Assembly (NCBI GenBank): GCA_944384295.1
Contig: CALWSU010000003.1
Span: 1 to 64,000, forward strand
Reading direction: 5' to 3'
Length of the DNA: 64,000 bases
Source: an uncultured Lachnospiraceae bacterium
Lineage (GTDB): Bacteria > Bacillota > Clostridia > Lachnospirales > Anaerotignaceae
The notes under the pieces: generated by a model
Database searches by the model: none
Told to the model about the DNA's origin: nothing
The model's input: the letters and a program-made list of their open reading frames with translations, nothing else
Part shown: piece by piece, positions 1-64,000 of the stretch
Layout of the letters: each line of letters starts with the position of its first letter
How positions within the stretch are numbered: position 1 is the stretch's first letter
Program-made: the position numbers and the translations under genes

Positions 1-75
1 TTAGATAATATTTACTTTTCAAAGTTCAACGCCAGCGTCTGCTGACCATAATCACTCAGGATTCCGAGAGATCAT

Positions 76-996
76 TTATGCATGAATGTCTTGAATATTG
101 TATGGTGTTTGTTGATATACAAAATAATTGAGCCAATTGGAATAAAAAAGATTCGCATGTGCCTTCCAACGCATGGGCGGTTTTTGGTTTGGATTATCCT
201 CTGGAAAATAGCCATATGGCAATTGAATGGGCAAGCCTTTTTCCAAATCTCGATAGTATTCTTTTGCCAAAGAATCCGCATCATACTCAAAATGCCCTGT
301 CAAAAAAATGCGTCTGCCAGATTGATCTGCAATGATATGAGGTCCGGCACCTGTAGAATCCGCCAATACTTCCAAATCCGCAATCTTGCGAATATCCTCC
401 CCTCTGACTTCTGTATGACGAGAATGTGGGCAATAGAAAACTTCATCAAATCCACGCATCAAAACATGGTCTCTCTTTTCTACTTGATGGCTAAAAATGC
501 CAAATTTTTTCGCCGGTAAACTATATTTGGGAATATCATAGAAATAGTGCAGCGCTGCCTGTGCGCCCCAACATATATGCAGTACACTGAAGACATGGCT
601 TTTCTCCCATTCCAAAATTTCACACAACTCATCCCAAAAATCTACTTCTTGAAAATCGTAATTTTCGATTGGTGCACCTGTAATAATCAAACCATCAAAT
701 TTTTCCTCTTTCACATCATCAAATGTTTTATAAAAAGCATCTAAGTATTGTGTTGCTGTATTTTTATTCTGGTGTGTTTTCATTTGCAGCAATTCAATTT
801 CTACTTGCAAAGGTGTATTGCTGAGCAAACGCATCAACTGCACTTCCGTTTCCACTTTGTTTGGCATCAAATTCAAAATTGCAATCCGCAAAGGACGAAT
901 ATCTTGATGCAACGCACGGTTGCGGTTTAGTACAAACACATTTTCTTTCTGCAAAACTGCATAAGCGGGTAAATCTTCTTGAATCACCAATGGCAT
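76..996 (-). CDS. metA: Homoserine O-acetyltransferase (MetA family)
   Basis: This enzyme activates homoserine at its hydroxyl as the first committed step of methionine synthesis in the cytoplasm. The 306-residue product has the usual family length and the MetA order of motifs: RPLRIAILNLMPNK near residue 34, ITGAP at 105-109, catalytic Cys142 in HICWGAQAALH, and His235/Glu237 in GHFEYD. Residue 111 is Glu. In characterised MetA proteins Glu111 goes with acetyl-CoA and Gly111 with succinyl-CoA, so acetyl transfer is predicted by inference. The start is ATG at 996, with AGGAGAT eight bases upstream; an in-frame ATG 42 bases earlier lacks a ribosome site. Expression should depend on readthrough of the leader terminator just upstream. 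The 75 bases downstream hold no supported gene. Confidence 0.95.
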   Translation of the reverse strand: MPLVIQEDLPAYAVLQKENVFVLNRNRALHQDIRPLRIAILNLMPNKVETEVQLMRLLSNTPLQVEIELLQMKTHQNKNTATQYLDAFYKTFDDVKEEKFDGLIITGAPIENYDFQEVDFWDELCEILEWEKSHVFSVLHICWGAQAALHYFYDIPKYSLPAKKFGIFSHQVEKRDHVLMRGFDEVFYCPHSRHTEVRGEDIRKIADLEVLADSTGAGPHIIADQSGRRIFLTGHFEYDADSLAKEYYRDLEKGLPIQLPYGYFPEDNPNQKPPMRWKAHANLFYSNWLNYFVYQQTPYNIQDIHA

Positions 997-1046
997 AGCA
1001 ACATCTCCTTTTTTTTGATACGGAAGCAGCGCAGCCATTTTTAAAA

Positions 1047-1080
1047 AATAAAAAAACGGCTCGCATCTTCCGAGCCGTTT
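1047..1080 (-). terminator. Intrinsic terminator in the metA leader (candidate attenuator)
   Basis: A 10-bp perfect stem, AAACGGCTCG with CGAGCCGTTT (arms 1071-1080 and 1054-1063), has a 7-base loop and is followed on the minus strand by a run of T. It lies between the leader peptide stop (1104) and the metA start (996). Only 57 bases separate the stem from metA, which is little room for a second promoter, so metA transcription probably has to pass this site. Confidence 0.85.
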
Positions 1081-1103
1081 GATTTACATGAATAAAAAAA
1101 TCC

Positions 1104-1214
1104 TCAGAACGATGACAAAATATATATGAACATCACAAAAAACATGCACATCATCATGCCCATGTTCATCATCATATCCATAGATTCCATTTTGCCAAAA
1201 GCAACAATTTGCAT
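1104..1214 (-). CDS. Methionine-rich leader peptide of metA (36 aa)
   Basis: This short open frame is preceded by AAAGGAG at 1224-1230, nine bases before the ATG. It encodes 36 residues, 12 of them Met (positions 1, 9, 12, 14-16, 18, 20-22, 24, 28), the densest part reading MDMMMNMGMMMCM. It sits about 35 bases after a consensus promoter and 23 bases before a terminator stem in front of metA. That is the layout of a transcription-attenuation leader in which ribosomes stalling at Met codons would relieve termination. The hydrophobic end (FFVMFIYILSSF) means a small membrane peptide remains possible. I know of no named family for it. The reading frame and ribosome site are seen directly; the regulatory role is inferred. 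Confidence 0.75.
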   Translation of the reverse strand: MQIVAFGKMESMDMMMNMGMMMCMFFVMFIYILSSF

Positions 1215-1255
1215 CTTGCGTATCTCCTTTGTTTTTCTTCTGTGGTTTTTTGTTC

Positions 1256-1284
1256 ATTATAGCGATACATCTATGCTGTGTCAA
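1256..1284 (-). promoter_or_regulatory. Consensus sigma-A promoter of the metA leader transcript
   Basis: On the minus strand TTGACA (1279-1284) and TATAAT (1256-1261) are separated by exactly 17 bases, so both hexamers and the spacer are at consensus. Transcription should start near 1249, about 35 bases before the leader peptide ATG. Confidence 0.9.
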
Positions 1285-1391
1285 TACTTTTATACAGACT
1301 TTTTTGTTTTTCCTTGCATGATTACTAGTTTTCTGATATGCTATTGGCAGAATCATACTGAAAATACATAAGAAAAGGAGATGTTCGCATC

Positions 1392-1880
1392 ATGTCAATT
1401 GATAAAGTACGTGCTTATTTAAATGAAATGAATTGTCCCAAAGAAGTTTTGGAATTTGATACTTCTAGCGCAACGGTAGAACTGGCTGCACAAGCGGTTG
1501 GCGTCATTCCTGCTCGTATCTCTAAAACACTGTGCTTAATGTCTAAAGATGGTCCCATTGTCATAAGTGTTGCAGGTGATGCCAAAATTGACAATCGTAA
1601 ATTTAAAGATACTTTTGGTATGAAAGCAAAAATGCTTTCTCCAGAAGAAACATTGGAAGCAACTGGACACGCAGTCGGAGGCGTTTGCCCATTTGCATTA
1701 CCAGATGGCACACGTGCTTTTGCAGATGTATCTATGAAACGTTTTGACACTATTTTCCCCGCGGCTGGAAGCAGCAATTCTGCCATTGAGTTGACTTGTG
1801 ACGAATTATTCCATTATGGTAAATGCGAAGCATGGGTGGATATCTGCAAAGGCTGGGAGGATAACGAAGCAAGTAAGTAA
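1392..1880 (+). CDS. YbaK/EbsC-family aminoacyl-tRNA deacylase
   Basis: The protein has the single-domain YbaK/ProX fold, which in characterised members clears mischarged aminoacyl-tRNA (for example Cys-tRNA-Pro) in trans. Its 162 residues match the family length. Visible motifs are RISKTL with the conserved Lys45, the AGDAKIDNRKF segment near 61-71, and GHAVGGVCPFALP near 92-104, which forms the substrate pocket in this family. The ribosome site AAAAGGAG is about eleven bases before the ATG. It is followed 11 bases later by an Rrf2 regulator gene, so the two are probably co-transcribed. Which mischarged tRNA it edits cannot be told from sequence reading. Confidence 0.88.
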   Translation: MSIDKVRAYLNEMNCPKEVLEFDTSSATVELAAQAVGVIPARISKTLCLMSKDGPIVISVAGDAKIDNRKFKDTFGMKAKMLSPEETLEATGHAVGGVCPFALPDGTRAFADVSMKRFDTIFPAAGSSNSAIELTCDELFHYGKCEAWVDICKGWEDNEASK

Positions 1881-1891
1881 GGAGCATTATC

Positions 1892-2353
1892 ATGAAGATA
1901 TCAACAAAAGGTCGTTATGGCATACGTTTGATGCTTAGTTTAGCATTACATTATGATAAAGGAACATTACCACTGAAATCCATTGCAAAAGAGCAGGATA
2001 TTTCTGAAAAATATTTAGAACAAATTATCAATCCACTGACAAAATCCGGTTTGGTAAAAAGTTATCGCGGCGCACAAGGTGGTTACATCTTAACACGCGC
2101 ACCAGAAGATATCACCATTGGTGAGGTTTTACGGATTTTAGAAGGTTCTCTCTCTCCTGTTGATTGCGTGGACCATATCATATGTCCTAATGCGGACACA
2201 TGTGTTTCTTTGAGTATCTGGAAAAAAATGAAAGATGCGTTAGATGAGGTGGTAGATGGGATTTCTTTAGCAGATTTGGCAAATGATTATCTGGAGAAAT
2301 CACAAGGACACGAAGTCAACCCAAGATGTGCAGATGCTCGCCAAAATCATTAA
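1892..2353 (+). CDS. Rrf2-family transcriptional regulator, IscR-like
   Basis: The protein is a winged-helix DNA-binding regulator of the Rrf2 family, beginning MKISTKGRYGIRLML and carrying the recognition region YLEQIINPLTKSGLVKSYRGAQGG (residues 41-64, given here only as a landmark). Three cysteines, Cys92, Cys98 and Cys104, follow a C-X5-C-X5-C pattern at the same residue numbers as the [2Fe-2S] ligands of E. coli IscR. The IscR fourth ligand His107 is replaced by Leu. An iron-sulfur or redox sensing role is therefore likely but not certain. No isc or suf genes lie in the window, so its targets are unknown. The ribosome site is TAAGGAG and the length of 153 residues is typical. Confidence 0.88.
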   Translation: MKISTKGRYGIRLMLSLALHYDKGTLPLKSIAKEQDISEKYLEQIINPLTKSGLVKSYRGAQGGYILTRAPEDITIGEVLRILEGSLSPVDCVDHIICPNADTCVSLSIWKKMKDALDEVVDGISLADLANDYLEKSQGHEVNPRCADARQNH

Positions 2354-2381
2354 AGAAACTTTTTTCTTATACGATGCGACC

Positions 2382-2446
2382 ATACCCATATCGCTGTATT
2401 ATGTATTAGATGTTTTAGATGTATTAAATGTATTAGATATGGGTAT
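2382..2446 (+). repeat. Four 9-bp tandem repeats inside an inverted repeat
   Basis: Four imperfect copies of TTAGATGTA occupy 2406-2441. They are enclosed by an 11-bp perfect inverted repeat, ATACCCATATC (2382-2392) and GATATGGGTAT (2436-2446). The element lies between the Rrf2 gene and the HPt gene. No T-run follows, so it is not a standard terminator. The rest of this gap (2354-2566) is AT-rich without another recognisable signal. Confidence 0.6.
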
Positions 2447-2566
2447 ATCACATCGGACCATAAATAAGATAAATAAAATGATGTTCTGTACATCAAAAAT
2501 GCAGCACTCGTTTTTGTAAAAGAACACACAATACAGCTACAAAAAATTTACTTGGAGAATATTATC

Positions 2567-2959
2567 ATGAATCAATCCGTATTTTTAGAAAAACTCAATG
2601 CAGTTGGCGTAAATACTGAGAAAGCAATTGCACGATTTATGGGCAATACAGATTTGTTCTTACGCTTTATACAACGCCTTCCTGAAAGCATGAACTTTGT
2701 AAAAATGCACGAAGCATTGGAGCAAGAAGATGAAGAATCTTTTTATATGCAAGTCCATACATTAAAAGGAACTGCTGGCAATCTTGGAGTAGAAAATGTA
2801 TGTGAATGTGCGCAAGCACTTTTGGTCGAATTTCGTGCTTCTCAATTCAAAAATAGCAAAAAACTTTCAGAATTATTGAAAGAAGCAGAAACAGAAAGCG
2901 AAAAATTATCCGAGCTATTAGCTGCTTACGCATCTGAGGAAAAAGGGGAAAATGTATGA
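2567..2959 (+). CDS. Stand-alone HPt phosphotransfer protein
   Basis: This protein of 130 residues consists of one histidine-containing phosphotransfer domain. The signature HTLKGTAGNLG contains the phosphate-accepting His64, and the predicted helices around it match the four-helix bundle of HPt domains. It would carry phosphate between the receiver of a hybrid kinase and a separate response regulator. The start is the ATG at 2567, preceded by TTGGAGA; an ATG 15 bases earlier sits on top of that site. The stop overlaps the next gene by four bases (ATGA), implying translational coupling with a REC-HD protein. The hybrid kinase nearby (4149-6671) has a receiver but no HPt domain, so it is the natural donor by inference. 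Confidence 0.85.
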   Translation: MNQSVFLEKLNAVGVNTEKAIARFMGNTDLFLRFIQRLPESMNFVKMHEALEQEDEESFYMQVHTLKGTAGNLGVENVCECAQALLVEFRASQFKNSKKLSELLKEAETESEKLSELLAAYASEEKGENV

Positions 2960-4062
2960 AACGCGATATATTATTGATCATCGACGATTCTGAATTAGAT
3001 TTAGCAATCTTAAATGAAATTTTCAAAAATACATTTCAGGTCAAAACATTATCCGAATCAAAAGAAGGATTGGAATTTATTTCACAAAAAAAAGACCAGA
3101 TTTGCGCTGTATTATTAGATATTTGTTTGGGTCGCAAAGGTGCAGGTTTCCAAGTATTAGAGAAATTGCATGCCCAACAAGAGCAACTTCCCATTATTTT
3201 AATCACATCTGATGCAAATGAGGAATATGTGATGGACGGTATATCACAAGGTGCGGCAGATTTCCTAGTGAAGCCCGTAGATCCACATACCGTACAAGAA
3301 CGCGTTTGCAACACGGTGCGCAATGCCTTTCCTGAAGGCACCACCATATTGGATGCAACTGCTGAAACAGAAGTGGAAAATCAAACATCTTTCTTTGCTT
3401 TTATGCCTTCTCCTGTCACAAAAAACGATACCGAATATGTGGCTGCACAATGGGCAAAAAGATTACAAGACTTTTGTCAGTATCGTACCGCACTATCTAT
3501 GGAAGAATACAAACGTATCAGTGCCATCAGTTCTTTATTGGCAGAAACATATGTTGCAAAATATCCACAAAGTAAACTGACTCAAGTGGACGCTACCATG
3601 ATTGGTATGGCAGCTATGTTTTATGACATTGGTCTGTTGGCTTTGCCGGATGATGTCATTGCAGGGGGTGCCGAACAAGATGAGCCTGGACGCAATCTGT
3701 ATTTTCAGCACTCAGAATTAGGAAAAGCCTTTTTTCAATCCAACGATCCACAAAATAAATTTTTGCGTTATTGCGAAGAAATCGCATATTGGCATCATAA
3801 AAATTTCGATGGAAGTGGTTATCCCCAAAACACAGAAGAAACCGAAATTCCCATTAGCGCACAGATTGTACGAACTGCAATCCGCTGCAATGAATGTGTG
3901 AAATCTTATTTGGGCTATCCCGATTATTATGAGCGTATGACACGTGTATTATCTGCTGAAATCAATCGTACCATATCACCTGAAATGCATGAGTTGATTG
4001 TGGCGTCTGAATCTCAGCTGGTACTTTTGATGCGTGTACTTTATTTTGGTTGGCTTACATAA
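2956..4062 (+). CDS. Response regulator with degenerate HD-GYP domain
   Basis: Residues 1-120 form a receiver domain with Asp10/Asp11, phospho-acceptor Asp55 in LLDICL, and Lys106 in VKPVD. Residues about 170-340 resemble an HD-GYP cyclic-di-GMP phosphodiesterase, but the metal-binding HD pair is YD (223-224, in MFYDIGLLALP). The later signature survives as HHKNFDGSGYP at 280-290. With the first metal-ligand His lost, catalysis is doubtful and a binding or scaffolding output is more likely. It overlaps the HPt gene by four bases and should receive phosphate from it. Compare the intact REC-HD-GYP at 6673-7791, which keeps the HD pair. The length of 368 residues is normal for the architecture. 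Confidence 0.85.
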   Translation: MKRDILLIIDDSELDLAILNEIFKNTFQVKTLSESKEGLEFISQKKDQICAVLLDICLGRKGAGFQVLEKLHAQQEQLPIILITSDANEEYVMDGISQGAADFLVKPVDPHTVQERVCNTVRNAFPEGTTILDATAETEVENQTSFFAFMPSPVTKNDTEYVAAQWAKRLQDFCQYRTALSMEEYKRISAISSLLAETYVAKYPQSKLTQVDATMIGMAAMFYDIGLLALPDDVIAGGAEQDEPGRNLYFQHSELGKAFFQSNDPQNKFLRYCEEIAYWHHKNFDGSGYPQNTEETEIPISAQIVRTAIRCNECVKSYLGYPDYYERMTRVLSAEINRTISPEMHELIVASESQLVLLMRVLYFGWLT

Positions 4063-4067
4063 TATCA

Positions 4068-4112
4068 AAAAAACGTCTTGTTTGCATGACTTTTCTAAAC
4101 AAGACGTTTTTT
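4068..4112. terminator. Bidirectional intrinsic terminator
   Basis: A 16-bp perfect stem, AAAAAACGTCTTGTTT (4068-4083) with AAACAAGACGTTTTTT (4097-4112), lies between the convergent REC-HD gene (plus) and the hybrid kinase gene (minus). Its A/T-rich outer ends serve both strands. Confidence 0.9.
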
Positions 4113-4148
4113 ATATCGCACAATCCATCCCCTACACACGATATGTCT

Positions 4149-6671
4149 TTATGGTGTGTTTCGTTTTTGTATCCATTGTTCTAAAGTTGTACATAATACT
4201 GTAAAATCAATCGGCTTGGAAATATGTGCATTCATACCTGCATCTGCGGTCAGAGCAATATCTTCTGCAAAAGCATTTGCTGTGACTGCAATAATCGGTA
4301 CATTTGCAGCATCTTCTCTTGTCAAAGCACGAATGGCTTTTGCAGCTTCGCAACCGTTCATTTCTGGCATTTGCATATCCATCAATATCGCATCGAATGT
4401 ACCAACAGAAGAATCCGTAAAAATATCTACCGCTTCTTTGCCATTGTATGCAGATACCACTTCTAAACCATTCATCGTCAAAATTGTGACTGCAATTTCC
4501 ATATTGATTTCATTATCCTCTGCTAGCAGTATTTTCTTTCCTTCTAAAGAAAATGGTTGTTTTTCTGCCACTTGTACCGTGACTTCTTCCTCCTGCTGCG
4601 CTGGCTGCAATGGCAAAACGACTGTAAAAGTACTGCCCTCGCCTAACTTACTTTCTACAGAAATATCACCTTGCATTTCTAGTACCAAGCTTTGTACGAT
4701 TGGCATACCCAAACCAGTACCACTGATATTTTTTGCACCAAATCTCGTTTCTCTTGCATATGGTTCAAAAATATGTTCCAAGAAAGATTCTGACATACCT
4801 ACACCTGTATCAGAAACCACAATCGTATATTTTGCAAAATTATTTTCTTGCTTTACTTGTATAGAAATCCGATCTCCTTTATTGCTATATTTAAATGCAT
4901 TTGATAACAAGTTATTTAAAATTTGTCCAATACGGAAACTATCTCCCAAAACTTGTTTTTGCTGGATTTCAAACGAAACAGAAAATTCCTTTTGTGTGCG
5001 TTTTGCTTCTTCTTGAAAAATCGCGGTAGCATCTGTCACACATTGTTGAATATCAAAAGATTGATAATCCAAAGAAAGTGCCCCTTGCTCGATGCTAGAA
5101 ATATCCAGTACATCATTGACCAAACCCAAAAGCTGACGTCCTGCCAAAGAAATCTTATGCATATAATCTGCTACTTTTTCTGGATTTTCCAAATCATGCT
5201 GCACCAAATCCGACAATCCCAAAATGGCGTTCAATGGTGTACGCATATCATGTGACATATGATTAAAGAAAGCTGTTTTGGCTTCTGTACTACGTTTTGC
5301 CGAATCTAATGCACTTTGCAACAAACGCAGCTGATCCAATTTCTGTCTTTTTTCACGGTCTACTACACGAAAACATAATACGACTTCGTCTACATCAAAT
5401 GTTTCGCCAAATAATACCCTTACGTTGACCCATTTTTCTATATCTCCATATAAACGTAAAAAATCGCCGCCATATTCTTTGTCATGTTCTTCTAAAATAC
5501 GCTGCAAATTCGATAATGAAAAACTTTCGGCAAATTCTTGATAGGTACTTTCTGATACAAAATGACGGATTGCTTGCAAGAAAGTATCATAACTACCTTG
5601 CGTCGGCAAATATTGTGCAATGTCTTCTGGGCATTTTACGATTTCATATACACTCTGTTTGACATTTACACGATATATTGCATAATAAAAATTACCCAAT
5701 GCATGAACCGTTTCATCGGTACGTTTCATCGCACGATCTATACGATAATTGCGAATCGTAACAAATACTACCATGGCTAAAAAACCCAAAAACAAAGCTG
5801 TCATCAACCATAAAAAACCACTTAGATTTTTTAATATAGTATCAAACGGAATGGTCAAAACAGAAATCCAGCCATTTGACATTTCGTAATAATACACACC
5901 TTGCCGCTGCCCTTCCAAATCATAAATAGAAGCATCAAAATCTTTCAATTCTCCTTTTACAATCTGCTTGACAAGACCGCTAACATAGCCTTGAATTTCT
6001 TCTTGCGGCTTCTGCATCTCTGTCATGTAATATAAAACACTGCCAGACTGGTCACATAAATAATAAGAACTGCCTTCTGGCAAATGAATCGGATTTTCCT
6101 CTGTATAAAAATTTTCTACAAAAATATCAAATGCCAATACACTATCAGAATGTGTTGCCTTTTGTGCCAATGTAATGACCGATTTTCCTGTAATAGCATC
6201 TTGATAAACATCTGTAAAAATCACTTCCCCGTCCGCTTCCAAAGCCTGTTGATACCATACCGTTTGCTCATAGGGATAAGTTGCATCGCCTTCCCATGGC
6301 TGCGCGGCAATAATTTTTCCATCTATAATGCAATACGGGTCTATGGTTTGTTGACTTCTCGCTTTTGCAATATTTTCAAAAAAGTGATGTATCCATTGCT
6401 GGATTTCCTCCTCCGAACTGCCAGCAAGTACTTGTTCATCAATATATGCAACACCCAATTCCAGCATTGTCTGATATACGGTAATGTTGTTTTGTTGCTC
6501 CGCAGAATAATTACGGGTTAGGATTTCTCCCATTTCCTGCATATTTTTTAATAATTTCGTGCGAATCAGACCAACACTCAACAAACTTAAGATTGCAAAT
6601 GTGACCAAAATCAATAAATTCCATTGTACGGTTAAAAACTTACGTTTCTTTTTTTTCTGATTCGTCTTCAT
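4149..6671 (-). CDS. Membrane hybrid sensor histidine kinase
   Basis: The protein of 840 residues has a basic N-terminus, a first membrane segment near residues 15-35, and an extracytoplasmic sensor of about 240 residues of the Cache type. A second membrane segment at about 285-305 leads into a cytoplasmic linker with a PAS-like region. The HisKA box NHMSHDMRTPLNAILGLSDL carries phospho-His474. ATP-binding motifs (NLLSNAFKYS, DTGVGM, GTGLGM) and a C-terminal receiver (DAILMDMQMPEMNG) follow. There is no HPt domain. The start at 6671 has GGAG nine bases upstream; the ATG at 6680 directly abuts that site. It begins one base after the stop of the REC-HD-GYP gene. The ligand is unknown. Confidence 0.9.
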   Translation of the reverse strand: MKTNQKKKKRKFLTVQWNLLILVTFAILSLLSVGLIRTKLLKNMQEMGEILTRNYSAEQQNNITVYQTMLELGVAYIDEQVLAGSSEEEIQQWIHHFFENIAKARSQQTIDPYCIIDGKIIAAQPWEGDATYPYEQTVWYQQALEADGEVIFTDVYQDAITGKSVITLAQKATHSDSVLAFDIFVENFYTEENPIHLPEGSSYYLCDQSGSVLYYMTEMQKPQEEIQGYVSGLVKQIVKGELKDFDASIYDLEGQRQGVYYYEMSNGWISVLTIPFDTILKNLSGFLWLMTALFLGFLAMVVFVTIRNYRIDRAMKRTDETVHALGNFYYAIYRVNVKQSVYEIVKCPEDIAQYLPTQGSYDTFLQAIRHFVSESTYQEFAESFSLSNLQRILEEHDKEYGGDFLRLYGDIEKWVNVRVLFGETFDVDEVVLCFRVVDREKRQKLDQLRLLQSALDSAKRSTEAKTAFFNHMSHDMRTPLNAILGLSDLVQHDLENPEKVADYMHKISLAGRQLLGLVNDVLDISSIEQGALSLDYQSFDIQQCVTDATAIFQEEAKRTQKEFSVSFEIQQKQVLGDSFRIGQILNNLLSNAFKYSNKGDRISIQVKQENNFAKYTIVVSDTGVGMSESFLEHIFEPYARETRFGAKNISGTGLGMPIVQSLVLEMQGDISVESKLGEGSTFTVVLPLQPAQQEEEVTVQVAEKQPFSLEGKKILLAEDNEINMEIAVTILTMNGLEVVSAYNGKEAVDIFTDSSVGTFDAILMDMQMPEMNGCEAAKAIRALTREDAANVPIIAVTANAFAEDIALTADAGMNAHISKPIDFTVLCTTLEQWIQKRNTP

Positions 6672-6672
6672 A

Positions 6673-7791
6673 TTACGCATCTCCAGATGCTATATGCATA
6701 CTATCCTGATAAAATTTTGCACGAATATCTTTTTCCACAGCAAAAAAGCATTTCACTAATTTCGGATTAAATACACCACATTGACCTGTCAAAATCATAC
6801 GCAATGCTTCTTCATAGGAAAACGCATTTTTATAAACACGTTTGCTTACCAATGCATCGTATACGTCTGCCAAAGAAACGACCTGTGCCCATAACGAAAT
6901 CTGATTTCCTTTTAAGCCGTCTGGATATCCGCCGCCGTCCCAACGTTCATGGTGATGTCTGGCAATATCATATGCATACCAAAAGGCTTCCAATTTACGC
7001 ATTTGTGGAATTTTTTCCAACAAATTCGCACCTTGCAAGGTATGTGTTTTCATAATTTCAAATTCTTCTTTTGTCAGTTTTCCGGGTTTATTCAAAATTG
7101 CATCTGGAATGGCAATTTTACCAACGTCATGCATGATAGACGCAATAGAAATTTGCTCGATTTGATTATTATTCAAATCTTTTCCCATTTCTGTGTTACG
7201 CAAAATATAATCTGTGATATTATAGATTCTGCGAACATGTTCTCCAGATTCTCCACTACGAAATTCAATGGCAGTAGAAAGTGCTTCAATCATACCTTTA
7301 TTTAATTCTAATATCTCGTTTGATTTACGCACAATTTCCTCGCCTTGCTGTTCCACCACATGGTCCAAGCGTTTTCTTGCCTGAAATAACTCAACCACAG
7401 AATTCACGCGTCGTTGCACTACAAAAGGTATCACGGGTTTGCTAATCACGTCCATAACGCCCATCTCATAGGCTTCTTCCATTGTCGCGTTACGATCATC
7501 TGCTGTAATCAAAAATACAGGTATCTTTGTCAATAAATTATTCTTTTCTAAAATATGCAATACCTGCATGCCATCCATTTCTGGCATAACAACGTCTAAC
7601 AAAACGGCTGCAATTTTTTCTTGGTTCTGCAATAATTTTTCCAGACCCTCTTTGCCATTTTCCGCTTCTTCTGTATGGAAAAACGGCTGAAAAATATTTT
7701 TTAACATCCAACGATTTAAGCCATCGTCGTCAATGATTAGTATGGTATCTTTTTCTTTTGGTACCATATCATATTGTTCTATTTGTTCCAT
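6673..7791 (-). CDS. Response regulator with active-type HD-GYP domain
   Basis: This is a two-domain protein of 372 residues. The receiver domain (about 15-130) has Asp21/Asp22, phospho-acceptor Asp66 in LLDVVMPEMDG and Lys118. The HD-GYP domain (about 165-350) has the metal pair His221-Asp222 in MHDVGKIAIPD and the complete signature HHERWDGGGYPDGLKG at 280-295. Such proteins hydrolyse cyclic di-GMP in response to phosphorylation. It is the first gene of a two-gene unit with the hybrid kinase, whose start lies one base past its stop. The ribosome site GGAGG is clear and a promoter lies at 7855-7884. All catalytic residues lost in the paralogue at 2956-4062 are present here. Confidence 0.92.
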   Translation of the reverse strand: MEQIEQYDMVPKEKDTILIIDDDGLNRWMLKNIFQPFFHTEEAENGKEGLEKLLQNQEKIAAVLLDVVMPEMDGMQVLHILEKNNLLTKIPVFLITADDRNATMEEAYEMGVMDVISKPVIPFVVQRRVNSVVELFQARKRLDHVVEQQGEEIVRKSNEILELNKGMIEALSTAIEFRSGESGEHVRRIYNITDYILRNTEMGKDLNNNQIEQISIASIMHDVGKIAIPDAILNKPGKLTKEEFEIMKTHTLQGANLLEKIPQMRKLEAFWYAYDIARHHHERWDGGGYPDGLKGNQISLWAQVVSLADVYDALVSKRVYKNAFSYEEALRMILTGQCGVFNPKLVKCFFAVEKDIRAKFYQDSMHIASGDA

Positions 7792-7854
7792 AGTAGCCTC
7801 CTTGGACTCTAGTTTGTATATTCATTCTTCTGCATACAAAATATTCCTTGTTTT

Positions 7855-7884
7855 AGTATAATGAAAAACCTATTCTATTGTCAA
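7855..7884 (-). promoter_or_regulatory. Promoter of the REC-HD-GYP / kinase unit
   Basis: On the minus strand TTGACA (7879-7884) and TATACT (7855-7860) are separated by 18 bases, about 64 bases before the start codon at 7791. Confidence 0.75.
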
Positions 7885-7930
7885 TCTTTGTTCGCAGAAT
7901 CTCATGAAAATATTACTTTCTTAACGCTAA

Positions 7931-7970
7931 AAAAACAGGAAGTTCGTAAATTTATAAACTTCCTGTTTTT
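7931..7970. terminator. Terminator after the BlaR1-like gene
   Basis: A 14-bp stem, AAAAACAGGAAGTT (7931-7944) with AACTTCCTGTTTTT (7957-7970), follows the stop of the minus-strand M56 gene at 7984. Its A and T ends make it usable in both directions. Confidence 0.85.
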
Positions 7971-7983
7971 GTGCATTGTTTGT

Positions 7984-10644
7984 TTAAAAAATCTTTTTTC
8001 CTATATCCGTTTCTTTTTCTGGTATAAGTACAAAAAATCTTTGTAATTCTGTACGAAGTGTATCTGATAAATAGGATGTATCATAAACGATGGGAGAAAA
8101 TTCATTTTCTGTGCAATAGATAATGAGGTTTTCATACAAAAGACTTGTGATTTCCTCTTGGTCAAAAGAAATCATTTCCTTTGCAACTTTATCAGAAGGT
8201 GTCATTTCTTCAATAGATGATGCATAGTTGCTGCCATCTTGTGCCATATGGATTTCTGTCATGACCCATTCGTCATTCTGCTTCACAAAATCCAGTCTTG
8301 CTGGTGTTCTTGCTCCGCTAACATTAACGAAATAAGGATTTAACCCAACACGCACCATATGATAATCATTTTCACCAATCACACAACAAACCTGCATGGT
8401 AGTATCTGTTTTTACAATATCCATAATCAAAGGCGCAAACACTTTCAAATCATGTAAGGATAAATCCGCTTCCCCTAAAACATCAGATAATGCCGCATAA
8501 ACTGCCTGTACTTCTTCCTCTTTGCTGTTGACACGAGAATCTTTTGCAGCATCAGACAATATCATGTATTCTGTCGCATTGGAACTTTGTGCATAAACTT
8601 CTTCCATTCCTTTATAAAAAGGAGCAACTGCGAAAGAATCCAAAGCTTGATAGGCTGCAAACCATTCCGTCGGTGTGCGCTGCAATTCTTCTGCCGTATT
8701 GGTTACGCCATATGCCAGTTGATTTGCCAAAAGCATCAATGTATATCCATAGCTATCCTCTGACAATCCATTTCCTGTGGCAAATTGCGTCAAACAATAA
8801 GCCAATGTGTCATCATCTAATTTCAATAGTGTATCATATGCTGTTTGTGCGCGTATCTGTTCTACCCATGCAGCATAATCTGTCCCCATTGGAATATTTG
8901 CCAGAATAGAAATATTTTCTTCTATCATGGCTTGTTTTTCCTCCTGTCTTGCTAAATCCAGTTCTCTGCTTTCTCGTATTGAATTTTCCCATGCAACAGA
9001 AAGAATATGATTGAGTTCTTGTGTGAAATTTTCAAATGTCGTTTCATCGGCAGCCAATGCACGCAAATCCATATCCCCAAAATATTGTTTTGCACTTTCC
9101 CGATCATAACGAAAAACAGTAGTCGTATCTGCATTTTGTCTGTCATGTACTTGATATTCCAAAAAATCCGCATTCTCTACCAATGCCAAAAACAGATATG
9201 CGTTTCTTTCCAAAAATTCAGGAGAATTTATTGCCGCTTCTTTTTCTGCTTCTGAAATATCTGATGAGAATTTAATATGATGGATTGCGCCATATGGTTC
9301 TGCATCTGTCACCAGTTCTATACCTTCTGTATCAAATTCTAATCCTTTTGGTAATGGCAACAATGTCAAAATTTTGCCCACACCTGATGCATCACCAATA
9401 TAAGATATTTTCGCGTCATAAAGCTGTTCTTCTAATGTCGGCAAATGTGCTTGACTTTGTTGTGTTGTGGAAGAAAGTTCACTACAACCCACCAAATTAA
9501 ACAGTACAAGTATAAAAATGGTACAACAAAAACTGATCCACAAATCACGTTTTCTTTCTTTCATATACAAGATACGCTCCAATCTTTCTTTCAAAGTTTC
9601 TTTATCCTCTACAAGAGCTGTAGAAAGTTTTGCTAATCTGCGTTTATGGTTTCCTTCTCTCACACTATTCAAAATTGCCATACTATATGCTTTTCTTTCT
9701 TCTAGGGACGCATCTTCCACTGTTCTTTCATCACAGGTTATTTCCAAAGCCTTTTCTACATTTTTTACGAGCCAGTATACCAATGGATGGAACCAGTATA
9801 ATCCACGCACACACAGCAAAAGTACCTTTGTACCCATATCCTGTACGGCAATATGCGTCAATTCGTGTCGTAAAATCCAATAAATTTCTTCTTGACTGCG
9901 ATTTTGTGTATCCAAATAGATGGTTTTACGTAGCAAACCAACACACATGGCACTCGGAAGACCTGTATGGCAATATAATTTTGGTTTACAAAAAATTAGG
10001 GATCTTGGTATCTGTTGCACTTGTTGAAATAGCGCATCATAACAAGAAAGTATTTCGGGATGGATAATTTTGTGTCTGCCTTTATGGAGATACCATTGCA
10101 ATCTAAGGTATTGTACAATATAGTACAACCAAAATAGCATTGCACCTGTTGCCCAAATCAAAACGGGCGTGATATCTGGTAGGGCTGGCAATTCTATCCA
10201 TGATTTTGATTGTGTTGCACTTTTGTTTTCCATATATTGATTTTGAGTTTCTGTCGCAGGAGTTGCAGACTCTACTGTATTTGGGATTACAGATGCTTCG
10301 GTTTTTTGCCACTCTATTTCCTTCTGCCTTTGTATTTGTTCGATTTTGGGCTGTATGGTTTCTATTTGTTGTATGATACCGCTTCTGGCTTCAAAAAAAT
10401 TCGGAATTTCAAACTTCACAAATGTCGAACTACTATATATATTGGGAAAAACCAAAATGACACACAAACAAATCGTTAATGTTTTCCAGCTTTCCATTTG
10501 AAATCTTCGAGTAAAATAGGAACGAAGCAGCATCACAATCAAAATGATTAAAATAGAAGCTGGTAAAATACGCCAAATACCATCAAACTCACTTTGCAGC
10601 AACCACAGTATACGTTGTTGTAGCCAAGCAATACTATTTCCCAT
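7984..10644 (-). CDS. BlaR1/MecR1-type M56 membrane metallopeptidase with DUF4825-like sensor
   Basis: This 886-residue protein has membrane segments near residues 28-41, 57-70, 160-180 and 366-388. The zinc protease motif HELTH is at 260-264 and a downstream glutamate lies in EITCDERTVEDA, as in BlaR1/MecR1 antirepressors. After the last membrane segment, the expected penicillin-binding domain is absent; about 500 extracytoplasmic residues begin with a DUF4825-like region (SYIGDASGVGKILTLLPLP, residues about 410-490). A lipobox-like VGCSEL follows the last membrane segment. It lies directly after a BlaI-type repressor gene. By family analogy it senses an external signal and cleaves the repressor. 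No beta-lactamase gene is adjacent, so the signal and targets are unknown. Confidence 0.85.
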   Translation of the reverse strand: MGNSIAWLQQRILWLLQSEFDGIWRILPASILIILIVMLLRSYFTRRFQMESWKTLTICLCVILVFPNIYSSSTFVKFEIPNFFEARSGIIQQIETIQPKIEQIQRQKEIEWQKTEASVIPNTVESATPATETQNQYMENKSATQSKSWIELPALPDITPVLIWATGAMLFWLYYIVQYLRLQWYLHKGRHKIIHPEILSCYDALFQQVQQIPRSLIFCKPKLYCHTGLPSAMCVGLLRKTIYLDTQNRSQEEIYWILRHELTHIAVQDMGTKVLLLCVRGLYWFHPLVYWLVKNVEKALEITCDERTVEDASLEERKAYSMAILNSVREGNHKRRLAKLSTALVEDKETLKERLERILYMKERKRDLWISFCCTIFILVLFNLVGCSELSSTTQQSQAHLPTLEEQLYDAKISYIGDASGVGKILTLLPLPKGLEFDTEGIELVTDAEPYGAIHHIKFSSDISEAEKEAAINSPEFLERNAYLFLALVENADFLEYQVHDRQNADTTTVFRYDRESAKQYFGDMDLRALAADETTFENFTQELNHILSVAWENSIRESRELDLARQEEKQAMIEENISILANIPMGTDYAAWVEQIRAQTAYDTLLKLDDDTLAYCLTQFATGNGLSEDSYGYTLMLLANQLAYGVTNTAEELQRTPTEWFAAYQALDSFAVAPFYKGMEEVYAQSSNATEYMILSDAAKDSRVNSKEEEVQAVYAALSDVLGEADLSLHDLKVFAPLIMDIVKTDTTMQVCCVIGENDYHMVRVGLNPYFVNVSGARTPARLDFVKQNDEWVMTEIHMAQDGSNYASSIEEMTPSDKVAKEMISFDQEEITSLLYENLIIYCTENEFSPIVYDTSYLSDTLRTELQRFFVLIPEKETDIGKKIF

Positions 10645-10645
10645 A

Positions 10646-11020
10646 CTACTCCCCTCCTGTCTTTTCTTCGATGAATTTTACCAAATCGTCTAAATCCTCA
10701 TCTGTAATGGATTGACTTTGGTATAAAGATGCTACCAGTTTTGTCAAAGAATTATGATTGACCTTTCTCAAAAATAAACTATTTTCAAAACTGAGGTAAT
10801 CTTCTTCTGCAATCAATGCCGTATAATAACGATTTTTTCCTTCTTTGTAGCTAGATAAAAAACCTCTGTCAATCAAACGATTGAGTAATGTCTGTAAAGC
10901 AGATACATTCCATGGTCTGGATTGATCCAAAACTTCTTTGATTTGAGAAGTAGACATCGTATCATTTGTTTGCCAAATCACTTGCATAATTTCAAATTCT
11001 GTTTCTGGTAATTTTTGCAT
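10646..11020 (-). CDS. BlaI/MecI/CopY-family repressor
   Basis: This is a winged-helix repressor of 124 residues with the family N-terminus LPETEFEIMQVIWQ, the recognition helix region WNVSALQTLLNRLIDRGFL, and a C-terminal dimerisation helix region. In BlaI proteins the dimer binds TACA/TGTA palindromes and is inactivated by proteolysis through the partner M56 peptidase, whose gene begins one base after this stop. Two such palindromes lie in its own promoter (11039-11074), so autorepression of the pair is likely. The ribosome site AGGAGGG is strong. The effector and any further regulated genes are not visible here. Confidence 0.92.
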   Translation of the reverse strand: MQKLPETEFEIMQVIWQTNDTMSTSQIKEVLDQSRPWNVSALQTLLNRLIDRGFLSSYKEGKNRYYTALIAEEDYLSFENSLFLRKVNHNSLTKLVASLYQSQSITDEDLDDLVKFIEEKTGGE

Positions 11021-11038
11021 GTTATCCCTCCTATCTCC

Positions 11039-11089
11039 TACAATTGTATGTCTTACTTATATCATACATTTGTAGGAGATATTTGTCAA
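11039..11089 (-). promoter_or_regulatory. Promoter with two BlaI-type operators
   Basis: TTGACA (11084-11089) and TATGAT (11061-11066) are 17 bases apart on the minus strand. A TACA-N2-TGTA palindrome lies in the spacer (TACATTTGTA, 11065-11074) and a second just downstream of the -10 (TACAATTGTA, 11039-11048). They are 26 bp apart centre to centre and each is flanked by matching TCTCC/GGAGA bases. Binding of a BlaI dimer at either site would block RNA polymerase. Confidence 0.85.
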
Positions 11090-11122
11090 TCTTTTTTTGC
11101 GCCCTTTCCAATACTGCCCCTC

Positions 11123-11150
11123 TTGACAATTTGGGCGTTTATGTTATGCT
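11123..11150 (+). promoter_or_regulatory. Promoter of asnA
   Basis: TTGACA (11123-11128) and TATGCT (11145-11150) are separated by 16 bases, 39 bases before the asnA start. It diverges from the blaI-type promoter. Confidence 0.65.
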
Positions 11151-11189
11151 TATGATTAGTGATTTTATGAGAGGATGTGCAAATTTTTT

Positions 11190-12197
11190 ATGAGCAAAAC
11201 GTATATTCCCGCAGGCTATCAGTCTGTATTAACATTATACGAAACACAAAATGCCATTGGACTGATTCATCAGACTTTTGAGGAACATCTTTCCCAGACA
11301 TTGAATTTGAAACGTGTATCTGCACCTTTATTCGTAGACCCTGAAACTGGTCTGAATGATAATCTGAATGGTGTAGAACGTCCTGTAAGCTTTGAAGTAC
11401 CGGCTACTGGCGTTACCGCTGAAGTGGTACACTCTTTGGCAAAATGGAAAAGAATGGCACTGTATCGCTATGACTTCCGTCCCGGCAAAGGTTTATACAC
11501 CAATATGAACGCTATTCGCCGTGATGAAACATTGGATAATTTACATTCTATCTATGTAGACCAATGGGATTGGGAAAAAGTCATTACACCCGAAAAACGC
11601 AATATACAAGAACTCAAATTTACGGTACAAGGTATTGTAATCTGTATTTGTGATACATTGGATATTTTGAAAAAGAAATATCCTCGTATCAAAACAGAAC
11701 TTTGCCGCGAAGTAACTTTTATCACATCACAAGAATTGGAAGACCGTTATCCTGATTTGACACCAAAGGAACGCGAAAATGCAATTACCAAAGAATACAA
11801 AACTGTATTTATTATGCAGATTGGGGATAAATTGCGCTCTGGCGAACCACATGACGGACGTTCTCCTGACTATGATGATTGGCAGTTGAATGGTGATTTA
11901 TTATTCTATAATCCTATTTTGGACAGTGCATTAGAAATTTCTTCTATGGGGATTCGTGTAGATGCCTATACATTAGACCAACAATTGACAAAAGCTGGTT
12001 GTGATGATAGACGTTCTTTGACCTATCATAGAATGCTTTTGGAAGGCAAATTGCCTCCTACCATCGGCGGCGGTATTGGTCAATCTCGTTTGTGCATGTT
12101 GTTACTGGGCAAAGCACATATTGGGGAAGTACAATCCTCCATTTGGGACCGTGAAACAATCGAAGTTTGCCAAAAAGCAGGCGTAGTTTTGTTATAA
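11190..12197 (+). CDS. asnA: Aspartate-ammonia ligase (asparagine synthetase A)
   Basis: AsnA makes asparagine from aspartate, ammonia and ATP in the cytoplasm. The 335-residue length, the N-terminus MSKTYIPAGYQSV, and class II synthetase-like segments such as KWKRMALYRYDF, SIYVDQWDWEKV and the C-terminal GGGIGQSRLCMLLL match the family. The start at 11190 is chosen because it gives the usual N-terminus. The ATG at 11175 abuts the GAGAGG ribosome site, although the spacing to 11190 is rather long (about 15 bases). The gene stands alone behind its own promoter and is followed by a stem-loop at 12224-12271. Confidence in function is high; the start codon is less certain. Confidence 0.95.
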   Translation: MSKTYIPAGYQSVLTLYETQNAIGLIHQTFEEHLSQTLNLKRVSAPLFVDPETGLNDNLNGVERPVSFEVPATGVTAEVVHSLAKWKRMALYRYDFRPGKGLYTNMNAIRRDETLDNLHSIYVDQWDWEKVITPEKRNIQELKFTVQGIVICICDTLDILKKKYPRIKTELCREVTFITSQELEDRYPDLTPKERENAITKEYKTVFIMQIGDKLRSGEPHDGRSPDYDDWQLNGDLLFYNPILDSALEISSMGIRVDAYTLDQQLTKAGCDDRRSLTYHRMLLEGKLPPTIGGGIGQSRLCMLLLGKAHIGEVQSSIWDRETIEVCQKAGVVLL

Positions 12198-12223
12198 AAA
12201 TCATAAAAAATACTAATGATTTC

Positions 12224-12271
12224 ATACAAGGAACTGTAGTTGCGAAGCGATTCGTACACAGTTCCTTGTAT
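12224..12271 (+). terminator. Stem-loop after asnA, probable terminator
   Basis: A 14-bp perfect stem, ATACAAGGAACTGT with ACAGTTCCTTGTAT, has a 20-base loop that contains further self-complementary bases. The T-run after it is poor, so termination may be partial. Confidence 0.6.
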
Positions 12272-12331
12272 TTGTATACAAGAAACTTCTTTCTCTACTC
12301 CAATTTTTTATTAAATAATATTGATTTTCTA

Positions 12332-12360
12332 TTGACATCAATTTTAAAATATTATATCCT
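12332..12360 (+). promoter_or_regulatory. Probable promoter of the bacteriohemerythrin genes
   Basis: TTGACA (12332-12337) and TATCCT (12355-12360) are 17 bases apart, giving a leader of about 200 bases before the first hemerythrin gene. The stretch 12272-12568 is very AT-rich. It holds an open frame without a ribosome site (from 12377) but nothing else recognised. Confidence 0.5.
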
Positions 12361-12568
12361 ATATATAGAAATCATTATGAAATCTATTGGAATATGCAAT
12401 TTCTGTAAAAATGCAGAGTTGTATATTTTTATTTTGAAACGATACAACACACCACTTTATCAGAAAACAGATTTTTTTGTTTCTCCTAAAAGATGCATTG
12501 CTGTATCCTTTTTTCTAGTTTTCCTATTGTTTTTCTATTATTTTTATCAATATAAGTGAGGCGAGCAT

Positions 12569-12973
12569 ATGAAATATGAATTGACAAAAGATTTGGAAAC
12601 TGGCAATCAGCTGATTGATGCAGAGCATCGTCAACTTTTTGTAGCAATCAATAACTTGATGGACGCTTGTGCCCAAGGCAAAGGACGTGACCATGTTGCT
12701 CATACCACAAAATTTTTAAGCGATTATGTCAGCAAACATTTTGCAGACGAAGAACGTTTACAAATGCAAAGCAAATATCCAGATTTGCATGCACATAAAC
12801 AATTTCATGAAAAATATAAACAAGAATTAGCACAAATCGTAAATGACTTAAATACTTCTGGACCCACATTAGCTGTATTGAATCATTTAAACATTGCAAT
12901 CGGTACCATCGTGACACATATCCACACAATGGATAAAAAGCTTGCTATGCACTTGAAAAAAGCCATAGCATGA
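12569..12973 (+). CDS. Bacteriohemerythrin (first copy)
   Basis: This single-domain hemerythrin of 134 residues should bind oxygen reversibly at a di-iron centre. All seven expected ligands are present: His20 (DAEH), His57 and Glu61 (KHFADEE), His76 and His80 (HKQFH), His117 and Asp122. No signal peptide is seen, so it is cytoplasmic. The ribosome site is GTGAGG before the ATG at 12569. A close paralogue follows 104 bases downstream. In anaerobes such proteins are thought to scavenge or deliver oxygen, or to sense it; the role here is inferred from the family. Confidence 0.93.
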   Translation: MKYELTKDLETGNQLIDAEHRQLFVAINNLMDACAQGKGRDHVAHTTKFLSDYVSKHFADEERLQMQSKYPDLHAHKQFHEKYKQELAQIVNDLNTSGPTLAVLNHLNIAIGTIVTHIHTMDKKLAMHLKKAIA

Positions 12974-13077
12974 GGTATTGGATTGCTTATTCATATTGCA
13001 AATATATCGAGAATACGATACTATAATAAAATCAACATTTCAATTCTATATGTTTTCGGAAAGTGAGGGGATTATTG

Positions 13078-13479
13078 ATGAGATATGAAGTAACAAAAGA
13101 TTTAGAAACTGGCAACACTTTGATTGACAGTGAACATCGTCAGCTGTTTACCGCAATCAACAATTTGATGGACGCTTGTTCTCAGGGCAAAGGCAGAGAT
13201 CAAATAACTAACACAACACGTTTCTTGAACGATTATGTTGGAAAGCATTTTCGTGATGAAGAACAATTACAAGTACAAAGCAAATATCCTGGATACCTAG
13301 CGCATAAGCAGTTTCATGAAAAATACAAAATGGATTTGGCACAAGTTGGGAATGAATTAACGACTGCTGGTCCTACATTGGCTGTCTTAAATAAATTAAA
13401 TCAAGCTGTAGGCATTTTGATGACACATATCCGTACAGAAGATAAAAAACTTGCGGCACATGTGAAAAACGCAAAATAA
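13078..13479 (+). CDS. Bacteriohemerythrin (second copy)
   Basis: The product of 133 residues is a tandem paralogue of the preceding gene. It keeps the same di-iron ligands at the same positions: His20, His57, Glu61, His76, His80, His117, Asp122. The ATG at 13078 is preceded by GAGGGG; a GTG in frame at 13063 overlaps that site and is not used here. Much of the sequence is identical to the first copy, notably the DLETGN, AINNLMDAC and AHKQFHEKYK segments, which points to a fairly recent duplication. A TATAAT-like sequence near 13022 in the gap could give it its own promoter, but no good -35 was seen. A strong terminator follows. Confidence 0.93.
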   Translation: MRYEVTKDLETGNTLIDSEHRQLFTAINNLMDACSQGKGRDQITNTTRFLNDYVGKHFRDEEQLQVQSKYPGYLAHKQFHEKYKMDLAQVGNELTTAGPTLAVLNKLNQAVGILMTHIRTEDKKLAAHVKNAK

Positions 13480-13489
13480 GACGTATCGC

Positions 13490-13524
13490 AAGGCATCACT
13501 TATTTTTATAATAAGTGATGCCTT
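13490..13524. terminator. Bidirectional terminator between hemerythrin and glycosyltransferase
   Basis: A 15-bp perfect stem, AAGGCATCACTTATT (13490-13504) with AATAAGTGATGCCTT (13510-13524), has a 5-base loop and lies between two convergent genes. Confidence 0.8.
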
Positions 13525-13532
13525 TAGATTGT

Positions 13533-14639
13533 TCAATATTTTTCTTCTGCAAATATTTTTTGTTTCGCCCGACGTTGCAAGAAGTAGTTTCGATTATATC
13601 GTACCGCTTCACTTTTGGGTTGAAATACTGCACCCATTTCGTTGTAACTTTCCGCTTTTTCGTACTCTCCCATTTTATCATAACACACACACAACTGCAT
13701 ACAGGGCAAATACCCATAACAACTTTCTTGCACAAATCCTCCACTTTGTGTATTCTTATCTACACGCAATGCAATCTCATACCAAAATGCTGCTGCTTTC
13801 CAATTTGCTTGTGCAAAATAAATTTGCCCAATTGCGCAACATGTTTCTGCGCGTGGTAAATCCAAAGCAAAACTTTGAAACAAAGATTGCAATTGCTTTT
13901 CTTGATTTCCAATTTTTCCAAAGCATTCCGCAATTTGACGACATGCTTCTATTTTATTTTCTATCCAACCTTCTTTCATAGATAAAAATTTTTGAAATGC
14001 TTCTATCGCCTTTTCATATTGTGCATGATAATATAACTCTCTCGCATAATAAAATTGTTCTCTGGGCTCCAAGATATGACCTTCTTCTTGCATCGTTTCA
14101 TAGATACGCAGATTTCGGTCTGTGTCATATGGTTTTACTTTTTCATGTCGTATATGGATATCTTCGTATATGATATTGCCAAAAGGTGTAATCACCTCAT
14201 GCACACGCCCTATCCAAATTGCCTGCTCTGTATTCTTGATGATACGTTCCCGCATATACGTAGTTTGTACTTGTCCTGTGGCATCAAATGCAACATCATA
14301 AGGTAACATGACAACATCTGCTTGTAAAAAATCTAAGGTTCTTTTCATTTCCATTAATTTTTGTCGTTCTTTCACCAAAATGACATCATCTGCATCTAAC
14401 CACATACAATAATCCATTTTTGCTTTGGAAAAAGAAAAATTCCTTGCAGCCGCAAAATCATCATGCCAAACATAATCATATACCTCTTTGGTATATTGCA
14501 ATGCAATTTCTTTACTGCGGTCTGTAGAACCAGTATCTACAATAATGATTTCGTCTGCAAATTCTTTTGCTTGTTCCAAACACCTGTCCAATGTAGGCTC
14601 CTCATTTTTCACAATCATACAAAGGCTTATCGTTGCCAT
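13533..14639 (-). CDS. Family 2 glycosyltransferase with TPR repeats
   Basis: Residues 1-200 form a GT-A family 2 domain. MATISLCMIVKNEEPTLDRC starts the nucleotide fold, IIVDTGSTDRSKE binds the sugar nucleotide, and WLDADDV supplies the DXD-type metal site. Residues about 200-355 are tetratricopeptide repeats (for example FYYARELYYHAQYEKAIEAF). This arrangement is common in clostridial proteins annotated as TPR glycosyltransferases, but the sugar and acceptor are unknown. The gene is isolated between terminators, with ribosome site AGGAGG. The product of 368 residues has no membrane segment or signal peptide, so it probably acts in the cytoplasm. Confidence 0.87.
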   Translation of the reverse strand: MATISLCMIVKNEEPTLDRCLEQAKEFADEIIIVDTGSTDRSKEIALQYTKEVYDYVWHDDFAAARNFSFSKAKMDYCMWLDADDVILVKERQKLMEMKRTLDFLQADVVMLPYDVAFDATGQVQTTYMRERIIKNTEQAIWIGRVHEVITPFGNIIYEDIHIRHEKVKPYDTDRNLRIYETMQEEGHILEPREQFYYARELYYHAQYEKAIEAFQKFLSMKEGWIENKIEACRQIAECFGKIGNQEKQLQSLFQSFALDLPRAETCCAIGQIYFAQANWKAAAFWYEIALRVDKNTQSGGFVQESCYGYLPCMQLCVCYDKMGEYEKAESYNEMGAVFQPKSEAVRYNRNYFLQRRAKQKIFAEEKY

Positions 14640-14711
14640 TTTCTTTTCCTCCTAAAAACTGCCCTTGTTGTCATGGTATGCAAAAAATGATATTGATTTG
14701 CCTGTACAGAT

Positions 14712-14769
14712 AAAAAAAGAACCGCTATTTTCTGAAATCTATTCGATTTCTCAATAGCAGTTCTTTTTT
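14712..14769 (-). terminator. Terminator of the V-ATPase operon
   Basis: An imperfect stem pairs AAAAAGAAC-GCTATT-type arms at 14712-14733 and 14748-14769. It follows the ntpD stop and is trailed by a T-run on the minus strand. Confidence 0.8.
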
Positions 14770-14779
14770 AGATTAAAGA

Positions 14780-15454
14780 TTACGCATGCATCGCTTCATC
14801 TTGCTTACGTTTTTCTTCAATGGCTTTTTTCAAAACCATATCTTTGACTTTCATCAATCGTGTTGTGCTGGCTCTTTCGTTTTCCTCCAGCTTCATCGCA
14901 ATAAATTTAATGGTTTCCTGATAATTTGGAATCATGACATTTTCCAGCGCATTTACACGACGACGTGTACGCTCAATTTCCTGTGCCAAAAGCTGTGCGG
15001 TCTTTTCGCTTTCCGCCAAACGCAGCAGCGGTTCCATTGCCGCCGAAAATGAGTTCATGGCGCTATCCAATTCCCCAGATGTAAAAACAGTACCATAAGG
15101 ATAGATGTCTCCACTGCCTGCTTCTTTTTGGAAGTCAAATACAGGTACATTGACACTCATAATATTGCGCTGTTTTACTTTAACAGAAACAGACTGTTGT
15201 GGAATCATCAAAGATTCTGCCAATGTGCTTTCACTTAATACTGCACGTGCAATAATAAAATCTTGATATGCACTTTCCAACGCTGTTTCTGCCGCTTCAC
15301 GTAAGCGCTTATTTTCTCGCACAATTTCCAAAAATTGTTTCATCAGTTCGTCCAATTTATCTTTGAGCAATTTATGCCCTCTTGTTGCGGTTTTGAGTTG
15401 ACGTTTGAGCCGAGTCATTTCCATTCGTGTTGGATTGACATTCAATTTTGCCAC
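14780..15454 (-). CDS. ntpD: V-type ATPase subunit D (central stalk)
   Basis: Subunit D forms the long coiled-coil rotor shaft inside the A3B3 head. The 224-residue protein begins with the family signature LNVNPTRMEMTRLKRQLKTA and is helical throughout. The second signature is RTRRRVNALENVMIPNY near residue 165. It is the last gene of the nine-gene operon, six bases after ntpB, and is followed by a terminator. In complex with NtpG it links ATP hydrolysis to rotation of the membrane ring. Length and motifs are normal. Confidence 0.95.
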   Translation of the reverse strand: MAKLNVNPTRMEMTRLKRQLKTATRGHKLLKDKLDELMKQFLEIVRENKRLREAAETALESAYQDFIIARAVLSESTLAESLMIPQQSVSVKVKQRNIMSVNVPVFDFQKEAGSGDIYPYGTVFTSGELDSAMNSFSAAMEPLLRLAESEKTAQLLAQEIERTRRRVNALENVMIPNYQETIKFIAMKLEENERASTTRLMKVKDMVLKKAIEEKRKQDEAMHA

Positions 15455-15460
15455 AATACA

Positions 15461-16837
15461 TCACTCCTCATCCGGCAAATATTTTTCCAGATATTCGTCA
15501 CGAATACGTTTCAATTCGCTCTTTGGCAGCATACGCAGCAAATTCCAACCAGTATCCAATGTCTGTTCAATGGTTCTGTCTGTACGGAAGCCTTGAGAAA
15601 CATATTGTTTTTCAAATTCATCGGCAAATTTTGCATATACCAAATCAATATCAGACAATGCACTTTCACCCAAAATTGCCATCAATTCTTTTGCATCTTT
15701 CCCACGGGAATATGCAGCAAACAACTGGTTCATGGTATCTGCATGGTCTTCTCTCGTTTTGTCTTTCCCAATCCCTTTATCTTTCAAACGGGACAAAGAA
15801 GGCAATACATCAATAGGTGGCTGAATCCCTTTCTTATACAAATCACGGCTCAAAATAATCTGACCTTCTGTGATATATCCTGTCAAGTCAGGAATCGGGT
15901 GTGTTTTGTCATCTTCAGGCATAGTCAAAATGGGAATCATCGTAATGGAGCCAGGATTGCCTTTGATACGTCCTGCTCTTTCATACATAGTCGCCAAGTC
16001 GGTATACAAATAACCGGGATAGCCACGACGACCAGGTACTTCCTTTTTCGCTGCGGATACTTCACGCAATGCTTCCGCATAGTTTGTAATATCTGTAATG
16101 ATAACCAAAACGTGCATACCTTGTTCAAATGCCAGATATTCCGCAGCAGTCAATGCCATACGAGGGGTACATACACGTTCTACCGCAGGGTCATTTGCCA
16201 AGTTTACGAATACTACAGAACGGTCGATTGCGCCAGTCTGTTTGAAATCATTGATAAAGAATTCAGCATCTTCAAATGTGATACCTACGGCAGCAAATAC
16301 AACCGCAAATTTAGAATCTGTACCACGTACTTTTGCCTGTCTTGCAATCTGTACTGCAAGATTTGCATGAGGCAAACCAGATGCAGAGAAAATAGGCAAT
16401 TTCTGTCCACGTACCAATGTATTCAAACCATCAATCGCAGATACACCTGTTTGAATAAATTCTGCGGGATATTCTCTTGCTGCGGGATTCAAAGGTGCAC
16501 CATTGATGTCCAGACGTTTTTCTGGAATAATGTCTGGACCATTATCAATGGGTTTTCCCATGCCGCTGAATACACGTCCTAAAATATCAGGAGATACGCC
16601 AAAGTCCAAGCTTTTGCCCAAGAAACGTACTTTACTGTCTGACAGATTGATACCTGTTGCACTTTCAAACAGCTGTACCAAAGCGGTATCGCCATTTACT
16701 TCCAATACTTTACATCTTCTGACTTCACCATTGGAAAGTTCGATTTCCCCCAATTCATCGTATTTTACGCCTTCTACGCCGGAAACAACCATCAGAGGGC
16801 CTGCGACTTCCTGAATGGAACGATATTCTTTTATCAT
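15461..16837 (-). CDS. ntpB: V-type ATPase subunit B (non-catalytic nucleotide-binding)
   Basis: The 458-residue subunit B alternates with subunit A in the A3B3 head. It lacks a P-loop, as expected for the non-catalytic subunit. Signatures include FSGMGKPID, the [11 protein letters not shown] segment in place of the P-loop, and [23 protein letters not shown] around residue 330 (given as a landmark). It overlaps the end of ntpA by four bases, which implies translational coupling and equal stoichiometry. Some long antisense frames lie over it but have no gene features. Confidence 0.96.
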
Positions 16838-18609
16838 AATTCATCAGCCCCCTTTGCGATTAAATCTTTTACTTCTTTTTTGATGTCCGCTTCGATTTCA
16901 TCATAACTCTTGTCTACATTGATTTCCTCTATATATTTTGCACGTCCAATACGTTCCACAACATCAAGTTTTGTAATTTTTTGAATCGAAACACCTTGTT
17001 TGATTGCTTCCCCTGCTTCCGCATAGAATGTCAAAATCAATTTCAACATACGATATTGTTTATGCAAAGAGGTATACGTATCTACTTCATGGAAAGAGTT
17101 CTGATGCAAGAAGTCTTCACGAATGGAACGAGCAGTTTCCAAAATCAGACGGTCGCTATGGGACAAAGCGTCTACACCGACTAACTGTACAATTTCTTGC
17201 AGTTCTGCTTCTGTTTGCAACAAACGCATTGCCAATGTACGTTGTTCTGAGAAATGCACATCTACATTTTTGTCCGCCCATTCGTCTACCTTATCTTGAT
17301 ACAAAGAATAACTGGTCAGCCAGTTAATTGCAGGGAAATGACGTTTGTATGCCAAAGAAGAATCCAGCCCCCAGAATACTTTTACAATACGTAATGTTGC
17401 CTGTGATACGGGTTCAGATGTATCACCACCTGGAGGAGATACCGCACCAATGGCAGTCAGTGTACCCATTCTACCATCATTGCCCAGACATACGACACGA
17501 CCTGCTCTTTCGTAGAACTGCGCCAAACGAGAACCCAAGTAAGCAGGATACCCTTCTTCACCAGGCATTTCTTCCAAACGACCGGACATTTCACGCAGCG
17601 CTTCTGCCCAACGAGAAGTAGAGTCCGCCATCAAAGCAACGCTATAGCCCATATCACGGAAATATTCTGCAATTGTGATGCCTGTATAAATAGATGCTTC
17701 ACGCGCTGCAACTGGCATATCGGAAGTATTCGCAATCAATACGGTTCTTTGCATCAAAGATTCGCCTGTGCGTGGGTCTTTTAATTCAGGGAACTCATTC
17801 AAAACGTCTGTCATTTCGTTGCCACGTTCGCCACAACCAATATATACTACGATATCGGCATCTGCCCATTTTGCGAGCTGATGCTGTGTTACGGTTTTCC
17901 CACTACCGAAAGGACCTGGAATCGCAGCCACACCACCCTTTGTAATAGGGAAAAATGTATCAATAACACGTTGTCCTGTTACCAAAAGAGAATCTGGTGT
18001 TTCTTTTACTTTATAAGGTCTTTCTTTACGAACGGGCCATTTTTGCATCATTGTGATGGGATATTCTTTTCCTTTTTCATCAGCAATGACACAAACGATT
18101 TCTTCTACTGTAAATTCACCGATAAAAATTTCTTTGATAGTACCCTTGACACCATATGGTACCATGATTCTACATTCTACCACTGCGGTTTCTTGTACTT
18201 TACCAATGATATCGCCAGCTTCTACTACATCGCCGATTTGGCGTGTGGGTTCAAATTTCCATTTTTTGTTTCTATCCAAAGAAGGTGCTTCCACCCCTTT
18301 ATGGATATTGGTGCCACTGACTTCGTACAATTTTTCCAATGGACGTTGAATCCCATCATAAATCGTAGAAATCAAACCAGGTCCTAATTCTACACTCATA
18401 GGCATACCTGTAGATACCACTTCTTCTCCAGGACCCAAACCAGAAGTTTCTTCGTATACCTGAATGGAAGCTCTATCTCCATGCATTTCAATGATTTCAC
18501 CAATCAAGTGCTGGTCAGATACACGCACCACGTCAAACATATTGGCTTCGCGCATATTTTCCGCAATGACCAATGGACCTGACACCTTCACTATCGTGCC
18601 TGCTTTCAT
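16834..18609 (-). CDS. ntpA: V-type ATPase subunit A (catalytic)
   Basis: The 591-residue catalytic subunit has its P-loop GPFGSGKT at residues 232-239, the Walker B region following [12 protein letters not shown], and the long non-homologous insert at about 110-200 that distinguishes V/A-type A subunits from F-type beta. The start at ATG 18609 has GTAGGTGA about eight bases upstream; a GTG at 18621 overlaps that site. Downstream it overlaps ntpB. With the Na+-type c subunit in this operon, it would couple ATP to sodium movement, though the direction in the cell cannot be told. Confidence 0.96.
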
Positions 18610-18630
18610 ATTTTCATTCACCTACAATCT

Positions 18631-18948
18631 TTATTCACTAAATAATATATCCGCACCTATCGCACGTTTTGCCGATTCTCTGACTTCGTTCATACCTAAG
18701 CCCATACTGCCGCCAATTCCTGGTATGACAATGATGGCAGGCAATTCAAAGTCTTTATATCTTGCGATACTTTCGCCCGCTTTGAGGCTTGCTTCTTCTG
18801 TGATATAAATGATGGCATATTCTTTTTCCGCCAGATTATGAATCGTTTTTTTAATTTCTTCTGGCGTATATGCTGGAAAAATATCAATGCCCAGTGCAAG
18901 GAAGCCCATAACACTGTCCTTGTCGCCTATGATTCCAACTTTAGACAT
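18631..18948 (-). CDS. ntpG: V-type ATPase subunit F
   Basis: The 105-residue subunit F (NtpG in enterococcal naming) binds the D shaft in the central stalk. It begins MSKVGIIGDKDSVMGFLALG and contains EYAIIYITEE and PAIIVIPG, forming a small Rossmann-like fold. It overlaps the ntpC stop by eight bases and precedes ntpA by 21 bases. Its place between C and A is the usual ntp order. Confidence 0.94.
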   Translation of the reverse strand: MSKVGIIGDKDSVMGFLALGIDIFPAYTPEEIKKTIHNLAEKEYAIIYITEEASLKAGESIARYKDFELPAIIVIPGIGGSMGLGMNEVRESAKRAIGADILFSE

Positions 18949-19918
18949 ATACTTCCCTCACCCTTTCTTTGATAATTTCCGTATCAATATCATGCAGTTT
19001 ACAAGTCAATATAATACGGACACACTTTGCCTCTGTTTCTTTTGCCAAAATATATGCAACAACTGGTTCCGGCGTCAATGTCTTATATTTTGCTTCTTTG
19101 ACATATGACATCAAATAATCATCACACGCCTTTTCAAATACTGTAAAGCCTTGTTCCATATATTGTTCACATAATGCACCATATGCACATTCTTTTAAGA
19201 CCAATAACATATTTTCTTCACGGTATGCACGTGCAAATAAATCCTCACGAATTTCCCCACCGGGTACACATGCTTCCACAAAAGCATCAAAGGGACGACC
19301 CATTTTTTTCACACGCAGCAATGTTTTTAAATTGGTCAAATCTGCCAACATAGTAACATATTTACGAACAAACGCATTCTTCATTTCTGTTGCTCTTGCG
19401 TCCATTGCCGCAAAACATGCACGGTCTAAAATGGTGTCAATATATTGTCCGCTTTTTGTTTTTGCATATTGCTTAATTGCCTCCTCTACGGCTTCTCCGT
19501 CGATGGTTGGCATCTCTGCATAATTACGTTCTATAAAATTCTTTTTCAGTTCTTCTACTGGAATGGTGCCGCCACGTACCAGCAATTTTTTCCCGCTGAT
19601 TTTTGATATTTCTTCTTTGATCAGCACTTTGATATTATGATAATCATTCTTGTACAAGAAAATATCAATCAAAGCTTCATCTGGAATCAGCTTCGCAACA
19701 GCAGTGTATGTTTCTTCCAAATGGCTTTCAATCATCTCTTCGAACTGATGCACGTCTTGTATCTGTGTTTTGCCATATGCCGTATCAGAGAGCAAACGCA
19801 ATGCTTCTTCTGCATTTTTTGCTTCTGCCATCTGCATGAGTTTTTGTGTACTCAACAGCTTATTCTCCATAGAGCGTACACTCGCCACAGCGAAAGGGTA
19901 AATTTTATTTTTTGACAT
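18941..19918 (-). CDS. ntpC: V-type ATPase subunit C (d-type collar)
   Basis: This 325-residue, mostly helical protein matches the V/A-ATPase C subunit, the funnel-shaped collar that seats the central shaft on the membrane ring. Landmarks are FAVASVRSMENKLLS at the start, FLYKNDYHNIKVLIKEE near residue 88, and the C-terminal CVRIILTCKLHDIDTEIIKERVREVYV region. It lies 12 bases after ntpE with a GGAGGGG ribosome site and overlaps ntpG by eight bases. Confidence 0.93.
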   Translation of the reverse strand: MSKNKIYPFAVASVRSMENKLLSTQKLMQMAEAKNAEEALRLLSDTAYGKTQIQDVHQFEEMIESHLEETYTAVAKLIPDEALIDIFLYKNDYHNIKVLIKEEISKISGKKLLVRGGTIPVEELKKNFIERNYAEMPTIDGEAVEEAIKQYAKTKSGQYIDTILDRACFAAMDARATEMKNAFVRKYVTMLADLTNLKTLLRVKKMGRPFDAFVEACVPGGEIREDLFARAYREENMLLVLKECAYGALCEQYMEQGFTVFEKACDDYLMSYVKEAKYKTLTPEPVVAYILAKETEAKCVRIILTCKLHDIDTEIIKERVREVYV

Positions 19919-19930
19919 TTCTACCCCTCC

Positions 19931-20491
19931 TTAAAACAATATTTTTGCTGCTGCAATCTGCATTTCCTCTTTTTGCACCATAATCATAGATGCAAATGAA
20001 TAATTGTATTCAATTTCTCCATTTTTGACTACAAAACCGCCATCAATATCTCTCGTTTCCTGAGAGAGTACAAAGCCTTTTTGTGCAATCACATCTGCCA
20101 AACGTTTCTGATCTTTTTCTGAAACGATGATTTCTTTGCCTTGGGAATCATCCAAACGTTCCAACATACCGCCGATGACCTTTGTATATTCCGCATCTGG
20201 CAAAGTTTCCAAACGTTTCTTAGCTTCTGTGATGACTTCGTCTAATATATTTTGCTTTTCTTGCAACAATGCTTTTTTCGCTTGCATTTCCGCGCCAGAA
20301 ATTTCTTTTGCATGTGCTTTTCTGCCTTCTTCTTCTGCGCGTTTGCGATATTTTTCTTTTTCTCGATTGGCTTTGTCTTCTGCCGCCTGTATAATGGCAT
20401 TCGCTTCCCGTTCTGCCTGTGTTACAATGGCTTCAATTTCGGTTTCTGCTTCTGCCATAATTCTATCAATGATAATTTTACCGTCATTCAT
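19931..20491 (-). CDS. ntpE: V-type ATPase subunit E (peripheral stalk)
   Basis: The 186-residue protein has a long charged coiled coil (about residues 10-95, rich in Ala, Glu, Lys and Arg) and a globular C-terminal domain ending IMVQKEEMQIAAAKILF. This is the form of subunit E, which pairs with the G/H-type subunit (ntpF here) as a stator stalk. The start MNDGK at 20491 has AGGAGG ten bases upstream; the in-frame ATG at 20500 is only one base from that site. It sits between ntpK and ntpC. Confidence 0.92.
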   Translation of the reverse strand: MNDGKIIIDRIMAEAETEIEAIVTQAEREANAIIQAAEDKANREKEKYRKRAEEEGRKAHAKEISGAEMQAKKALLQEKQNILDEVITEAKKRLETLPDAEYTKVIGGMLERLDDSQGKEIIVSEKDQKRLADVIAQKGFVLSQETRDIDGGFVVKNGEIEYNYSFASMIMVQKEEMQIAAAKILF

Positions 20492-20518
20492 AGGAGTCAT
20501 ACCTCCTTTTCGTTACAA

Positions 20519-22977
<2,459 letters not shown>

Positions 22978-22991
<14 letters not shown>

Positions 22992-23304
22992 AAGTCCCCA
23001 CAACCTTTCCGATTACTGCCTGTATCGCTTCTTCTTTTTTTCCCGCAGCTTGCTTTCTGATTTCCTGACAAGCCTCATCTGCCTGACGGCGAATGCCTTG
23101 AATGGTCGCCACACTGTCTTCCACAGCTCGTTCCACACTATCTTCCATCAGACGCAACCCTTCTTTTCGTGTTTGCTCTAATAAAGATGCTGCATCTGTT
23201 TGTGCTTGTTGTTTGAGCTGTTCCGCATGTTCTGCTGCTTGACGTTTTTTCTCCACCGCCTGCGCTTCTGCATCTACGATAGTTTTCAGAATTTCATAAG
23301 CCAC
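22978..23304 (-). CDS. ntpF: V-type ATPase peripheral stalk subunit (G/H-like)
   Basis: This 108-residue, almost wholly helical and highly charged protein (runs of Ala, Glu, Lys, Gln) is the first gene of the V-ATPase operon, the usual place of the G/H-like stalk partner of subunit E. It begins with GTG and has AGAGGTGA as ribosome site. Sequence recognition rests mainly on composition and position rather than on a strong motif. Its stop lies inside the start of ntpI. Confidence 0.85.
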
Positions 23305-23589
23305 TTATATCACCTCTCTCATCACAAATTTGCTGTTTTGTATCCATAAGAGAAAACGTGTCACACAGAAATTTGTTAAAAATAAAACGAACTTTTGTGG
23401 TACACGAAATTTTTCCTAATATGAAACAAATACAGTTTGCCCTCTCCCTTTTCAAATTCCATCATATTTTGAAAAGGTGTACTGATAAAAATTGTATAAT
23501 AAATACAACAAACCAGTATGAAAAAGTATGTACCAAATGGAAAACACACCTTTAACTTAAATAATAAATTACGATGGATGCATTGTCAA
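23305..23589 (-). promoter_or_regulatory. Promoter and long leader of the V-ATPase operon
   Basis: TTGACA (23584-23589) and TATTAT (23561-23566) are 17 bases apart on the minus strand. If used, the transcript has a leader of about 250 bases before ntpF. The leader is AT-rich and contains one clear hairpin, CCTTTTCAAA with TTTGAAAAGG near 23447-23477, but no recognised riboswitch. Confidence 0.5.
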
Positions 23590-23910
23590 TATGCACTTGC
23601 AACAGTGCGTTTCTTGAAAAAAAACATTTTTTCAAAATATTGTTAAAGTTACATCGAATTTATTTTTAGACAAACATAAAACTTGAATATTTCAGCTTTT
23701 TGGGGTTTTATCTTGTATGCTATTTATTCGTAGGCTAAACATTAGCTAGTAATATTTCTTATTTGCAAATAATTCTATTGTCTATTTCGCACAATTTTTC
23801 CCAAAAATTTCGATATAATTTATACTAGAATATAATAATATGATTTTTTGTTCGTTTTTATGTTATCACAAGACCTTCTATTGTTTCTTTTTCTTGTTCC
23901 AATATAAAAA
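23590..23910. other. AT-rich intergenic stretch, nothing recognised
   Basis: About 320 bases between the V-ATPase promoter and the NUDIX terminator hold only A/T-rich sequence. There is no open frame with a ribosome site, no RNA gene fold and no repeat longer than a few bases that I could recognise. Confidence 0.6.
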
Positions 23911-23961
23911 ATCCCAACTAGAAATACAATGTATTTTTGATACACGCTTTCTAGTTGGGAT
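23911..23961 (-). terminator. Terminator after the NUDIX gene
   Basis: A 14-bp perfect stem, ATCCCAACTAGAAA (23911-23924) with TTTCTAGTTGGGAT (23948-23961), is followed by TTTTTT on the minus strand. Confidence 0.88.
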
Positions 23962-23996
23962 ATATTCGGACTAACCTTTGTTTTGCAATATGGCAA

Positions 23997-24428
23997 TCAT
24001 GTTTTGTTATATTCTCTTTGCACAAATGCTTTTTCTATCATACGTTTCATCCATTGTGGCAAAGTGCTTTTGGGAATTTCCTCTCTGTGTAGCCAATAAA
24101 AGCCATCATGTTCTTTACTCAAACATACTTTTCCTTCGCGCCATTCTGCCAAATATGTCACAATACAAAGATGCACCGGATGTCGAATGACATCATATAC
24201 AGACAATGGCATGCCAATCTGCACACGGATTCCTGTTTCCTCATAGATTTCACGCAAAAGCCCTTCTTTGGTATGTTCAAAAAAATGCAATCCACCACCC
24301 GGAAAATCCCATTTTTGGTGTTTATTGATATAACTGCCTTGCATTTCTTGTTGTGAGCGGCGTAATACCAGCACGCAATTTCCGCGCAGTACAACCGCTT
24401 TCACTGCAACCGAAAAATGATGCTGCAT
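23997..24428 (-). CDS. NUDIX hydrolase
   Basis: The 143-residue protein carries a complete Nudix box, G-X5-E-X7-REIYEETGI, beginning at GGLHFFE near residue 45. It therefore hydrolyses a nucleoside diphosphate linked to another moiety, using divalent metal. The upstream VLVLRRSQQEMQGSY and DFPGGG segments resemble 8-oxo-dGTP or ADP-ribose type members, but the substrate cannot be assigned. It follows hslO by 42 bases on the same strand with its own AGGAGG site and may be the last gene of that unit. Confidence 0.9.
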   Translation of the reverse strand: MQHHFSVAVKAVVLRGNCVLVLRRSQQEMQGSYINKHQKWDFPGGGLHFFEHTKEGLLREIYEETGIRVQIGMPLSVYDVIRHPVHLCIVTYLAEWREGKVCLSKEHDGFYWLHREEIPKSTLPQWMKRMIEKAFVQREYNKT

Positions 24429-24470
24429 GATTTTTCCTCCTAGGCTGATTTCAGCTTGTCCTTGAAAGAT

Positions 24471-25364
24471 TTACTTTGCCTCTGCAAGCAATGCTTTCAA
24501 TTCTTCTTCTGTAAAATCATATTCTTTGCCGCAAAAATGGCAATGCAAATTCGCCTGCTTGTCCTCTGCAATGATTTTTTCTAATTCTTCTTTTCCGATA
24601 CTGATCAATGCCTTTTCCACACGTTCTTTGGAACAGTTACAATAAAATTCTGTTGGCATTTTATCTATGATTTTTAATTCCATATCACCTAATATCATTT
24701 CTAAAATTTCTTCTGGTGATTTGCCCATATCCAGCAAATCTGTCACATATGGTATTTGATTGAGTTTTGTTTCCAATTTAGAAATGGTATCTTCTGTCGC
24801 ATCTGGCATCAACTGTATGATAAATCCGCCTGCACAACGGATAGAAGTATCTGTATCTACCAGAACCCCTAAACCTACCGCTGAAGGTGTCTGATCGGAC
24901 TGCGCAAAATAATAAGTCAAATCTTCTGCAATTTCTCCGCTGACCAATTGAATGCGCCCTGCATAGGGTTCTTTCATACCGATGTCGCGAATGACACTCA
25001 AATACCCTTCTCCAACCGCGCTGCCGACATCTAATTTGCCTGGGTATTTAGAAGGAATATCTACATTGGGCTGAAATACATATCCTTTTACACGCGCTTG
25101 TGCGTCTGCTGATACGACAATGCCTTTGAGTGGTCCCAAACTGCGAATCTGCAATGTGACCAAATCTTTATCTCCTTTGAGCATACTACCCATCATTGCT
25201 GCGGCTGTCAGCATTCTACCCAATGCCGCTGAAGCGACTGGAGAAGTATGATGAATCTGTCTTGCATATTGTACCAAATTGCCTGTTGTTGCCGCAAAAG
25301 CGCGGATACTGCCATTGGCAGCGGTAGCACGTATGATATAATCTTGTTTTTTCTCTTGTTGCAT
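24471..25364 (-). CDS. hslO: Redox-regulated chaperone Hsp33
   Basis: Hsp33 is a cytoplasmic holdase switched on by oxidation. The 297-residue product has the N-terminal domain (DYIIRATAANGSIRAFAATT at about 8-27, PVASAALGRMLTAA) and the C-terminal zinc switch, with Cys242 and Cys244 (CNC) and Cys275 and Cys278 (CHFC). The start at 25364 has GGAGG eight bases upstream; an ATG 15 bases earlier overlaps that site. It lies 18 bases after a methyltransferase gene and before the NUDIX gene. All four zinc cysteines are present, so redox control should be intact. Confidence 0.95.
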   Translation of the reverse strand: MQQEKKQDYIIRATAANGSIRAFAATTGNLVQYARQIHHTSPVASAALGRMLTAAAMMGSMLKGDKDLVTLQIRSLGPLKGIVVSADAQARVKGYVFQPNVDIPSKYPGKLDVGSAVGEGYLSVIRDIGMKEPYAGRIQLVSGEIAEDLTYYFAQSDQTPSAVGLGVLVDTDTSIRCAGGFIIQLMPDATEDTISKLETKLNQIPYVTDLLDMGKSPEEILEMILGDMELKIIDKMPTEFYCNCSKERVEKALISIGKEELEKIIAEDKQANLHCHFCGKEYDFTEEELKALLAEAK

Positions 25365-25382
25365 TCTCTGTTCCTCCATTTC

Positions 25383-26141
25383 CTATCTGCAATGCTTTGC
25401 CACGAACAAAATACGTTGTGAAGCGGCATGTGGCGCGGCAGACGTATAATTATCAAACATATCAGAAATCATCAATCCATTGGCTTCTAAAGCATTTTTG
25501 ATTTCTTCTATATCGTATGCGCGTTCATAATGCAGTTCTTCTGTTCTTTGATATGTTCCATCTGCATTTTGCAAAAAGAATGTCACAGCATATTCATTGA
25601 TTTTTTCTTCTGCGTCATAATAGTTTTCCCAAATGTAAGCGGCATCTTCTTCCGTTGCCGCATACGTATGGTCTGCAAGTATGGTTTCAAATTGATATAC
25701 CGTATTCATATCAAAACAAAAAATACCGTTTGGTTTCAAATATCGTTTGACGCAAGCAAACGCAGCAGAAAGTTCCCCATCTTCTGTCAAATAATTCAAA
25801 CTATCACATACACTCAAAATACAATCTGCTTGTTCTGGCAAAGAAAAATCTGTCAAATCCTGTTCTAATAATACCGCATGACATTTTTCATACCGTAATT
25901 TTTGTTCCGCTTGTGCCAACATATCAAACGAAGCATCTACACCTATCAAATTATAACCTTTTTTTGCGAATGGTACAAGTAGATTGCCTGTACCACAGCC
26001 AAGATCCGCTATCGTTTGCACTTCTATCTTTTCTTTTTGCCAAATCTGTTCTAAAAATAAAAGCCATTGGGCATATGGTACTTCTTCCATAAATCGATCA
26101 TACACTGTGGCAAAATCCGTATATGCGTTTTCCATATCCAT
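25383..26141 (-). CDS. Class I SAM-dependent methyltransferase
   Basis: The 252-residue protein has the Rossmann methyltransferase motif I IADLGCGTGNLLVPFAKKG at about residues 43-61, followed by IGVDASFDML and the post-I acidic residue. ADCILSVCDSLNYL and the GIFCFDMNTVYQF segment complete the fold. It resembles small-molecule methyltransferases of the YcgJ/Methyltransf_25 type; the substrate is unknown. It is the first gene of a probable unit with hslO and the NUDIX hydrolase. The ribosome site AAAGGAA precedes the ATG at 26141. Confidence 0.85.
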   Translation of the reverse strand: MDMENAYTDFATVYDRFMEEVPYAQWLLFLEQIWQKEKIEVQTIADLGCGTGNLLVPFAKKGYNLIGVDASFDMLAQAEQKLRYEKCHAVLLEQDLTDFSLPEQADCILSVCDSLNYLTEDGELSAAFACVKRYLKPNGIFCFDMNTVYQFETILADHTYAATEEDAAYIWENYYDAEEKINEYAVTFFLQNADGTYQRTEELHYERAYDIEEIKNALEANGLMISDMFDNYTSAAPHAASQRILFVAKHCR

Positions 26142-26228
26142 ATGATATTTCCTTTCTCACATCGTTGATATTGCTATATTTTTTTATGTGATATACATAT
26201 TTCTATCCACTTGTCCATAAAATATAGA

Positions 26229-26300
26229 AAAAAGATACCGGACCCCTTCGCTTGATTTTTTTCATACAAGCACATACTTTGGGGGATTCCGGCATCTTTT
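26229..26300 (-). terminator. Terminator of the Cys-rich small protein gene
   Basis: A long imperfect stem pairs AAAAGAT-CCGGA-CCCC (26228-26245) with GGGG-TTCCGG-ATCTTTT (about 26281-26300). On the minus strand it is followed by a T-rich run. Confidence 0.75.
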
Positions 26301-26368
26301 GGTCTACTGGCTACTGTTTTTTACAGCTTTACGCTGTTACAACGGATACCTTCTGTATCTACGATTGC

Positions 26369-26560
26369 TCAGCAGCTTCCGCAGTTGTTGAGCTGACCGC
26401 CGCAAGAATTGTTATTGCAGCAGCACAGCAGAATCAAAATCCACAACCAAGAATTGTCATTGCCGCAACCACAGTTGTTACCATTGTTGTTACCACAGCA
26501 ACACAGCAACAAAATGATCCAAATAAAATTGTCATTACCGCAACCACCAAATCCACACAT
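26369..26560 (-). CDS. Cys/Asn/Gly-rich two-repeat hydrophobic peptide (63 aa)
   Basis: A strong AGGAGG site precedes the ATG, and a terminator follows the gene. The peptide has 13 Cys in 63 residues and two tandem units. Each consists of a CGNDN motif, then Trp with Ile/Leu (FIWIILLL, SWLWILILL), then CCC and an Asn run. The hydrophobic cores are eight or nine residues long, too short for ordinary membrane helices. I recognise the general style of small Cys-rich peptides found in Clostridia, but no defined family or function. A spore-coat, metal-binding or membrane-surface role are guesses. Base composition is more G/C-rich than its neighbours because of Gly and Cys codons. Confidence 0.75.
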   Translation of the reverse strand: MCGFGGCGNDNFIWIILLLCCCGNNNGNNCGCGNDNSWLWILILLCCCNNNSCGGQLNNCGSC

Positions 26561-26660
26561 AATAAAATACCTCCTTAAGTAAAAAGTATTGACTTACAAT
26601 TTCATACTATGAGGTATTTTGTAATTACTTGCCTGTCTATCTAAAAATTTCTTTTGTTTT

Positions 26661-26948
26661 TTATTTTTCAGTTGGCAATTGCAAGTCCGACACACAAACT
26701 TTTACCGAAAATTCGCCCATTTCACTTTCCAGCAAAACCATCGTAATCTGTTCTGTATCGTGAAAATAAAGGAGATGACTTACTTTTTGATTGCGTGCCA
26801 AATCGTTCGCTTCTGCCAATGTCAAAATGCCGCCTTGCAGAATTTCCATATTTTCGGCATGCGCGGCTTGATATTGTGCAGCGATTTTATGCGCAGTTTC
26901 TACGCCGTTTGCATGTGCTGCAAACAATGCTCTGATTTTTTGTGCCAT
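26661..26948 (-). CDS. Hypothetical protein (95 aa)
   Basis: This small protein is not recognised. It begins MAQKIRALFAAHANGVETAHK, is predicted helical and Ala-rich for the first 60 residues, then has a beta-rich tail (HLLYFHDTEQITMVLLESE, EFSVKVCVSDLQLP). The ATG at 26948 has AGGAG nine bases upstream; longer readings begin at a TTG. It lies 36 bases after nrdR on the same strand and so may be co-transcribed with it. There is no signal peptide or membrane segment. The ribosome site and position support a real gene; the function is unknown. Confidence 0.65.
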   Translation of the reverse strand: MAQKIRALFAAHANGVETAHKIAAQYQAAHAENMEILQGGILTLAEANDLARNQKVSHLLYFHDTEQITMVLLESEMGEFSVKVCVSDLQLPTEK

Positions 26949-26984
26949 ATCTTTCATCTCCTGATACTTCAATATTTTTTGATT

Positions 26985-27455
26985 TTATGATTGTCCTTCA
27001 CTTTTTTCGTACCGCATTTTTTCCAATTCATCTATAAAACTTTCAATATCTTTGAATTGACGATACACAGACGCAAAGCGCACATATGCCACTTCGTCCA
27101 ATTCTTTGAGTCTGTCTATGACCATATTACCCAAAGTTGCGCTATCTACTTCACGTTCTCCACTACCAATCAACGTATTTTCAATATCATCTACCAACTT
27201 TGTAATTTGGTCTGCAGTCACAGGACGTTTATTGCAAGATTTCATAATACCATTTTGCAATTTTACTTTATCAAAAATTTCTCTTGTGCCATCTCGTTTG
27301 ATGACTGTGATAGGAATCAAATCCATTCTTTCATACGTGGTAAAACGTTTCCCACATTTTTCACACATACGACGGCGGCGAATGACAGAATTATCATCTT
27401 GTGCCCTCGAATCTATTACTTTGGTATCGCCAAAATTACAAAAAGGACATTTCAT
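26985..27455 (-). CDS. nrdR: Transcriptional repressor NrdR
   Basis: NrdR represses ribonucleotide reductase genes according to ATP/dATP levels. The 156-residue protein has the zinc ribbon with Cys3, Cys6, Cys31 and Cys34 (MKCPFC and MCEKCGKRF). The ATP-cone domain starts at ITVIKRDGTREIFDKVKL near residue 44. The start at 27455 follows GAAGGAGG and gives the invariant MKCPFC N-terminus. The target operon nrdDG lies divergently at 28123-30980 with two NrdR boxes in its promoter (28005-28051). Length and residues are standard. Confidence 0.96.
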   Translation of the reverse strand: MKCPFCNFGDTKVIDSRAQDDNSVIRRRRMCEKCGKRFTTYERMDLIPITVIKRDGTREIFDKVKLQNGIMKSCNKRPVTADQITKLVDDIENTLIGSGEREVDSATLGNMVIDRLKELDEVAYVRFASVYRQFKDIESFIDELEKMRYEKSEGQS

Positions 27456-27516
27456 GTCCGTTTCCTCCTTCGTTCCATTCATTTTTTTCAAGCGATTTTT
27501 CGCTTATTCCTTCAAA

Positions 27517-27545
27517 AGTATAAAGCACAAACGCATGTAGGTCAA
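27517..27545 (-). promoter_or_regulatory. Promoter of nrdR
   Basis: TTGACC (27540-27545) and TATACT (27517-27522) are 17 bases apart on the minus strand, 62 bases before the nrdR start. A small hairpin AAGCG/CGCTT follows near 27490-27505. Confidence 0.7.
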
Positions 27546-27636
27546 GGCGAATTCCTACAATTTATGTCTTTTTATTTCTTTTCCTCATCTTTTATTTGTT
27601 TTGATACAAAAAACAGAAATACTTTTCTGACTTTTG

Positions 27637-27897
27637 CTATTCCTCCTCTCGATATAACGCATCTGCATCCACTTCCACCAATATAATATCTTCCCCTATC
27701 CGTTTGATACATCGCCAAGGTACATACAACATTTTTTGACGACAAAAAAAATTCCATCGTTCCGACTCTGTTGGAATCAAAAGAGATACAATACGACCTG
27801 CTGGCAATTCCAATTCCAAATCGCTGACATATCCCAATCGACTGCCATCGCAAATATTGATGACCTCTTTTTCTTGTAAATCAGAAAATTTTTCCAT
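27637..27897 (-). CDS. YlmC/YmxH-family PRC-barrel protein
   Basis: The 86-residue protein fits the YlmC/YmxH family of small PRC-barrel proteins common in spore-forming Firmicutes. Landmarks are LQEKEVINICDGSRLGYVSDLELE at the start (first 24 residues after position 6), PAGRIVSLLIP and VPWRCIKRIGEDIILVEVD. The family is associated with sporulation, but its biochemical role is not established. The ribosome site GGGAGGTG precedes the ATG. It is divergent from nrdD and upstream of nrdR on the same strand, separated from nrdR by that gene's own promoter. Confidence 0.85.
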   Translation of the reverse strand: MEKFSDLQEKEVINICDGSRLGYVSDLELELPAGRIVSLLIPTESERWNFFCRQKMLYVPWRCIKRIGEDIILVEVDADALYREEE

Positions 27898-27982
27898 TTG
27901 CTCACCTCCCTTATTTTCTGTTTATTGTAAGGCGTCGTAAAAAATACTTGTAAAAAATATAAATTTGTGTGACTTTTGCCAC

Positions 27983-28051
27983 TTGACGCTAGACGCAGTT
28001 CGTACTACAATATATCCACGCATTTTATATCAAACAAACAATATGTTGTAT
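27983..28051 (+). promoter_or_regulatory. nrdDG promoter with two NrdR boxes
   Basis: TTGACG (27983-27988) and TACAAT (28006-28011) are 17 bases apart. A degenerate NrdR box overlaps the -10 (28005-28020, core CAATATAT). A better box is at 28036-28051 (AAACAATATGTTGTAT, 13 of 16 positions of the known consensus by my alignment). The cores are 31 bp apart, three helical turns, the spacing typical of paired NrdR sites. Confidence 0.8.
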
Positions 28052-28122
28052 CAATTCAATCAACAACGTCAAAACACGCTAGCCCAGTGACAGTGCGTGA
28101 TACAATAGAAAGAGGGGATCGC

Positions 28123-30486
28123 ATGATTACAAAAATCAAAAAAAGAGATGGACGAGTGGTTCATTTTGACATCAACAAAATTGCAAATGCCATTGAAAAA
28201 TCCTTTGCTGCCACAAGTGGTGCAAAAGATTATACTGTATGTTTAGAATTGGCACAGGAAGTAGCAAATCATTTTTCTCAGCAGCAAATATCCCCTCCTT
28301 CGGTAGAACAAATTCAGGATATGGTAGAAAAAGTGTTGATTGATCATGGTTTTGTGCGTACTGCAAAAGCTTATATACTCTATCGTGCAGAACGTACACG
28401 CGTACGCAATATGAATGAACGTCTGATGAAAACTTTTGAAGACATCACATATAAAGACGCCACAGACAGTGACATCAAACGCGAAAACGCTAACATTGAC
28501 GGCAATACCGCTATGGGGGCTATGTTGAAATATGGCTCAGAAGGCGCAAAACATTTTTATGAATCCTATGTACTGAATCCTGCCCATTCTGAAGCGCATC
28601 GTAATGGGGATATTCATATTCACGATTTAGACTTTTATACATTGACCACAACTTGTTGTCAGATTGATTTAGAAAAACTATTTCAAAATGGCTTTTCCAC
28701 AGGTCATGGCGTATTACGCGAGCCCAACAGCATTATCAGTTATGCTTCTTTGGCTTGTATTGCGATACAGTCCAATCAAAATGACCAACATGGCGGACAA
28801 TCTGTACCAAACTTTGATTACAGTATGGCACCGGGCGTTGCCAAAACATATAAAAAACGATATCGCTCTAACTTTGCCTCTGCAATCGAAGTCATGGACA
28901 GCGAAGCACATGCACAAAAATTGCAGGAAGCTTTTGACAAACTCGAAAAAGACAATCTCATTCCTGCATTAGATAAAAATGAAACATATGACAAAGCCGA
29001 AGCAGCGCTTGTATCTGAAATCGGCATTTCGGAAGAAATTTATCAAAAAGCAAAAGCGTTTACTGAAAAAAAATCTTTGCAAGAAACAGACAAAGAAACC
29101 TATCAAGCAATGGAAGCATTGCTGCACAATTTGAATACCATGCACAGCCGCGCTGGCGCACAAACGCCATTTTCTTCTATCAACTATGGTATGGATACTT
29201 CCACAGAAGCGCGTATGGTCATGAAAAATATGCTTTTGGTTACAGAAGCTGGTTTAGGCAATGGGGAAACTGCAATCTTTCCAATTCAGATTTTCCGTAT
29301 CAAAGAAGGAATCAACTTCAATCCTGGAGAACCAAACTACGACTTGTTCAAACTGGCTTGTCGCGTTAGCGCAAAACGACTGTTTCCAAACTTCTCTTTT
29401 CAAGATGCGCCTTTTAATCTGCAATATTACAAAGAAGGTCATCCTGAAACAGAAATTGCATACATGGGCTGTCGTACACGTGTGATGGCAAATGTGCATG
29501 ACCCCAGCAAAGCCATTACACCTGGTCGTGGCAACTTGAGTTTTACCAGCATTAACCTGCCGCGAATCGCAATTATGGCAAATCAAAACATTGATTGGTT
29601 TTTCCAAGAACTAGACCACAAAATTGATTTGGTGGTAGAACAACTTTTGGAACGTTTTGAAATTCAAGCCAAGAAAAAAGTGCACAACTATCCTTTCCTG
29701 ATGGGTGAAGGCATTTGGATTGACAGCGATAAATTAGGCTACCATGATGAAGTACGAGAAGTTTTAAAGAACGGTACGCTTTCTGTCGGCTTTATTGGAT
29801 TGGCAGAAACTTTAAAAGCACTTATCGGTGTACATCATGGCGAAAGCGAAGTCGCACAAAATCTTGGTTTGGATATTGTCAGCCACATGCGGCATCGCTT
29901 AGATGAAATTTCTCAAAAAACAAAACTGAATTTTACATTATTGGCAACACCTGCCGAAGGTTTATCTGGTCGTTTTGTAGAAATCGACCGCAAGCGTTTT
30001 GGTTCTATCGAAGGTGTTACAGATCGGGAGTATTATACCAACAGTTTCCATATTCCAGTATATTACCCTATCAGTGCATATAAGAAAATACAGTTAGAAG
30101 CACCATACCACGCGTTGACAAACGCTGGGCACATCACCTATGTAGAATTAGATGGCGACCCCAGCACCAATTTAGATGCTTTTGAAAAAATCATACGTTA
30201 CATGAAGGCGCAAGGTATTGGATACGGTTCTATCAACCATCCTGTCGACCGTGACCCACTTTGTGGATACAATGGTATCATTGGGGATACTTGCCCGAAA
30301 TGCGGCAGAAAAGAAACAGAAGGCGAAGTGGGATTCCAAAGAATTCGTCGTATCACAGGCTATCTGGTGGGTACCTTAGACCGTTTCAATAACGCAAAAC
30401 GCGCAGAAGTACGCGACCGCGTCAAACATTCTGTCGTAACTGAAGTCAATTTACAACCAAAAACACAGAAAGATGAAGCCCTATGA
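28123..30486 (+). CDS. nrdD: Anaerobic (class III) ribonucleoside-triphosphate reductase
   Basis: NrdD makes dNTPs from NTPs under anaerobic conditions using a glycyl radical. The 787-residue protein begins with an ATP cone (ITKIKKRDGRVVHFDINKI). Active-site cysteines lie within the barrel (CCQIDL, CRTRVM). A C-terminal zinc site (C-X9-CPKC) is followed by the radical loop RRITGYLVGTLDRFNNAKR with Gly at about 746. The start at 28123 follows AGAGGGG; an upstream in-frame ATG at 27976 lies before the promoter -35 and cannot be used. It overlaps nrdG by four bases. NrdR boxes in the promoter indicate repression by the nearby nrdR product. Confidence 0.97.
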   Translation: MITKIKKRDGRVVHFDINKIANAIEKSFAATSGAKDYTVCLELAQEVANHFSQQQISPPSVEQIQDMVEKVLIDHGFVRTAKAYILYRAERTRVRNMNERLMKTFEDITYKDATDSDIKRENANIDGNTAMGAMLKYGSEGAKHFYESYVLNPAHSEAHRNGDIHIHDLDFYTLTTTCCQIDLEKLFQNGFSTGHGVLREPNSIISYASLACIAIQSNQNDQHGGQSVPNFDYSMAPGVAKTYKKRYRSNFASAIEVMDSEAHAQKLQEAFDKLEKDNLIPALDKNETYDKAEAALVSEIGISEEIYQKAKAFTEKKSLQETDKETYQAMEALLHNLNTMHSRAGAQTPFSSINYGMDTSTEARMVMKNMLLVTEAGLGNGETAIFPIQIFRIKEGINFNPGEPNYDLFKLACRVSAKRLFPNFSFQDAPFNLQYYKEGHPETEIAYMGCRTRVMANVHDPSKAITPGRGNLSFTSINLPRIAIMANQNIDWFFQELDHKIDLVVEQLLERFEIQAKKKVHNYPFLMGEGIWIDSDKLGYHDEVREVLKNGTLSVGFIGLAETLKALIGVHHGESEVAQNLGLDIVSHMRHRLDEISQKTKLNFTLLATPAEGLSGRFVEIDRKRFGSIEGVTDREYYTNSFHIPVYYPISAYKKIQLEAPYHALTNAGHITYVELDGDPSTNLDAFEKIIRYMKAQGIGYGSINHPVDRDPLCGYNGIIGDTCPKCGRKETEGEVGFQRIRRITGYLVGTLDRFNNAKRAEVRDRVKHSVVTEVNLQPKTQKDEAL

Positions 30487-30980
30487 AAATCAAAATCAGT
30501 GGTGCTGTCAATGACTCCATTGTAGACGGTACCGGTTTACGTTTTACATTATTTACACAAGGTTGTCCACATCATTGCAAAGGCTGTCACAATCCACAGA
30601 CACATGATTTTGCAGGTGGATTTTGGTCGGATACAGATGAGATTTTAAAAGCCATCTCTGAAAATCCTTTGTTAGATGGTATTACACTATCTGGAGGAGA
30701 ACCATTTTTACAGCCAGAACCCTGTACCCTATTAGCGAAGCAAGTACATCAAATGGGGCTTTCGGTCTGGGCGTATACTGGATATACTTGGGAAGCTTTA
30801 CAGCAAGAAGCAGACCCAGCACGCATGGCTTTTTTACAGCAAATTGACGTATTGGTAGATGGACCTTTTTTAGAAGAGGCACGTTCTTTAGAACTCAGAT
30901 TCAAAGGCAGTTCCAATCAACGTACTATTGATGTAAAACGTTCTTTCGCCGAAAATAAAATCATATTGTTGGAAGGATAA
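30483..30980 (+). CDS. nrdG: Anaerobic ribonucleotide reductase activating protein
   Basis: NrdG is the radical-SAM activase that installs the glycyl radical on NrdD. The 165-residue protein carries the cluster motif C-X3-C-X2-C at Cys28, Cys32 and Cys35 (GCPHHCKGCHN), the GGEP-like SAM motif in LSGGEPFLQ, and a typical short barrel. It overlaps nrdD by ATGA, so the two are translationally coupled. A strong terminator follows at 30996-31030. Confidence 0.96.
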   Translation: MKIKISGAVNDSIVDGTGLRFTLFTQGCPHHCKGCHNPQTHDFAGGFWSDTDEILKAISENPLLDGITLSGGEPFLQPEPCTLLAKQVHQMGLSVWAYTGYTWEALQQEADPARMAFLQQIDVLVDGPFLEEARSLELRFKGSSNQRTIDVKRSFAENKIILLEG

Positions 30981-30995
30981 TTCCACAAATCCAAA

Positions 30996-31030
30996 AATCT
31001 CTTTGCAAACATTTTGTATGCAAAGAGATT
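30996..31030 (+). terminator. Terminator of nrdDG
   Basis: A 12-bp perfect stem, AATCTCTTTGCA (30996-31007) with TGCAAAGAGATT (31019-31030), is followed by TTTTCTGTCTTTTTTT. Confidence 0.9.
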
Positions 31031-31139
31031 TTTTCTGTCTTTTTTTGGCAGAATAATACGATATATTATATGTCTAAGTGTTTTCATTTCCCGTTACAAT
31101 CAAAGTATACCAATTTGATACCATAGGAGGAATGAGCCT

Positions 31140-31724
31140 TTGAAATTACATATTCCACAACCGAAAGAAACTTACTTATTACAAGATTTAGAACAGATAC
31201 ATGACACATTGCTATGTGCAACTGCGCAAATAGAAAATGCTTTTTCTGCCGCATTTTATGCACAATGTATCGAAAGTACTTATGCCGATGGATACGAAAC
31301 ATTTTTATTAGACCATAGCATATCCAATTGCTTTCAAGAAAATCGCGCACAATGCAACACATTTGTATTGGAACGGTTTTATAAATTGGCTGCAATACAC
31401 CATACGATACAAGTGGTGCAGCGTCGAAAAAAAGAACTTTGTTGGGAAGATATGGCAAACGATATGCAAAAAATATTTACCTTCCATGAAAATGAAAGGC
31501 ATATGGCAGACATATTATATCAATGCGCATGTATTAGCCGCAGTCGTTTTCGTGCGCTATTTGCCCGCACTACCGCACGGTATCTCTTTGCACAAACAGA
31601 ACTATCGCCCGTAACATTGGCTTTTTTGATGAATTTCTGGTATAATTCCTATCAGAGCTTTATGGCATCGTTTATCAATTATGTGCCTTTTCGGGTACGA
31701 TTGCATACACATGCCATCATTTGA
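31140..31724 (+). CDS. Hypothetical protein upstream of addA (194 aa)
   Basis: I do not recognise this protein. It starts with TTG at 31140, nine bases after a clear AGGAGG. The first 100 residues look helical with scattered Cys and His (IHDTLLCATAQIENAF, LAAIHHTIQVVQRRKK). A segment near 120-150 (MADILYQCACISRSRFRALFA) resembles a helix-turn-helix, and an aromatic-rich C-terminus follows (FLMNFWYNSYQSFM). There is no signal peptide. It ends 34 bases before addA, in the place where addB usually lies, but it is far too short and different to be AddB. Co-transcription with addA is likely; function is unknown. Confidence 0.7.
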   Translation: MKLHIPQPKETYLLQDLEQIHDTLLCATAQIENAFSAAFYAQCIESTYADGYETFLLDHSISNCFQENRAQCNTFVLERFYKLAAIHHTIQVVQRRKKELCWEDMANDMQKIFTFHENERHMADILYQCACISRSRFRALFARTTARYLFAQTELSPVTLAFLMNFWYNSYQSFMASFINYVPFRVRLHTHAII

Positions 31725-31758
31725 AAAGGATACAGGAATACATGAGGTGAAAAGCAAC

Positions 31759-34700
31759 ATGGGTGCAAATTGGACAGAGCAACAATTACAAGCCATTACA
31801 GCAACTGGCAGTGATATATTAGTCAGTGCGGCAGCAGGCAGCGGGAAAACTGCGGTATTGGTAGAACGCATCATACGTCGTATTACACAAGGCGATCCCC
31901 CACTTGACATTGATCGACTGCTTGTTGTGACATTTACACGTGCAGCAGCAGCTGAAATGAGCCAACGTATTGGCGCGGCAGTCGCAAAACAACTAGAAGC
32001 AACCCCCGAAAATGTACATTTGCAAAATCAGTTGACCTATTTGGGGCATGCAGATATTAAAACCATACACGCGTTTTGTTTACAAGTCATTCGAGAATAT
32101 GGATATTTATTGGATATTGACCCTGCCGCGCAAACCGCTGACCCTTCCGAAATTCATCTTTTACAAAAAGACGTTTTAACCGAATTATTTGAATCAAAAT
32201 ATGAAGCTGAAGACAACGATTTTTTATTGTTACTGGAAACCTTTGGAGAAGCGACAGGCGACAACCGTCTGAAAGAATTGATTTTACAAACATATGAATT
32301 TGCGCAAGGCTATCCCAATCCTTCCGCAATATTAGAAGATATGGCGGCACAGTTTGATTTTTCGGAAACAGATTCTATCAATACTTGTCGCTGGCTTCCT
32401 TTGATTCAAGAATCCATTTTGCATCAAGCACAGTATGCTTTTTACCTATTACAAAAAGTTTTACAACGTATTGCATCAGACCCAGATTTTACAGGATATA
32501 CCGAACGTATCACAGAGGAAGCGGAAGGTCTTTCTGCATTGGCGCAAAGTCTGCAAACACCAGATTACGCCGCATGGCATACTGCATTTGCTTCCATTTC
32601 ATTTGGACGGATTCCTTCCTATCGTGGCGAAAACAAAGAACTTTCCGAATGGGCAAAAAATTTACGCAATGAAGCAAAAAAAGTAGTGGAAGGTTTGAAA
32701 GATACCTATTTTTGCTATGGCGTGGAAAAACAAAGTGAATTATTACACAAACTCTATCCTGTTGCAAATGCACTTTCTCAATTAACCATCGCTTTTGCAC
32801 AGGCTTTCGCAGAAGCAAAAAAAGAAAAACTTTGGCTAGACTTCCACGACTATGAACATTTTGCACTGCAAATTTTAGTAGAGCCAGAAAGCACCCCACA
32901 ACAGATATTGCCTACCAACGCAGCAAAGCAAATGCAAGAGCGATATGACGAAATCATGATTGACGAATATCAGGACAGCAATTTGGTACAAGAAATGTTA
33001 TTATGCGCAGTTTCCAAAGAAAGCCTTGGTAAAAACAACCGTTTTATGGTGGGTGATGTCAAGCAAAGTATTTACCGCTTTCGCTTGGCTATGCCAGAAT
33101 TATTCAATGAAAAATATCATACCTACCCTACCACCGCTGGTGGAAAAACACGTAAAATCATACTGTCTAAAAACTTCCGCAGTCGTGAAAACATATTGCT
33201 TGGTATCAATTTTATTTTTCAGCAATTGATGCGCGAATCCTTAGGCGACGTTGCATATGATGAAGCTTCTGCCTTATATTACGGCGCAGACTATCCAGAA
33301 ACGCAAAATGATACAAATGAGTTATTACTTTTAGATTTAGCCATAGAAGAAAATAATACTTTGCCCGAAGATATTGCGGAACTTGACCGCAAAACATTAG
33401 AAGCAACTTGGATTGCAAAAAAAATCAAATCCATGATTGCAGAAGGCTTTTCGGTATATGAACGTGATACCAAACAATACAGACCTTTGGAATATCGAGA
33501 TATTGCCATACTATTTCGCAGTATCAAAAACTGGGGCACGACATTAGATGATGTCTTTCGCAAAGAAGGTATCCCCTTTTATGCCGAAAACGCCATCAGC
33601 TATTATGAAATACCAGAAGTCGATACTATATTGCATTTTTTACGTTTGATAGACAACCCATATCAAGATATTCCGCTTCTGTCTTTACTGCATGCACCTT
33701 TATATGGTCTGTCCGCAGACGATTTGGCAGAAATTCGTTTATTAGGTGGTAATGGGTTATATTATGAATGTGTGTTACGTTATTTGGCAGAAGGCAGCAA
33801 TCCTGATATTATAGCAATATTACAGCGCTTTTATGACAATTTACAAGATTGGCGTACACAAGCAAAACAAGTATCTTTGCAAGAGTTATTGCGCTATCTT
33901 TACGCACAAACGGGATATTATGACTATATCGGCATGACGGAAGGCGGTTCCCTGCGACAAGCCAATCTAAGATTGCTTTTAGAAAAAGCCGAAGCCTATG
34001 AAAAAAACAGCGGAAAAGGATTATTCCATTTCATACGTTTTGTAGAAGATATGAAAACCATGGAACAGGATATTTCAGGTGCAAAGCTGCAAAGTGAATC
34101 CGAAAATTTAGTACGCATCATGACCATACATAAAAGCAAAGGTTTGGAATTTCCTGTTGTATTTGTAGCGGACTTGGGAAAACAATTTAACGAAATGGAT
34201 ATCCGCAATCCCATATTGACCCATCAACATTGGGGCTATGGTATGGATTATACAGACATTGAAAAAAGGGTAACTTATCGCACATTATCCAAAACTGCTT
34301 TGGCAGAAGCAATTCGTCTGGAAAATTTATCCGAAGAAATGCGTGTGTTATATGTTGCACTGACACGTGCAAAAGAAAAACTAATCTTGACCGGCAGTGT
34401 AAAGAATCTATCCACAGCTATGCAGAAATGGGCTGAAACCGCAGATACACAAGACAGTGTTTTACCTCTGCTCCGCTTGCGTCGTGGACGCACTTATTTA
34501 GACTGGATTATGCCTGCACTTCTGCGCCACCCTGCCGGACGCAGTGTACCAGAGCCATGGGAAGTAGAAGACCGCGGAGAACCGCATATCTTCTTTGACG
34601 AACCTTCCAAATGGGATTTGACATTTTGGAATCGTCAACAATTATTAGAAAAAGAGGAAATACAAACGCAAGAAGCAGAAGAAAAGAAAGCCATTTTTAC

Positions 34701-35439
34701 CAATTGGGATACACAAATCGACTATAGCGGTTTACGAAGTGACGTTTTTCATATTCTTTCTTGGCAATACGACCATGCCAACGCCATCAAATTACCAGCA
34801 AAAATTTCGATTTCTGAAATCAAGCGAAAATTTATGGAACAAATATATGATATTCCTCCTGCATCTCCAGCAAAATTAACATTGCCTACACAAATTACGC
34901 AGCCTTTACAAGCGGCGCAAATTGGTACTGCCATGCATATGGTGATGGAGGCGGCTGATTTACGTCAATCTTACACAGAAGAAACACTCGAAATATTGAT
35001 ACAAAATTTAATCACACAAGGCAGATTGACAGAACTAGAAGCAGATGCTTTACGCCGAAACGAATTATTGCAATTTTTTTCCTCTGACATTGCACAACGG
35101 ATTCGTCAAGCAGACAGTATACACAAAGAACAACCTTTTTCTATGTTGATACAGCCGCATGAAATCGCATTATGTACGGAACCTATGGTACCTGCGGAAT
35201 GGGTGCAAGTCAACGGGATTATTGACTGTTACTTCCAAGAGCAAAATGACATCATTTTAGTGGATTACAAAAGCGACCACATTTATCAAGAAAATTTACT
35301 GATTGAAAAATACAAATTACAAATCAATCTATATCGTGAGGCGTTGCGGCGCGCGACTGGTATGCCTGTTTCTCAGTGTTATTTATATTCTTTTGCAATG
35401 GGACGTGCCATTGCAGTACCAAACAAAATTGTATTTTAA
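31759..35439 (+). CDS. addA: ATP-dependent helicase/nuclease subunit A (AddA)
   Basis: AddA is the UvrD-like helicase-nuclease that processes DNA double-strand ends for recombination. The 1226-residue protein has Walker A AAAGSGKT at 24-31, FTRAAAAEMSQRI, the DExx-type MIDEYQDSN, GDVKQSIYRFR, MTIHKSKGLEFPVVF and VLYVALTRAKEKL. A C-terminal RecB-like nuclease has the motif VDYKSD at about Asp1169 and Lys1171, followed by YKLQINLYREAL. The start at 31759 follows GAGGTGAAA and gives the usual N-terminus; an earlier ATG at 31681 lies inside the preceding gene. The partner AddB is not in the window. Confidence 0.95.
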   Translation: MGANWTEQQLQAITATGSDILVSAAAGSGKTAVLVERIIRRITQGDPPLDIDRLLVVTFTRAAAAEMSQRIGAAVAKQLEATPENVHLQNQLTYLGHADIKTIHAFCLQVIREYGYLLDIDPAAQTADPSEIHLLQKDVLTELFESKYEAEDNDFLLLLETFGEATGDNRLKELILQTYEFAQGYPNPSAILEDMAAQFDFSETDSINTCRWLPLIQESILHQAQYAFYLLQKVLQRIASDPDFTGYTERITEEAEGLSALAQSLQTPDYAAWHTAFASISFGRIPSYRGENKELSEWAKNLRNEAKKVVEGLKDTYFCYGVEKQSELLHKLYPVANALSQLTIAFAQAFAEAKKEKLWLDFHDYEHFALQILVEPESTPQQILPTNAAKQMQERYDEIMIDEYQDSNLVQEMLLCAVSKESLGKNNRFMVGDVKQSIYRFRLAMPELFNEKYHTYPTTAGGKTRKIILSKNFRSRENILLGINFIFQQLMRESLGDVAYDEASALYYGADYPETQNDTNELLLLDLAIEENNTLPEDIAELDRKTLEATWIAKKIKSMIAEGFSVYERDTKQYRPLEYRDIAILFRSIKNWGTTLDDVFRKEGIPFYAENAISYYEIPEVDTILHFLRLIDNPYQDIPLLSLLHAPLYGLSADDLAEIRLLGGNGLYYECVLRYLAEGSNPDIIAILQRFYDNLQDWRTQAKQVSLQELLRYLYAQTGYYDYIGMTEGGSLRQANLRLLLEKAEAYEKNSGKGLFHFIRFVEDMKTMEQDISGAKLQSESENLVRIMTIHKSKGLEFPVVFVADLGKQFNEMDIRNPILTHQHWGYGMDYTDIEKRVTYRTLSKTALAEAIRLENLSEEMRVLYVALTRAKEKLILTGSVKNLSTAMQKWAETADTQDSVLPLLRLRRGRTYLDWIMPALLRHPAGRSVPEPWEVEDRGEPHIFFDEPSKWDLTFWNRQQLLEKEEIQTQEAEEKKAIFTNWDTQIDYSGLRSDVFHILSWQYDHANAIKLPAKISISEIKRKFMEQIYDIPPASPAKLTLPTQITQPLQAAQIGTAMHMVMEAADLRQSYTEETLEILIQNLITQGRLTELEADALRRNELLQFFSSDIAQRIRQADSIHKEQPFSMLIQPHEIALCTEPMVPAEWVQVNGIIDCYFQEQNDIILVDYKSDHIYQENLLIEKYKLQINLYREALRRATGMPVSQCYLYSFAMGRAIAVPNKIVF

Positions 35440-35447
35440 AACAAATA

Positions 35448-35497
35448 AAAAACAACGGATTTTTTCAGCTTATCGTTCTGAAAAGTCCGTTGTTTTT
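35448..35497. terminator. Bidirectional terminator between addA and the his operon
   Basis: AAAAACAACGGA (35448-35459) pairs with TCCGTTGTTTTT (35486-35497), with further pairing TTTTCAG/CTGAAAA inside. It lies between the convergent addA and hisK genes. Confidence 0.88.
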
Positions 35498-35503
35498 GTA
35501 TGG

Positions 35504-36331
35504 TTACATAATTTCTGAAAGTGGAATTTCTTTCCAGCCTTGCTTTGTCCAAATATGAACCACTTGGAAACCAAATTCTTGCAAAGCTTGTTTGATTTCT
35601 GCAAACTGAAATCCTAATGAATTTCCATCATGGCTATCGCTGGAAAGCAAAACCTTGCCATTCCATTTCTGTAGCTGTTTCAATAAATCATAAGATGGGT
35701 ATGGTTCTGTACGTAAACCACGATACATAGCACCTGTATTGATTTCAAACGGTTTTCCGGTCTGCAACAAAGCCTCCATCGCTTCCAATGCCAAAAAACG
35801 ATATGCTTTCTGTGTCATATCAAAATGCTTGCCACCCTCATTGAATTTTGTCAATAAATCAAAATGTCCAATAAAGTCCGCATTTGTTTTTTCTACCACC
35901 TGTGCCACTGTTTCAAAATAGCATTTCGCATATTTGATATAATCTCCGCCAAACCCCTCTTTGACCACTTTCAAAAACAAATCCTCAGATTCATCCACTG
36001 CATAATATTGTCCGTTTTGTTTGATGTAATGCACAGACCCAATGACAAAATCAAAATCTTTTGTATCATCTGTGCCATAAAAGTCCTGCTCTACACCACA
36101 GAAAATATCCATTTTTCCTGCATATTCTGTCTGTAATGCCGCAATATCTTTGCGATACTGCAATACATTCTGACGTGACATACAATAGCTTTCATCAAAT
36201 GCAGTATAGCTATGACCCGAAAAACCAAGATATGTAAATCCTTTTTCATATGCGGCTTTTGCCATTTCCGCTGCGCTTTGTTTTCCGTCGCAATATGTCG
36301 TATGGGTATGATAATTGGCTTTTAGACTCAT
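35504..36331 (-). CDS. hisK: Histidinol-phosphatase, PHP family
   Basis: This PHP-superfamily phosphatase removes phosphate from histidinol phosphate, the next-to-last stage of histidine synthesis. The 275-residue product has the metal motif HTHTTYCDG (His8, His10, Asp15), [11 protein letters not shown], the Glu of [20 protein letters not shown] and SSDSHDG, all usual in HisK/HisJ. It is the last gene of the his operon, overlapping hisIE by four bases. The gene name differs between species (hisK or hisJ). Confidence 0.93.
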
Positions 36332-36978
36332 TTTGTCATCTTCTCCTGTTTGATTTTATGGTCAATGATATGACGGGACGCCAATTCTTTTCTGACATCT
36401 TCCAAGGAAATACCCATTTCTACCATCAGTACCAATACATGATATGCCAAATCTGCAATCTCATATATGGTTTCTTTTTTATCTTCTGCTTTTGCGGCAA
36501 TGATGACCTCTGTCGATTCTTCCCCTACTTTTTTCAAGATTTTGTCCAAACCTTTTTCAAACAAATAGGTGGTATAAGAACCTTCTGGCATATTTTCTTT
36601 TCTGCCCGCCAACAACTGCATCAAACTATCCAAAGAAAATCCTTGATTTGTTTCGCTTTGATAAACTGGATGATGGAAGCAACTTTCTGCTCCAGTATGA
36701 CAAGCAGGTCCATCTTTCAATACTTCTATGGTCAATGCATCTTTATCACAATCGGCTGTGATGCTGACAATATGTTGATAGTTTCCAGAAGTTTCTCCTT
36801 TACGCCATAATTCCTGACGGGAACGTGACCAAAAGCATGTTTTGCCTTCCTGCATACTGATTTCCAAACTTTCCCGATTCATATATGCTATCGTCAAAAC
36901 TTGTTTACTCAAAGCGTCTACTACCACAGCTGGTATCAGACCTTTTTCATCAAATTTCAATGTATTGATATCAAACAT
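36328..36978 (-). CDS. hisIE: Bifunctional phosphoribosyl-AMP cyclohydrolase / phosphoribosyl-ATP pyrophosphatase
   Basis: The fused enzyme performs steps two and three of histidine synthesis. In the 216-residue protein, the cyclohydrolase half (about 1-115) contains [35 protein letters not shown] (positions about 33-54) and the metal site DCDKDAL with CHTGAESCF. The pyrophosphatase half has [24 protein letters not shown] and [13 protein letters not shown]. The order HisI then HisE is the bacterial norm. It lies 15 bases after hisF and overlaps hisK by four bases. Confidence 0.96.
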
Positions 36979-36993
36979 TTTTGTATTTCTCCT

Positions 36994-37752
36994 TTATCTT
37001 CTTACTACAATCTGTTCCTGTGCCAGACGTGTTTTCAATTCCTGTATGTCCACTTCTCCAAAATGGAAAATAGAGGCTGCCAATCCAGCATCTACTGTTG
37101 GCAGTGTATGGAACAGTTTAACAAAATCCTCTATTTTCCCTGCACCACCAGAAGCGATAACAGGCACAGAAACCGCATCGCAAACTGCTTCCAGCATTTC
37201 CAAATCAAAGCCTTGTTTGACGCCATCTGTATCAATGCTGTTGACAACCACTTCACCAGCACCCAAAGCAACACATTTTTTAATCCATGCAATAGCTTCC
37301 ATACCTGTGTTTTCTCGTCCACCTTTTGCAAATATTGTAAAACGTCCATCGACCCGTTTTACATCTGCGGATAATACGACACATTGGTCACCATATCTTT
37401 TGGCAGCTTCTGCAATCAAATTTGGATTTTTGATTGCCCCAGAATTGACGCTGACTTTATCGGCACCACATTTTAACACACGGTCAAAATCTTCTAATGT
37501 ATTGATGCCGCCGCCAACCGTCAAAGGGATAAAAATCGTTTTTGCGACTTCTTTCAAAATATCGGTGAACAAGGCTCTCCCTTCTGCAGACGCGGTAATA
37601 TCATAAAATACCAATTCATCCGCGCCATGGTCACTATAATACTTCCCCAATTCTACAGGAGAAGAAACATCACTCAAGCCTTGGAAATTGACACCCTTTA
37701 CCACGCGTCCATCTTTGACGTCCAGACAAGGTATGATACGTTTTGTAATCAT
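36994..37752 (-). CDS. hisF: Imidazole glycerol phosphate synthase, cyclase subunit
   Basis: HisF uses ammonia from HisH to close the imidazole ring, giving imidazole glycerol phosphate and AICAR. The 252-residue TIM barrel starts MITKRIIPCLDVKDGRVVKG with the catalytic Asp in CLDVKDG, and has the phosphate loops LTVGGGI and VIASGGAGK. Asp130-type chemistry is supported by VLSADVKRVDG. The start at 37752 lies one base after the hisA stop with GGGGGAAGG upstream; the longer reading begins inside hisA. The AICAR by-product feeds the purine branch encoded at 54963-56950. Confidence 0.96.
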   Translation of the reverse strand: MITKRIIPCLDVKDGRVVKGVNFQGLSDVSSPVELGKYYSDHGADELVFYDITASAEGRALFTDILKEVAKTIFIPLTVGGGINTLEDFDRVLKCGADKVSVNSGAIKNPNLIAEAAKRYGDQCVVLSADVKRVDGRFTIFAKGGRENTGMEAIAWIKKCVALGAGEVVVNSIDTDGVKQGFDLEMLEAVCDAVSVPVIASGGAGKIEDFVKLFHTLPTVDAGLAASIFHFGEVDIQELKTRLAQEQIVVRR

Positions 37753-37753
37753 A

Positions 37754-38476
37754 TCAGCCTTCCCCCTTTCCAATTTTGACCGCTTCTGCTAAGTCGATAT
37801 GTCCTGTATATAATGCTTTGCCCAAAATGGCACCATACAGCCCCATACATTGTAATGCAGAAACATCTTCCAAAGAAGACACACCACCAGAAGCAATCAA
37901 ATCCATATGGTATGTTTCGGATAAATGACGATATAATTCCAAATTGGTACCAGAAAGCAGACCATCTTTTGAAATATCGGTACAAATAATCGTTTTCACA
38001 CCGATTTTTTCTAATTTTTCGCAAAATGCATCACAGGTCAAACCAGATAATTCTGTCCACCCTTTTATGGCAACCATACCATCTTTGATGTCTACCCCGA
38101 CTGCAATTTTTTCTCCATATTTTGCTACCATGCGTTCTAAAAAATCAGGCTGTGTGATTGCGGCTGTACCCAAAATCACACGGGAAACACCTGCCTGCAA
38201 ATATTTTTCTATGGTTTCTTCGCTGCGGATACCACCGCCAACTTCTGTGATTAAGCCGCTTTTTGCTACAATTTCGCGAATGGTTTCCAGATTTGGGGTT
38301 GTGCCATCTTTTGCACCTTCCAAATCTACCAAATGTAAATACGTTGCACCTGCTTTTGCAAAGGATACCGCAACAGCAGCGGGGTCATTGCTATATATTG
38401 TCTTTTGGGCATAATCCCCGCGTACCAAACGTACCGCACATCCCTCAATCAAATCTATGGCAGGAAATATATTCAT
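37754..38476 (-). CDS. hisA: ProFAR isomerase (HisA)
   Basis: HisA isomerises the aminoimidazole intermediate ProFAR to PRFAR. The 240-residue barrel begins MNIFPAIDLIEGCAVRLVRGDYAQ with the catalytic Asp8 region. It has VDLEGAKDG, VGGGIRSEETI, the second catalytic Asp in ICTDISKDGLLSG, and IASGGVSS. It follows hisH by 20 bases with AAGGAG as ribosome site and is followed directly by hisF. Confidence 0.96.
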   Translation of the reverse strand: MNIFPAIDLIEGCAVRLVRGDYAQKTIYSNDPAAVAVSFAKAGATYLHLVDLEGAKDGTTPNLETIREIVAKSGLITEVGGGIRSEETIEKYLQAGVSRVILGTAAITQPDFLERMVAKYGEKIAVGVDIKDGMVAIKGWTELSGLTCDAFCEKLEKIGVKTIICTDISKDGLLSGTNLELYRHLSETYHMDLIASGGVSSLEDVSALQCMGLYGAILGKALYTGHIDLAEAVKIGKGEG

Positions 38477-38496
38477 GTTATGTTCTCCTTCCTGGA

Positions 38497-39114
38497 TTAC
38501 AGCTTACAAAATGCTTTTAATATCTTGAGTCCAATTTCTCCACTTTTTTCTGGGTGGAACTGTGTACCATATACATTATTTTTGGCAACGGCAGCTGTCA
38601 ATTCTGCACCGTATTCCACTGTTGCAGTAATAGAATCCTCACATTCCACTGCCGCAAAAGAATGTACGAAATATACACAATCATTTTCTTTTAAATCTGC
38701 AAAAAGAGGACATCGTTCTTTTTCTTTGGGAAAGTGCAGACCATTCCAACCAATATGCGGTACTTTCAATCCTGTACCAATCATAGGCGCAATGGGACGT
38801 ACCACACCAGGAATCAAGCCCAAACCATCATATTCTCCATATTCATAACTTTTGTCAAACAAAAGCTGCATACCCAAACAAATACCTAAAAGCGGTTTTC
38901 CTGCTGCTACTTCTTGCAATACAATTTCCTGCATACCACTTTCTTTGAGTTTTTTTGCGGCATCTCCAAATGCACCTACGCCCGGCAATAAAATATGGTC
39001 ACATGCCGCAAGCTGTGTTTGGTCTTTTGTCACAATGGCTTTTTCTCCAATATAAGCCAAAGAACTTTGGAGCGAAAAGAGATTGCCAACGCCATAATCT
39101 ATGATTCCTACCAT
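38497..39114 (-). CDS. hisH: Imidazole glycerol phosphate synthase, glutaminase subunit
   Basis: HisH hydrolyses glutamine and channels ammonia to HisF. The 205-residue protein shows the class I glutaminase triad: Cys in LLGICLGMQLLF (about residue 80), and His and Glu in TQFHPEKSG near 185. LPGVGAFGDA is the expected oxyanion-side segment. The ATG at 39114 follows AAGGGG by ten bases; a GTG at 39120 overlapping the hisB stop has poor spacing. It lies between hisB and hisA. Confidence 0.95.
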   Translation of the reverse strand: MVGIIDYGVGNLFSLQSSLAYIGEKAIVTKDQTQLAACDHILLPGVGAFGDAAKKLKESGMQEIVLQEVAAGKPLLGICLGMQLLFDKSYEYGEYDGLGLIPGVVRPIAPMIGTGLKVPHIGWNGLHFPKEKERCPLFADLKENDCVYFVHSFAAVECEDSITATVEYGAELTAAVAKNNVYGTQFHPEKSGEIGLKILKAFCKL

Positions 39115-39116
39115 AC

Positions 39117-39704
39117 TCACAATACCCCTTTCGTAGAAGGAATTTCGTCCCGATATTTCTCATCAATCGCTACCGCCTGCGCCATTGCACGTGCAAATGC
39201 TTTGAAACTGCCTTCTATGATATGATGGCTGTTTTTGCCTGCCATTTGCTGTAAGTGTAATGTGATATTTGCTTTGCGCACAAAAGCAGTAAAAAATTCC
39301 TCTGTCAATTCTGTATCAAATGTGCCAACTTTTTGTGTTGGGATTTCTAAGCCATATTCCAGATGTGCGCGACCAGATATGTCTAACGCACACAATACCA
39401 ATGCTTCGTCCATGGGCAATATGATATGTCCATAACGCACAATACCTGCGCCATTGCCCAATGCCTGTGAAAATGCCATACCTAGGCAAATTCCAATGTC
39501 TTCTACAGTATGATGATCGTCCACATCAGTATCTCCATAACAATGTACTGTTAAATCAAATCTTCCATGACGTGCAAATAATGTCAACATATGATTGAAA
39601 AAACCACAACCAGTATCAATTTCACTTTTTCCGCTCCCGTCAAGATTTAAGGAAAGTGTAATTTGTGTTTCTGCTGTATTGCGTTCTATCTGACTGGTTC
39701 TCAT
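39117..39704 (-). CDS. hisB: Imidazoleglycerol-phosphate dehydratase
   Basis: The monofunctional HisB dehydratase of 195 residues carries both His-rich manganese motifs, DDHHTVEDIGI (about 62-72) and NSHHIIEGSFKAFARA (about 159-174). It also has the N-terminal INTG-like DTGCGFFNHML loop. There is no fused phosphatase domain, which agrees with the separate hisK at the end of the operon. It overlaps hisC upstream by four bases, and its stop is adjacent to hisH. Confidence 0.96.
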   Translation of the reverse strand: MRTSQIERNTAETQITLSLNLDGSGKSEIDTGCGFFNHMLTLFARHGRFDLTVHCYGDTDVDDHHTVEDIGICLGMAFSQALGNGAGIVRYGHIILPMDEALVLCALDISGRAHLEYGLEIPTQKVGTFDTELTEEFFTAFVRKANITLHLQQMAGKNSHHIIEGSFKAFARAMAQAVAIDEKYRDEIPSTKGVL

Positions 39705-40774
39705 GCCTTTCCCTCCTCTTGCAGTAATTCTTTTACTTTTTGCAGAAAAATTTCCATCTGTTCCTCTGTGCCAATGGTAATACGCACATAATCTTGTATT
39801 TTTTCTTTGTTAAAATGACGTACCAATACACCTTTTTTCTTTAATCCTGTATAAAGTGCTTCGCCATTCATTTGATTTGTTTTTGCAAATATGAAGTTTG
39901 CAACAGAATCCAATACCGTAAAGCCCATTGCGCGCAACGCTTCTATGGTCTTTGTACGTGTTTGTGCAATTTTTTGACAATTTTCCATATAATAATCATT
40001 GCTATCAATCGCTGCTTCACCAATTGCCAATGTCAAACGATTGATATTATAGGGATTGGTCGAATATTTGATTTTATTCAAATCTGCGATAATCTCTTTT
40101 GACGCAATAGCAAAACCTAATCTTGCGCCTGCCATAGAACGAGATTTTGAAAATGTCTGTACGACCAATAAATTATCATATTTTTTCACTAATGGGATAC
40201 AGCTTGTACCTCCAAAATCTACATAAGCTTCATCAATCACAACCACATGATCTGGATTGCTTTTTATGATTTGTTCAATTTCTTCTTGCGTAAGTTCTAA
40301 CCCTGTAGGTGCATTTGGATTTGCAATCACTACCATACCATCTTTTTGACAAAAATCGGTATATTGAATGGTAAAATCCTCCTGCAACGGAATCTGTGTT
40401 GCTGGTACTTGGTACAAATCTGCATAAACTGGATAAAATCCATAACTGATTTCTGGAAAATATGCTCCATGTGTTTGATCACAAAATGCCATAAATGCAA
40501 AATTCAAAATATCATCAGAACCATTGGACAAAAACACATTTTCCATTTCCACACCATATAATGTTGCCAATTTCTGACGCAATCTCTTTCCTTCTGGGTC
40601 TGGGTAAAGCTGTAACTTGCTTACCTGCTCCGCATTGCAGGCTGCAAATACTTCTGGAGAAGGAGGATACGGAGATTCATTTGTATTGAGTTTGATATAT
40701 TGCATATCTTGTGGCTGTTCTCCTGGTGTATAGGCTTCCAGCCCTGCAAAACGTGTGCTTAAAAATCTGCTCAT
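39701..40774 (-). CDS. hisC: Histidinol-phosphate aminotransferase
   Basis: HisC is a fold-type I PLP enzyme of 357 residues that transfers the amino group to imidazole acetol phosphate. Seen are YIKLNTNESPYPPSP near the start, FLSNGSDDILN, ANPNAPTG, VIDEAYVDFGG, and the PLP-lysine motif TFSKSRSMAGARLGF at about 217-231. YVRITIGTEEQ near the end contains the substrate-binding Arg. It overlaps hisD and hisB by four bases each. Confidence 0.96.
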   Translation of the reverse strand: MSRFLSTRFAGLEAYTPGEQPQDMQYIKLNTNESPYPPSPEVFAACNAEQVSKLQLYPDPEGKRLRQKLATLYGVEMENVFLSNGSDDILNFAFMAFCDQTHGAYFPEISYGFYPVYADLYQVPATQIPLQEDFTIQYTDFCQKDGMVVIANPNAPTGLELTQEEIEQIIKSNPDHVVVIDEAYVDFGGTSCIPLVKKYDNLLVVQTFSKSRSMAGARLGFAIASKEIIADLNKIKYSTNPYNINRLTLAIGEAAIDSNDYYMENCQKIAQTRTKTIEALRAMGFTVLDSVANFIFAKTNQMNGEALYTGLKKKGVLVRHFNKEKIQDYVRITIGTEEQMEIFLQKVKELLQEEGKA

Positions 40775-42054
40775 GCTTTTCCTCCTTGTTCCAAACGAAT
40801 CGATACAGAGCGTCCATGCGCCTGTAAGCCTTCCTCTTCTGCAAAACGTACAATTTGTTTTCCTACCTCTTGTAATGCCTGTGGAGTATAATATGTAAAC
40901 GCTGCTTTCTTGATAAAATCATCTACCGAAAGCGGAGAAGAAAAACGTGCTGTGCCGCTGGTTGGCAAGGTATGGTTTGGACCAGCGAAATAATCTCCCA
41001 AAGCCTCTGGTGCGTGTTTGCCCAAAAATACGGAACCGGCATGACGAATCTCCGCTAGATAAGCAAAAGGGTCGTCTACACAAATTTCTAAATGCTCGGG
41101 TGCGATTTCATTGGAAATTGCAATTGCTTGCATCATAGAATCTGCTAATATGATTTTTCCATAGGTATCTATAGAGGCTCTGGCAATTTCCGCACGTGGC
41201 AGCAAGGGAATCTGACGTTCCAATTCTTCCGTGACTGCATCTGCCAAACGTTGGCTATCTGTCACCAAGACTGCACTTGCCATTTTATCATGTTCTGCTT
41301 GTGAAAGCATATCCGCTGCAACGATTGCCGCATCACAAGTATCATCTGCCAATATCAAAATTTCGCTTGGTCCCGCAATCATATCAATAGATACTTTTCC
41401 AAAGACCTGTTTTTTTGCTTCTGCTACATAAGCATTACCTGGACCCACGATTTTGTCCACTTTTGGTATAGATTCTGTACCATATGCCAAAGCTGCAATC
41501 GCCTGTGCGCCTCCTACACGAAAAATACGGTCAACACCCGCAATCTCTGCCGCTGCCAAAATGACAGGTTTGATTTTGCCATCTTTTGCAGGTGTCACCA
41601 TAATAATTTCACCTACGCCAGCGATTTTGGCTGGTATGGTATCCATCAAAACTGTAGAAGGATAGCTTGCGGTACCGCCTGGTACATAAACGCCTGCCCG
41701 TTCTAAAGGTATGATTTTTTGTCCCAACACAATGCCTTGTTTTTCTGTAATTACAAAATCTTGTCGTTTCTGTTTTTCATGAAATGCGCGGATATTATCC
41801 GCCGCTTGCTTTAAAATCTCTAGCAAAGTAGAGTCTACTTGTTCCAATGCCGCTTTTCTTTCTTCTTGACTTACTTCTAAAACTGCCAAATCCGCATTGT
41901 CAAATTGTTTGCTATAACGAAATAAAGCGGCATCTCCATTCTGTCGTACATCAGACAAAATTGCTGCTACTGTATCCGCAATATCTGTTTGTTCTTCGGT
42001 TCTATGAAAAATATCTTTTATCTGAATGTCTGCATAACGATATTGTTTTATCAT
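40771..42054 (-). CDS. hisD: Histidinol dehydrogenase
   Basis: HisD oxidises histidinol to histidine with two NAD+. The 427-residue protein has YVPGGTASYPSTVLM, KIVGPGNAYVAEAKK, the catalytic segment EQSEHD-like LSQAEHDKMASAV, EIAPEHLEI and the zinc-ligand GPNHTLPTSGTARFSSPL (about 357-374). It lies ten bases after hisG with ribosome site GAGGGG and overlaps hisC by four bases. Confidence 0.97.
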   Translation of the reverse strand: MIKQYRYADIQIKDIFHRTEEQTDIADTVAAILSDVRQNGDAALFRYSKQFDNADLAVLEVSQEERKAALEQVDSTLLEILKQAADNIRAFHEKQKRQDFVITEKQGIVLGQKIIPLERAGVYVPGGTASYPSTVLMDTIPAKIAGVGEIIMVTPAKDGKIKPVILAAAEIAGVDRIFRVGGAQAIAALAYGTESIPKVDKIVGPGNAYVAEAKKQVFGKVSIDMIAGPSEILILADDTCDAAIVAADMLSQAEHDKMASAVLVTDSQRLADAVTEELERQIPLLPRAEIARASIDTYGKIILADSMMQAIAISNEIAPEHLEICVDDPFAYLAEIRHAGSVFLGKHAPEALGDYFAGPNHTLPTSGTARFSSPLSVDDFIKKAAFTYYTPQALQEVGKQIVRFAEEEGLQAHGRSVSIRLEQGGKA

Positions 42055-42064
42055 GGTAATCCCC

Positions 42065-42703
42065 TCATTTCGTATCTTTACGCAATGCTTCTATACTATC
42101 GCACATATTTTGTATGCGTGCATGATTGAATTGATAACTAGCTTTATTTGCAATCAAGCGCGCACTGATTGGCACAATATCTTCTAATGGTTCTAAGTTA
42201 TTTTCTTTCAATGTGGTACCTGTTTCCACAATATCTACAATCACATCTGACATATGCAGTACAGGTGCAATTTCGATAGAACCATGCAATTTAATGATTT
42301 CAATATCCATACTCTGTCTACGGAAATATTCTCGTGCAATATTGGGAAACTTTGTGGCAACACGCAAGGTACGTTCTGTATTGAGTCTAGTGCCTTTGAA
42401 TCCAGCAACCGCCATACGACATTTCCCAATACCCAAATCCAGCAATTCATATACATCTGCACTTTGTTCCAATAAAATATCTTTGCCTACAATACCAATA
42501 TCTGCCGCGCCACGTTCTACATATACTGCAACGTCTGATGGTTTTACCCAGAAATAACGCACTTTATTTTCTTCATTTTCAAATACCAATTTTCGATTCT
42601 GTTCTCGAATAGAAGGACAACCAAAGCCAATCCCTTCCAATATATCATAAGCCTTTTCGCCCAATCTGCCTTTTGGCAGTGCGATATTGAGATACTCAGC
42701 CAA
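42065..42703 (-). CDS. hisG: ATP phosphoribosyltransferase, short form catalytic subunit
   Basis: HisG makes phosphoribosyl-ATP, the first step of the pathway. The short form lacks the C-terminal regulatory domain and needs HisZ, encoded just upstream. I place the start at a TTG at 42703, inside the last codons of hisZ and preceded by GGGGTGG. This gives 212 residues and the normal N-terminus MAEYLNIALPKGRLG. Further motifs are GIVGKDILLE, RVATKFPNIAREYF and the PRPP loop DIVETGTTLKENNLE. A longer reading from an upstream ATG would extend about 20 residues into the hisZ coding region. Confidence 0.93.
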   Translation of the reverse strand: MAEYLNIALPKGRLGEKAYDILEGIGFGCPSIREQNRKLVFENEENKVRYFWVKPSDVAVYVERGAADIGIVGKDILLEQSADVYELLDLGIGKCRMAVAGFKGTRLNTERTLRVATKFPNIAREYFRRQSMDIEIIKLHGSIEIAPVLHMSDVIVDIVETGTTLKENNLEPLEDIVPISARLIANKASYQFNHARIQNMCDSIEALRKDTK

Positions 42704-43814
42704 TGAATTCCACCCCACTTTCGCCCAATCTGCAAAGCTGTTTATAACGTAGTCTGCCATCATCTTGTTTTTGCACCGCTACACGCAGTCCCATATTTTG
42801 CAGCATTTGCACTGCACGTAGTTTTGCTATCGTATCAGCGGTATCATCACACAAAAGCAATGTATCTACATCATATGTCTGTTCTTGTTCGCCATAGCCC
42901 TCCAACATATCCACATATACCGCAAAGCCAACTGCATCTGCTTGTTTTCCGCATTTATGCACAAGATTATCATATCGACCACCAGACAAAACACTGGTCG
43001 GAATCCCATCTACAAAGCCTTGAAACATGATACCATTATAATAATCCATATCATTGACAATAGAAAAATCCAAATGTACCCCTTGCTGATAAATACAAGC
43101 GCATAGATTTTGTTCCAGTTGTTCCAATTCTGAGGCAGACTTTCGCATAGTATCATTGCGACATAAATCCCATATGATAGGCAACATATCCTCTAATGTA
43201 CCATGCAATGCTGCAACTTTCTGTATACAAGTTGTCAAATCCTCTGCGATGCCATATTCTGTGCATATCTCAGCAATTCCATGTGGATTTTTTTCGCTGA
43301 TACATGCTAGTAACTTTTTCTGAATTGCTTCGCCTAGACCTGTTTCTTCCAACAGCCCCAAAAGAAAACCCATATGAGAAACATTCAATACAGAATGTGT
43401 GCTGATACTATCTAAACTTTTCTTTGCCAAAAGTACCACTTCGCTAATCGCGTAATCGTCCACTTCTCCAATATATTCCAGACCTACCTGCATAATTTCT
43501 TTATATTCATCATCATCTTTACGCGCACGGTATACATTTTCATGATAATATACACGATCTGGACAAGTCATATTTGCTTTGGTATGTTTGATAATAGACA
43601 ATGTAACATCTGGTTTCAAAGCCAAAAGTTGCCCTTGCAAGCCCTGAAATGTAATAATATTTTTGGTTGTCAAAAAACTTCTGTTTTCTGCATAAAAATC
43701 ATATTCTTCAAATTTACTCATCTTAAATCTGCGATAACCATACTGCTCAAATAATGCACGCAGACGAAAAATGGTTTGTTCTTCTTTTTTTAATTGTCCG
43801 TCCCAGCCGTTCAT
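42696..43814 (-). CDS. hisZ: ATP phosphoribosyltransferase regulatory subunit
   Basis: HisZ resembles the catalytic core of histidyl-tRNA synthetase and forms the regulatory part of the short HisG complex, conferring histidine feedback. The 372-residue product has class II synthetase features: RALFEQYGYRRFKMSKFEEYD, LLALKPDVTLSIIKH (motif 2-like), YHENVYRARKDDDE, and SVLSGGRYDNLVHKCG near 275. It lacks a C-terminal anticodon-binding domain, which separates it from HisS. It is the first gene of the operon, with GGGAGGTG before the ATG. Confidence 0.93.
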   Translation of the reverse strand: MNGWDGQLKKEEQTIFRLRALFEQYGYRRFKMSKFEEYDFYAENRSFLTTKNIITFQGLQGQLLALKPDVTLSIIKHTKANMTCPDRVYYHENVYRARKDDDEYKEIMQVGLEYIGEVDDYAISEVVLLAKKSLDSISTHSVLNVSHMGFLLGLLEETGLGEAIQKKLLACISEKNPHGIAEICTEYGIAEDLTTCIQKVAALHGTLEDMLPIIWDLCRNDTMRKSASELEQLEQNLCACIYQQGVHLDFSIVNDMDYYNGIMFQGFVDGIPTSVLSGGRYDNLVHKCGKQADAVGFAVYVDMLEGYGEQEQTYDVDTLLLCDDTADTIAKLRAVQMLQNMGLRVAVQKQDDGRLRYKQLCRLGESGVEFIG

Positions 43815-43828
43815 GCTGCACCTCCCAC

Positions 43829-43872
43829 GAAACTGTTTTTTCCATATTAAAACAGTTTCACACTTTAGTCAA
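43829..43872 (-). promoter_or_regulatory. his operon promoter with an 11-bp-arm palindrome over the -10
   Basis: TTGACT (43867-43872) and TAATAT (43844-43849) are 17 bases apart on the minus strand, about 30 bases before hisZ. A perfect inverted repeat has arms GAAACTGTTTT (43829-43839) and AAAACAGTTTC (43849-43859), separated by nine bases. It spans the -10 and the expected start point. Because the upstream arm would not be transcribed, it should act as a DNA operator rather than an RNA hairpin. Confidence 0.85.
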
Positions 43873-43984
43873 GTAGATTACTAAAGTTTTTCCATTCCAT
43901 ACAAATTCTTTCAAAAATTTATACTTTTCTTAGCAAATTGTATCATCATGCATACAAAAAACAAGCTTTGATTTTTGCTACAAA

Positions 43985-44022
43985 AAAAGGAGCTCTGATT
44001 GTAAAATCAGAAAACTCCTTTT
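43985..44022 (-). terminator. Terminator of the sigma / anti-sigma pair
   Basis: AAAAGGAG (43985-43992) pairs with CTCCTTTT (44015-44022), with an inner CTGATT/AATCAG stem. It follows the stop at 44027 and is trailed by TTTTTTT on the minus strand. Confidence 0.85.
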
Positions 44023-44026
44023 GATT

Positions 44027-45073
44027 TTATTCTTGTTGCAAAGATATTGTTAATGTAATCGTATCTTGTTGTGTTTGTGTGATTTCTGGCTCTTGTAATG
44101 TTCCAATTTGTTTCAATGCTTCAAATACTTCCGTTTTCTTTTCGATTGCTACTGAAAATGTAATACTGCTTTCGGTGCTCGACTGTTCTGTAGCACCGAA
44201 GTCTACCATTGTTTCTCGTACCGTCTGCATAGACTCTGTTACATCTGTTACTGTCAAAGTCGCTTGATAATATGGCTCTTGTGACGCACGTACCATAGCA
44301 ATATCTGCTTGCGTAGTGCCTGCACCGCTGGCACTTTGTGGTTCTACCTGTGTTGCTTCTTGTTCTGTCTGGGGCTGTACTGCCTGCGATTCTTCCATCA
44401 TCATGACTGGTGGTTGAGATGATGATTCTTGTGGCTGTTCTTGTGACTGTTCTTGTGATGTTGTTTCTTGTTTTGCTGTGTTGGATTGCATCGCTTGGTC
44501 AGCACTTGGTACAGAAACTGTGTCGTTGGATTGTTGCGCAGATGCTTTCGGTGTGGCAATATCGTTTGTTGTCGTATCTATATTTTGTTCTGAAGCTTGG
44601 GTATTTTCTGAAATTGGTGTTTGCACAGTACTATTTTCCATTTGTGGTGATGTAACTGCTTGTTCTTGCGTCATATCATCTGACACATTTTCCTGTTGTG
44701 TCGCTTCTGCAACGATGGATTCTTGTGCTGTACGCAGTTTTTGTATGCCTTGCACGCCTCCGGCGGCTACAACCACCAAAACCGCTGCCGCAATCAAGGC
44801 AATATTTTTCCAATTGCGTCTTTTTGCGGTTGGAAAAGGAAGGACTGTTTTCGATTCTTTTTGTATTTTCTGCATCAATTCTGTATGGTATCCTGCTGGC
44901 AAATCTACCTCAGGCATATGATGCAAAACATCTGTCATTTGTGCAAACAACGCTGCTTCTTCTGCACATTTTGGACAAGTATCAATATGCTTTTGCACTT
45001 GTTCTTGCAAAGATGCAGACAAAGTACCCTCTGCATACTCCAAAAGATATTCTTTGCATTGTATGCAATTCAT
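44027..45073 (-). CDS. Zinc-finger anti-sigma factor with long Gln/Ser-rich extracytoplasmic part
   Basis: The 348-residue protein starts with an anti-sigma zinc motif: Cys3, Cys6, then His29-X3-Cys33-X2-Cys36 in HIDTCPKC. A basic stretch and one membrane segment follow at about 90-108 (NIALIAAAVLVVVAAGGVQG). Residues about 115-250 are low-complexity Gln/Ser/Thr/Glu sequence. A folded C-terminal region (YYQATLTVTDVTESMQTV onward) resembles DUF4349-type domains. It overlaps the ECF sigma gene by four bases, so it should hold that sigma factor at the membrane. The signal it responds to is unknown. Confidence 0.87.
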   Translation of the reverse strand: MNCIQCKEYLLEYAEGTLSASLQEQVQKHIDTCPKCAEEAALFAQMTDVLHHMPEVDLPAGYHTELMQKIQKESKTVLPFPTAKRRNWKNIALIAAAVLVVVAAGGVQGIQKLRTAQESIVAEATQQENVSDDMTQEQAVTSPQMENSTVQTPISENTQASEQNIDTTTNDIATPKASAQQSNDTVSVPSADQAMQSNTAKQETTSQEQSQEQPQESSSQPPVMMMEESQAVQPQTEQEATQVEPQSASGAGTTQADIAMVRASQEPYYQATLTVTDVTESMQTVRETMVDFGATEQSSTESSITFSVAIEKKTEVFEALKQIGTLQEPEITQTQQDTITLTISLQQE

Positions 45074-45708
45074 AAATGTTTTCCCTCCTTTCTATTATTT
45101 GGACGCATGGAATTGGGATTCTGTTCCCGTAATTTTAAAATTTCTTCTTTCAGCTGTATTTTTGCCCGTGAAATACGAGATTTGACCGTACCCAAAGGCG
45201 TTTGTGTGATTTCTGAAATCTCCTCATAAGAAAATCCTTGCATTTCTCGCAACACCAATGCCGTTTTATGCTCTGGAGATAATTGCTCCAGCGCAGTGAC
45301 AACTTCCTGACGCAATTCTTGGCGAATCAGACTTTGCTCTGGTGTATCTGCGGTATCTGCAAATTGTCTTTGATAATTGCCATCTTCTTGCTCTAATTCT
45401 GCATCTAAAGAATACGTTTGTTTTCCTTTTCTTTTCCGCATTTCATCTATACAAGTATTGACTGCAATGCGATAAATCCATGTAGAAAAAGTAGATTTTC
45501 CATCAAATTTTGAAAGATTGCGATATGCTTTTAAAAATACTTCTTGTGAAATATCTTTGACATCTTCACCCGCACCCATAGTGCGCAATACAATATGATA
45601 CACGATTTTTTCATGTCGTTGTAATAATTCTTCCAACGCCTCCATGTTTCCCTGTTTGGCTCGTTGCACCAAAACATCATTTTCCATTTCCACGACGGAT
45701 TGTTTCAC
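45070..45708 (-). CDS. ECF-type RNA polymerase sigma factor (first pair)
   Basis: The 212-residue protein has sigma region 2 (EKIVYHIVLRTMGAGEDVKD, QEVFLKAYRNLSKFDGKSTFSTWIYRIAVNTC, landmarks near residues 33-85) and region 4 (LSPEHKTALVLREMQGFSYEEI, PLGTVKSRISRAK). It resembles the SigW/RpoE type. The start is a GTG at 45708 with GGGGTG close upstream. It overlaps the zinc-finger anti-sigma gene, its probable regulator. The gene follows a tRNA-Pro terminator. Confidence 0.92.
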   Translation of the reverse strand: MKQSVVEMENDVLVQRAKQGNMEALEELLQRHEKIVYHIVLRTMGAGEDVKDISQEVFLKAYRNLSKFDGKSTFSTWIYRIAVNTCIDEMRKRKGKQTYSLDAELEQEDGNYQRQFADTADTPEQSLIRQELRQEVVTALEQLSPEHKTALVLREMQGFSYEEISEITQTPLGTVKSRISRAKIQLKEEILKLREQNPNSMRPNNRKEGKHL

Positions 45709-45755
45709 ATTTTCACCCCGTTTTCTATCCTTTTTGAATCAGAAGATACACGAAA

Positions 45756-45795
45756 AAACCCGCCAAAACATTGCAGACAACGTTTTAACGGGTTT
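45756..45795 (-). terminator. Terminator of the first tRNA-Pro gene
   Basis: AAACCCG and CGGGTTT arms (45789-45795 and 45756-45762) with inner pairing are followed by TTTTTTCG on the minus strand. Confidence 0.75.
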
Positions 45796-45802
45796 GAAAC
45801 AG

Positions 45803-45876
45803 TCGAGGCGACAAGATTTGAACTTGCGACCTCTACATCCCTAATGTAGCGCTCTACCAAGCTGAGCCACGCCTCG
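45803..45876 (-). tRNA. tRNA-Pro, anticodon AGG (copy 1)
   Basis: The 74-base gene folds fully. The acceptor stem is CGAGGCG/CGCCTCG with C1-G72 and discriminator A73. U8, a D-arm with GCTC/GAGC, the anticodon stem CTACA/TGTAG, the loop TTAGGGA (T33, anticodon A34-G35-G36, G37) and a T-arm with TTCAAAT complete it. C1-G72, A73, G35-G36 and G37 are proline identity features. CCA is not encoded. A34 would be read as inosine if deaminated by TadA. It has its own promoter and terminator. Confidence 0.93.
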
Positions 45877-45887
45877 ACGACTTCCTT

Positions 45888-45916
45888 ATCTTACTATACA
45901 AAATGATTTTTGTCAA
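45888..45916 (-). promoter_or_regulatory. Promoter of tRNA-Pro copy 1
   Basis: TTGACA (45911-45916) and TAAGAT (45888-45893) are 17 bases apart, with the -10 ending about 12 bases before the mature 5' end. Confidence 0.75.
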
Positions 45917-45973
45917 CCAAATTTTCTCTTTCCTATGTTTCTTTTCACATACAAAAAAATGAAAATTAAAAAA

Positions 45974-45997
45974 GGTACAACCACTTTTGATTGTACC
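45974..45997 (-). terminator. Terminator of the second tRNA-Pro gene
   Basis: GGTACAA (45974-45980) pairs with TTGTACC (45991-45997), followed on the minus strand by TTTTTT. Confidence 0.8.
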
Positions 45998-46005
45998 CCT
46001 TCACA

Positions 46006-46079
46006 TCGAGGCGACAAGATTTGAACTTGCGACCTCTACATCCCTAATGTAGCGCTCTACCAAGCTGAGCCACGCCTCG
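46006..46079 (-). tRNA. tRNA-Pro, anticodon AGG (copy 2)
   Basis: The 74-base sequence is identical to copy 1 and has the same fold, anticodon loop TTAGGGA and discriminator A73. The two genes are 129 bases apart and each has its own promoter and terminator; their 5' flanks are also similar. This points to a local duplication that included the promoter region. Confidence 0.93.
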
Positions 46080-46090
46080 ACGACTTCTCT

Positions 46091-46119
46091 ACTATACTAT
46101 AACATTTTTATTTTGTCAA
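46091..46119 (-). promoter_or_regulatory. Promoter of tRNA-Pro copy 2
   Basis: TTGACA (46114-46119) and TATAGT (46091-46096) are 17 bases apart on the minus strand. Confidence 0.75.
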
Positions 46120-46164
46120 CATTTATTTTTACTTTTTGACAAAATACCATCGCTTATACGCAAA

Positions 46165-46199
46165 AAAGTGTTCCTATGGTATAGCCAAAGGAACACTTT
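46165..46199 (-). terminator. Terminator of ridA
   Basis: An 11-bp perfect stem, AAAGTGTTCCT (46165-46175) with AGGAACACTTT (46189-46199), is followed by a short T-run on the minus strand. Confidence 0.85.
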
Positions 46200-46224
46200 G
46201 TGATACAATCAAATTTTGATACAA

Positions 46225-46605
46225 TTATTTGTTTGTAACAGCCAGAATTTCTACTTCGCACAGTACATTCTTAGGCAGTGTTTTTACTGCAACGCAAGAA
46301 CGAGCAGGTTTGTTTACGAAATATTTTGCATAGATTTCGTTGAATGTAGCGAAGTCACCCATATCAGCCAAGAAGCATGTTGTTTTTACAACGTCTGTGT
46401 ATGTCAGACCATTTGCTTCCAGAATTGCACCAATGTTTTTCATCACCTGTTCTGTCTGGTCAACGATTGTTGTTGCAACTACATCACCTACAGCAGGATC
46501 GATGGGAACCTGACCAGAAGCAAACAGGAAACCATTCACTTCGATAGCCTGAGAATAAGGTCCAATTGCTGCGGGTGCTTTGTCTGTGTTTGTAACTTTC
46601 ATCAT
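46225..46605 (-). CDS. ridA: RidA-family enamine/imine deaminase
   Basis: RidA proteins hydrolyse reactive enamine/imine intermediates made by PLP enzymes. The 126-residue product has APAAIGPYSQAIEVNGFLFASGQ near the start (residues 10-32), TEQVMKNIGAILEANGL, and the active-site Arg in PARSCVAV, followed by CEVEILAV. Length and motifs are typical of the trimeric Rid1 group. It is monocistronic, with GGAGG nine bases before the ATG, its own promoter (46647-46675) and a terminator. Confidence 0.94.
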   Translation of the reverse strand: MMKVTNTDKAPAAIGPYSQAIEVNGFLFASGQVPIDPAVGDVVATTIVDQTEQVMKNIGAILEANGLTYTDVVKTTCFLADMGDFATFNEIYAKYFVNKPARSCVAVKTLPKNVLCEVEILAVTNK

Positions 46606-46646
46606 AATTGATTACCTCCGTATATTCCATATTTTTCTTATCTTCT

Positions 46647-46675
46647 ATTGTAGTCTAAAGACAAAGTCAAGTCAA
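46647..46675 (-). promoter_or_regulatory. Promoter of ridA
   Basis: TTGACT (46670-46675) and TACAAT (46647-46652) are 17 bases apart on the minus strand, 42 bases before the ridA start. Confidence 0.7.
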
Positions 46676-46822
46676 TGTATTTTTATCAAATACATGATAT
46701 TTTATTTTATTGCATGAAAATTTGTTTCAAATGTTTCTTTTTTCCATGATTTCGGTTAAAATAGAAATGTTATGGTAAAAATGAATCATTTTGATACAAG
46801 ATAGAAAGAAAGGACGAAATAT

Positions 46823-48412
46823 ATGAGCAATTTGGAAGCCATTCAAAAGCGCCGTATTTTTGGTATTATCTCACACCCTGACGCAGGGAAAACGACACTA
46901 ACAGAAAAATTGCTGCTGCATGGCGGTGCGATTCGAGAAGCTGGAACCGTCAAAGCTAGAAGAAACGCAAAATTTGCAAAAAGTGACTGGATGGAAATCG
47001 AAAAGCAAAGAGGGATTTCTGTCACTTCTTCTGTCATGCAATTTGAATATGATGGAAAAGTGGTATCTATTATGGATACACCAGGGCATAATGACTTTGG
47101 GGAAGACACCTATCGTATTTTAACATCTGTTGACAGTGCAGTTATGGTAATCGACGCTGCAAAAGGGGTAGAAGCACAGACTGTAAAACTCTTTAAGGTT
47201 TGTAGTATGCGTGAAATCCCCATTTTCACATTTATCAATAAATTAGACAGACAATCCAAAGACCCTTTAGACTGTATGGCAGACTTAGAGGACGCATTGG
47301 GCTTACCTTCTACCGCAGTCACATGGCCTATTGGCAATGGTTTGACATTTGAAGGGATTTATGACCGTCTGGAAAACAAAGTATACTTATACAAACAAAA
47401 AGATGGTGTCGTAGAACTTGGTGCAAATGGTGTATTTGGTGACACATTGGAAGGTGTGATTTCTGACGCAAATCTGGATATTTTGCGTGGGGAAATGGAA
47501 TTATTAGATGGTGCAGGAAATCCTTTTGATTTACAAGCCATCAAAGATGGGAAATTATCTCCTGTGTTCTTTGGCTCTGCACTTGCTGACTTTGGTATTA
47601 CACCATTTTTGAAGCACTTCTTAGAATGGTCTCCTGCGCCTGGTGTCAGAAAAACAACAACTGGTACTGTCGCACCGACAGACGAATTTTTCAGCGGCTT
47701 TATATTCAAAATTCAGGCAAATATGAATCCTGCCCATCGTGACAGATTGGCATTTTTGCGCATTTGTTCTGGTACATTTGAAAGAGGTATGTCTGTAACA
47801 CTCTCCAGAACCGGAAAACAAATGAAACTGAGCCAGTCCACACACTTGATGGCAAACGACAGAGAAACGGTGGAAACTGCCATTGCAGGTGATATTATCG
47901 GTATCTATGACAGCGGCAACTATCAAATCGGGGATACATTGACCAACCGAAAAGAAAAATTATTCTTTGAGCCTCTGCCTACTTTCCCGCCGGAATTATT
48001 TTGCCGTGTACACCCTGTCAATTCGCTCAAGGCAAAGCAATTCCAAAAAGGGGTTCAGCAGCTTGCCCAAGAAGGTGCCATTCAGGTATATCATAATGAA
48101 TTTAATGATGTCATTTTAGGCGCAGTTGGTCAGTTACAATTTGAGGTATTTGAATACCGCCTGAACAATGAATACAATTCAGAAGTACGTATGGAACCTT
48201 TGGATTTCAGTGTTGCGCGTTGGGTAGCACCTGGTTCTCCGAAAGACATCAAAGATTATGTAGTTGCACGTAGTGCATTGGTGTATGACCACTTTGAACG
48301 TCCAATTTTATTGTTTGCTAACCAATATACACTGAACAATTTTGAACAAAAAAATCCTGATGTTAAACTAGTAGAGGCTTTGGACGTAGACGATACAGAA
48401 TATCATTCATAA
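46823..48412 (+). CDS. prfC: Peptide chain release factor 3
   Basis: RF3 is the GTPase that removes RF1/RF2 from the ribosome after termination. The 529-residue protein has G1 SHPDAGKTTLTE, the switch region RGISVTSSVMQF, G3 DTPGHNDF, G4 NKLD, and the RF3-specific C-terminal segments (LPTFPPELFCRVHPV, ALDVDDTEYHS). These separate it from EF-G. It begins at ATG 46823 with AAAGGAC upstream and stands alone, ended by a strong terminator. Confidence 0.96.
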   Translation: MSNLEAIQKRRIFGIISHPDAGKTTLTEKLLLHGGAIREAGTVKARRNAKFAKSDWMEIEKQRGISVTSSVMQFEYDGKVVSIMDTPGHNDFGEDTYRILTSVDSAVMVIDAAKGVEAQTVKLFKVCSMREIPIFTFINKLDRQSKDPLDCMADLEDALGLPSTAVTWPIGNGLTFEGIYDRLENKVYLYKQKDGVVELGANGVFGDTLEGVISDANLDILRGEMELLDGAGNPFDLQAIKDGKLSPVFFGSALADFGITPFLKHFLEWSPAPGVRKTTTGTVAPTDEFFSGFIFKIQANMNPAHRDRLAFLRICSGTFERGMSVTLSRTGKQMKLSQSTHLMANDRETVETAIAGDIIGIYDSGNYQIGDTLTNRKEKLFFEPLPTFPPELFCRVHPVNSLKAKQFQKGVQQLAQEGAIQVYHNEFNDVILGAVGQLQFEVFEYRLNNEYNSEVRMEPLDFSVARWVAPGSPKDIKDYVVARSALVYDHFERPILLFANQYTLNNFEQKNPDVKLVEALDVDDTEYHS

Positions 48413-48436
48413 TATGCTATTTTTGTAAAACATATC

Positions 48437-48474
48437 AAAAACGCGCCAGTATCTTCTGATACCAGCGCGTTTTT
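48437..48474. terminator. Terminator after prfC
   Basis: AAAAACGCG plus CAGTATC pairs with GATAC plus CGCGTTTTT across 48437-48474 with a TTCT loop. It is bidirectional between convergent genes. Confidence 0.9.
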
Positions 48475-48505
48475 CATTTATTGCATTTCTATAATCAACA
48501 TGTTA

Positions 48506-49255
48506 TCATTCACCTGCCATTACTTCTTCCACCATTTGCTGCATACCTGCTTCGCCCAAATCAGAATCGAAAACAGTTAAGGTATAAGCCACTTCGGCAT
48601 CTTCCCAAAAATAACTTTCTACTACATTTTCTTCTACTTCTTCAGAACCATAACTAATAGCGATTTCACCTGCTGCTTCTCTTTGTTTATCTTCTTCTGT
48701 CAATGTATAATCGGGTGGTACAAATTTATGTGCTTGCACACTATATCCTTCTGGTACCACTTGTCCTGCATCTGCATAAATATTGCCATCTTCCCCTGTC
48801 AAAACAGCAATCTTTCCATCTTTTTCATACGAAATGCTTAACAGTGCATATTTTTTTCCATAAGGATTACCTTCTGTATCCAATGCATTCGTAAAACCTG
48901 TCGCAGCATCTCGGAATGTAAAACCATTGGAAAATGTTTCTACACTTTTGATGTCAAAACCTACTTTTTCTTCTTCTTTCCCTAAATCAGCATAAGAATC
49001 ACAGCTAATATAACTATGACTTTCTACGCCGCCCAATTGAATCGCTGCATAACAACTAACCGATGCAACGCAAAGAATTGCTGCAACTACTAATTTTTTT
49101 GGTGTGAATAATTTCATAGCTTTTCTCTCCTTTTTCTCATACAAATATGCCTTTGTTTTGATACGCCCCAGCAAATCCGCAGAGGGTTCTATTTGTTCTG
49201 CATATTGCTGCAAAGTATGTCTGATTTTATTATCAAAATCAAGATTGTTTTTCAT
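48506..49255 (-). CDS. Single-pass membrane protein paired with ECF sigma (putative anti-sigma)
   Basis: The 249-residue protein has a short cytoplasmic N-terminus of about 53 residues (KIRHTLQQYAEQIEPSADLLGRI), one membrane segment at about 54-73 (KLVVAAILCVASVSCYAAI), and an acidic extracytoplasmic part. No zinc-finger motif is present. It overlaps the second ECF sigma gene by 17 bases, so it is probably its membrane partner and likely anti-sigma factor. The outer part contains a Gly- and acid-rich region (ISYEKDGKIAVLTGEDGNIYAD) of no recognised family. Confidence 0.7.
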   Translation of the reverse strand: MKNNLDFDNKIRHTLQQYAEQIEPSADLLGRIKTKAYLYEKKERKAMKLFTPKKLVVAAILCVASVSCYAAIQLGGVESHSYISCDSYADLGKEEEKVGFDIKSVETFSNGFTFRDAATGFTNALDTEGNPYGKKYALLSISYEKDGKIAVLTGEDGNIYADAGQVVPEGYSVQAHKFVPPDYTLTEEDKQREAAGEIAISYGSEEVEENVVESYFWEDAEVAYTLTVFDSDLGEAGMQQMVEEVMAGE

Positions 49256-49811
49256 ATTGCCATGCCCCCTCTCGGTTTTTTGTACTTTCTGCTAAAGTTT
49301 TTTGCAAACGATGTTTTGCCGCAAAAAGTCTGGTTTTGACTGTAGCTTGTGGCGCAGTCAGAATTTGCGCAATTTCCTTGATAGAAAAATCATTGAAATA
49401 GTACAATATAATGACAGTGCGTTGTTTTGTGCTTAATGTTTGGATTGCCGCATATAAGTTTTCATATTCCGCTCGCTGTTCGCTCGGATAACTGTCCCAA
49501 ACCGATTCTATCGGTAAAACAGCATCTTCTATGGATATTGCTGTTTGTCGTTTACATGCTTTCCATGCGCAACGTGTCAAGATTTTGAAAAACCAAGTAG
49601 CAAAGCCATATGGATTTTGCAATTCTTGTATATGCAGCAGACAGTTGACAAAAGCCTCTTGTGCAACATCTTCCGCCAATGCAGTATCCCCACAAATGAA
49701 AGCGGCAGTGCGCACTGCTTTTTGTTGATATGCGGCAAAAATTGCATCAAATGCTTCTTGATTGCCCGCCTGCATTTGTTTCACTTGTACTGCTGTTTCT
49801 TCTTTGGTCAC
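49239..49811 (-). CDS. ECF-type RNA polymerase sigma factor (second pair)
   Basis: The 190-residue protein has sigma region 2 (AVRTAAFICGDTALAEDVAQEAFVNCLL, landmark near 31-58, and FATWFFKILTRCAWKAC) and region 4 (LSTKQRTVIILYYFNDFSIKEIAQIL, PQATVKTRLFAAKHRL). It starts with GTG at 49811, ten bases after AGGAGG. Its end overlaps the membrane partner gene. It differs clearly from the first ECF sigma factor at 45070-45708, so the pairs are not a recent duplication. A possible self-promoter lies at 49854-49883. Confidence 0.9.
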   Translation of the reverse strand: MTKEETAVQVKQMQAGNQEAFDAIFAAYQQKAVRTAAFICGDTALAEDVAQEAFVNCLLHIQELQNPYGFATWFFKILTRCAWKACKRQTAISIEDAVLPIESVWDSYPSEQRAEYENLYAAIQTLSTKQRTVIILYYFNDFSIKEIAQILTAPQATVKTRLFAAKHRLQKTLAESTKNREGAWQYEKQS

Positions 49812-49853
49812 AGTTCCTGCGCCTCCTTTCTGTGTCTTTTTGACGCGTCTATA

Positions 49854-49883
49854 CTATAGAGCAGATTTATGAGAAAAAGGTTC
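49854..49883 (-). promoter_or_regulatory. Possible ECF-type promoter of the second sigma gene
   Basis: On the minus strand GAACC followed by T residues (49879-49883 and onward) and CTATAG (49854-49859) lie about 19 bases apart, resembling the AAC-containing -35 element of ECF promoters. The spacing is only approximately right, so this is a tentative call. Confidence 0.3.
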
Positions 49884-49910
49884 TATCTCTTCAAAAATTT
49901 TTTACAGAAA

Positions 49911-49950
49911 AAAATCCCTGTGGATTTTTAGAATACCACAAGGATTTTTT
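49911..49950 (-). terminator. Terminator of the purine operon
   Basis: AAAATCC-TGTGG (49911-49923) pairs with CCACA-GGATTTT (49936-49948). It lies just past the purL stop and has a T-run on the minus strand. Confidence 0.85.
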
Positions 49951-49961
49951 GTCATACAACT

Positions 49962-52900
49962 TTATTTCCAATACGCTACTGCGGAACGGAATAATTTCAT
50001 ATCAAATTCGCCAGGTACATTTTGGTACAGACCATTTGCAATACGTTCGGAATGTCCCATTTTACCCAATACACGTCCGTCAGGAGAAAGCAGACCTTCT
50101 ACTGCCCAAGCGGAGCCATTGGGATTATATTGTATCTCATTGGTTGGATTGCCGTTTTGATCCACATATTGTGTCAAAATTTGTCCGTTATCCGCCAATT
50201 TCTGCAACAAGCTTTCTTCCGCCAGCAAACGTCCTTCCCCATGTGAGATAGGCACTGTAAAAATGTCACCTACAGATACTTCTGTCAGCCAAGGAGAATT
50301 GTTTGTTGCCAAACGTGTACGTACCAATTTGGATTGGTGTCTATGTATGGTATTATAGGTCAATGTCGGGCAACTTGCATCAGTATCAATGATTTTGCCA
50401 TATGGCACCAATCCCAGCTTAATCAATGCTTGGAAACCGTTACAAATCCCACAAATCAAACCATCTTTTTCTTCTAACAGCTTTGTAACTGCCTCTTTGA
50501 CTTCTGGATTGCGGAAAAATGCTGTGATAAATTTCCCAGAACCATCTGGTTCGTCCCCGCCAGAAAAGCCGCCAGGAATGAATATCATCTGACTATCTGC
50601 CAGTTTCTTTGCAAATGTTTCTACTGAATGTGCAATGCCGGAAGCAGAAAGATTGTTGATGACAAAAATTTCCGCTTCTGCGCCTGCTTTTTCCATGGCT
50701 TTTGCAGAATCATATTCACAGTTGGTACCAGGGAATACAGGAATCAAAACTTTTGGTTTTGCAAAATGCAGACTAGGTTTTGCTACAGTTTGTGCTTGAT
50801 ATGTAATGGTCGGAATTTCTGTCTTTTCTGTTTTCAAGTTACAACTATAAATCGGTTCTAACTTGCTTTCATACACATCATATAATTCTTGCAATGCAAT
50901 AGAAACGCCGTCTTTGACAATTGCATTGCCGCCAGTTGTACCCAAACAGATACCAATTTCATCATCTGTATTCAGTTCCAGCACAAACGCACCATACTGA
51001 TAACCGAAAATATCTTCTTTGGTCAGACCATTTGCATAAGTAAAACCAATATCATTCCCCATTGCCATTTTTAAGATTGCTTCTGCAATACCGCCATAAG
51101 TTGGTGTATATGCCGCACATACCTTGCCTTCACGCATCAATGTATTGACCTGTGCAAACAGAGATTTTAAGCTTTCTGTTGTTGGCAAACCATTTGCGTC
51201 ATATTCTGGTTTACACAATACTACTTTATGTCCTGCCTGTTTGAACTCAGGAGAAATAATATGGTTCACATGTTCTGTGGTCACTGCAAAAGATACCAAT
51301 GTAGGAGGTACATCAATCTGTTCAAAACTGCCGCTCATAGAGTCTTTCCCACCAATTGCAGCAATTTCCAAACCTTTTTGTGCCATAAACGCACCCAATA
51401 ACGCCGCCATAGGTTTGCCCCAACGTTTGGGATCTTTCATAGGTTTTTCAAAATATTCTTGGAAAGACAAATATACATCTTCAAATTTTGCGCCAGTTGC
51501 CACCAATTTTGCTACGGATTCTACAACTGCTAAATATGCGCTATGATAAGGGCTCTTTTCTGCGATAAATGGATTATAGCCCCAAGCCATAACAGAGCAA
51601 GTGGAAGCGTCTGCTTTTTCCATAGATACTTTATTGACCATTGCTTGAATGGGTGTTCTTTGATTTTTGCCGCCGAATGGCATCAATACCGTACCTGCGC
51701 CAATGGTAGAGTCAAAACGTTCTGACAAACCGCGTTTGGAACATACATTCAAATCTCCAGCCAAATCCATATAAGCTGCTTTGAAATCGTCTTTGATTTC
51801 TTTTGCATAAGATTGTGGCGCAGCAGGTGCAACATCAATATGTTTTTCTGCACCATTGGAATTTAAGAATTCACGGGAAATATTGACAATCTGTTTCCCA
51901 TTCCATGTCATAACAAGATATGGTTTTGCTTTCACTTCTGCCACAATGGTAGCTTCCAGATTTTCCTGATATGCCAATTCTTTGAAACGTTCTACATCTT
52001 TAGCCGCTACCACAACTGCCATACGTTCTTGAGATTCACTAATCGCAAGCTCTGTACCGTCCAAACCTTCATATTTTTTGGGCACTGCATTCAGATTGAT
52101 TTCCAGACCATCTGCCAATTCGCCAATCGCAACAGATACACCACCTGCACCAAAGTCATTACAACGTTTGATAAGCAAAGAGGCTTCTTTGTTACGGAAT
52201 AATCTTTGCAGTTTTCTTTCTTCGGGCGCATTGCCTTTTTGCACTTCTGCGCCGCAGCTTTCCAAAGAATGTAATGTATGTGATTTGGAGGAACCTGTTG
52301 CACCGCCGCAGCCATCGCGCCCGGTTCTGCCACCCAGCAAAATGACAATATCGCCATCTTCGGGGCGTTCTCTGCGTACATTTTCCGCAGGCGCCGCGCC
52401 GATAACTGCGCCAATTTCCATTCTTTTTGCAACATATCCATCGTGATACAATTCATCTACTTGCCCAGTTGCCAAACCGATTTGGTTCCCATAAGAACTA
52501 TATCCTGCTGCCGCGGTTGTAACGATTTTACGTTGTGGCAATTTTCCTTCCAAGGTTTCGGAAACTGGTTTCAAGGGGTCTGCTGCACCTGTCACACGCA
52601 TTGCCGCATACACATAAGAACGACCACTCAAAGGATCACGAATTGCACCGCCGATACAGGTTGCTGCGCCACCAAAAGGCTCAATTTCTGTAGGGTGGTT
52701 ATGTGTTTCATTTTTGAATAGTAACAACCATTTTTCGGTTTTTCCATCGACTTCCACATCAATTTTTACAGTACATGCATTGATTTCCTCAGATTCATCT
52801 AACTTTTCTAGTTTTCCTTGCTGTTTGAGGAATTTTGCAACAATGGTACCCATATCCATTAAATTGATGGGTTTTGTTCTACCAATTGCTTCTCTTGTTT

Positions 52901-53648
52901 TCAAATATTCCTGATATGCTCCTTCTAATAGTGCATCTTCAAATTTTACACTATCAATCGTAGTCAAGAATGTAGTATGACGACAATGGTCAGACCAATA
53001 GGTGTCAATCATTTTGATTTCTGTAATGGTTGGATCTCTATGTTCGCTTTGGAAATATGCCTGACATACTTTGATATCGTCTAAATCCATTGCCAGACCT
53101 TGATCAGCGACAAACTGCGCCAATGCAGATTCATCCATCTGACAAAAACCGTCCAAAGTTGCTACTTCTGTAGGAATATCGTAAACGACTTCCAAAGTAC
53201 CAAAAGGTTCCAATGCTGCTTCTCTGGATTCTACTGGATTGATCACATATTTTTTGACTGCTTCCACATCAGCATCTGTCAAATCACCATATAATAAGTA
53301 CACTGTTGCGCTCTTTACCAAAGGACGTTCCTGTTTGGAAATAATCTGAATACATTCTGCCGCGGAATTTGCACGCTGGTCAAATTGTCCTGGCAAATAT
53401 TCTACTGCAAATACTTTTGCGCCATCTTGTGGAATATCTTCCAACAAATTATCCAATTGTGGTTCTGAAAATACAGTTGTTTTGCATTGTTCAAATAAAT
53501 CTTTTTCGATATGTTCTACATCATATCGATTCAAAAGGCGCAAACCAGTTAAAGCACGAATCCCCAATAACTGTACCAAATCATTGCGCAGACCGTCTGC
53601 TTCTGTTTGCAATCCTTGTTTTTTTTCGACATAAATTCTGTAAACCAT
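49962..53648 (-). CDS. purL: Phosphoribosylformylglycinamidine synthase, single-chain
   Basis: This large enzyme converts FGAR and glutamine to FGAM with ATP. At 1228 residues it is the single-chain form with a fused glutaminase rather than the PurLQS complex. It has two synthetase halves (STYWSDHCRHTTF-like at about 215, NETHNHPTEIEPFGGAATCIGG, GGRTGRDGCGGATGSS, FGAGGVSVAIGE). The C-terminal class I glutaminase has VFPGTNCEYDSAKAM, the catalytic Cys in LICGICNGFQ, and His/Glu near the end. It is the last gene of the operon, three bases after purD. Confidence 0.96.
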   Translation of the reverse strand: MVYRIYVEKKQGLQTEADGLRNDLVQLLGIRALTGLRLLNRYDVEHIEKDLFEQCKTTVFSEPQLDNLLEDIPQDGAKVFAVEYLPGQFDQRANSAAECIQIISKQERPLVKSATVYLLYGDLTDADVEAVKKYVINPVESREAALEPFGTLEVVYDIPTEVATLDGFCQMDESALAQFVADQGLAMDLDDIKVCQAYFQSEHRDPTITEIKMIDTYWSDHCRHTTFLTTIDSVKFEDALLEGAYQEYLKTREAIGRTKPINLMDMGTIVAKFLKQQGKLEKLDESEEINACTVKIDVEVDGKTEKWLLLFKNETHNHPTEIEPFGGAATCIGGAIRDPLSGRSYVYAAMRVTGAADPLKPVSETLEGKLPQRKIVTTAAAGYSSYGNQIGLATGQVDELYHDGYVAKRMEIGAVIGAAPAENVRRERPEDGDIVILLGGRTGRDGCGGATGSSKSHTLHSLESCGAEVQKGNAPEERKLQRLFRNKEASLLIKRCNDFGAGGVSVAIGELADGLEINLNAVPKKYEGLDGTELAISESQERMAVVVAAKDVERFKELAYQENLEATIVAEVKAKPYLVMTWNGKQIVNISREFLNSNGAEKHIDVAPAAPQSYAKEIKDDFKAAYMDLAGDLNVCSKRGLSERFDSTIGAGTVLMPFGGKNQRTPIQAMVNKVSMEKADASTCSVMAWGYNPFIAEKSPYHSAYLAVVESVAKLVATGAKFEDVYLSFQEYFEKPMKDPKRWGKPMAALLGAFMAQKGLEIAAIGGKDSMSGSFEQIDVPPTLVSFAVTTEHVNHIISPEFKQAGHKVVLCKPEYDANGLPTTESLKSLFAQVNTLMREGKVCAAYTPTYGGIAEAILKMAMGNDIGFTYANGLTKEDIFGYQYGAFVLELNTDDEIGICLGTTGGNAIVKDGVSIALQELYDVYESKLEPIYSCNLKTEKTEIPTITYQAQTVAKPSLHFAKPKVLIPVFPGTNCEYDSAKAMEKAGAEAEIFVINNLSASGIAHSVETFAKKLADSQMIFIPGGFSGGDEPDGSGKFITAFFRNPEVKEAVTKLLEEKDGLICGICNGFQALIKLGLVPYGKIIDTDASCPTLTYNTIHRHQSKLVRTRLATNNSPWLTEVSVGDIFTVPISHGEGRLLAEESLLQKLADNGQILTQYVDQNGNPTNEIQYNPNGSAWAVEGLLSPDGRVLGKMGHSERIANGLYQNVPGEFDMKLFRSAVAYWK

Positions 53649-53651
53649 GTG

Positions 53652-54914
53652 TTACACCTCCGCCGCAAGGGCTTTCTGTCCAATATCTTTCCGATAATAT
53701 GCATTTGCAAAAGACACCTGTTCCACAGTCTGATATGCCTTTTGTATTGCTTCTTCTAAAGTATCCGCTACCTCTGTGACACCCAATACACGACCACCGC
53801 CTGTCAACAGTTTTTCGCCATCACGTTTCGCACCTGCTACGAAAATGCGGCTTTTTTCTGCGGGCAATGTGATTTCATAACCTGTTTCATATTTTCCAGG
53901 ATAGCCTTTGGATGCCATAATGACACAGCAAGCCGCTTTGTTGCTGAATTTTACTTCTGCATCTGCCAAAGTGCCTTTTGCAATATGCTGCATAATGGTC
54001 AGCAAATCACTCTCTAACAAAGGCAATACTACCTGTGTTTCTGGATCACCAAAACGACAGTTATATTCGATTACTTTTGGACCATCAGCAGTCAGCATCA
54101 AACCAAAATACAAACAACCTTTGAATGTTCTGCCTTCTTGGTTCATCGCTTCCATGGTTGGCAGGAATATTTTTTCCATACATTCTGCTGCAATTGCTTC
54201 TGTATAGTAAGGATTTGGAGCAACTGTACCCATACCACCTGTATTCAATCCCTGGTCGCCATCTAATGCACGTTTATGGTCCATAGAAGAAATCATAGGA
54301 ATCATGGTTTTGCCATCTGTAAATGCCAATACGGACACTTCTGGACCAGTTAAAAATTCCTCTACTACAATATGGTCACCACTCGCACCAAATACTTTAT
54401 CCTGCATAATGGTTTTGACTGCATCTTTTGCCTGTTCTCTTGTTTCTGCAATGATAACGCCTTTTCCCAATGCCAGACCGTCGGCTTTGATTACAGTGGG
54501 AATAGGTGCATTTTCTAAATATTGCAAAGCAGCTTCAGGATCATCAAATACTTCATATTGCGCAGTTGGAATATGATATTTTTTCATCAGATTTTTAGAA
54601 AAAACTTTGCTTCCTTCCAGAATCGCTGCATTTTTATTGGGACCAAAACAAGGTACACCAATGGCTTCCAAAGCGTCTACTGCACCCAATACAAGTGGGT
54701 CATCTGGTGCAACCACTGCAAAATCAATCTGTTTTTCTTTTGCAAAAGCAGTAATTCCTTCTATATCTTTCGCGCCAATATTGACACAAATAGCATCTTC
54801 TGTCATACCGCCATTTCCTGGTAATACATATAATTCCGTCACTGCCGGATTTTCTTTGATTTTCTTTACAATGGCATGTTCTCTGCCGCCACCGCCAACT
54901 ACCATAATTTTCAT
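53652..54914 (-). CDS. purD: Phosphoribosylamine-glycine ligase
   Basis: PurD joins glycine to phosphoribosylamine. The 420-residue ATP-grasp enzyme begins MKIMVVGGGGREHAI and has VVAPDDPLVLG, VIKADGLALGKGVIIA, EEFLTGPEVSVLAFTDG, and the metal-binding YNCRFGDPETQVVLPLLESD. The ATG at 54914 follows AGGAGG by eight bases; the ATG at 54920 is too close to that site. It lies after a triple 10-bp repeat and before purL. Confidence 0.96.
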   Translation of the reverse strand: MKIMVVGGGGREHAIVKKIKENPAVTELYVLPGNGGMTEDAICVNIGAKDIEGITAFAKEKQIDFAVVAPDDPLVLGAVDALEAIGVPCFGPNKNAAILEGSKVFSKNLMKKYHIPTAQYEVFDDPEAALQYLENAPIPTVIKADGLALGKGVIIAETREQAKDAVKTIMQDKVFGASGDHIVVEEFLTGPEVSVLAFTDGKTMIPMISSMDHKRALDGDQGLNTGGMGTVAPNPYYTEAIAAECMEKIFLPTMEAMNQEGRTFKGCLYFGLMLTADGPKVIEYNCRFGDPETQVVLPLLESDLLTIMQHIAKGTLADAEVKFSNKAACCVIMASKGYPGKYETGYEITLPAEKSRIFVAGAKRDGEKLLTGGGRVLGVTEVADTLEEAIQKAYQTVEQVSFANAYYRKDIGQKALAAEV

Positions 54915-54930
54915 ACTCATTGCCTCCTAT

Positions 54931-54960
54931 CGGATACCATCAGATACCATTGGATACTAC
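54931..54960. repeat. Three 10-bp tandem repeats between the transformylase gene and purD
   Basis: CGGATACCAT, CAGATACCAT and TGGATACTAC lie head to tail at exactly ten-base spacing, filling most of the gap between the two genes. The outer copies differ by few bases. Confidence 0.75.
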
Positions 54961-54962
54961 TT

Positions 54963-56147
54963 TTAGTGATGGAACAAACGCATACCGGTAAATGCCATTA
55001 CCATATTGTGTTTATTGCAAGTTGCAATCACATTATCATCTCGAATAGAACCGCCTGGTTCTGCAATATAGCTTACACCGCTTTTTGCTGCACGTTCGAT
55101 GTTATCGCCAAATGGGAAGAAAGCATCACTACCCAATGCAACGCCTGTAATACTGTCCAAATATGCTCTTTTTTCTTCTTTTGTCAAAGGTTCTGGCTTT
55201 TCGCTAAACAATGTCTGCCATACGCCATCTGCCAATACATCTTCATAGTCATCAGAAATATATACATCAATGGTATTATCGCGGTCAGGTCTACCTACCG
55301 TTGGCAAGAATGGTAGATTTAGCACTTTTTCATGCTGGCGCAGATGCCATACGTCCGCTTTGCTGCCTGCCAGTCTGGTACAATGAATACGAGATTGCTG
55401 TCCAGCACCAACGCCAATCGCCTGTCCATCTTTTGCGAAGCATACGGAGTTAGACTGTGTATATTTCAATGTAATCAAAGAAATAATCAAATCGCGTTTT
55501 GCTTCTTCTGGAAGATTTTTATTTTCTGTTACAATATTTTGCAGCAATTCTGCATCAATACGGAAATTGTTTCTGCCCTGTACGAATGTAACACCATATA
55601 CTTGTTTGCGTTCTTCTTCTTGTGGTACATAGTTGGGGTCAATTTGTACAATATTGTAACTTCCTTTTCTTTTGCTTTTCAAAATTTCCAATGCTTCTGG
55701 TGTATATCCTGGCGCAATGATACCATCAGATACTTCACGTTTGAGCAAATTTGCCGTAACTACATCACATACATCACTCAAAGCTACCCAATCCCCAAAA
55801 GAACACATACGGTCTGTGCCTCTTGCTCTTGCATAAGCCAATGCAATGGGAGAATCGTCCAATCCTTCGATATCGTCTACAAAACATGCTTTTTTCAAAG
55901 CGTCGCTCATAGGTACCCCTACTGCCGCAGAAGTTGGGCTAACATGCTTAAAAGAAGTTGCTGCTGGCACGCCCAAAGCTTCTTTGAGTTCTTTGACTAA
56001 CTGCCAACTGTTGAAAGCGTCTAAAAAGTTAATATAGCCAGGTTTGCCATTTAATATTTGAATAGGCAGGTCGCTGCCATCTGCCATCATAATTTTTGCA
56101 GGTTTCTGATTCGGATTACACCCATATTTCAATTCAAATTCTTTCAT
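54963..56147 (-). CDS. purH: AICAR transformylase without cyclohydrolase domain
   Basis: The 394-residue protein corresponds to the transformylase (C-terminal) part of PurH: ELKYGCNPNQKPAKI at the start, TSFKHVSPTSAAVG with the catalytic Lys-His, VGAGQQSRIHCTRLAG, SDAFFPFGDNIERAA and YIAEPGGSIRDDNVI. The N-terminal IMP cyclohydrolase (MGS-like) domain of bifunctional PurH is absent. The missing activity is supplied by the gene immediately upstream (56231-56950). It makes FAICAR with formyl-tetrahydrofolate. The ribosome site is AGAGGAGG. Confidence 0.93.
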   Translation of the reverse strand: MKEFELKYGCNPNQKPAKIMMADGSDLPIQILNGKPGYINFLDAFNSWQLVKELKEALGVPAATSFKHVSPTSAAVGVPMSDALKKACFVDDIEGLDDSPIALAYARARGTDRMCSFGDWVALSDVCDVVTANLLKREVSDGIIAPGYTPEALEILKSKRKGSYNIVQIDPNYVPQEEERKQVYGVTFVQGRNNFRIDAELLQNIVTENKNLPEEAKRDLIISLITLKYTQSNSVCFAKDGQAIGVGAGQQSRIHCTRLAGSKADVWHLRQHEKVLNLPFLPTVGRPDRDNTIDVYISDDYEDVLADGVWQTLFSEKPEPLTKEEKRAYLDSITGVALGSDAFFPFGDNIERAAKSGVSYIAEPGGSIRDDNVIATCNKHNMVMAFTGMRLFHH

Positions 56148-56185
56148 TTTGTGTTGCCTCCTCTACTGATACACAAAAACAAAAC

Positions 56186-56215
56186 AGCCGCCGCCAACTG
56201 TTTTCTGGGGCGGCT
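56186..56215 (-). terminator. Terminator-like hairpin inside the purine operon
   Basis: AGCCGCC (56209-56215 on the minus strand) pairs with GGCGGCT (56186-56192), with extra CCA/TGG pairing inside. It is followed by GTTTTGTTTTTG. It lies between the IMP cyclohydrolase and transformylase genes and may reduce expression of the last three genes. Confidence 0.65.
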
Positions 56216-56230
56216 ATTGGGTATGAAACA

Positions 56231-56950
56231 TCATTGATTTTTATTGATCATACGATTTTCGACTGCGCCTGTTTTCAAATCTACAAAACGCACATAAATG
56301 GAAATTTTATTTTCTTCGTTGAGATTTTCCCAGATTTCTTTTGTAAATGTATCAATATCATTTGGAATAGAAGTTCTTTCCGGTTCGCCTTGGAATGTTG
56401 GCAAAGGATTGCCATCGCCTGCATATGTATGGATAAAATGTCCTAAGCCTGCCAATGCGGGATAAGCAAATGTATAGCGGCTACAAGCACTGCCTTGTGC
56501 ATCTGCACTTTTCAAAATACTCATTTGATAAGAAAAGTCCCCATCTGCAAATGTCAACATACCACTAATTCTTGGTGTAAAATTGGGCGCGTCCGGTTCA
56601 AACTCGCGTGTTTGCAAAGCATCTGCAAATGATTTGCCCTCTTTGATAAAATCATAAATGGTATCTGTCTGATCCCCATTTGTTACAATCAATTGATTTT
56701 CCCATTTTTTGATTGGAGAATAGATAATCAAAGAAGGGTCTTCTACTTTGGAAGCATCAAACGGCTCAATAATCACTTCTTCCCCTTTTTCTAAAAATAC
56801 ACGATTACGGCTATTTTCACTGCGTCCCATGATGAAATATGCAATTGCCGCCTTTGTACCATCTTCTGTTTTGCCAATGACAATCCCTCTGCCGACATAG
56901 GAATTATCTTTGACCAATGCAGACATTGTATGTTTTTGATAGATATTCAT
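56231..56950 (-). CDS. IMP cyclohydrolase, PurO-like family
   Basis: The 239-residue protein belongs to the free-standing IMP cyclohydrolase family first known from archaeal PurO. Recognised features are YVGRGIVIGKTEDG, AYFIMGRSENSRNRVF, PSLIIYSPIKKW, TFAYPALAGLGHFIHTYAGDG and a normal length of about 240. It closes FAICAR to IMP, the last step of IMP synthesis. Its place directly before a transformylase that lacks its own cyclohydrolase domain supports the call. It lies six bases after purN with AAAGGA as ribosome site. Confidence 0.9.
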   Translation of the reverse strand: MNIYQKHTMSALVKDNSYVGRGIVIGKTEDGTKAAIAYFIMGRSENSRNRVFLEKGEEVIIEPFDASKVEDPSLIIYSPIKKWENQLIVTNGDQTDTIYDFIKEGKSFADALQTREFEPDAPNFTPRISGMLTFADGDFSYQMSILKSADAQGSACSRYTFAYPALAGLGHFIHTYAGDGNPLPTFQGEPERTSIPNDIDTFTKEIWENLNEENKISIYVRFVDLKTGAVENRMINKNQ

Positions 56951-56956
56951 TGTGTT

Positions 56957-57562
56957 TCATCCTTTCTGCAACTGTTGTGATACCATTTCTGCCGCTTGCG
57001 GCAATAAAATCCACTCTGCCTGTTCCATCACACGACGCTGTAAAATTTCTGGTGTATCTCCCTCTTCTACGGCAACTGCCTTTTGTAATAAAATTTCGCC
57101 ACCGTCTGGAATTTCATTGACATAATGCACCGTTGCACCAGTCACTTTTACGCCATATGCCAATGCCGCCTCATGCACTTTTAAGCCATAATACCCTTTT
57201 CCACAAAACGAAGGAATCAAAGAAGGGTGAATATTGATGATGCGTTTGGGATATGCGGCTGTAAAATTCTCGCTCAAGATAGACATAAATCCAGCAAGTA
57301 TAATCAAATCAATATTGTGTTCTGTCAATACGGCTTTGAGTTGTTCTTCATATTCCAACTGTGTTGCAAATTCTTTGCGTTTGACTACAACAGAAGGGAT
57401 TTGATTCTGTTCCGCTCTGGTCAGCGCATATGCGGTATCGTTGCTTGCCAGTACCAATGTAATTTCTCCACTTTTGAGCGTGCCTGCTTTTTGTGCGTCA
57501 ATCAGTGCTTGCAAATTGGTACCGCCGCCGGAAACAAAAACTGCTATTTTTGTTTTCAGCAT
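56957..57562 (-). CDS. purN: Phosphoribosylglycinamide formyltransferase (folate-dependent)
   Basis: PurN formylates GAR with 10-formyl-tetrahydrofolate. The 201-residue protein has [15 protein letters not shown] at the start, the folate/catalytic segment [11 protein letters not shown], the Asn-His pair in [13 protein letters not shown], and [21 protein letters not shown] with the catalytic Asp. It overlaps purM by seven bases and precedes the IMP cyclohydrolase gene. No PurT is seen. Confidence 0.96.
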
Positions 57563-58593
57563 ATGATCACACCTTCCTCAGAAGGAACAATTTCACCCAT
57601 AATATAGGCATTTTCCCCATTTGCGCGCAGTACTTCCAATGCTTTGTCCGCATCCGCTTTTGCCACAACAATGCTCATACCTACACCCATATTGAATGTA
57701 TTGAACATATCTCTTTCTGGAATATTTCCTTTTTTTGCTAACAAGTCAAAAATAGGTGGAATCTGCAAAGCGCTTTTATCAATCTTTGCGCCAAAATCTT
57801 TTGGAATACTTCTAGGAATATTTTCATAAAAACCGCCGCCTGTGATATGAGAAACTGCTTTGACAGTCACAGCTTCAAACAATGCCAACATCGGTTTGAC
57901 ATAAATTTTGGTAGGTGCCAGCAATGTTTCTCCCAAAGATTTGCCACCTAATTCTGCCAATGGTGTTTTGATGTCTGTATGTTCTACATCAAACACACGA
58001 CGTACCAAAGAAAAACCATTAGAATGTACACCACTAGAAGGCAGTGCAATCACAACGTCACCAGCTTCTATGGTTTTATTATTCAAAATTTTATTCTTAT
58101 CTACCACACCAACCGCAAAACCTGCCAAATCATATTCATCTTCTGGATAGAAGCCAGGCATTTCCGCAGTTTCGCCACCAATCAATGCTGCGCCAGACTG
58201 TACACAACCTTCCGCTACGCCAGATACAATAGACGCAACTTTTTCGGGGAAGTTTTTACCAACTGCGATATAATCCAAAAAAAACAGAGGTTTTGCGCCA
58301 CAACAAATAATGTCATTGACACACATTGCTACACAGTCAATCCCTACAGTATCGTGCTTGTCCATCAAAAACGCCAGTTTTAATTTGGTACCAACGCCAT
58401 CTGTACCGCTTACTAATACAGGTTTTTCGATTCCTGTCAAATCCAATTCAAACAAGCCGCCAAAACCGCCAATATCAGACATTGCCCCTGCGGTCATAGT
58501 TTTTGCAATATGTTTTTTCATCAGTTCTACTGCTTGATATCCTGCGGTAATATCTACACCTGCTGCTTTGTAGCTTTCACTTTGGCTTTTCAT
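57556..58593 (-). CDS. purM: Phosphoribosylformylglycinamidine cyclo-ligase
   Basis: PurM closes the imidazole ring of AIR using ATP. The 345-residue product has [60 protein letters not shown] and [14 protein letters not shown]. It overlaps purF by four bases and purN by seven, consistent with tight coupling. Length and motifs are standard. Confidence 0.97.
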
Positions 58594-60029
58594 TTTTTAT
58601 TTCCCCTTTCGCTCAGCTTGCCTTCAAATCTATGTTTACAAGTTTTTGTTGGTACTTCCGTTGGATAACAGCCATCAAAACAAGCTGCGCAATAGCCTTC
58701 GCCTTTTTGTGCACCCATCAACATACCTACATGGTCTAAATTCAAATATCCTACACTATCTGCACCGATAATTTGACAGATTTCTTCGATAGAATGGTTC
58801 GCAGCAATCAAATTTTCACGTGAATCAATGTCTGTACCATAGTAACAAGGATATAAGAATGGAGGAGCGGAAGAAAGCATATGTACTTCTGTTGCGCCTG
58901 CTTCTCTCAGTAATTTTACAATACGTGCGGAAGTGGTACCACGTACAATAGAGTCATCAACCAAAACAACACGTTTGCCCTTAACTGTTTCAGAAACTAC
59001 ATTTAATTTAATTCTAACTTTATCTTCTCTGGATTTTTGACCAGGTGCAATAAAGGTACGACCAATATATTTATTTTTAATAAAACCGATACCATAAGGA
59101 ATACCAGACTGTCTTGCATAACCAATGGCGGCATCTAAACCAGAATCTGGCACACCAATGACAACATCTGCTTGAATTGGATGTTCCATTGCCAGACAAG
59201 CACCAGCTGTCACTCTAGCACGATGTACACTCACGCCGTCTACCACAGAGTCAGGTCTGGAAAAATAGATATGTTCAAAAATGCAAAGATGTCTTGGGGT
59301 TTCTCCAATATGATCACGAATGGTACGAATTTCATCTCCATCAAAGACTACGATTTCGCCAGGTTCGATATCACGAATAAATTTTGCGCTGACTGCATCT
59401 AATGCACAAGTTTCGGAAGCTACGATATAAGTACCTTCTGGTGTAATGCCATAGCATAAAGGGTGGAATCCATGGGGGTCTCTTGCTGCAATCAATTTTG
59501 ACGCACTCATCACAACCAAAGAATATGCGCCTTTGATACGTCCCATTGCACGATTGACTGCTTCCTCTATGGAAGGTGCTTGTAAACGTTCTTTTGTAAT
59601 CACATAGGAAATTACTTCCGTATCACTGGTTGTATGGAAAATAGAGCCTTGCAGTTCTAATTCTTCACGCAACTCAAAAGAGTTGACCAAATTCCCATTA
59701 TGTGCCAAAGCCATTTTGCCTTTGATATGATTGACAACTATGGGCTGTGCATTCAATCTGTCACTGGTTCCGGTGGTGCCATAACGTACATGCCCTACCG
59801 CCATATTGCCTTCTCCCAGTTTTTCCATGATTGCTGGTGTGAATACATCATTGACTAAACCGCCATCTTTGTGATACTGAAATACGCCATCGTCATTGAC
59901 TACAATCCCACAGCTTTCCTGTCCTCTATGCTGCAACGCAAACAAACCATAATAGGTTGTTGCAGCCACTGCGGTTTTTTCCTTCGCATATACGCCAAAT
60001 ACACCACATTCCTCATGAATTTTATTCAT
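58590..60029 (-). CDS. purF: Amidophosphoribosyltransferase
   Basis: PurF makes phosphoribosylamine from PRPP and glutamine, the first step of purine synthesis. The 479-residue protein has a short seven-residue propeptide before the nucleophile Cys8 (ECGVFGVYA). Further motifs are [17 protein letters not shown] and the PRPP loop [13 protein letters not shown]. Cysteines placed as in the [4Fe-4S] enzyme of Bacillus subtilis are present ([16 protein letters not shown]), so the enzyme is probably oxygen-labile. It follows purE after a 107-base gap and overlaps purM. Confidence 0.97.
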
Positions 60030-60075
60030 TCTCTTTACACTCCTGTCTTTTGTCCATCACAGATGATATTGTTTC

Positions 60076-60107
60076 GACATTTGACATTTGTTATTTGTCA
60101 TTTGTCG
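60076..60107. repeat. Short direct repeats between purE and purF
   Basis: Seven- to nine-base units of the form GACATTTG or TTTGTCAT are stacked as GACATTT, GACATTTG, TTATTTG, TCATTTGTC. The run is also close to an inverted repeat. It lies in the 107-base purE-purF gap. Confidence 0.55.
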
Positions 60108-60136
60108 GCTTATGCTTTATTTTCTATTTTTTGTTC

Positions 60137-60640
60137 TTATTTTGTCGCATGGTTATATTTTGCTTCTACTGCTTTATTTTTTTCCAATACTTTCGCTGCT
60201 GCTTCTGCTCTAGCTGCGTCTAATTTTTCCGCCAATGCTGTATCAGATGCGCCTAAAATCTGCAATGCCAATAATGCCGCATTTTCTGCACCATCAATGG
60301 CTACAGTTGCCACTGGAATACCGCCCGGCATTTGTACGGTAGAAAGCAAAGCGTCCAGTCCATCTAATGTAGAGGATTTTACAGGTATTCCAATTACAGG
60401 CAGTGTCGTATTCGCTGCTATTGCGCCAGCTAGATGCGCTGCTTTACCCGCTGCCGCAATGATTGCACCTAAACCATTGGCTCTTGCATTTTGTGCAAAC
60501 TCTTTTGCTTCTACAGGTGTTCTGTGTGCAGAATATACATGCACTTCATAAGGTGCGCCAAAGCGGTCTAATGTTGTCATTGCCTTTTCCAATACAGGCA
60601 AATCACTATCGCTGCCCATTACAATACCAATTTTCTTCAT
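60137..60640 (-). CDS. purE: N5-carboxyaminoimidazole ribonucleotide mutase
   Basis: PurE rearranges N5-CAIR to CAIR in the class I (mutase) form. The 167-residue protein begins [20 protein letters not shown] and has [26 protein letters not shown] and [17 protein letters not shown]. The segment GKAAHLAG varies from the common GGAAHLPG but is otherwise class I-like. A class I enzyme needs PurK, which is not in the window. It is the first gene behind the ZTP-type riboswitch. The last 25 residues are Ala/Glu/Lys-rich and helical. Confidence 0.95.
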
Positions 60641-60692
60641 GGATAAACCTCCTCATCACTTGTAAATACCTTTGAATGACTCACGCAAAAAA

Positions 60693-60993
60693 GGGCAGTC
60701 CCCTTCCTTGGTATAGAAACAGGACTGCCCAGACGGTCGACAAAAGCAGGCATTCTCATTCTATTTCACAGTTGCGGCACTCAAACAAAAAAGGCGATTG
60801 TTTTCCTTGATATACGCTTATACGCTGTTACACAAAAAACATGACCGCCTTTGACCTTTGTCACAACCAAAAACAAGAAACTGTTTGCACCTTTCAGATA
60901 CATCTTTTTTTATATCTGATGGCAGTTGCACTGCTTCACTTCCGGTCTTTCTGCTCCCCTGTGGTATTCCACAAATCCGTCAGTTACAGAAAG
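60693..60993 (-). promoter_or_regulatory. ZTP (pfl) riboswitch with terminator, long linker
   Basis: Read on the minus strand, P1 is CTTTCTG (60987-60993) with CAGAAAG (60947-60953). The internal loop holds AACTGACGGA (about 60976-60985), P2 is GTGGAATACCAC (60961-60972), and GGGGAG follows. The 3' domain GACCGTCTGGGCA lies at about 60726-60738; its CCGTC can pair with GACGG as the pseudoknot. About 200 bases separate the halves. The terminator stem GGGCAGTCC/GGACTGCCC (60722-60730 with 60693-60701, followed by T6) shares GGGCA with the aptamer, so the two structures exclude each other. Bound ZMP/ZTP would allow pur expression. Confidence 0.85.
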
Positions 60994-61012
60994 CCGTTTG
61001 ATTTACAAATTC

Positions 61013-61042
61013 AGTCTATCACATTTTTTGATTTCCTGTCAA
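61013..61042 (-). promoter_or_regulatory. Promoter of the purine operon
   Basis: TTGACA (61037-61042) and TAGACT (61013-61018) are 18 bases apart on the minus strand. Transcription would start near 61006, just before the aptamer P1. Confidence 0.75.
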
Positions 61043-61075
61043 TGAAGGATGGTGAATTTTCTCATAAAGAAATGC

Positions 61076-61104
61076 TTGACATGAGAAAAGCACTATGATA
61101 TACT
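61076..61104 (+). promoter_or_regulatory. Promoter of pyrC
   Basis: TTGACA (61076-61081) and TATACT (61099-61104) are 17 bases apart, 62 bases before the pyrC start, divergent from the purine operon. Confidence 0.8.
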
Positions 61105-61165
61105 ACTGACAATTTGTAAAGAAATACATAACAACTCGATAGACAGAAGAAAGGAGAGAAATACA

Positions 61166-62452
61166 TTGAACTACATTTTATCCAATGCAAACGTATTTGT
61201 ACAAGGTGAATTTGTAAAATCCAACGTATTTATCAAAAATGGTATCATTACCGATATTTCTTCCGCCGCACCAACTACTGGTAGTGTTGTTTTTGATTTG
61301 GAAGGATGTTTCATCTTTCCCGGTTTGATTGATGTTCATACACATCTGAGAGAACCGGGATTTTTTTATAAGGAAACAATCCGTACTGGTACACAGGCTG
61401 CGGCACATGGCGGCTATACCACAATATGTGCTATGCCAAATCTGAATCCTGTACCAGATTGTGCCCAAACATTGGCGCCACAGTTAGAAGCAATTCAAAA
61501 AGACGCATGTATTGAAGTTTTGCCCTATGGCGCAATCACAAAAGGAGAAAAAGGTCAGGAATTGGCTGATTTTGCAGCATTATCCCCTTATGTTTGCGCA
61601 TTTTCTGATGACGGACGTGGTGTGCAAAATGAGGATATGATGCGAAATGCCATGCAAAAAATCAAACAACTGGATAAAATAGTAGCCGCACACTGCGAAG
61701 TCAATGAACTGCTCAAGGGCGGCTATATTCATGATGGTGCCTATTGCGCCGCACATGGACACAAAGGCATTTGTTCTGAAAGCGAATGGAAGCAAATCGA
61801 ACGCGATTTACAGCTTGTGCGAGAAACCGGTTGTAAATATCATGTTTGTCATATCTCGACAAAAGAAGGTGTGGAACTCATTCGCCAAGCCAAAAAAGAA
61901 GGGCTTTCTGTTTCTTGCGAAACAGGACCGCATTATTTGGTATTGACTGATATGGACTTACAAGAAGATGGACGATTCAAAATGAATCCGCCGCTGCGCA
62001 GCAAAGCAGACCAAGAAGCACTTTTAGCAGGTATTTTAGATGGCACCATTGAAATGATTGCCACAGACCATGCACCGCATACCGCAGAAGAAAAAAGCAA
62101 AGGACTTTCCGGCAGTATGATGGGCATTGTGGGATTGGAAACTGCTTTCCCTATCTTATACACAAAATTAGTAAAAACCGGCATACTGTCATTAGAACAA
62201 CTGATTGCTTTGATGCACACCAATCCTCACAAACGCTTTGGAATTGGTACACCTTTGGAAATCGGTATGCCTGCAAATTTGACCGTGTATGATTTACAGC
62301 AATCATACACCATAAATCCTGATACATTTTTATCTATGGGCAGAAGCACGCCATTTACTGGATGGGAAGTATATGGCAAATGCAAACTGACTATGTATCA
62401 TGGTCAAATTGTATGGGAAGAAAATCTCGACACATACAAAACAACCATATAA
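61166..62452 (+). CDS. pyrC: Dihydroorotase
   Basis: Dihydroorotase closes carbamoyl aspartate in pyrimidine synthesis. The 428-residue class I enzyme has the zinc motif DVHTHLREPGF, ICAMPNLNPVPD, HVCHISTKEGVELI, GPHYLVLTD and ATDHAPHTAEEK, with the C-terminal NLTVYD of the amidohydrolase fold. The start is a TTG at 61166 with AAAGGAGAG upstream. It is followed 100 bases later by carB on the same strand. No aspartate transcarbamoylase or PyrR attenuator is adjacent. Confidence 0.95.
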   Translation: MNYILSNANVFVQGEFVKSNVFIKNGIITDISSAAPTTGSVVFDLEGCFIFPGLIDVHTHLREPGFFYKETIRTGTQAAAHGGYTTICAMPNLNPVPDCAQTLAPQLEAIQKDACIEVLPYGAITKGEKGQELADFAALSPYVCAFSDDGRGVQNEDMMRNAMQKIKQLDKIVAAHCEVNELLKGGYIHDGAYCAAHGHKGICSESEWKQIERDLQLVRETGCKYHVCHISTKEGVELIRQAKKEGLSVSCETGPHYLVLTDMDLQEDGRFKMNPPLRSKADQEALLAGILDGTIEMIATDHAPHTAEEKSKGLSGSMMGIVGLETAFPILYTKLVKTGILSLEQLIALMHTNPHKRFGIGTPLEIGMPANLTVYDLQQSYTINPDTFLSMGRSTPFTGWEVYGKCKLTMYHGQIVWEENLDTYKTTI

Positions 62453-62483
62453 AATGATACATGATTTCTAAAATCGTTTTCCC

Positions 62484-62506
62484 GAAAATATCTTCCTGAT
62501 ATTTTC
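62484..62506 (+). other. Hairpin between pyrC and carB
   Basis: A 9-bp perfect stem, GAAAATATC (62484-62492) with GATATTTTC (62498-62506), has a TTCCT loop. The following sequence is not T-rich enough for a strong terminator. A smaller GATTT/AAATC stem lies just before it. The role is unknown. Confidence 0.5.
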
Positions 62507-62552
62507 TGACAATAATTATAGTGATGTTTTATTTTTAAGGAGGAATTACAAC

Positions 62553-64000
62553 ATGCCAAAGAGAACTGATTTGAAAAAAATCCTGATTATCGGCTCTGGT
62601 CCTATTGTCATTGGACAGGCTGCTGAATTTGACTATGCTGGTACACAAGCATGCCTTGCTTTGAAAGAAGAAGGATATGAAGTAGTACTCGTAAACTCCA
62701 ACCCTGCTACCATTATGACAGATACCACCATTGCAGACAAAGTATATATGGAACCTTTGACATTGGAGTATGTGGCAAAAATCCTGCGCTACGAACGCCC
62801 TGACGCCATTGTACCTGGTATCGGTGGTCAAACTGGTCTGAATCTTGCGATGCAGTTGGAAAAGAAAGGTATTTTGAGAGAATGCCAAGTAGAATTATTG
62901 GGTACTAGCTGCCAAAGTATCGAACGCGCAGAAGACAGAGAACTGTTCAAAGAACTGTGTCAAGAAATTGGTGAACCTGTAATCCCCTCCATTATCACAT
63001 ATTCTGTAGAAGAAGCAATTTCCGCAGCAAAAGAAATCGGTTATCCTGTGGTACTGCGTCCCGCTTTCACATTGGGTGGCACAGGCGGCGGTTTTGCCAA
63101 CAACGAAACCGAACTGGTAGAAATTATGGAAAATGCGCTCAAACTTTCTCCTGTACATCAGGTATTAGTCGAAAAGAGCGTAAAAGGCTATAAAGAAATC
63201 GAATTTGAAGTAATGCGTGATGGTACAGACCATGCAATCACCATTTGTGGTATGGAAAACATCGACCCTGTTGGTGTGCATACTGGCGACTCTATTGTTG
63301 TTGCGCCTATTTTGACATTAAATGATGCAGATTTCAATATGCTGCGTGACAGTGCATTGAAAATCATTCGCGCACTGAAAATCGAAGGCGGCTGTAATGT
63401 ACAATTTGCATTAGACCCCAACTCCTCTAAATATTATCTGATAGAGGTAAACCCTCGTGTTTCCCGTTCCTCTGCATTGGCTTCCAAAGCAAGCGGATAC
63501 CCCATTGCAAGAGTGACTGCAAAAATCGCAGTTGGCATGACATTAGACGAAATCCAAATTTCTGAAACCAACGCAAACTTTGAACCCGCTTTGGATTATA
63601 TCGTTGCAAAAATGCCACGTTTCCCCTTCGACAAATTTGCAACTGCTGCAAACACATTAGGCACACAGATGAAAGCAACAGGCGAAGTCATGGGCATTGG
63701 CAGAACCATAGGAGAATGCCTGCTCAAATCTGTACGCTCTTTGGAAATCGGCGTATGCCATATCCATATGGCAAAATTCGACAATTCCTCTAATGAAGAA
63801 CTGCTCGAATATATCGCAAAAAGCCCTGATGACAGAATTTATGCCATTGCACAGTTGATTCGTAATGGTGTATCTTTGGATGATATTTTCAACGCAACCA
63901 TGATTACAAAATATTTCTTAGAAGTATTGAAAAATATTGTGGATTACGAAACTGTATTGTCTGAAAATGTGGGCAACAAAGAAATCTTGGCAAAAGCGAA
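62553..64000 (+). CDS. carB: Carbamoyl-phosphate synthase large subunit (partial, cut by window end)
   Basis: CarB makes carbamoyl phosphate from bicarbonate, two ATP and ammonia for pyrimidines and arginine. About 482 N-terminal residues are present of the roughly 1070 usual. They begin [23 protein letters not shown] and contain [20 protein letters not shown], the ATP-grasp segments [14 protein letters not shown] and GGCNVQFAL, and [16 protein letters not shown]. These make up the carboxyphosphate half and the start of the oligomerisation region. The frame is open to base 64000. The ribosome site AAGGAGG precedes ATG 62553. The glutaminase subunit gene carA does not lie upstream. Confidence 0.96.

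Follow-up and report, generated by a model that had tools for sequence, protein, structure and literature searches.

A putative leader-peptide attenuator for methionine upstream of metA in two related genera of Lachnospirales

Leader-peptide attenuators are textbook regulators for Trp, His, Leu, Ile/Val, Thr, and Phe. Methionine is a difficult amino acid for this type of control because AUG doubles as the start codon: methionine shortage should deplete charging of both the initiator and the elongator tRNA, which would silence a leader of the trp type. In Firmicutes, methionine genes are known to be controlled through SAM riboswitches, Met T-boxes, or repressor proteins. To our knowledge, not all known leader-peptide attenuators contain a segment that masks the antiterminator arm in the absence of translation.

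Within the Firmicutes, leader-peptide attenuators have been described for His (PMC2965389, PMC9413887) and, at the S. aureus ilv genes, for Leu (PMC5794164), and these cases reveal that leader peptides can replace T-boxes. A Cys attenuator occurs at cysS in Rhodobacterales (PMC8632094). For methionine, the described RNA regulators include an initiator-specific Met T-box at S. aureus metICFE (PMC3771891) and a SAM-I element of Xanthomonas with an additional response to initiator tRNA (PMC7270179), while a survey of Actinobacteria reported no conserved RNA structure upstream of methionine operons (PMC1262725). An earlier note on the DNA studied here, made from the letters alone, knew of no described Met leader-peptide attenuator in this group, and we likewise found none in the open-access literature.

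We analyzed a stretch of 64,000 nt (the window) from an uncultured Lachnospiraceae bacterium (G000 in the genome comparisons), in which leader, terminator, and metA all lie on the minus strand. Table 1 gives the features in window coordinates.

Table 1. Features of the metA leader region and other RNA features of the window.
Feature	Coordinates	Strand	Evidence or remark
Promoter of leader and metA (TTGACA-17-TATAAT)	1284-1256	(-)	12/12 consensus bases
5′ UTR segment CACAGAAG	1237..1244	(-)	Fold model, tentative; candidate partner of UUCUGAG
Leader ribosome site (AAAGGAG)	1218..1230	(-)	Sequence
Leader ORF, 36 codons, 12 Met	ATG at 1214; 1214-1104	(-)	Translation; stop TGA 1106-1104
Met block (MDMMMNMGMMMCMFFVMFI), putative control codons	1181-1125	(-)	Near-invariant in genus
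Predicted antiterminator, 5′ strand	1114-1103	(-)	Pairing fold; CAUC (1114-1111), bulged G, UUCUGAG (1109-1103)
Predicted antiterminator, 3′ strand	1074-1064	(-)	Pairing fold; CUCGGAA (1074-1068) and GAUG (1067-1064)
Intrinsic terminator	1080-1050	(-)	5′ arm 1080-1071, loop 1070-1064, 3′ arm 1063-1054, T-run; 10 bp, 7-base loop
metA, homoserine O-acetyltransferase type	996-76	(-)	Pfam PF04204; NCBIfam NF047918 (MetA_acetyl) above cut-off; conserved start; SD 1011-1006
Two tRNA genes	45803-45876, 46006-46079	(-)	Equal scores; about 130 bases apart
ZMP/ZTP riboswitch	60918-60997	(-)	Just above gathering score

The perfect promoter, the Met-rich frame, and the good ribosome site named in the earlier note were all borne out. 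The promoter had the top score within the first 4 kb in a consensus scan, and its -35 and -10 elements are kept in relatives (11 of 12 consensus bases in G048, a genome of the sister genus). The leader peptide, MQIVAFGKMESMDMMMNMGMMMCMFFVMFIYILSSF, is exceptional in composition: at the base composition of the window, at least 11 Met among the 35 codons after the start would arise by chance with a probability of about 9e-12, and among the 465 window ORFs of 20-60 amino acids its Met fraction (0.33) compares with 0.19 for the next highest.

The start of metA had been placed at 1038, but the sequence MP(L/I)(V/I)I is conserved in relatives and assigns it to the ATG at 996. With the start at this ATG, the T-run and the metA ribosome site lie about 40 nt apart. 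Consistent with the proposal that little room is left for another promoter, the consensus scan detected none on the minus strand between terminator and metA.

This arrangement resembles the attenuators of Proteobacteria (E. coli trp type; his, thr, ilv, leu, and phe) in that a short ORF with many codons for the end product follows a promoter; as in the E. coli trp type, the position of the ribosome would select antiterminator or terminator ahead of a biosynthetic gene. Unlike in E. coli trp, the codons are Met, the block is long (10-12 Met here versus 2 Trp in trp), and the antiterminator arm lies at and around the stop codon, with no conserved partner equivalent to segment 1 found in G000 and G048. 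The Firmicute His and Leu attenuators share the proposed mechanism and the phylum, although they serve another amino acid and other genes, and we saw no sequence relation to them. The Met T-box reads methionyl-tRNA charging and controls methionine synthesis by termination, as we propose for our leader, but it binds tRNA directly, without translation. SAM-I (S-box) elements, including that of Xanthomonas, are likewise RNA controls of methionine genes; they bind SAM and are absent at this locus. Comparison of the leader locus with Rfam gave no family at gathering score and nothing convincing at E values up to 5. There was no match to the T-box (RF00230) or to SAM riboswitches (RF00162 and the other Rfam SAM families), and no T-box was listed before metA, though each genome of the genus has 12-16 T-boxes.

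Six of the seven genomes of the genus contain metA, and the same six carry the leader and the terminator. Both are also found in G048, which belongs to the same family and whose metA, 66% identical, is the closest outside the genus (others are at most 60% identical). As had been suggested for comparison, Met codons and terminator/antiterminator pairs accompany metA in 7 of 7 metA-bearing genomes, six of which are close relatives of one another. G005 and G012, two genomes from these genera that have no metA, also lack the leader, while the neighboring rrf2 and ybaK-like genes are kept. Upstream of the ybaK-like gene of G005, a TTGAC -35-like stretch appears to be a remnant of the lost leader promoter. 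We found no relative that keeps the hairpin without the Met codons, a case that the earlier note had named as counting against attenuation. Nor did the other such case that sequence can reveal, a promoter between hairpin and metA, come to light.

Within the genus, the core M(D/G)MMM(N/S)MGMMM(C/S)M(F/L)FVMFI is almost invariant, while the N-terminal codons and the tail vary. The G048 copy, the only diverged leader found outside the genus, has its own promoter, a different terminator sequence, and a drifted peptide in which 10 of 38 codons are Met; its residues stand in another order and at other distances, and the Met richness was kept.

These comparisons bear on whether the ORF is simply an independent gene for a small Met-rich protein (for example, a membrane or metal-binding protein) with its own terminator, located beside metA by chance. 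Although a hydrophobic Met-rich peptide with its own promoter, ribosome site, and terminator would fit such a gene, it was lost along with metA while other neighbors remain, and metA would be left without a promoter. Moreover, the flanks of the peptide vary freely, the end of the ORF is used in an alternative pairing (see below), and the peptide has no Pfam or NCBIfam match. We consider an independent gene very unlikely.

Beyond these two genera, the regions upstream of 63 further metA genes from the family and order showed no Met-rich leader with a terminator. When 58 genomes of the family and 392 of the order were searched with a covariance model, the matches inspected beyond the genus and G048 gave no further leader; they were either antisense of His-rich repeats or unrelated hairpins that lacked a Met leader. 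Scanning one genome per species (84,980 species) for the codon pattern MMMxMxMMM yielded, among the matches listed, nothing beyond poly-Met frames arising by chance and antisense of His-rich repeats. Since the leader was found only in the two genera and accompanies metA, it probably arose near their common ancestor and has stayed with the gene.

Three further observations concern metA and its upstream region in relatives. In G003, an IS200/IS605-like element (frame start MANSLAHTKWVCKYHIVFTPKYRRK) apparently lies between the leader terminator and metA; it is split over two contigs, at the end of C93 (L031 1660-1940) and the start of C111 (L002 1-500). If the assembly is right, this insertion is a natural uncoupling of metA from the attenuator. 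The metA of G001 (C19:39824-40761) matches as two overlapping pieces with a frame break, which is either a sequencing error or a damaged gene; its leader and terminator are intact. In some other genera of the family (L024, at G016:C11; L025; L016), a terminator-like hairpin lies a short distance upstream of metA, where there is neither a Met-rich ORF nor an Rfam match; it may be an attenuator of a different, undescribed kind.

The variable end of the leader contains one fixed element, as GTTCTGA is invariant in the six genomes of the genus. The ORF of G002 stops 12 nt sooner (TGC TGA CCA GGG TTC TGA), and GTTCTGA is kept past the stop codon. Therefore, this element is not conserved as codons. 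The 5′ arm of the terminator, ACGGCTCGGA, is also invariant, although the 3′ arm reads either CGAGCC or GGGGCC and still pairs with it, which suggests that the 5′ arm has a second pairing partner. The earlier note had proposed such a partner, pairing TTCTGAG, at the leader stop codon, with CTCGGAA. This pairing holds as described for this genome, and an equivalent is predicted in all seven. The helix GATTT:AAATC, which had been thought to assist it, is peculiar to this genome. An extension with better support pairs CAUC with GAUG of the terminator loop.

We folded the RNA segment that begins at the last Met codon and stops just short of the terminator 3′ arm. In 7 of 7 genomes, the lowest-energy fold available before the 3′ arm exists was the antiterminator, whose 3′ strand consists of the inner part of the terminator 5′ arm plus the terminator loop. 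In G000, CAUC.UUCUGAG pairs with CUCGGAA.GAUG (-11.9 kcal/mol). In G001, G003, and G004, UUCUGAG pairs with CUCGGAG and the extension is AUC or AUU with GAU, while in G002 and G006, UUCUGA(G) pairs with (C)UCGGAA. In G048, UCAUC...UCGUUGCU pairs with AGCGGCGA...GAUGA (-17.1), such that both strands differ in sequence and occupy the same place. Compared with shuffled spacers, the fold was significant in G000 (p = 0.014) and G048 (p = 0.006) and not significant in four genomes (p = 0.11-0.15) or in G006 (p = 0.72); combining four lineages gave p = 0.002. When the terminator loop was left out, the energy test was weak (p = 0.06-0.39); its inclusion improved the result for G000 and G048. An antiterminator that would exclude the terminator, conserved with paired changes, is supported by these folds, with modest energies for single sequences.

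We modeled how a ribosome would affect this choice by folding the RNA with ribosome footprints, assuming that transcription starts 7 nt past the -10 box and considering states before the 3′ arm is made. With a ribosome at the stop codon, the predicted probability of the antiterminator was 0-0.13 in 7 of 7 genomes. With a ribosome stalled in the Met block, it was 0.75-0.98 for at least one stall position, again in all seven. These values agree with the proposal that a ribosome at the stop codon would cover TTCTGAG and a stalled one would free it. When the ribosome was placed on the last Met codon, three relatives favored a pairing with the 5′ UTR, which would need to span the ribosome.

Once the 3′ arm was present, the terminator won at equilibrium in every state (0.69-0.88). 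Since it always wins at equilibrium, the switch must be kinetic, set by timing. The same folds could be read as an unregulated partial terminator that sets a constant low level of metA, as equilibrium always yields the terminator and we infer regulation. However, this would leave unexplained both the conserved Met codons and the replacement of the two antiterminator strands in G048, and we give it very little credence.

A model that accommodates these results is that the leader controls metA by ribosome-mediated transcription attenuation and senses charged tRNA-Met, a reading to which we assign a probability of about 0.83. When methionine is plentiful, the ribosome would pass the Met block, reach the stop codon, and cover UUCUGAG; the terminator would then form and transcription would halt before metA. 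When charged tRNA-Met is scarce, the ribosome would stall in the Met block and leave UUCUGAG, about 20 nt downstream, free to pair with the 5′ arm and loop of the terminator before the 3′ arm is made, allowing RNA polymerase to enter metA. The choice between terminator and antiterminator would be kinetic. As these steps are read from sequence and predicted folds, we infer the response of metA to methionine.

One argument against an attenuator is that methionine shortage also impairs initiation, which any leader peptide needs. The folds without a ribosome are relevant here. Before the 3′ arm, the ribosome-free antiterminator reached 0.97 in G000 and 0.96 in G048, and the folds of these two genomes contain no segment of the trp type to mask the antiterminator arm of an untranslated leader. 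Of the earlier proposal of attenuation in the style of trp, the Met ORF, the terminator, and the antiterminator (7 of 7) stand. In the other five genomes, the 5′ UTR may do the masking, as its ACAGA is predicted to pair with UUCUGA in the ribosome-free state (0.59-0.79). In the 5′ UTR of our genome, CACAGAAG may hide UUCUGAG in an untranslated leader, a possibility relevant to the five relatives; in this genome, the fold model does not predict its pairing with UUCUGAG once the terminator 5′ arm exists. Because untranslated RNA of G000 and G048 favors the antiterminator, the leader could read both tRNA pools: failing initiation would also turn metA on, so that the attenuator would respond to initiator and elongator tRNA alike and translation would be needed only for shutting metA off. 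We regard this extension of the model as doubtful.

The codons of the core indicate a constraint in addition to Met coding. At the shared non-Met core residues, the codon was identical in 5 of 5 cases across five genomes, compared to 22% in metA (chance about 6e-4). Since the core codons are frozen at synonymous sites, there is an RNA-level constraint besides the Met codons. This finding bears on nascent-peptide arrest, in which MxMMMxMGMMMxM(L/F)FVMF would stall the ribosome on methionine or S-adenosylmethionine, as TnaC does on tryptophan, with the RNA switch following. While the non-Met G, F, V, F, and I of the block are also conserved within the genus, which speaks for arrest, it is these same positions that are frozen at synonymous sites, pointing to RNA, and in G048 the residues were rearranged in order and spacing while Met richness stayed. 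Furthermore, arrest by methionine would have to lower metA expression, yet arrest before UUCUGAG would raise it. Peptide arrest is therefore very unlikely.

The Met block itself can fold, a feature absent from the earlier note. In the alignment it forms a 58-nt hairpin, in which one A-U pair has become G-C through substitutions on both strands, changing N to S and F to L. Compared to random synonymous recoding, the hairpin was unusually stable in 2 of 4 sequences (p about 0.05 each) and unremarkable in G000 (p = 0.23) and G048 (p = 0.26), and its shape differs in G048. With the frozen synonymous sites, this long hairpin and its compensatory change could mean that the RNA is the sensor, the hairpin and its surroundings being an undescribed riboswitch that binds methionine or SAM. 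However, such a riboswitch would leave the 10-12 in-frame Met codons and the ribosome site unexplained, the hairpin lacks unusual stability in G000 and G048 and is altered in shape in the latter, and there is no Rfam match near gathering score. A riboswitch is thus highly improbable. For the attenuator, a pause hairpin is a plausible role: it may pause RNA polymerase and so keep ribosome and polymerase in step.

The metA leader is best read as a known mechanism with a new amino-acid specificity, and a Met leader would extend attenuation to one more amino acid. A single SAM-I riboswitch also occurs in each genome of the genus, either on a different contig or far from metA (for example, L158 at G000:C13:1457-1556), and SAM-I precedes metK in all four loci read (among L154-L160). 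Since SAM-I is found before metK and not before metA, the two genes seem to respond to different signals. This points to a clade whose pathway may be tied to different signals at its two ends, metA to tRNA-Met charging and metK to the level of SAM.
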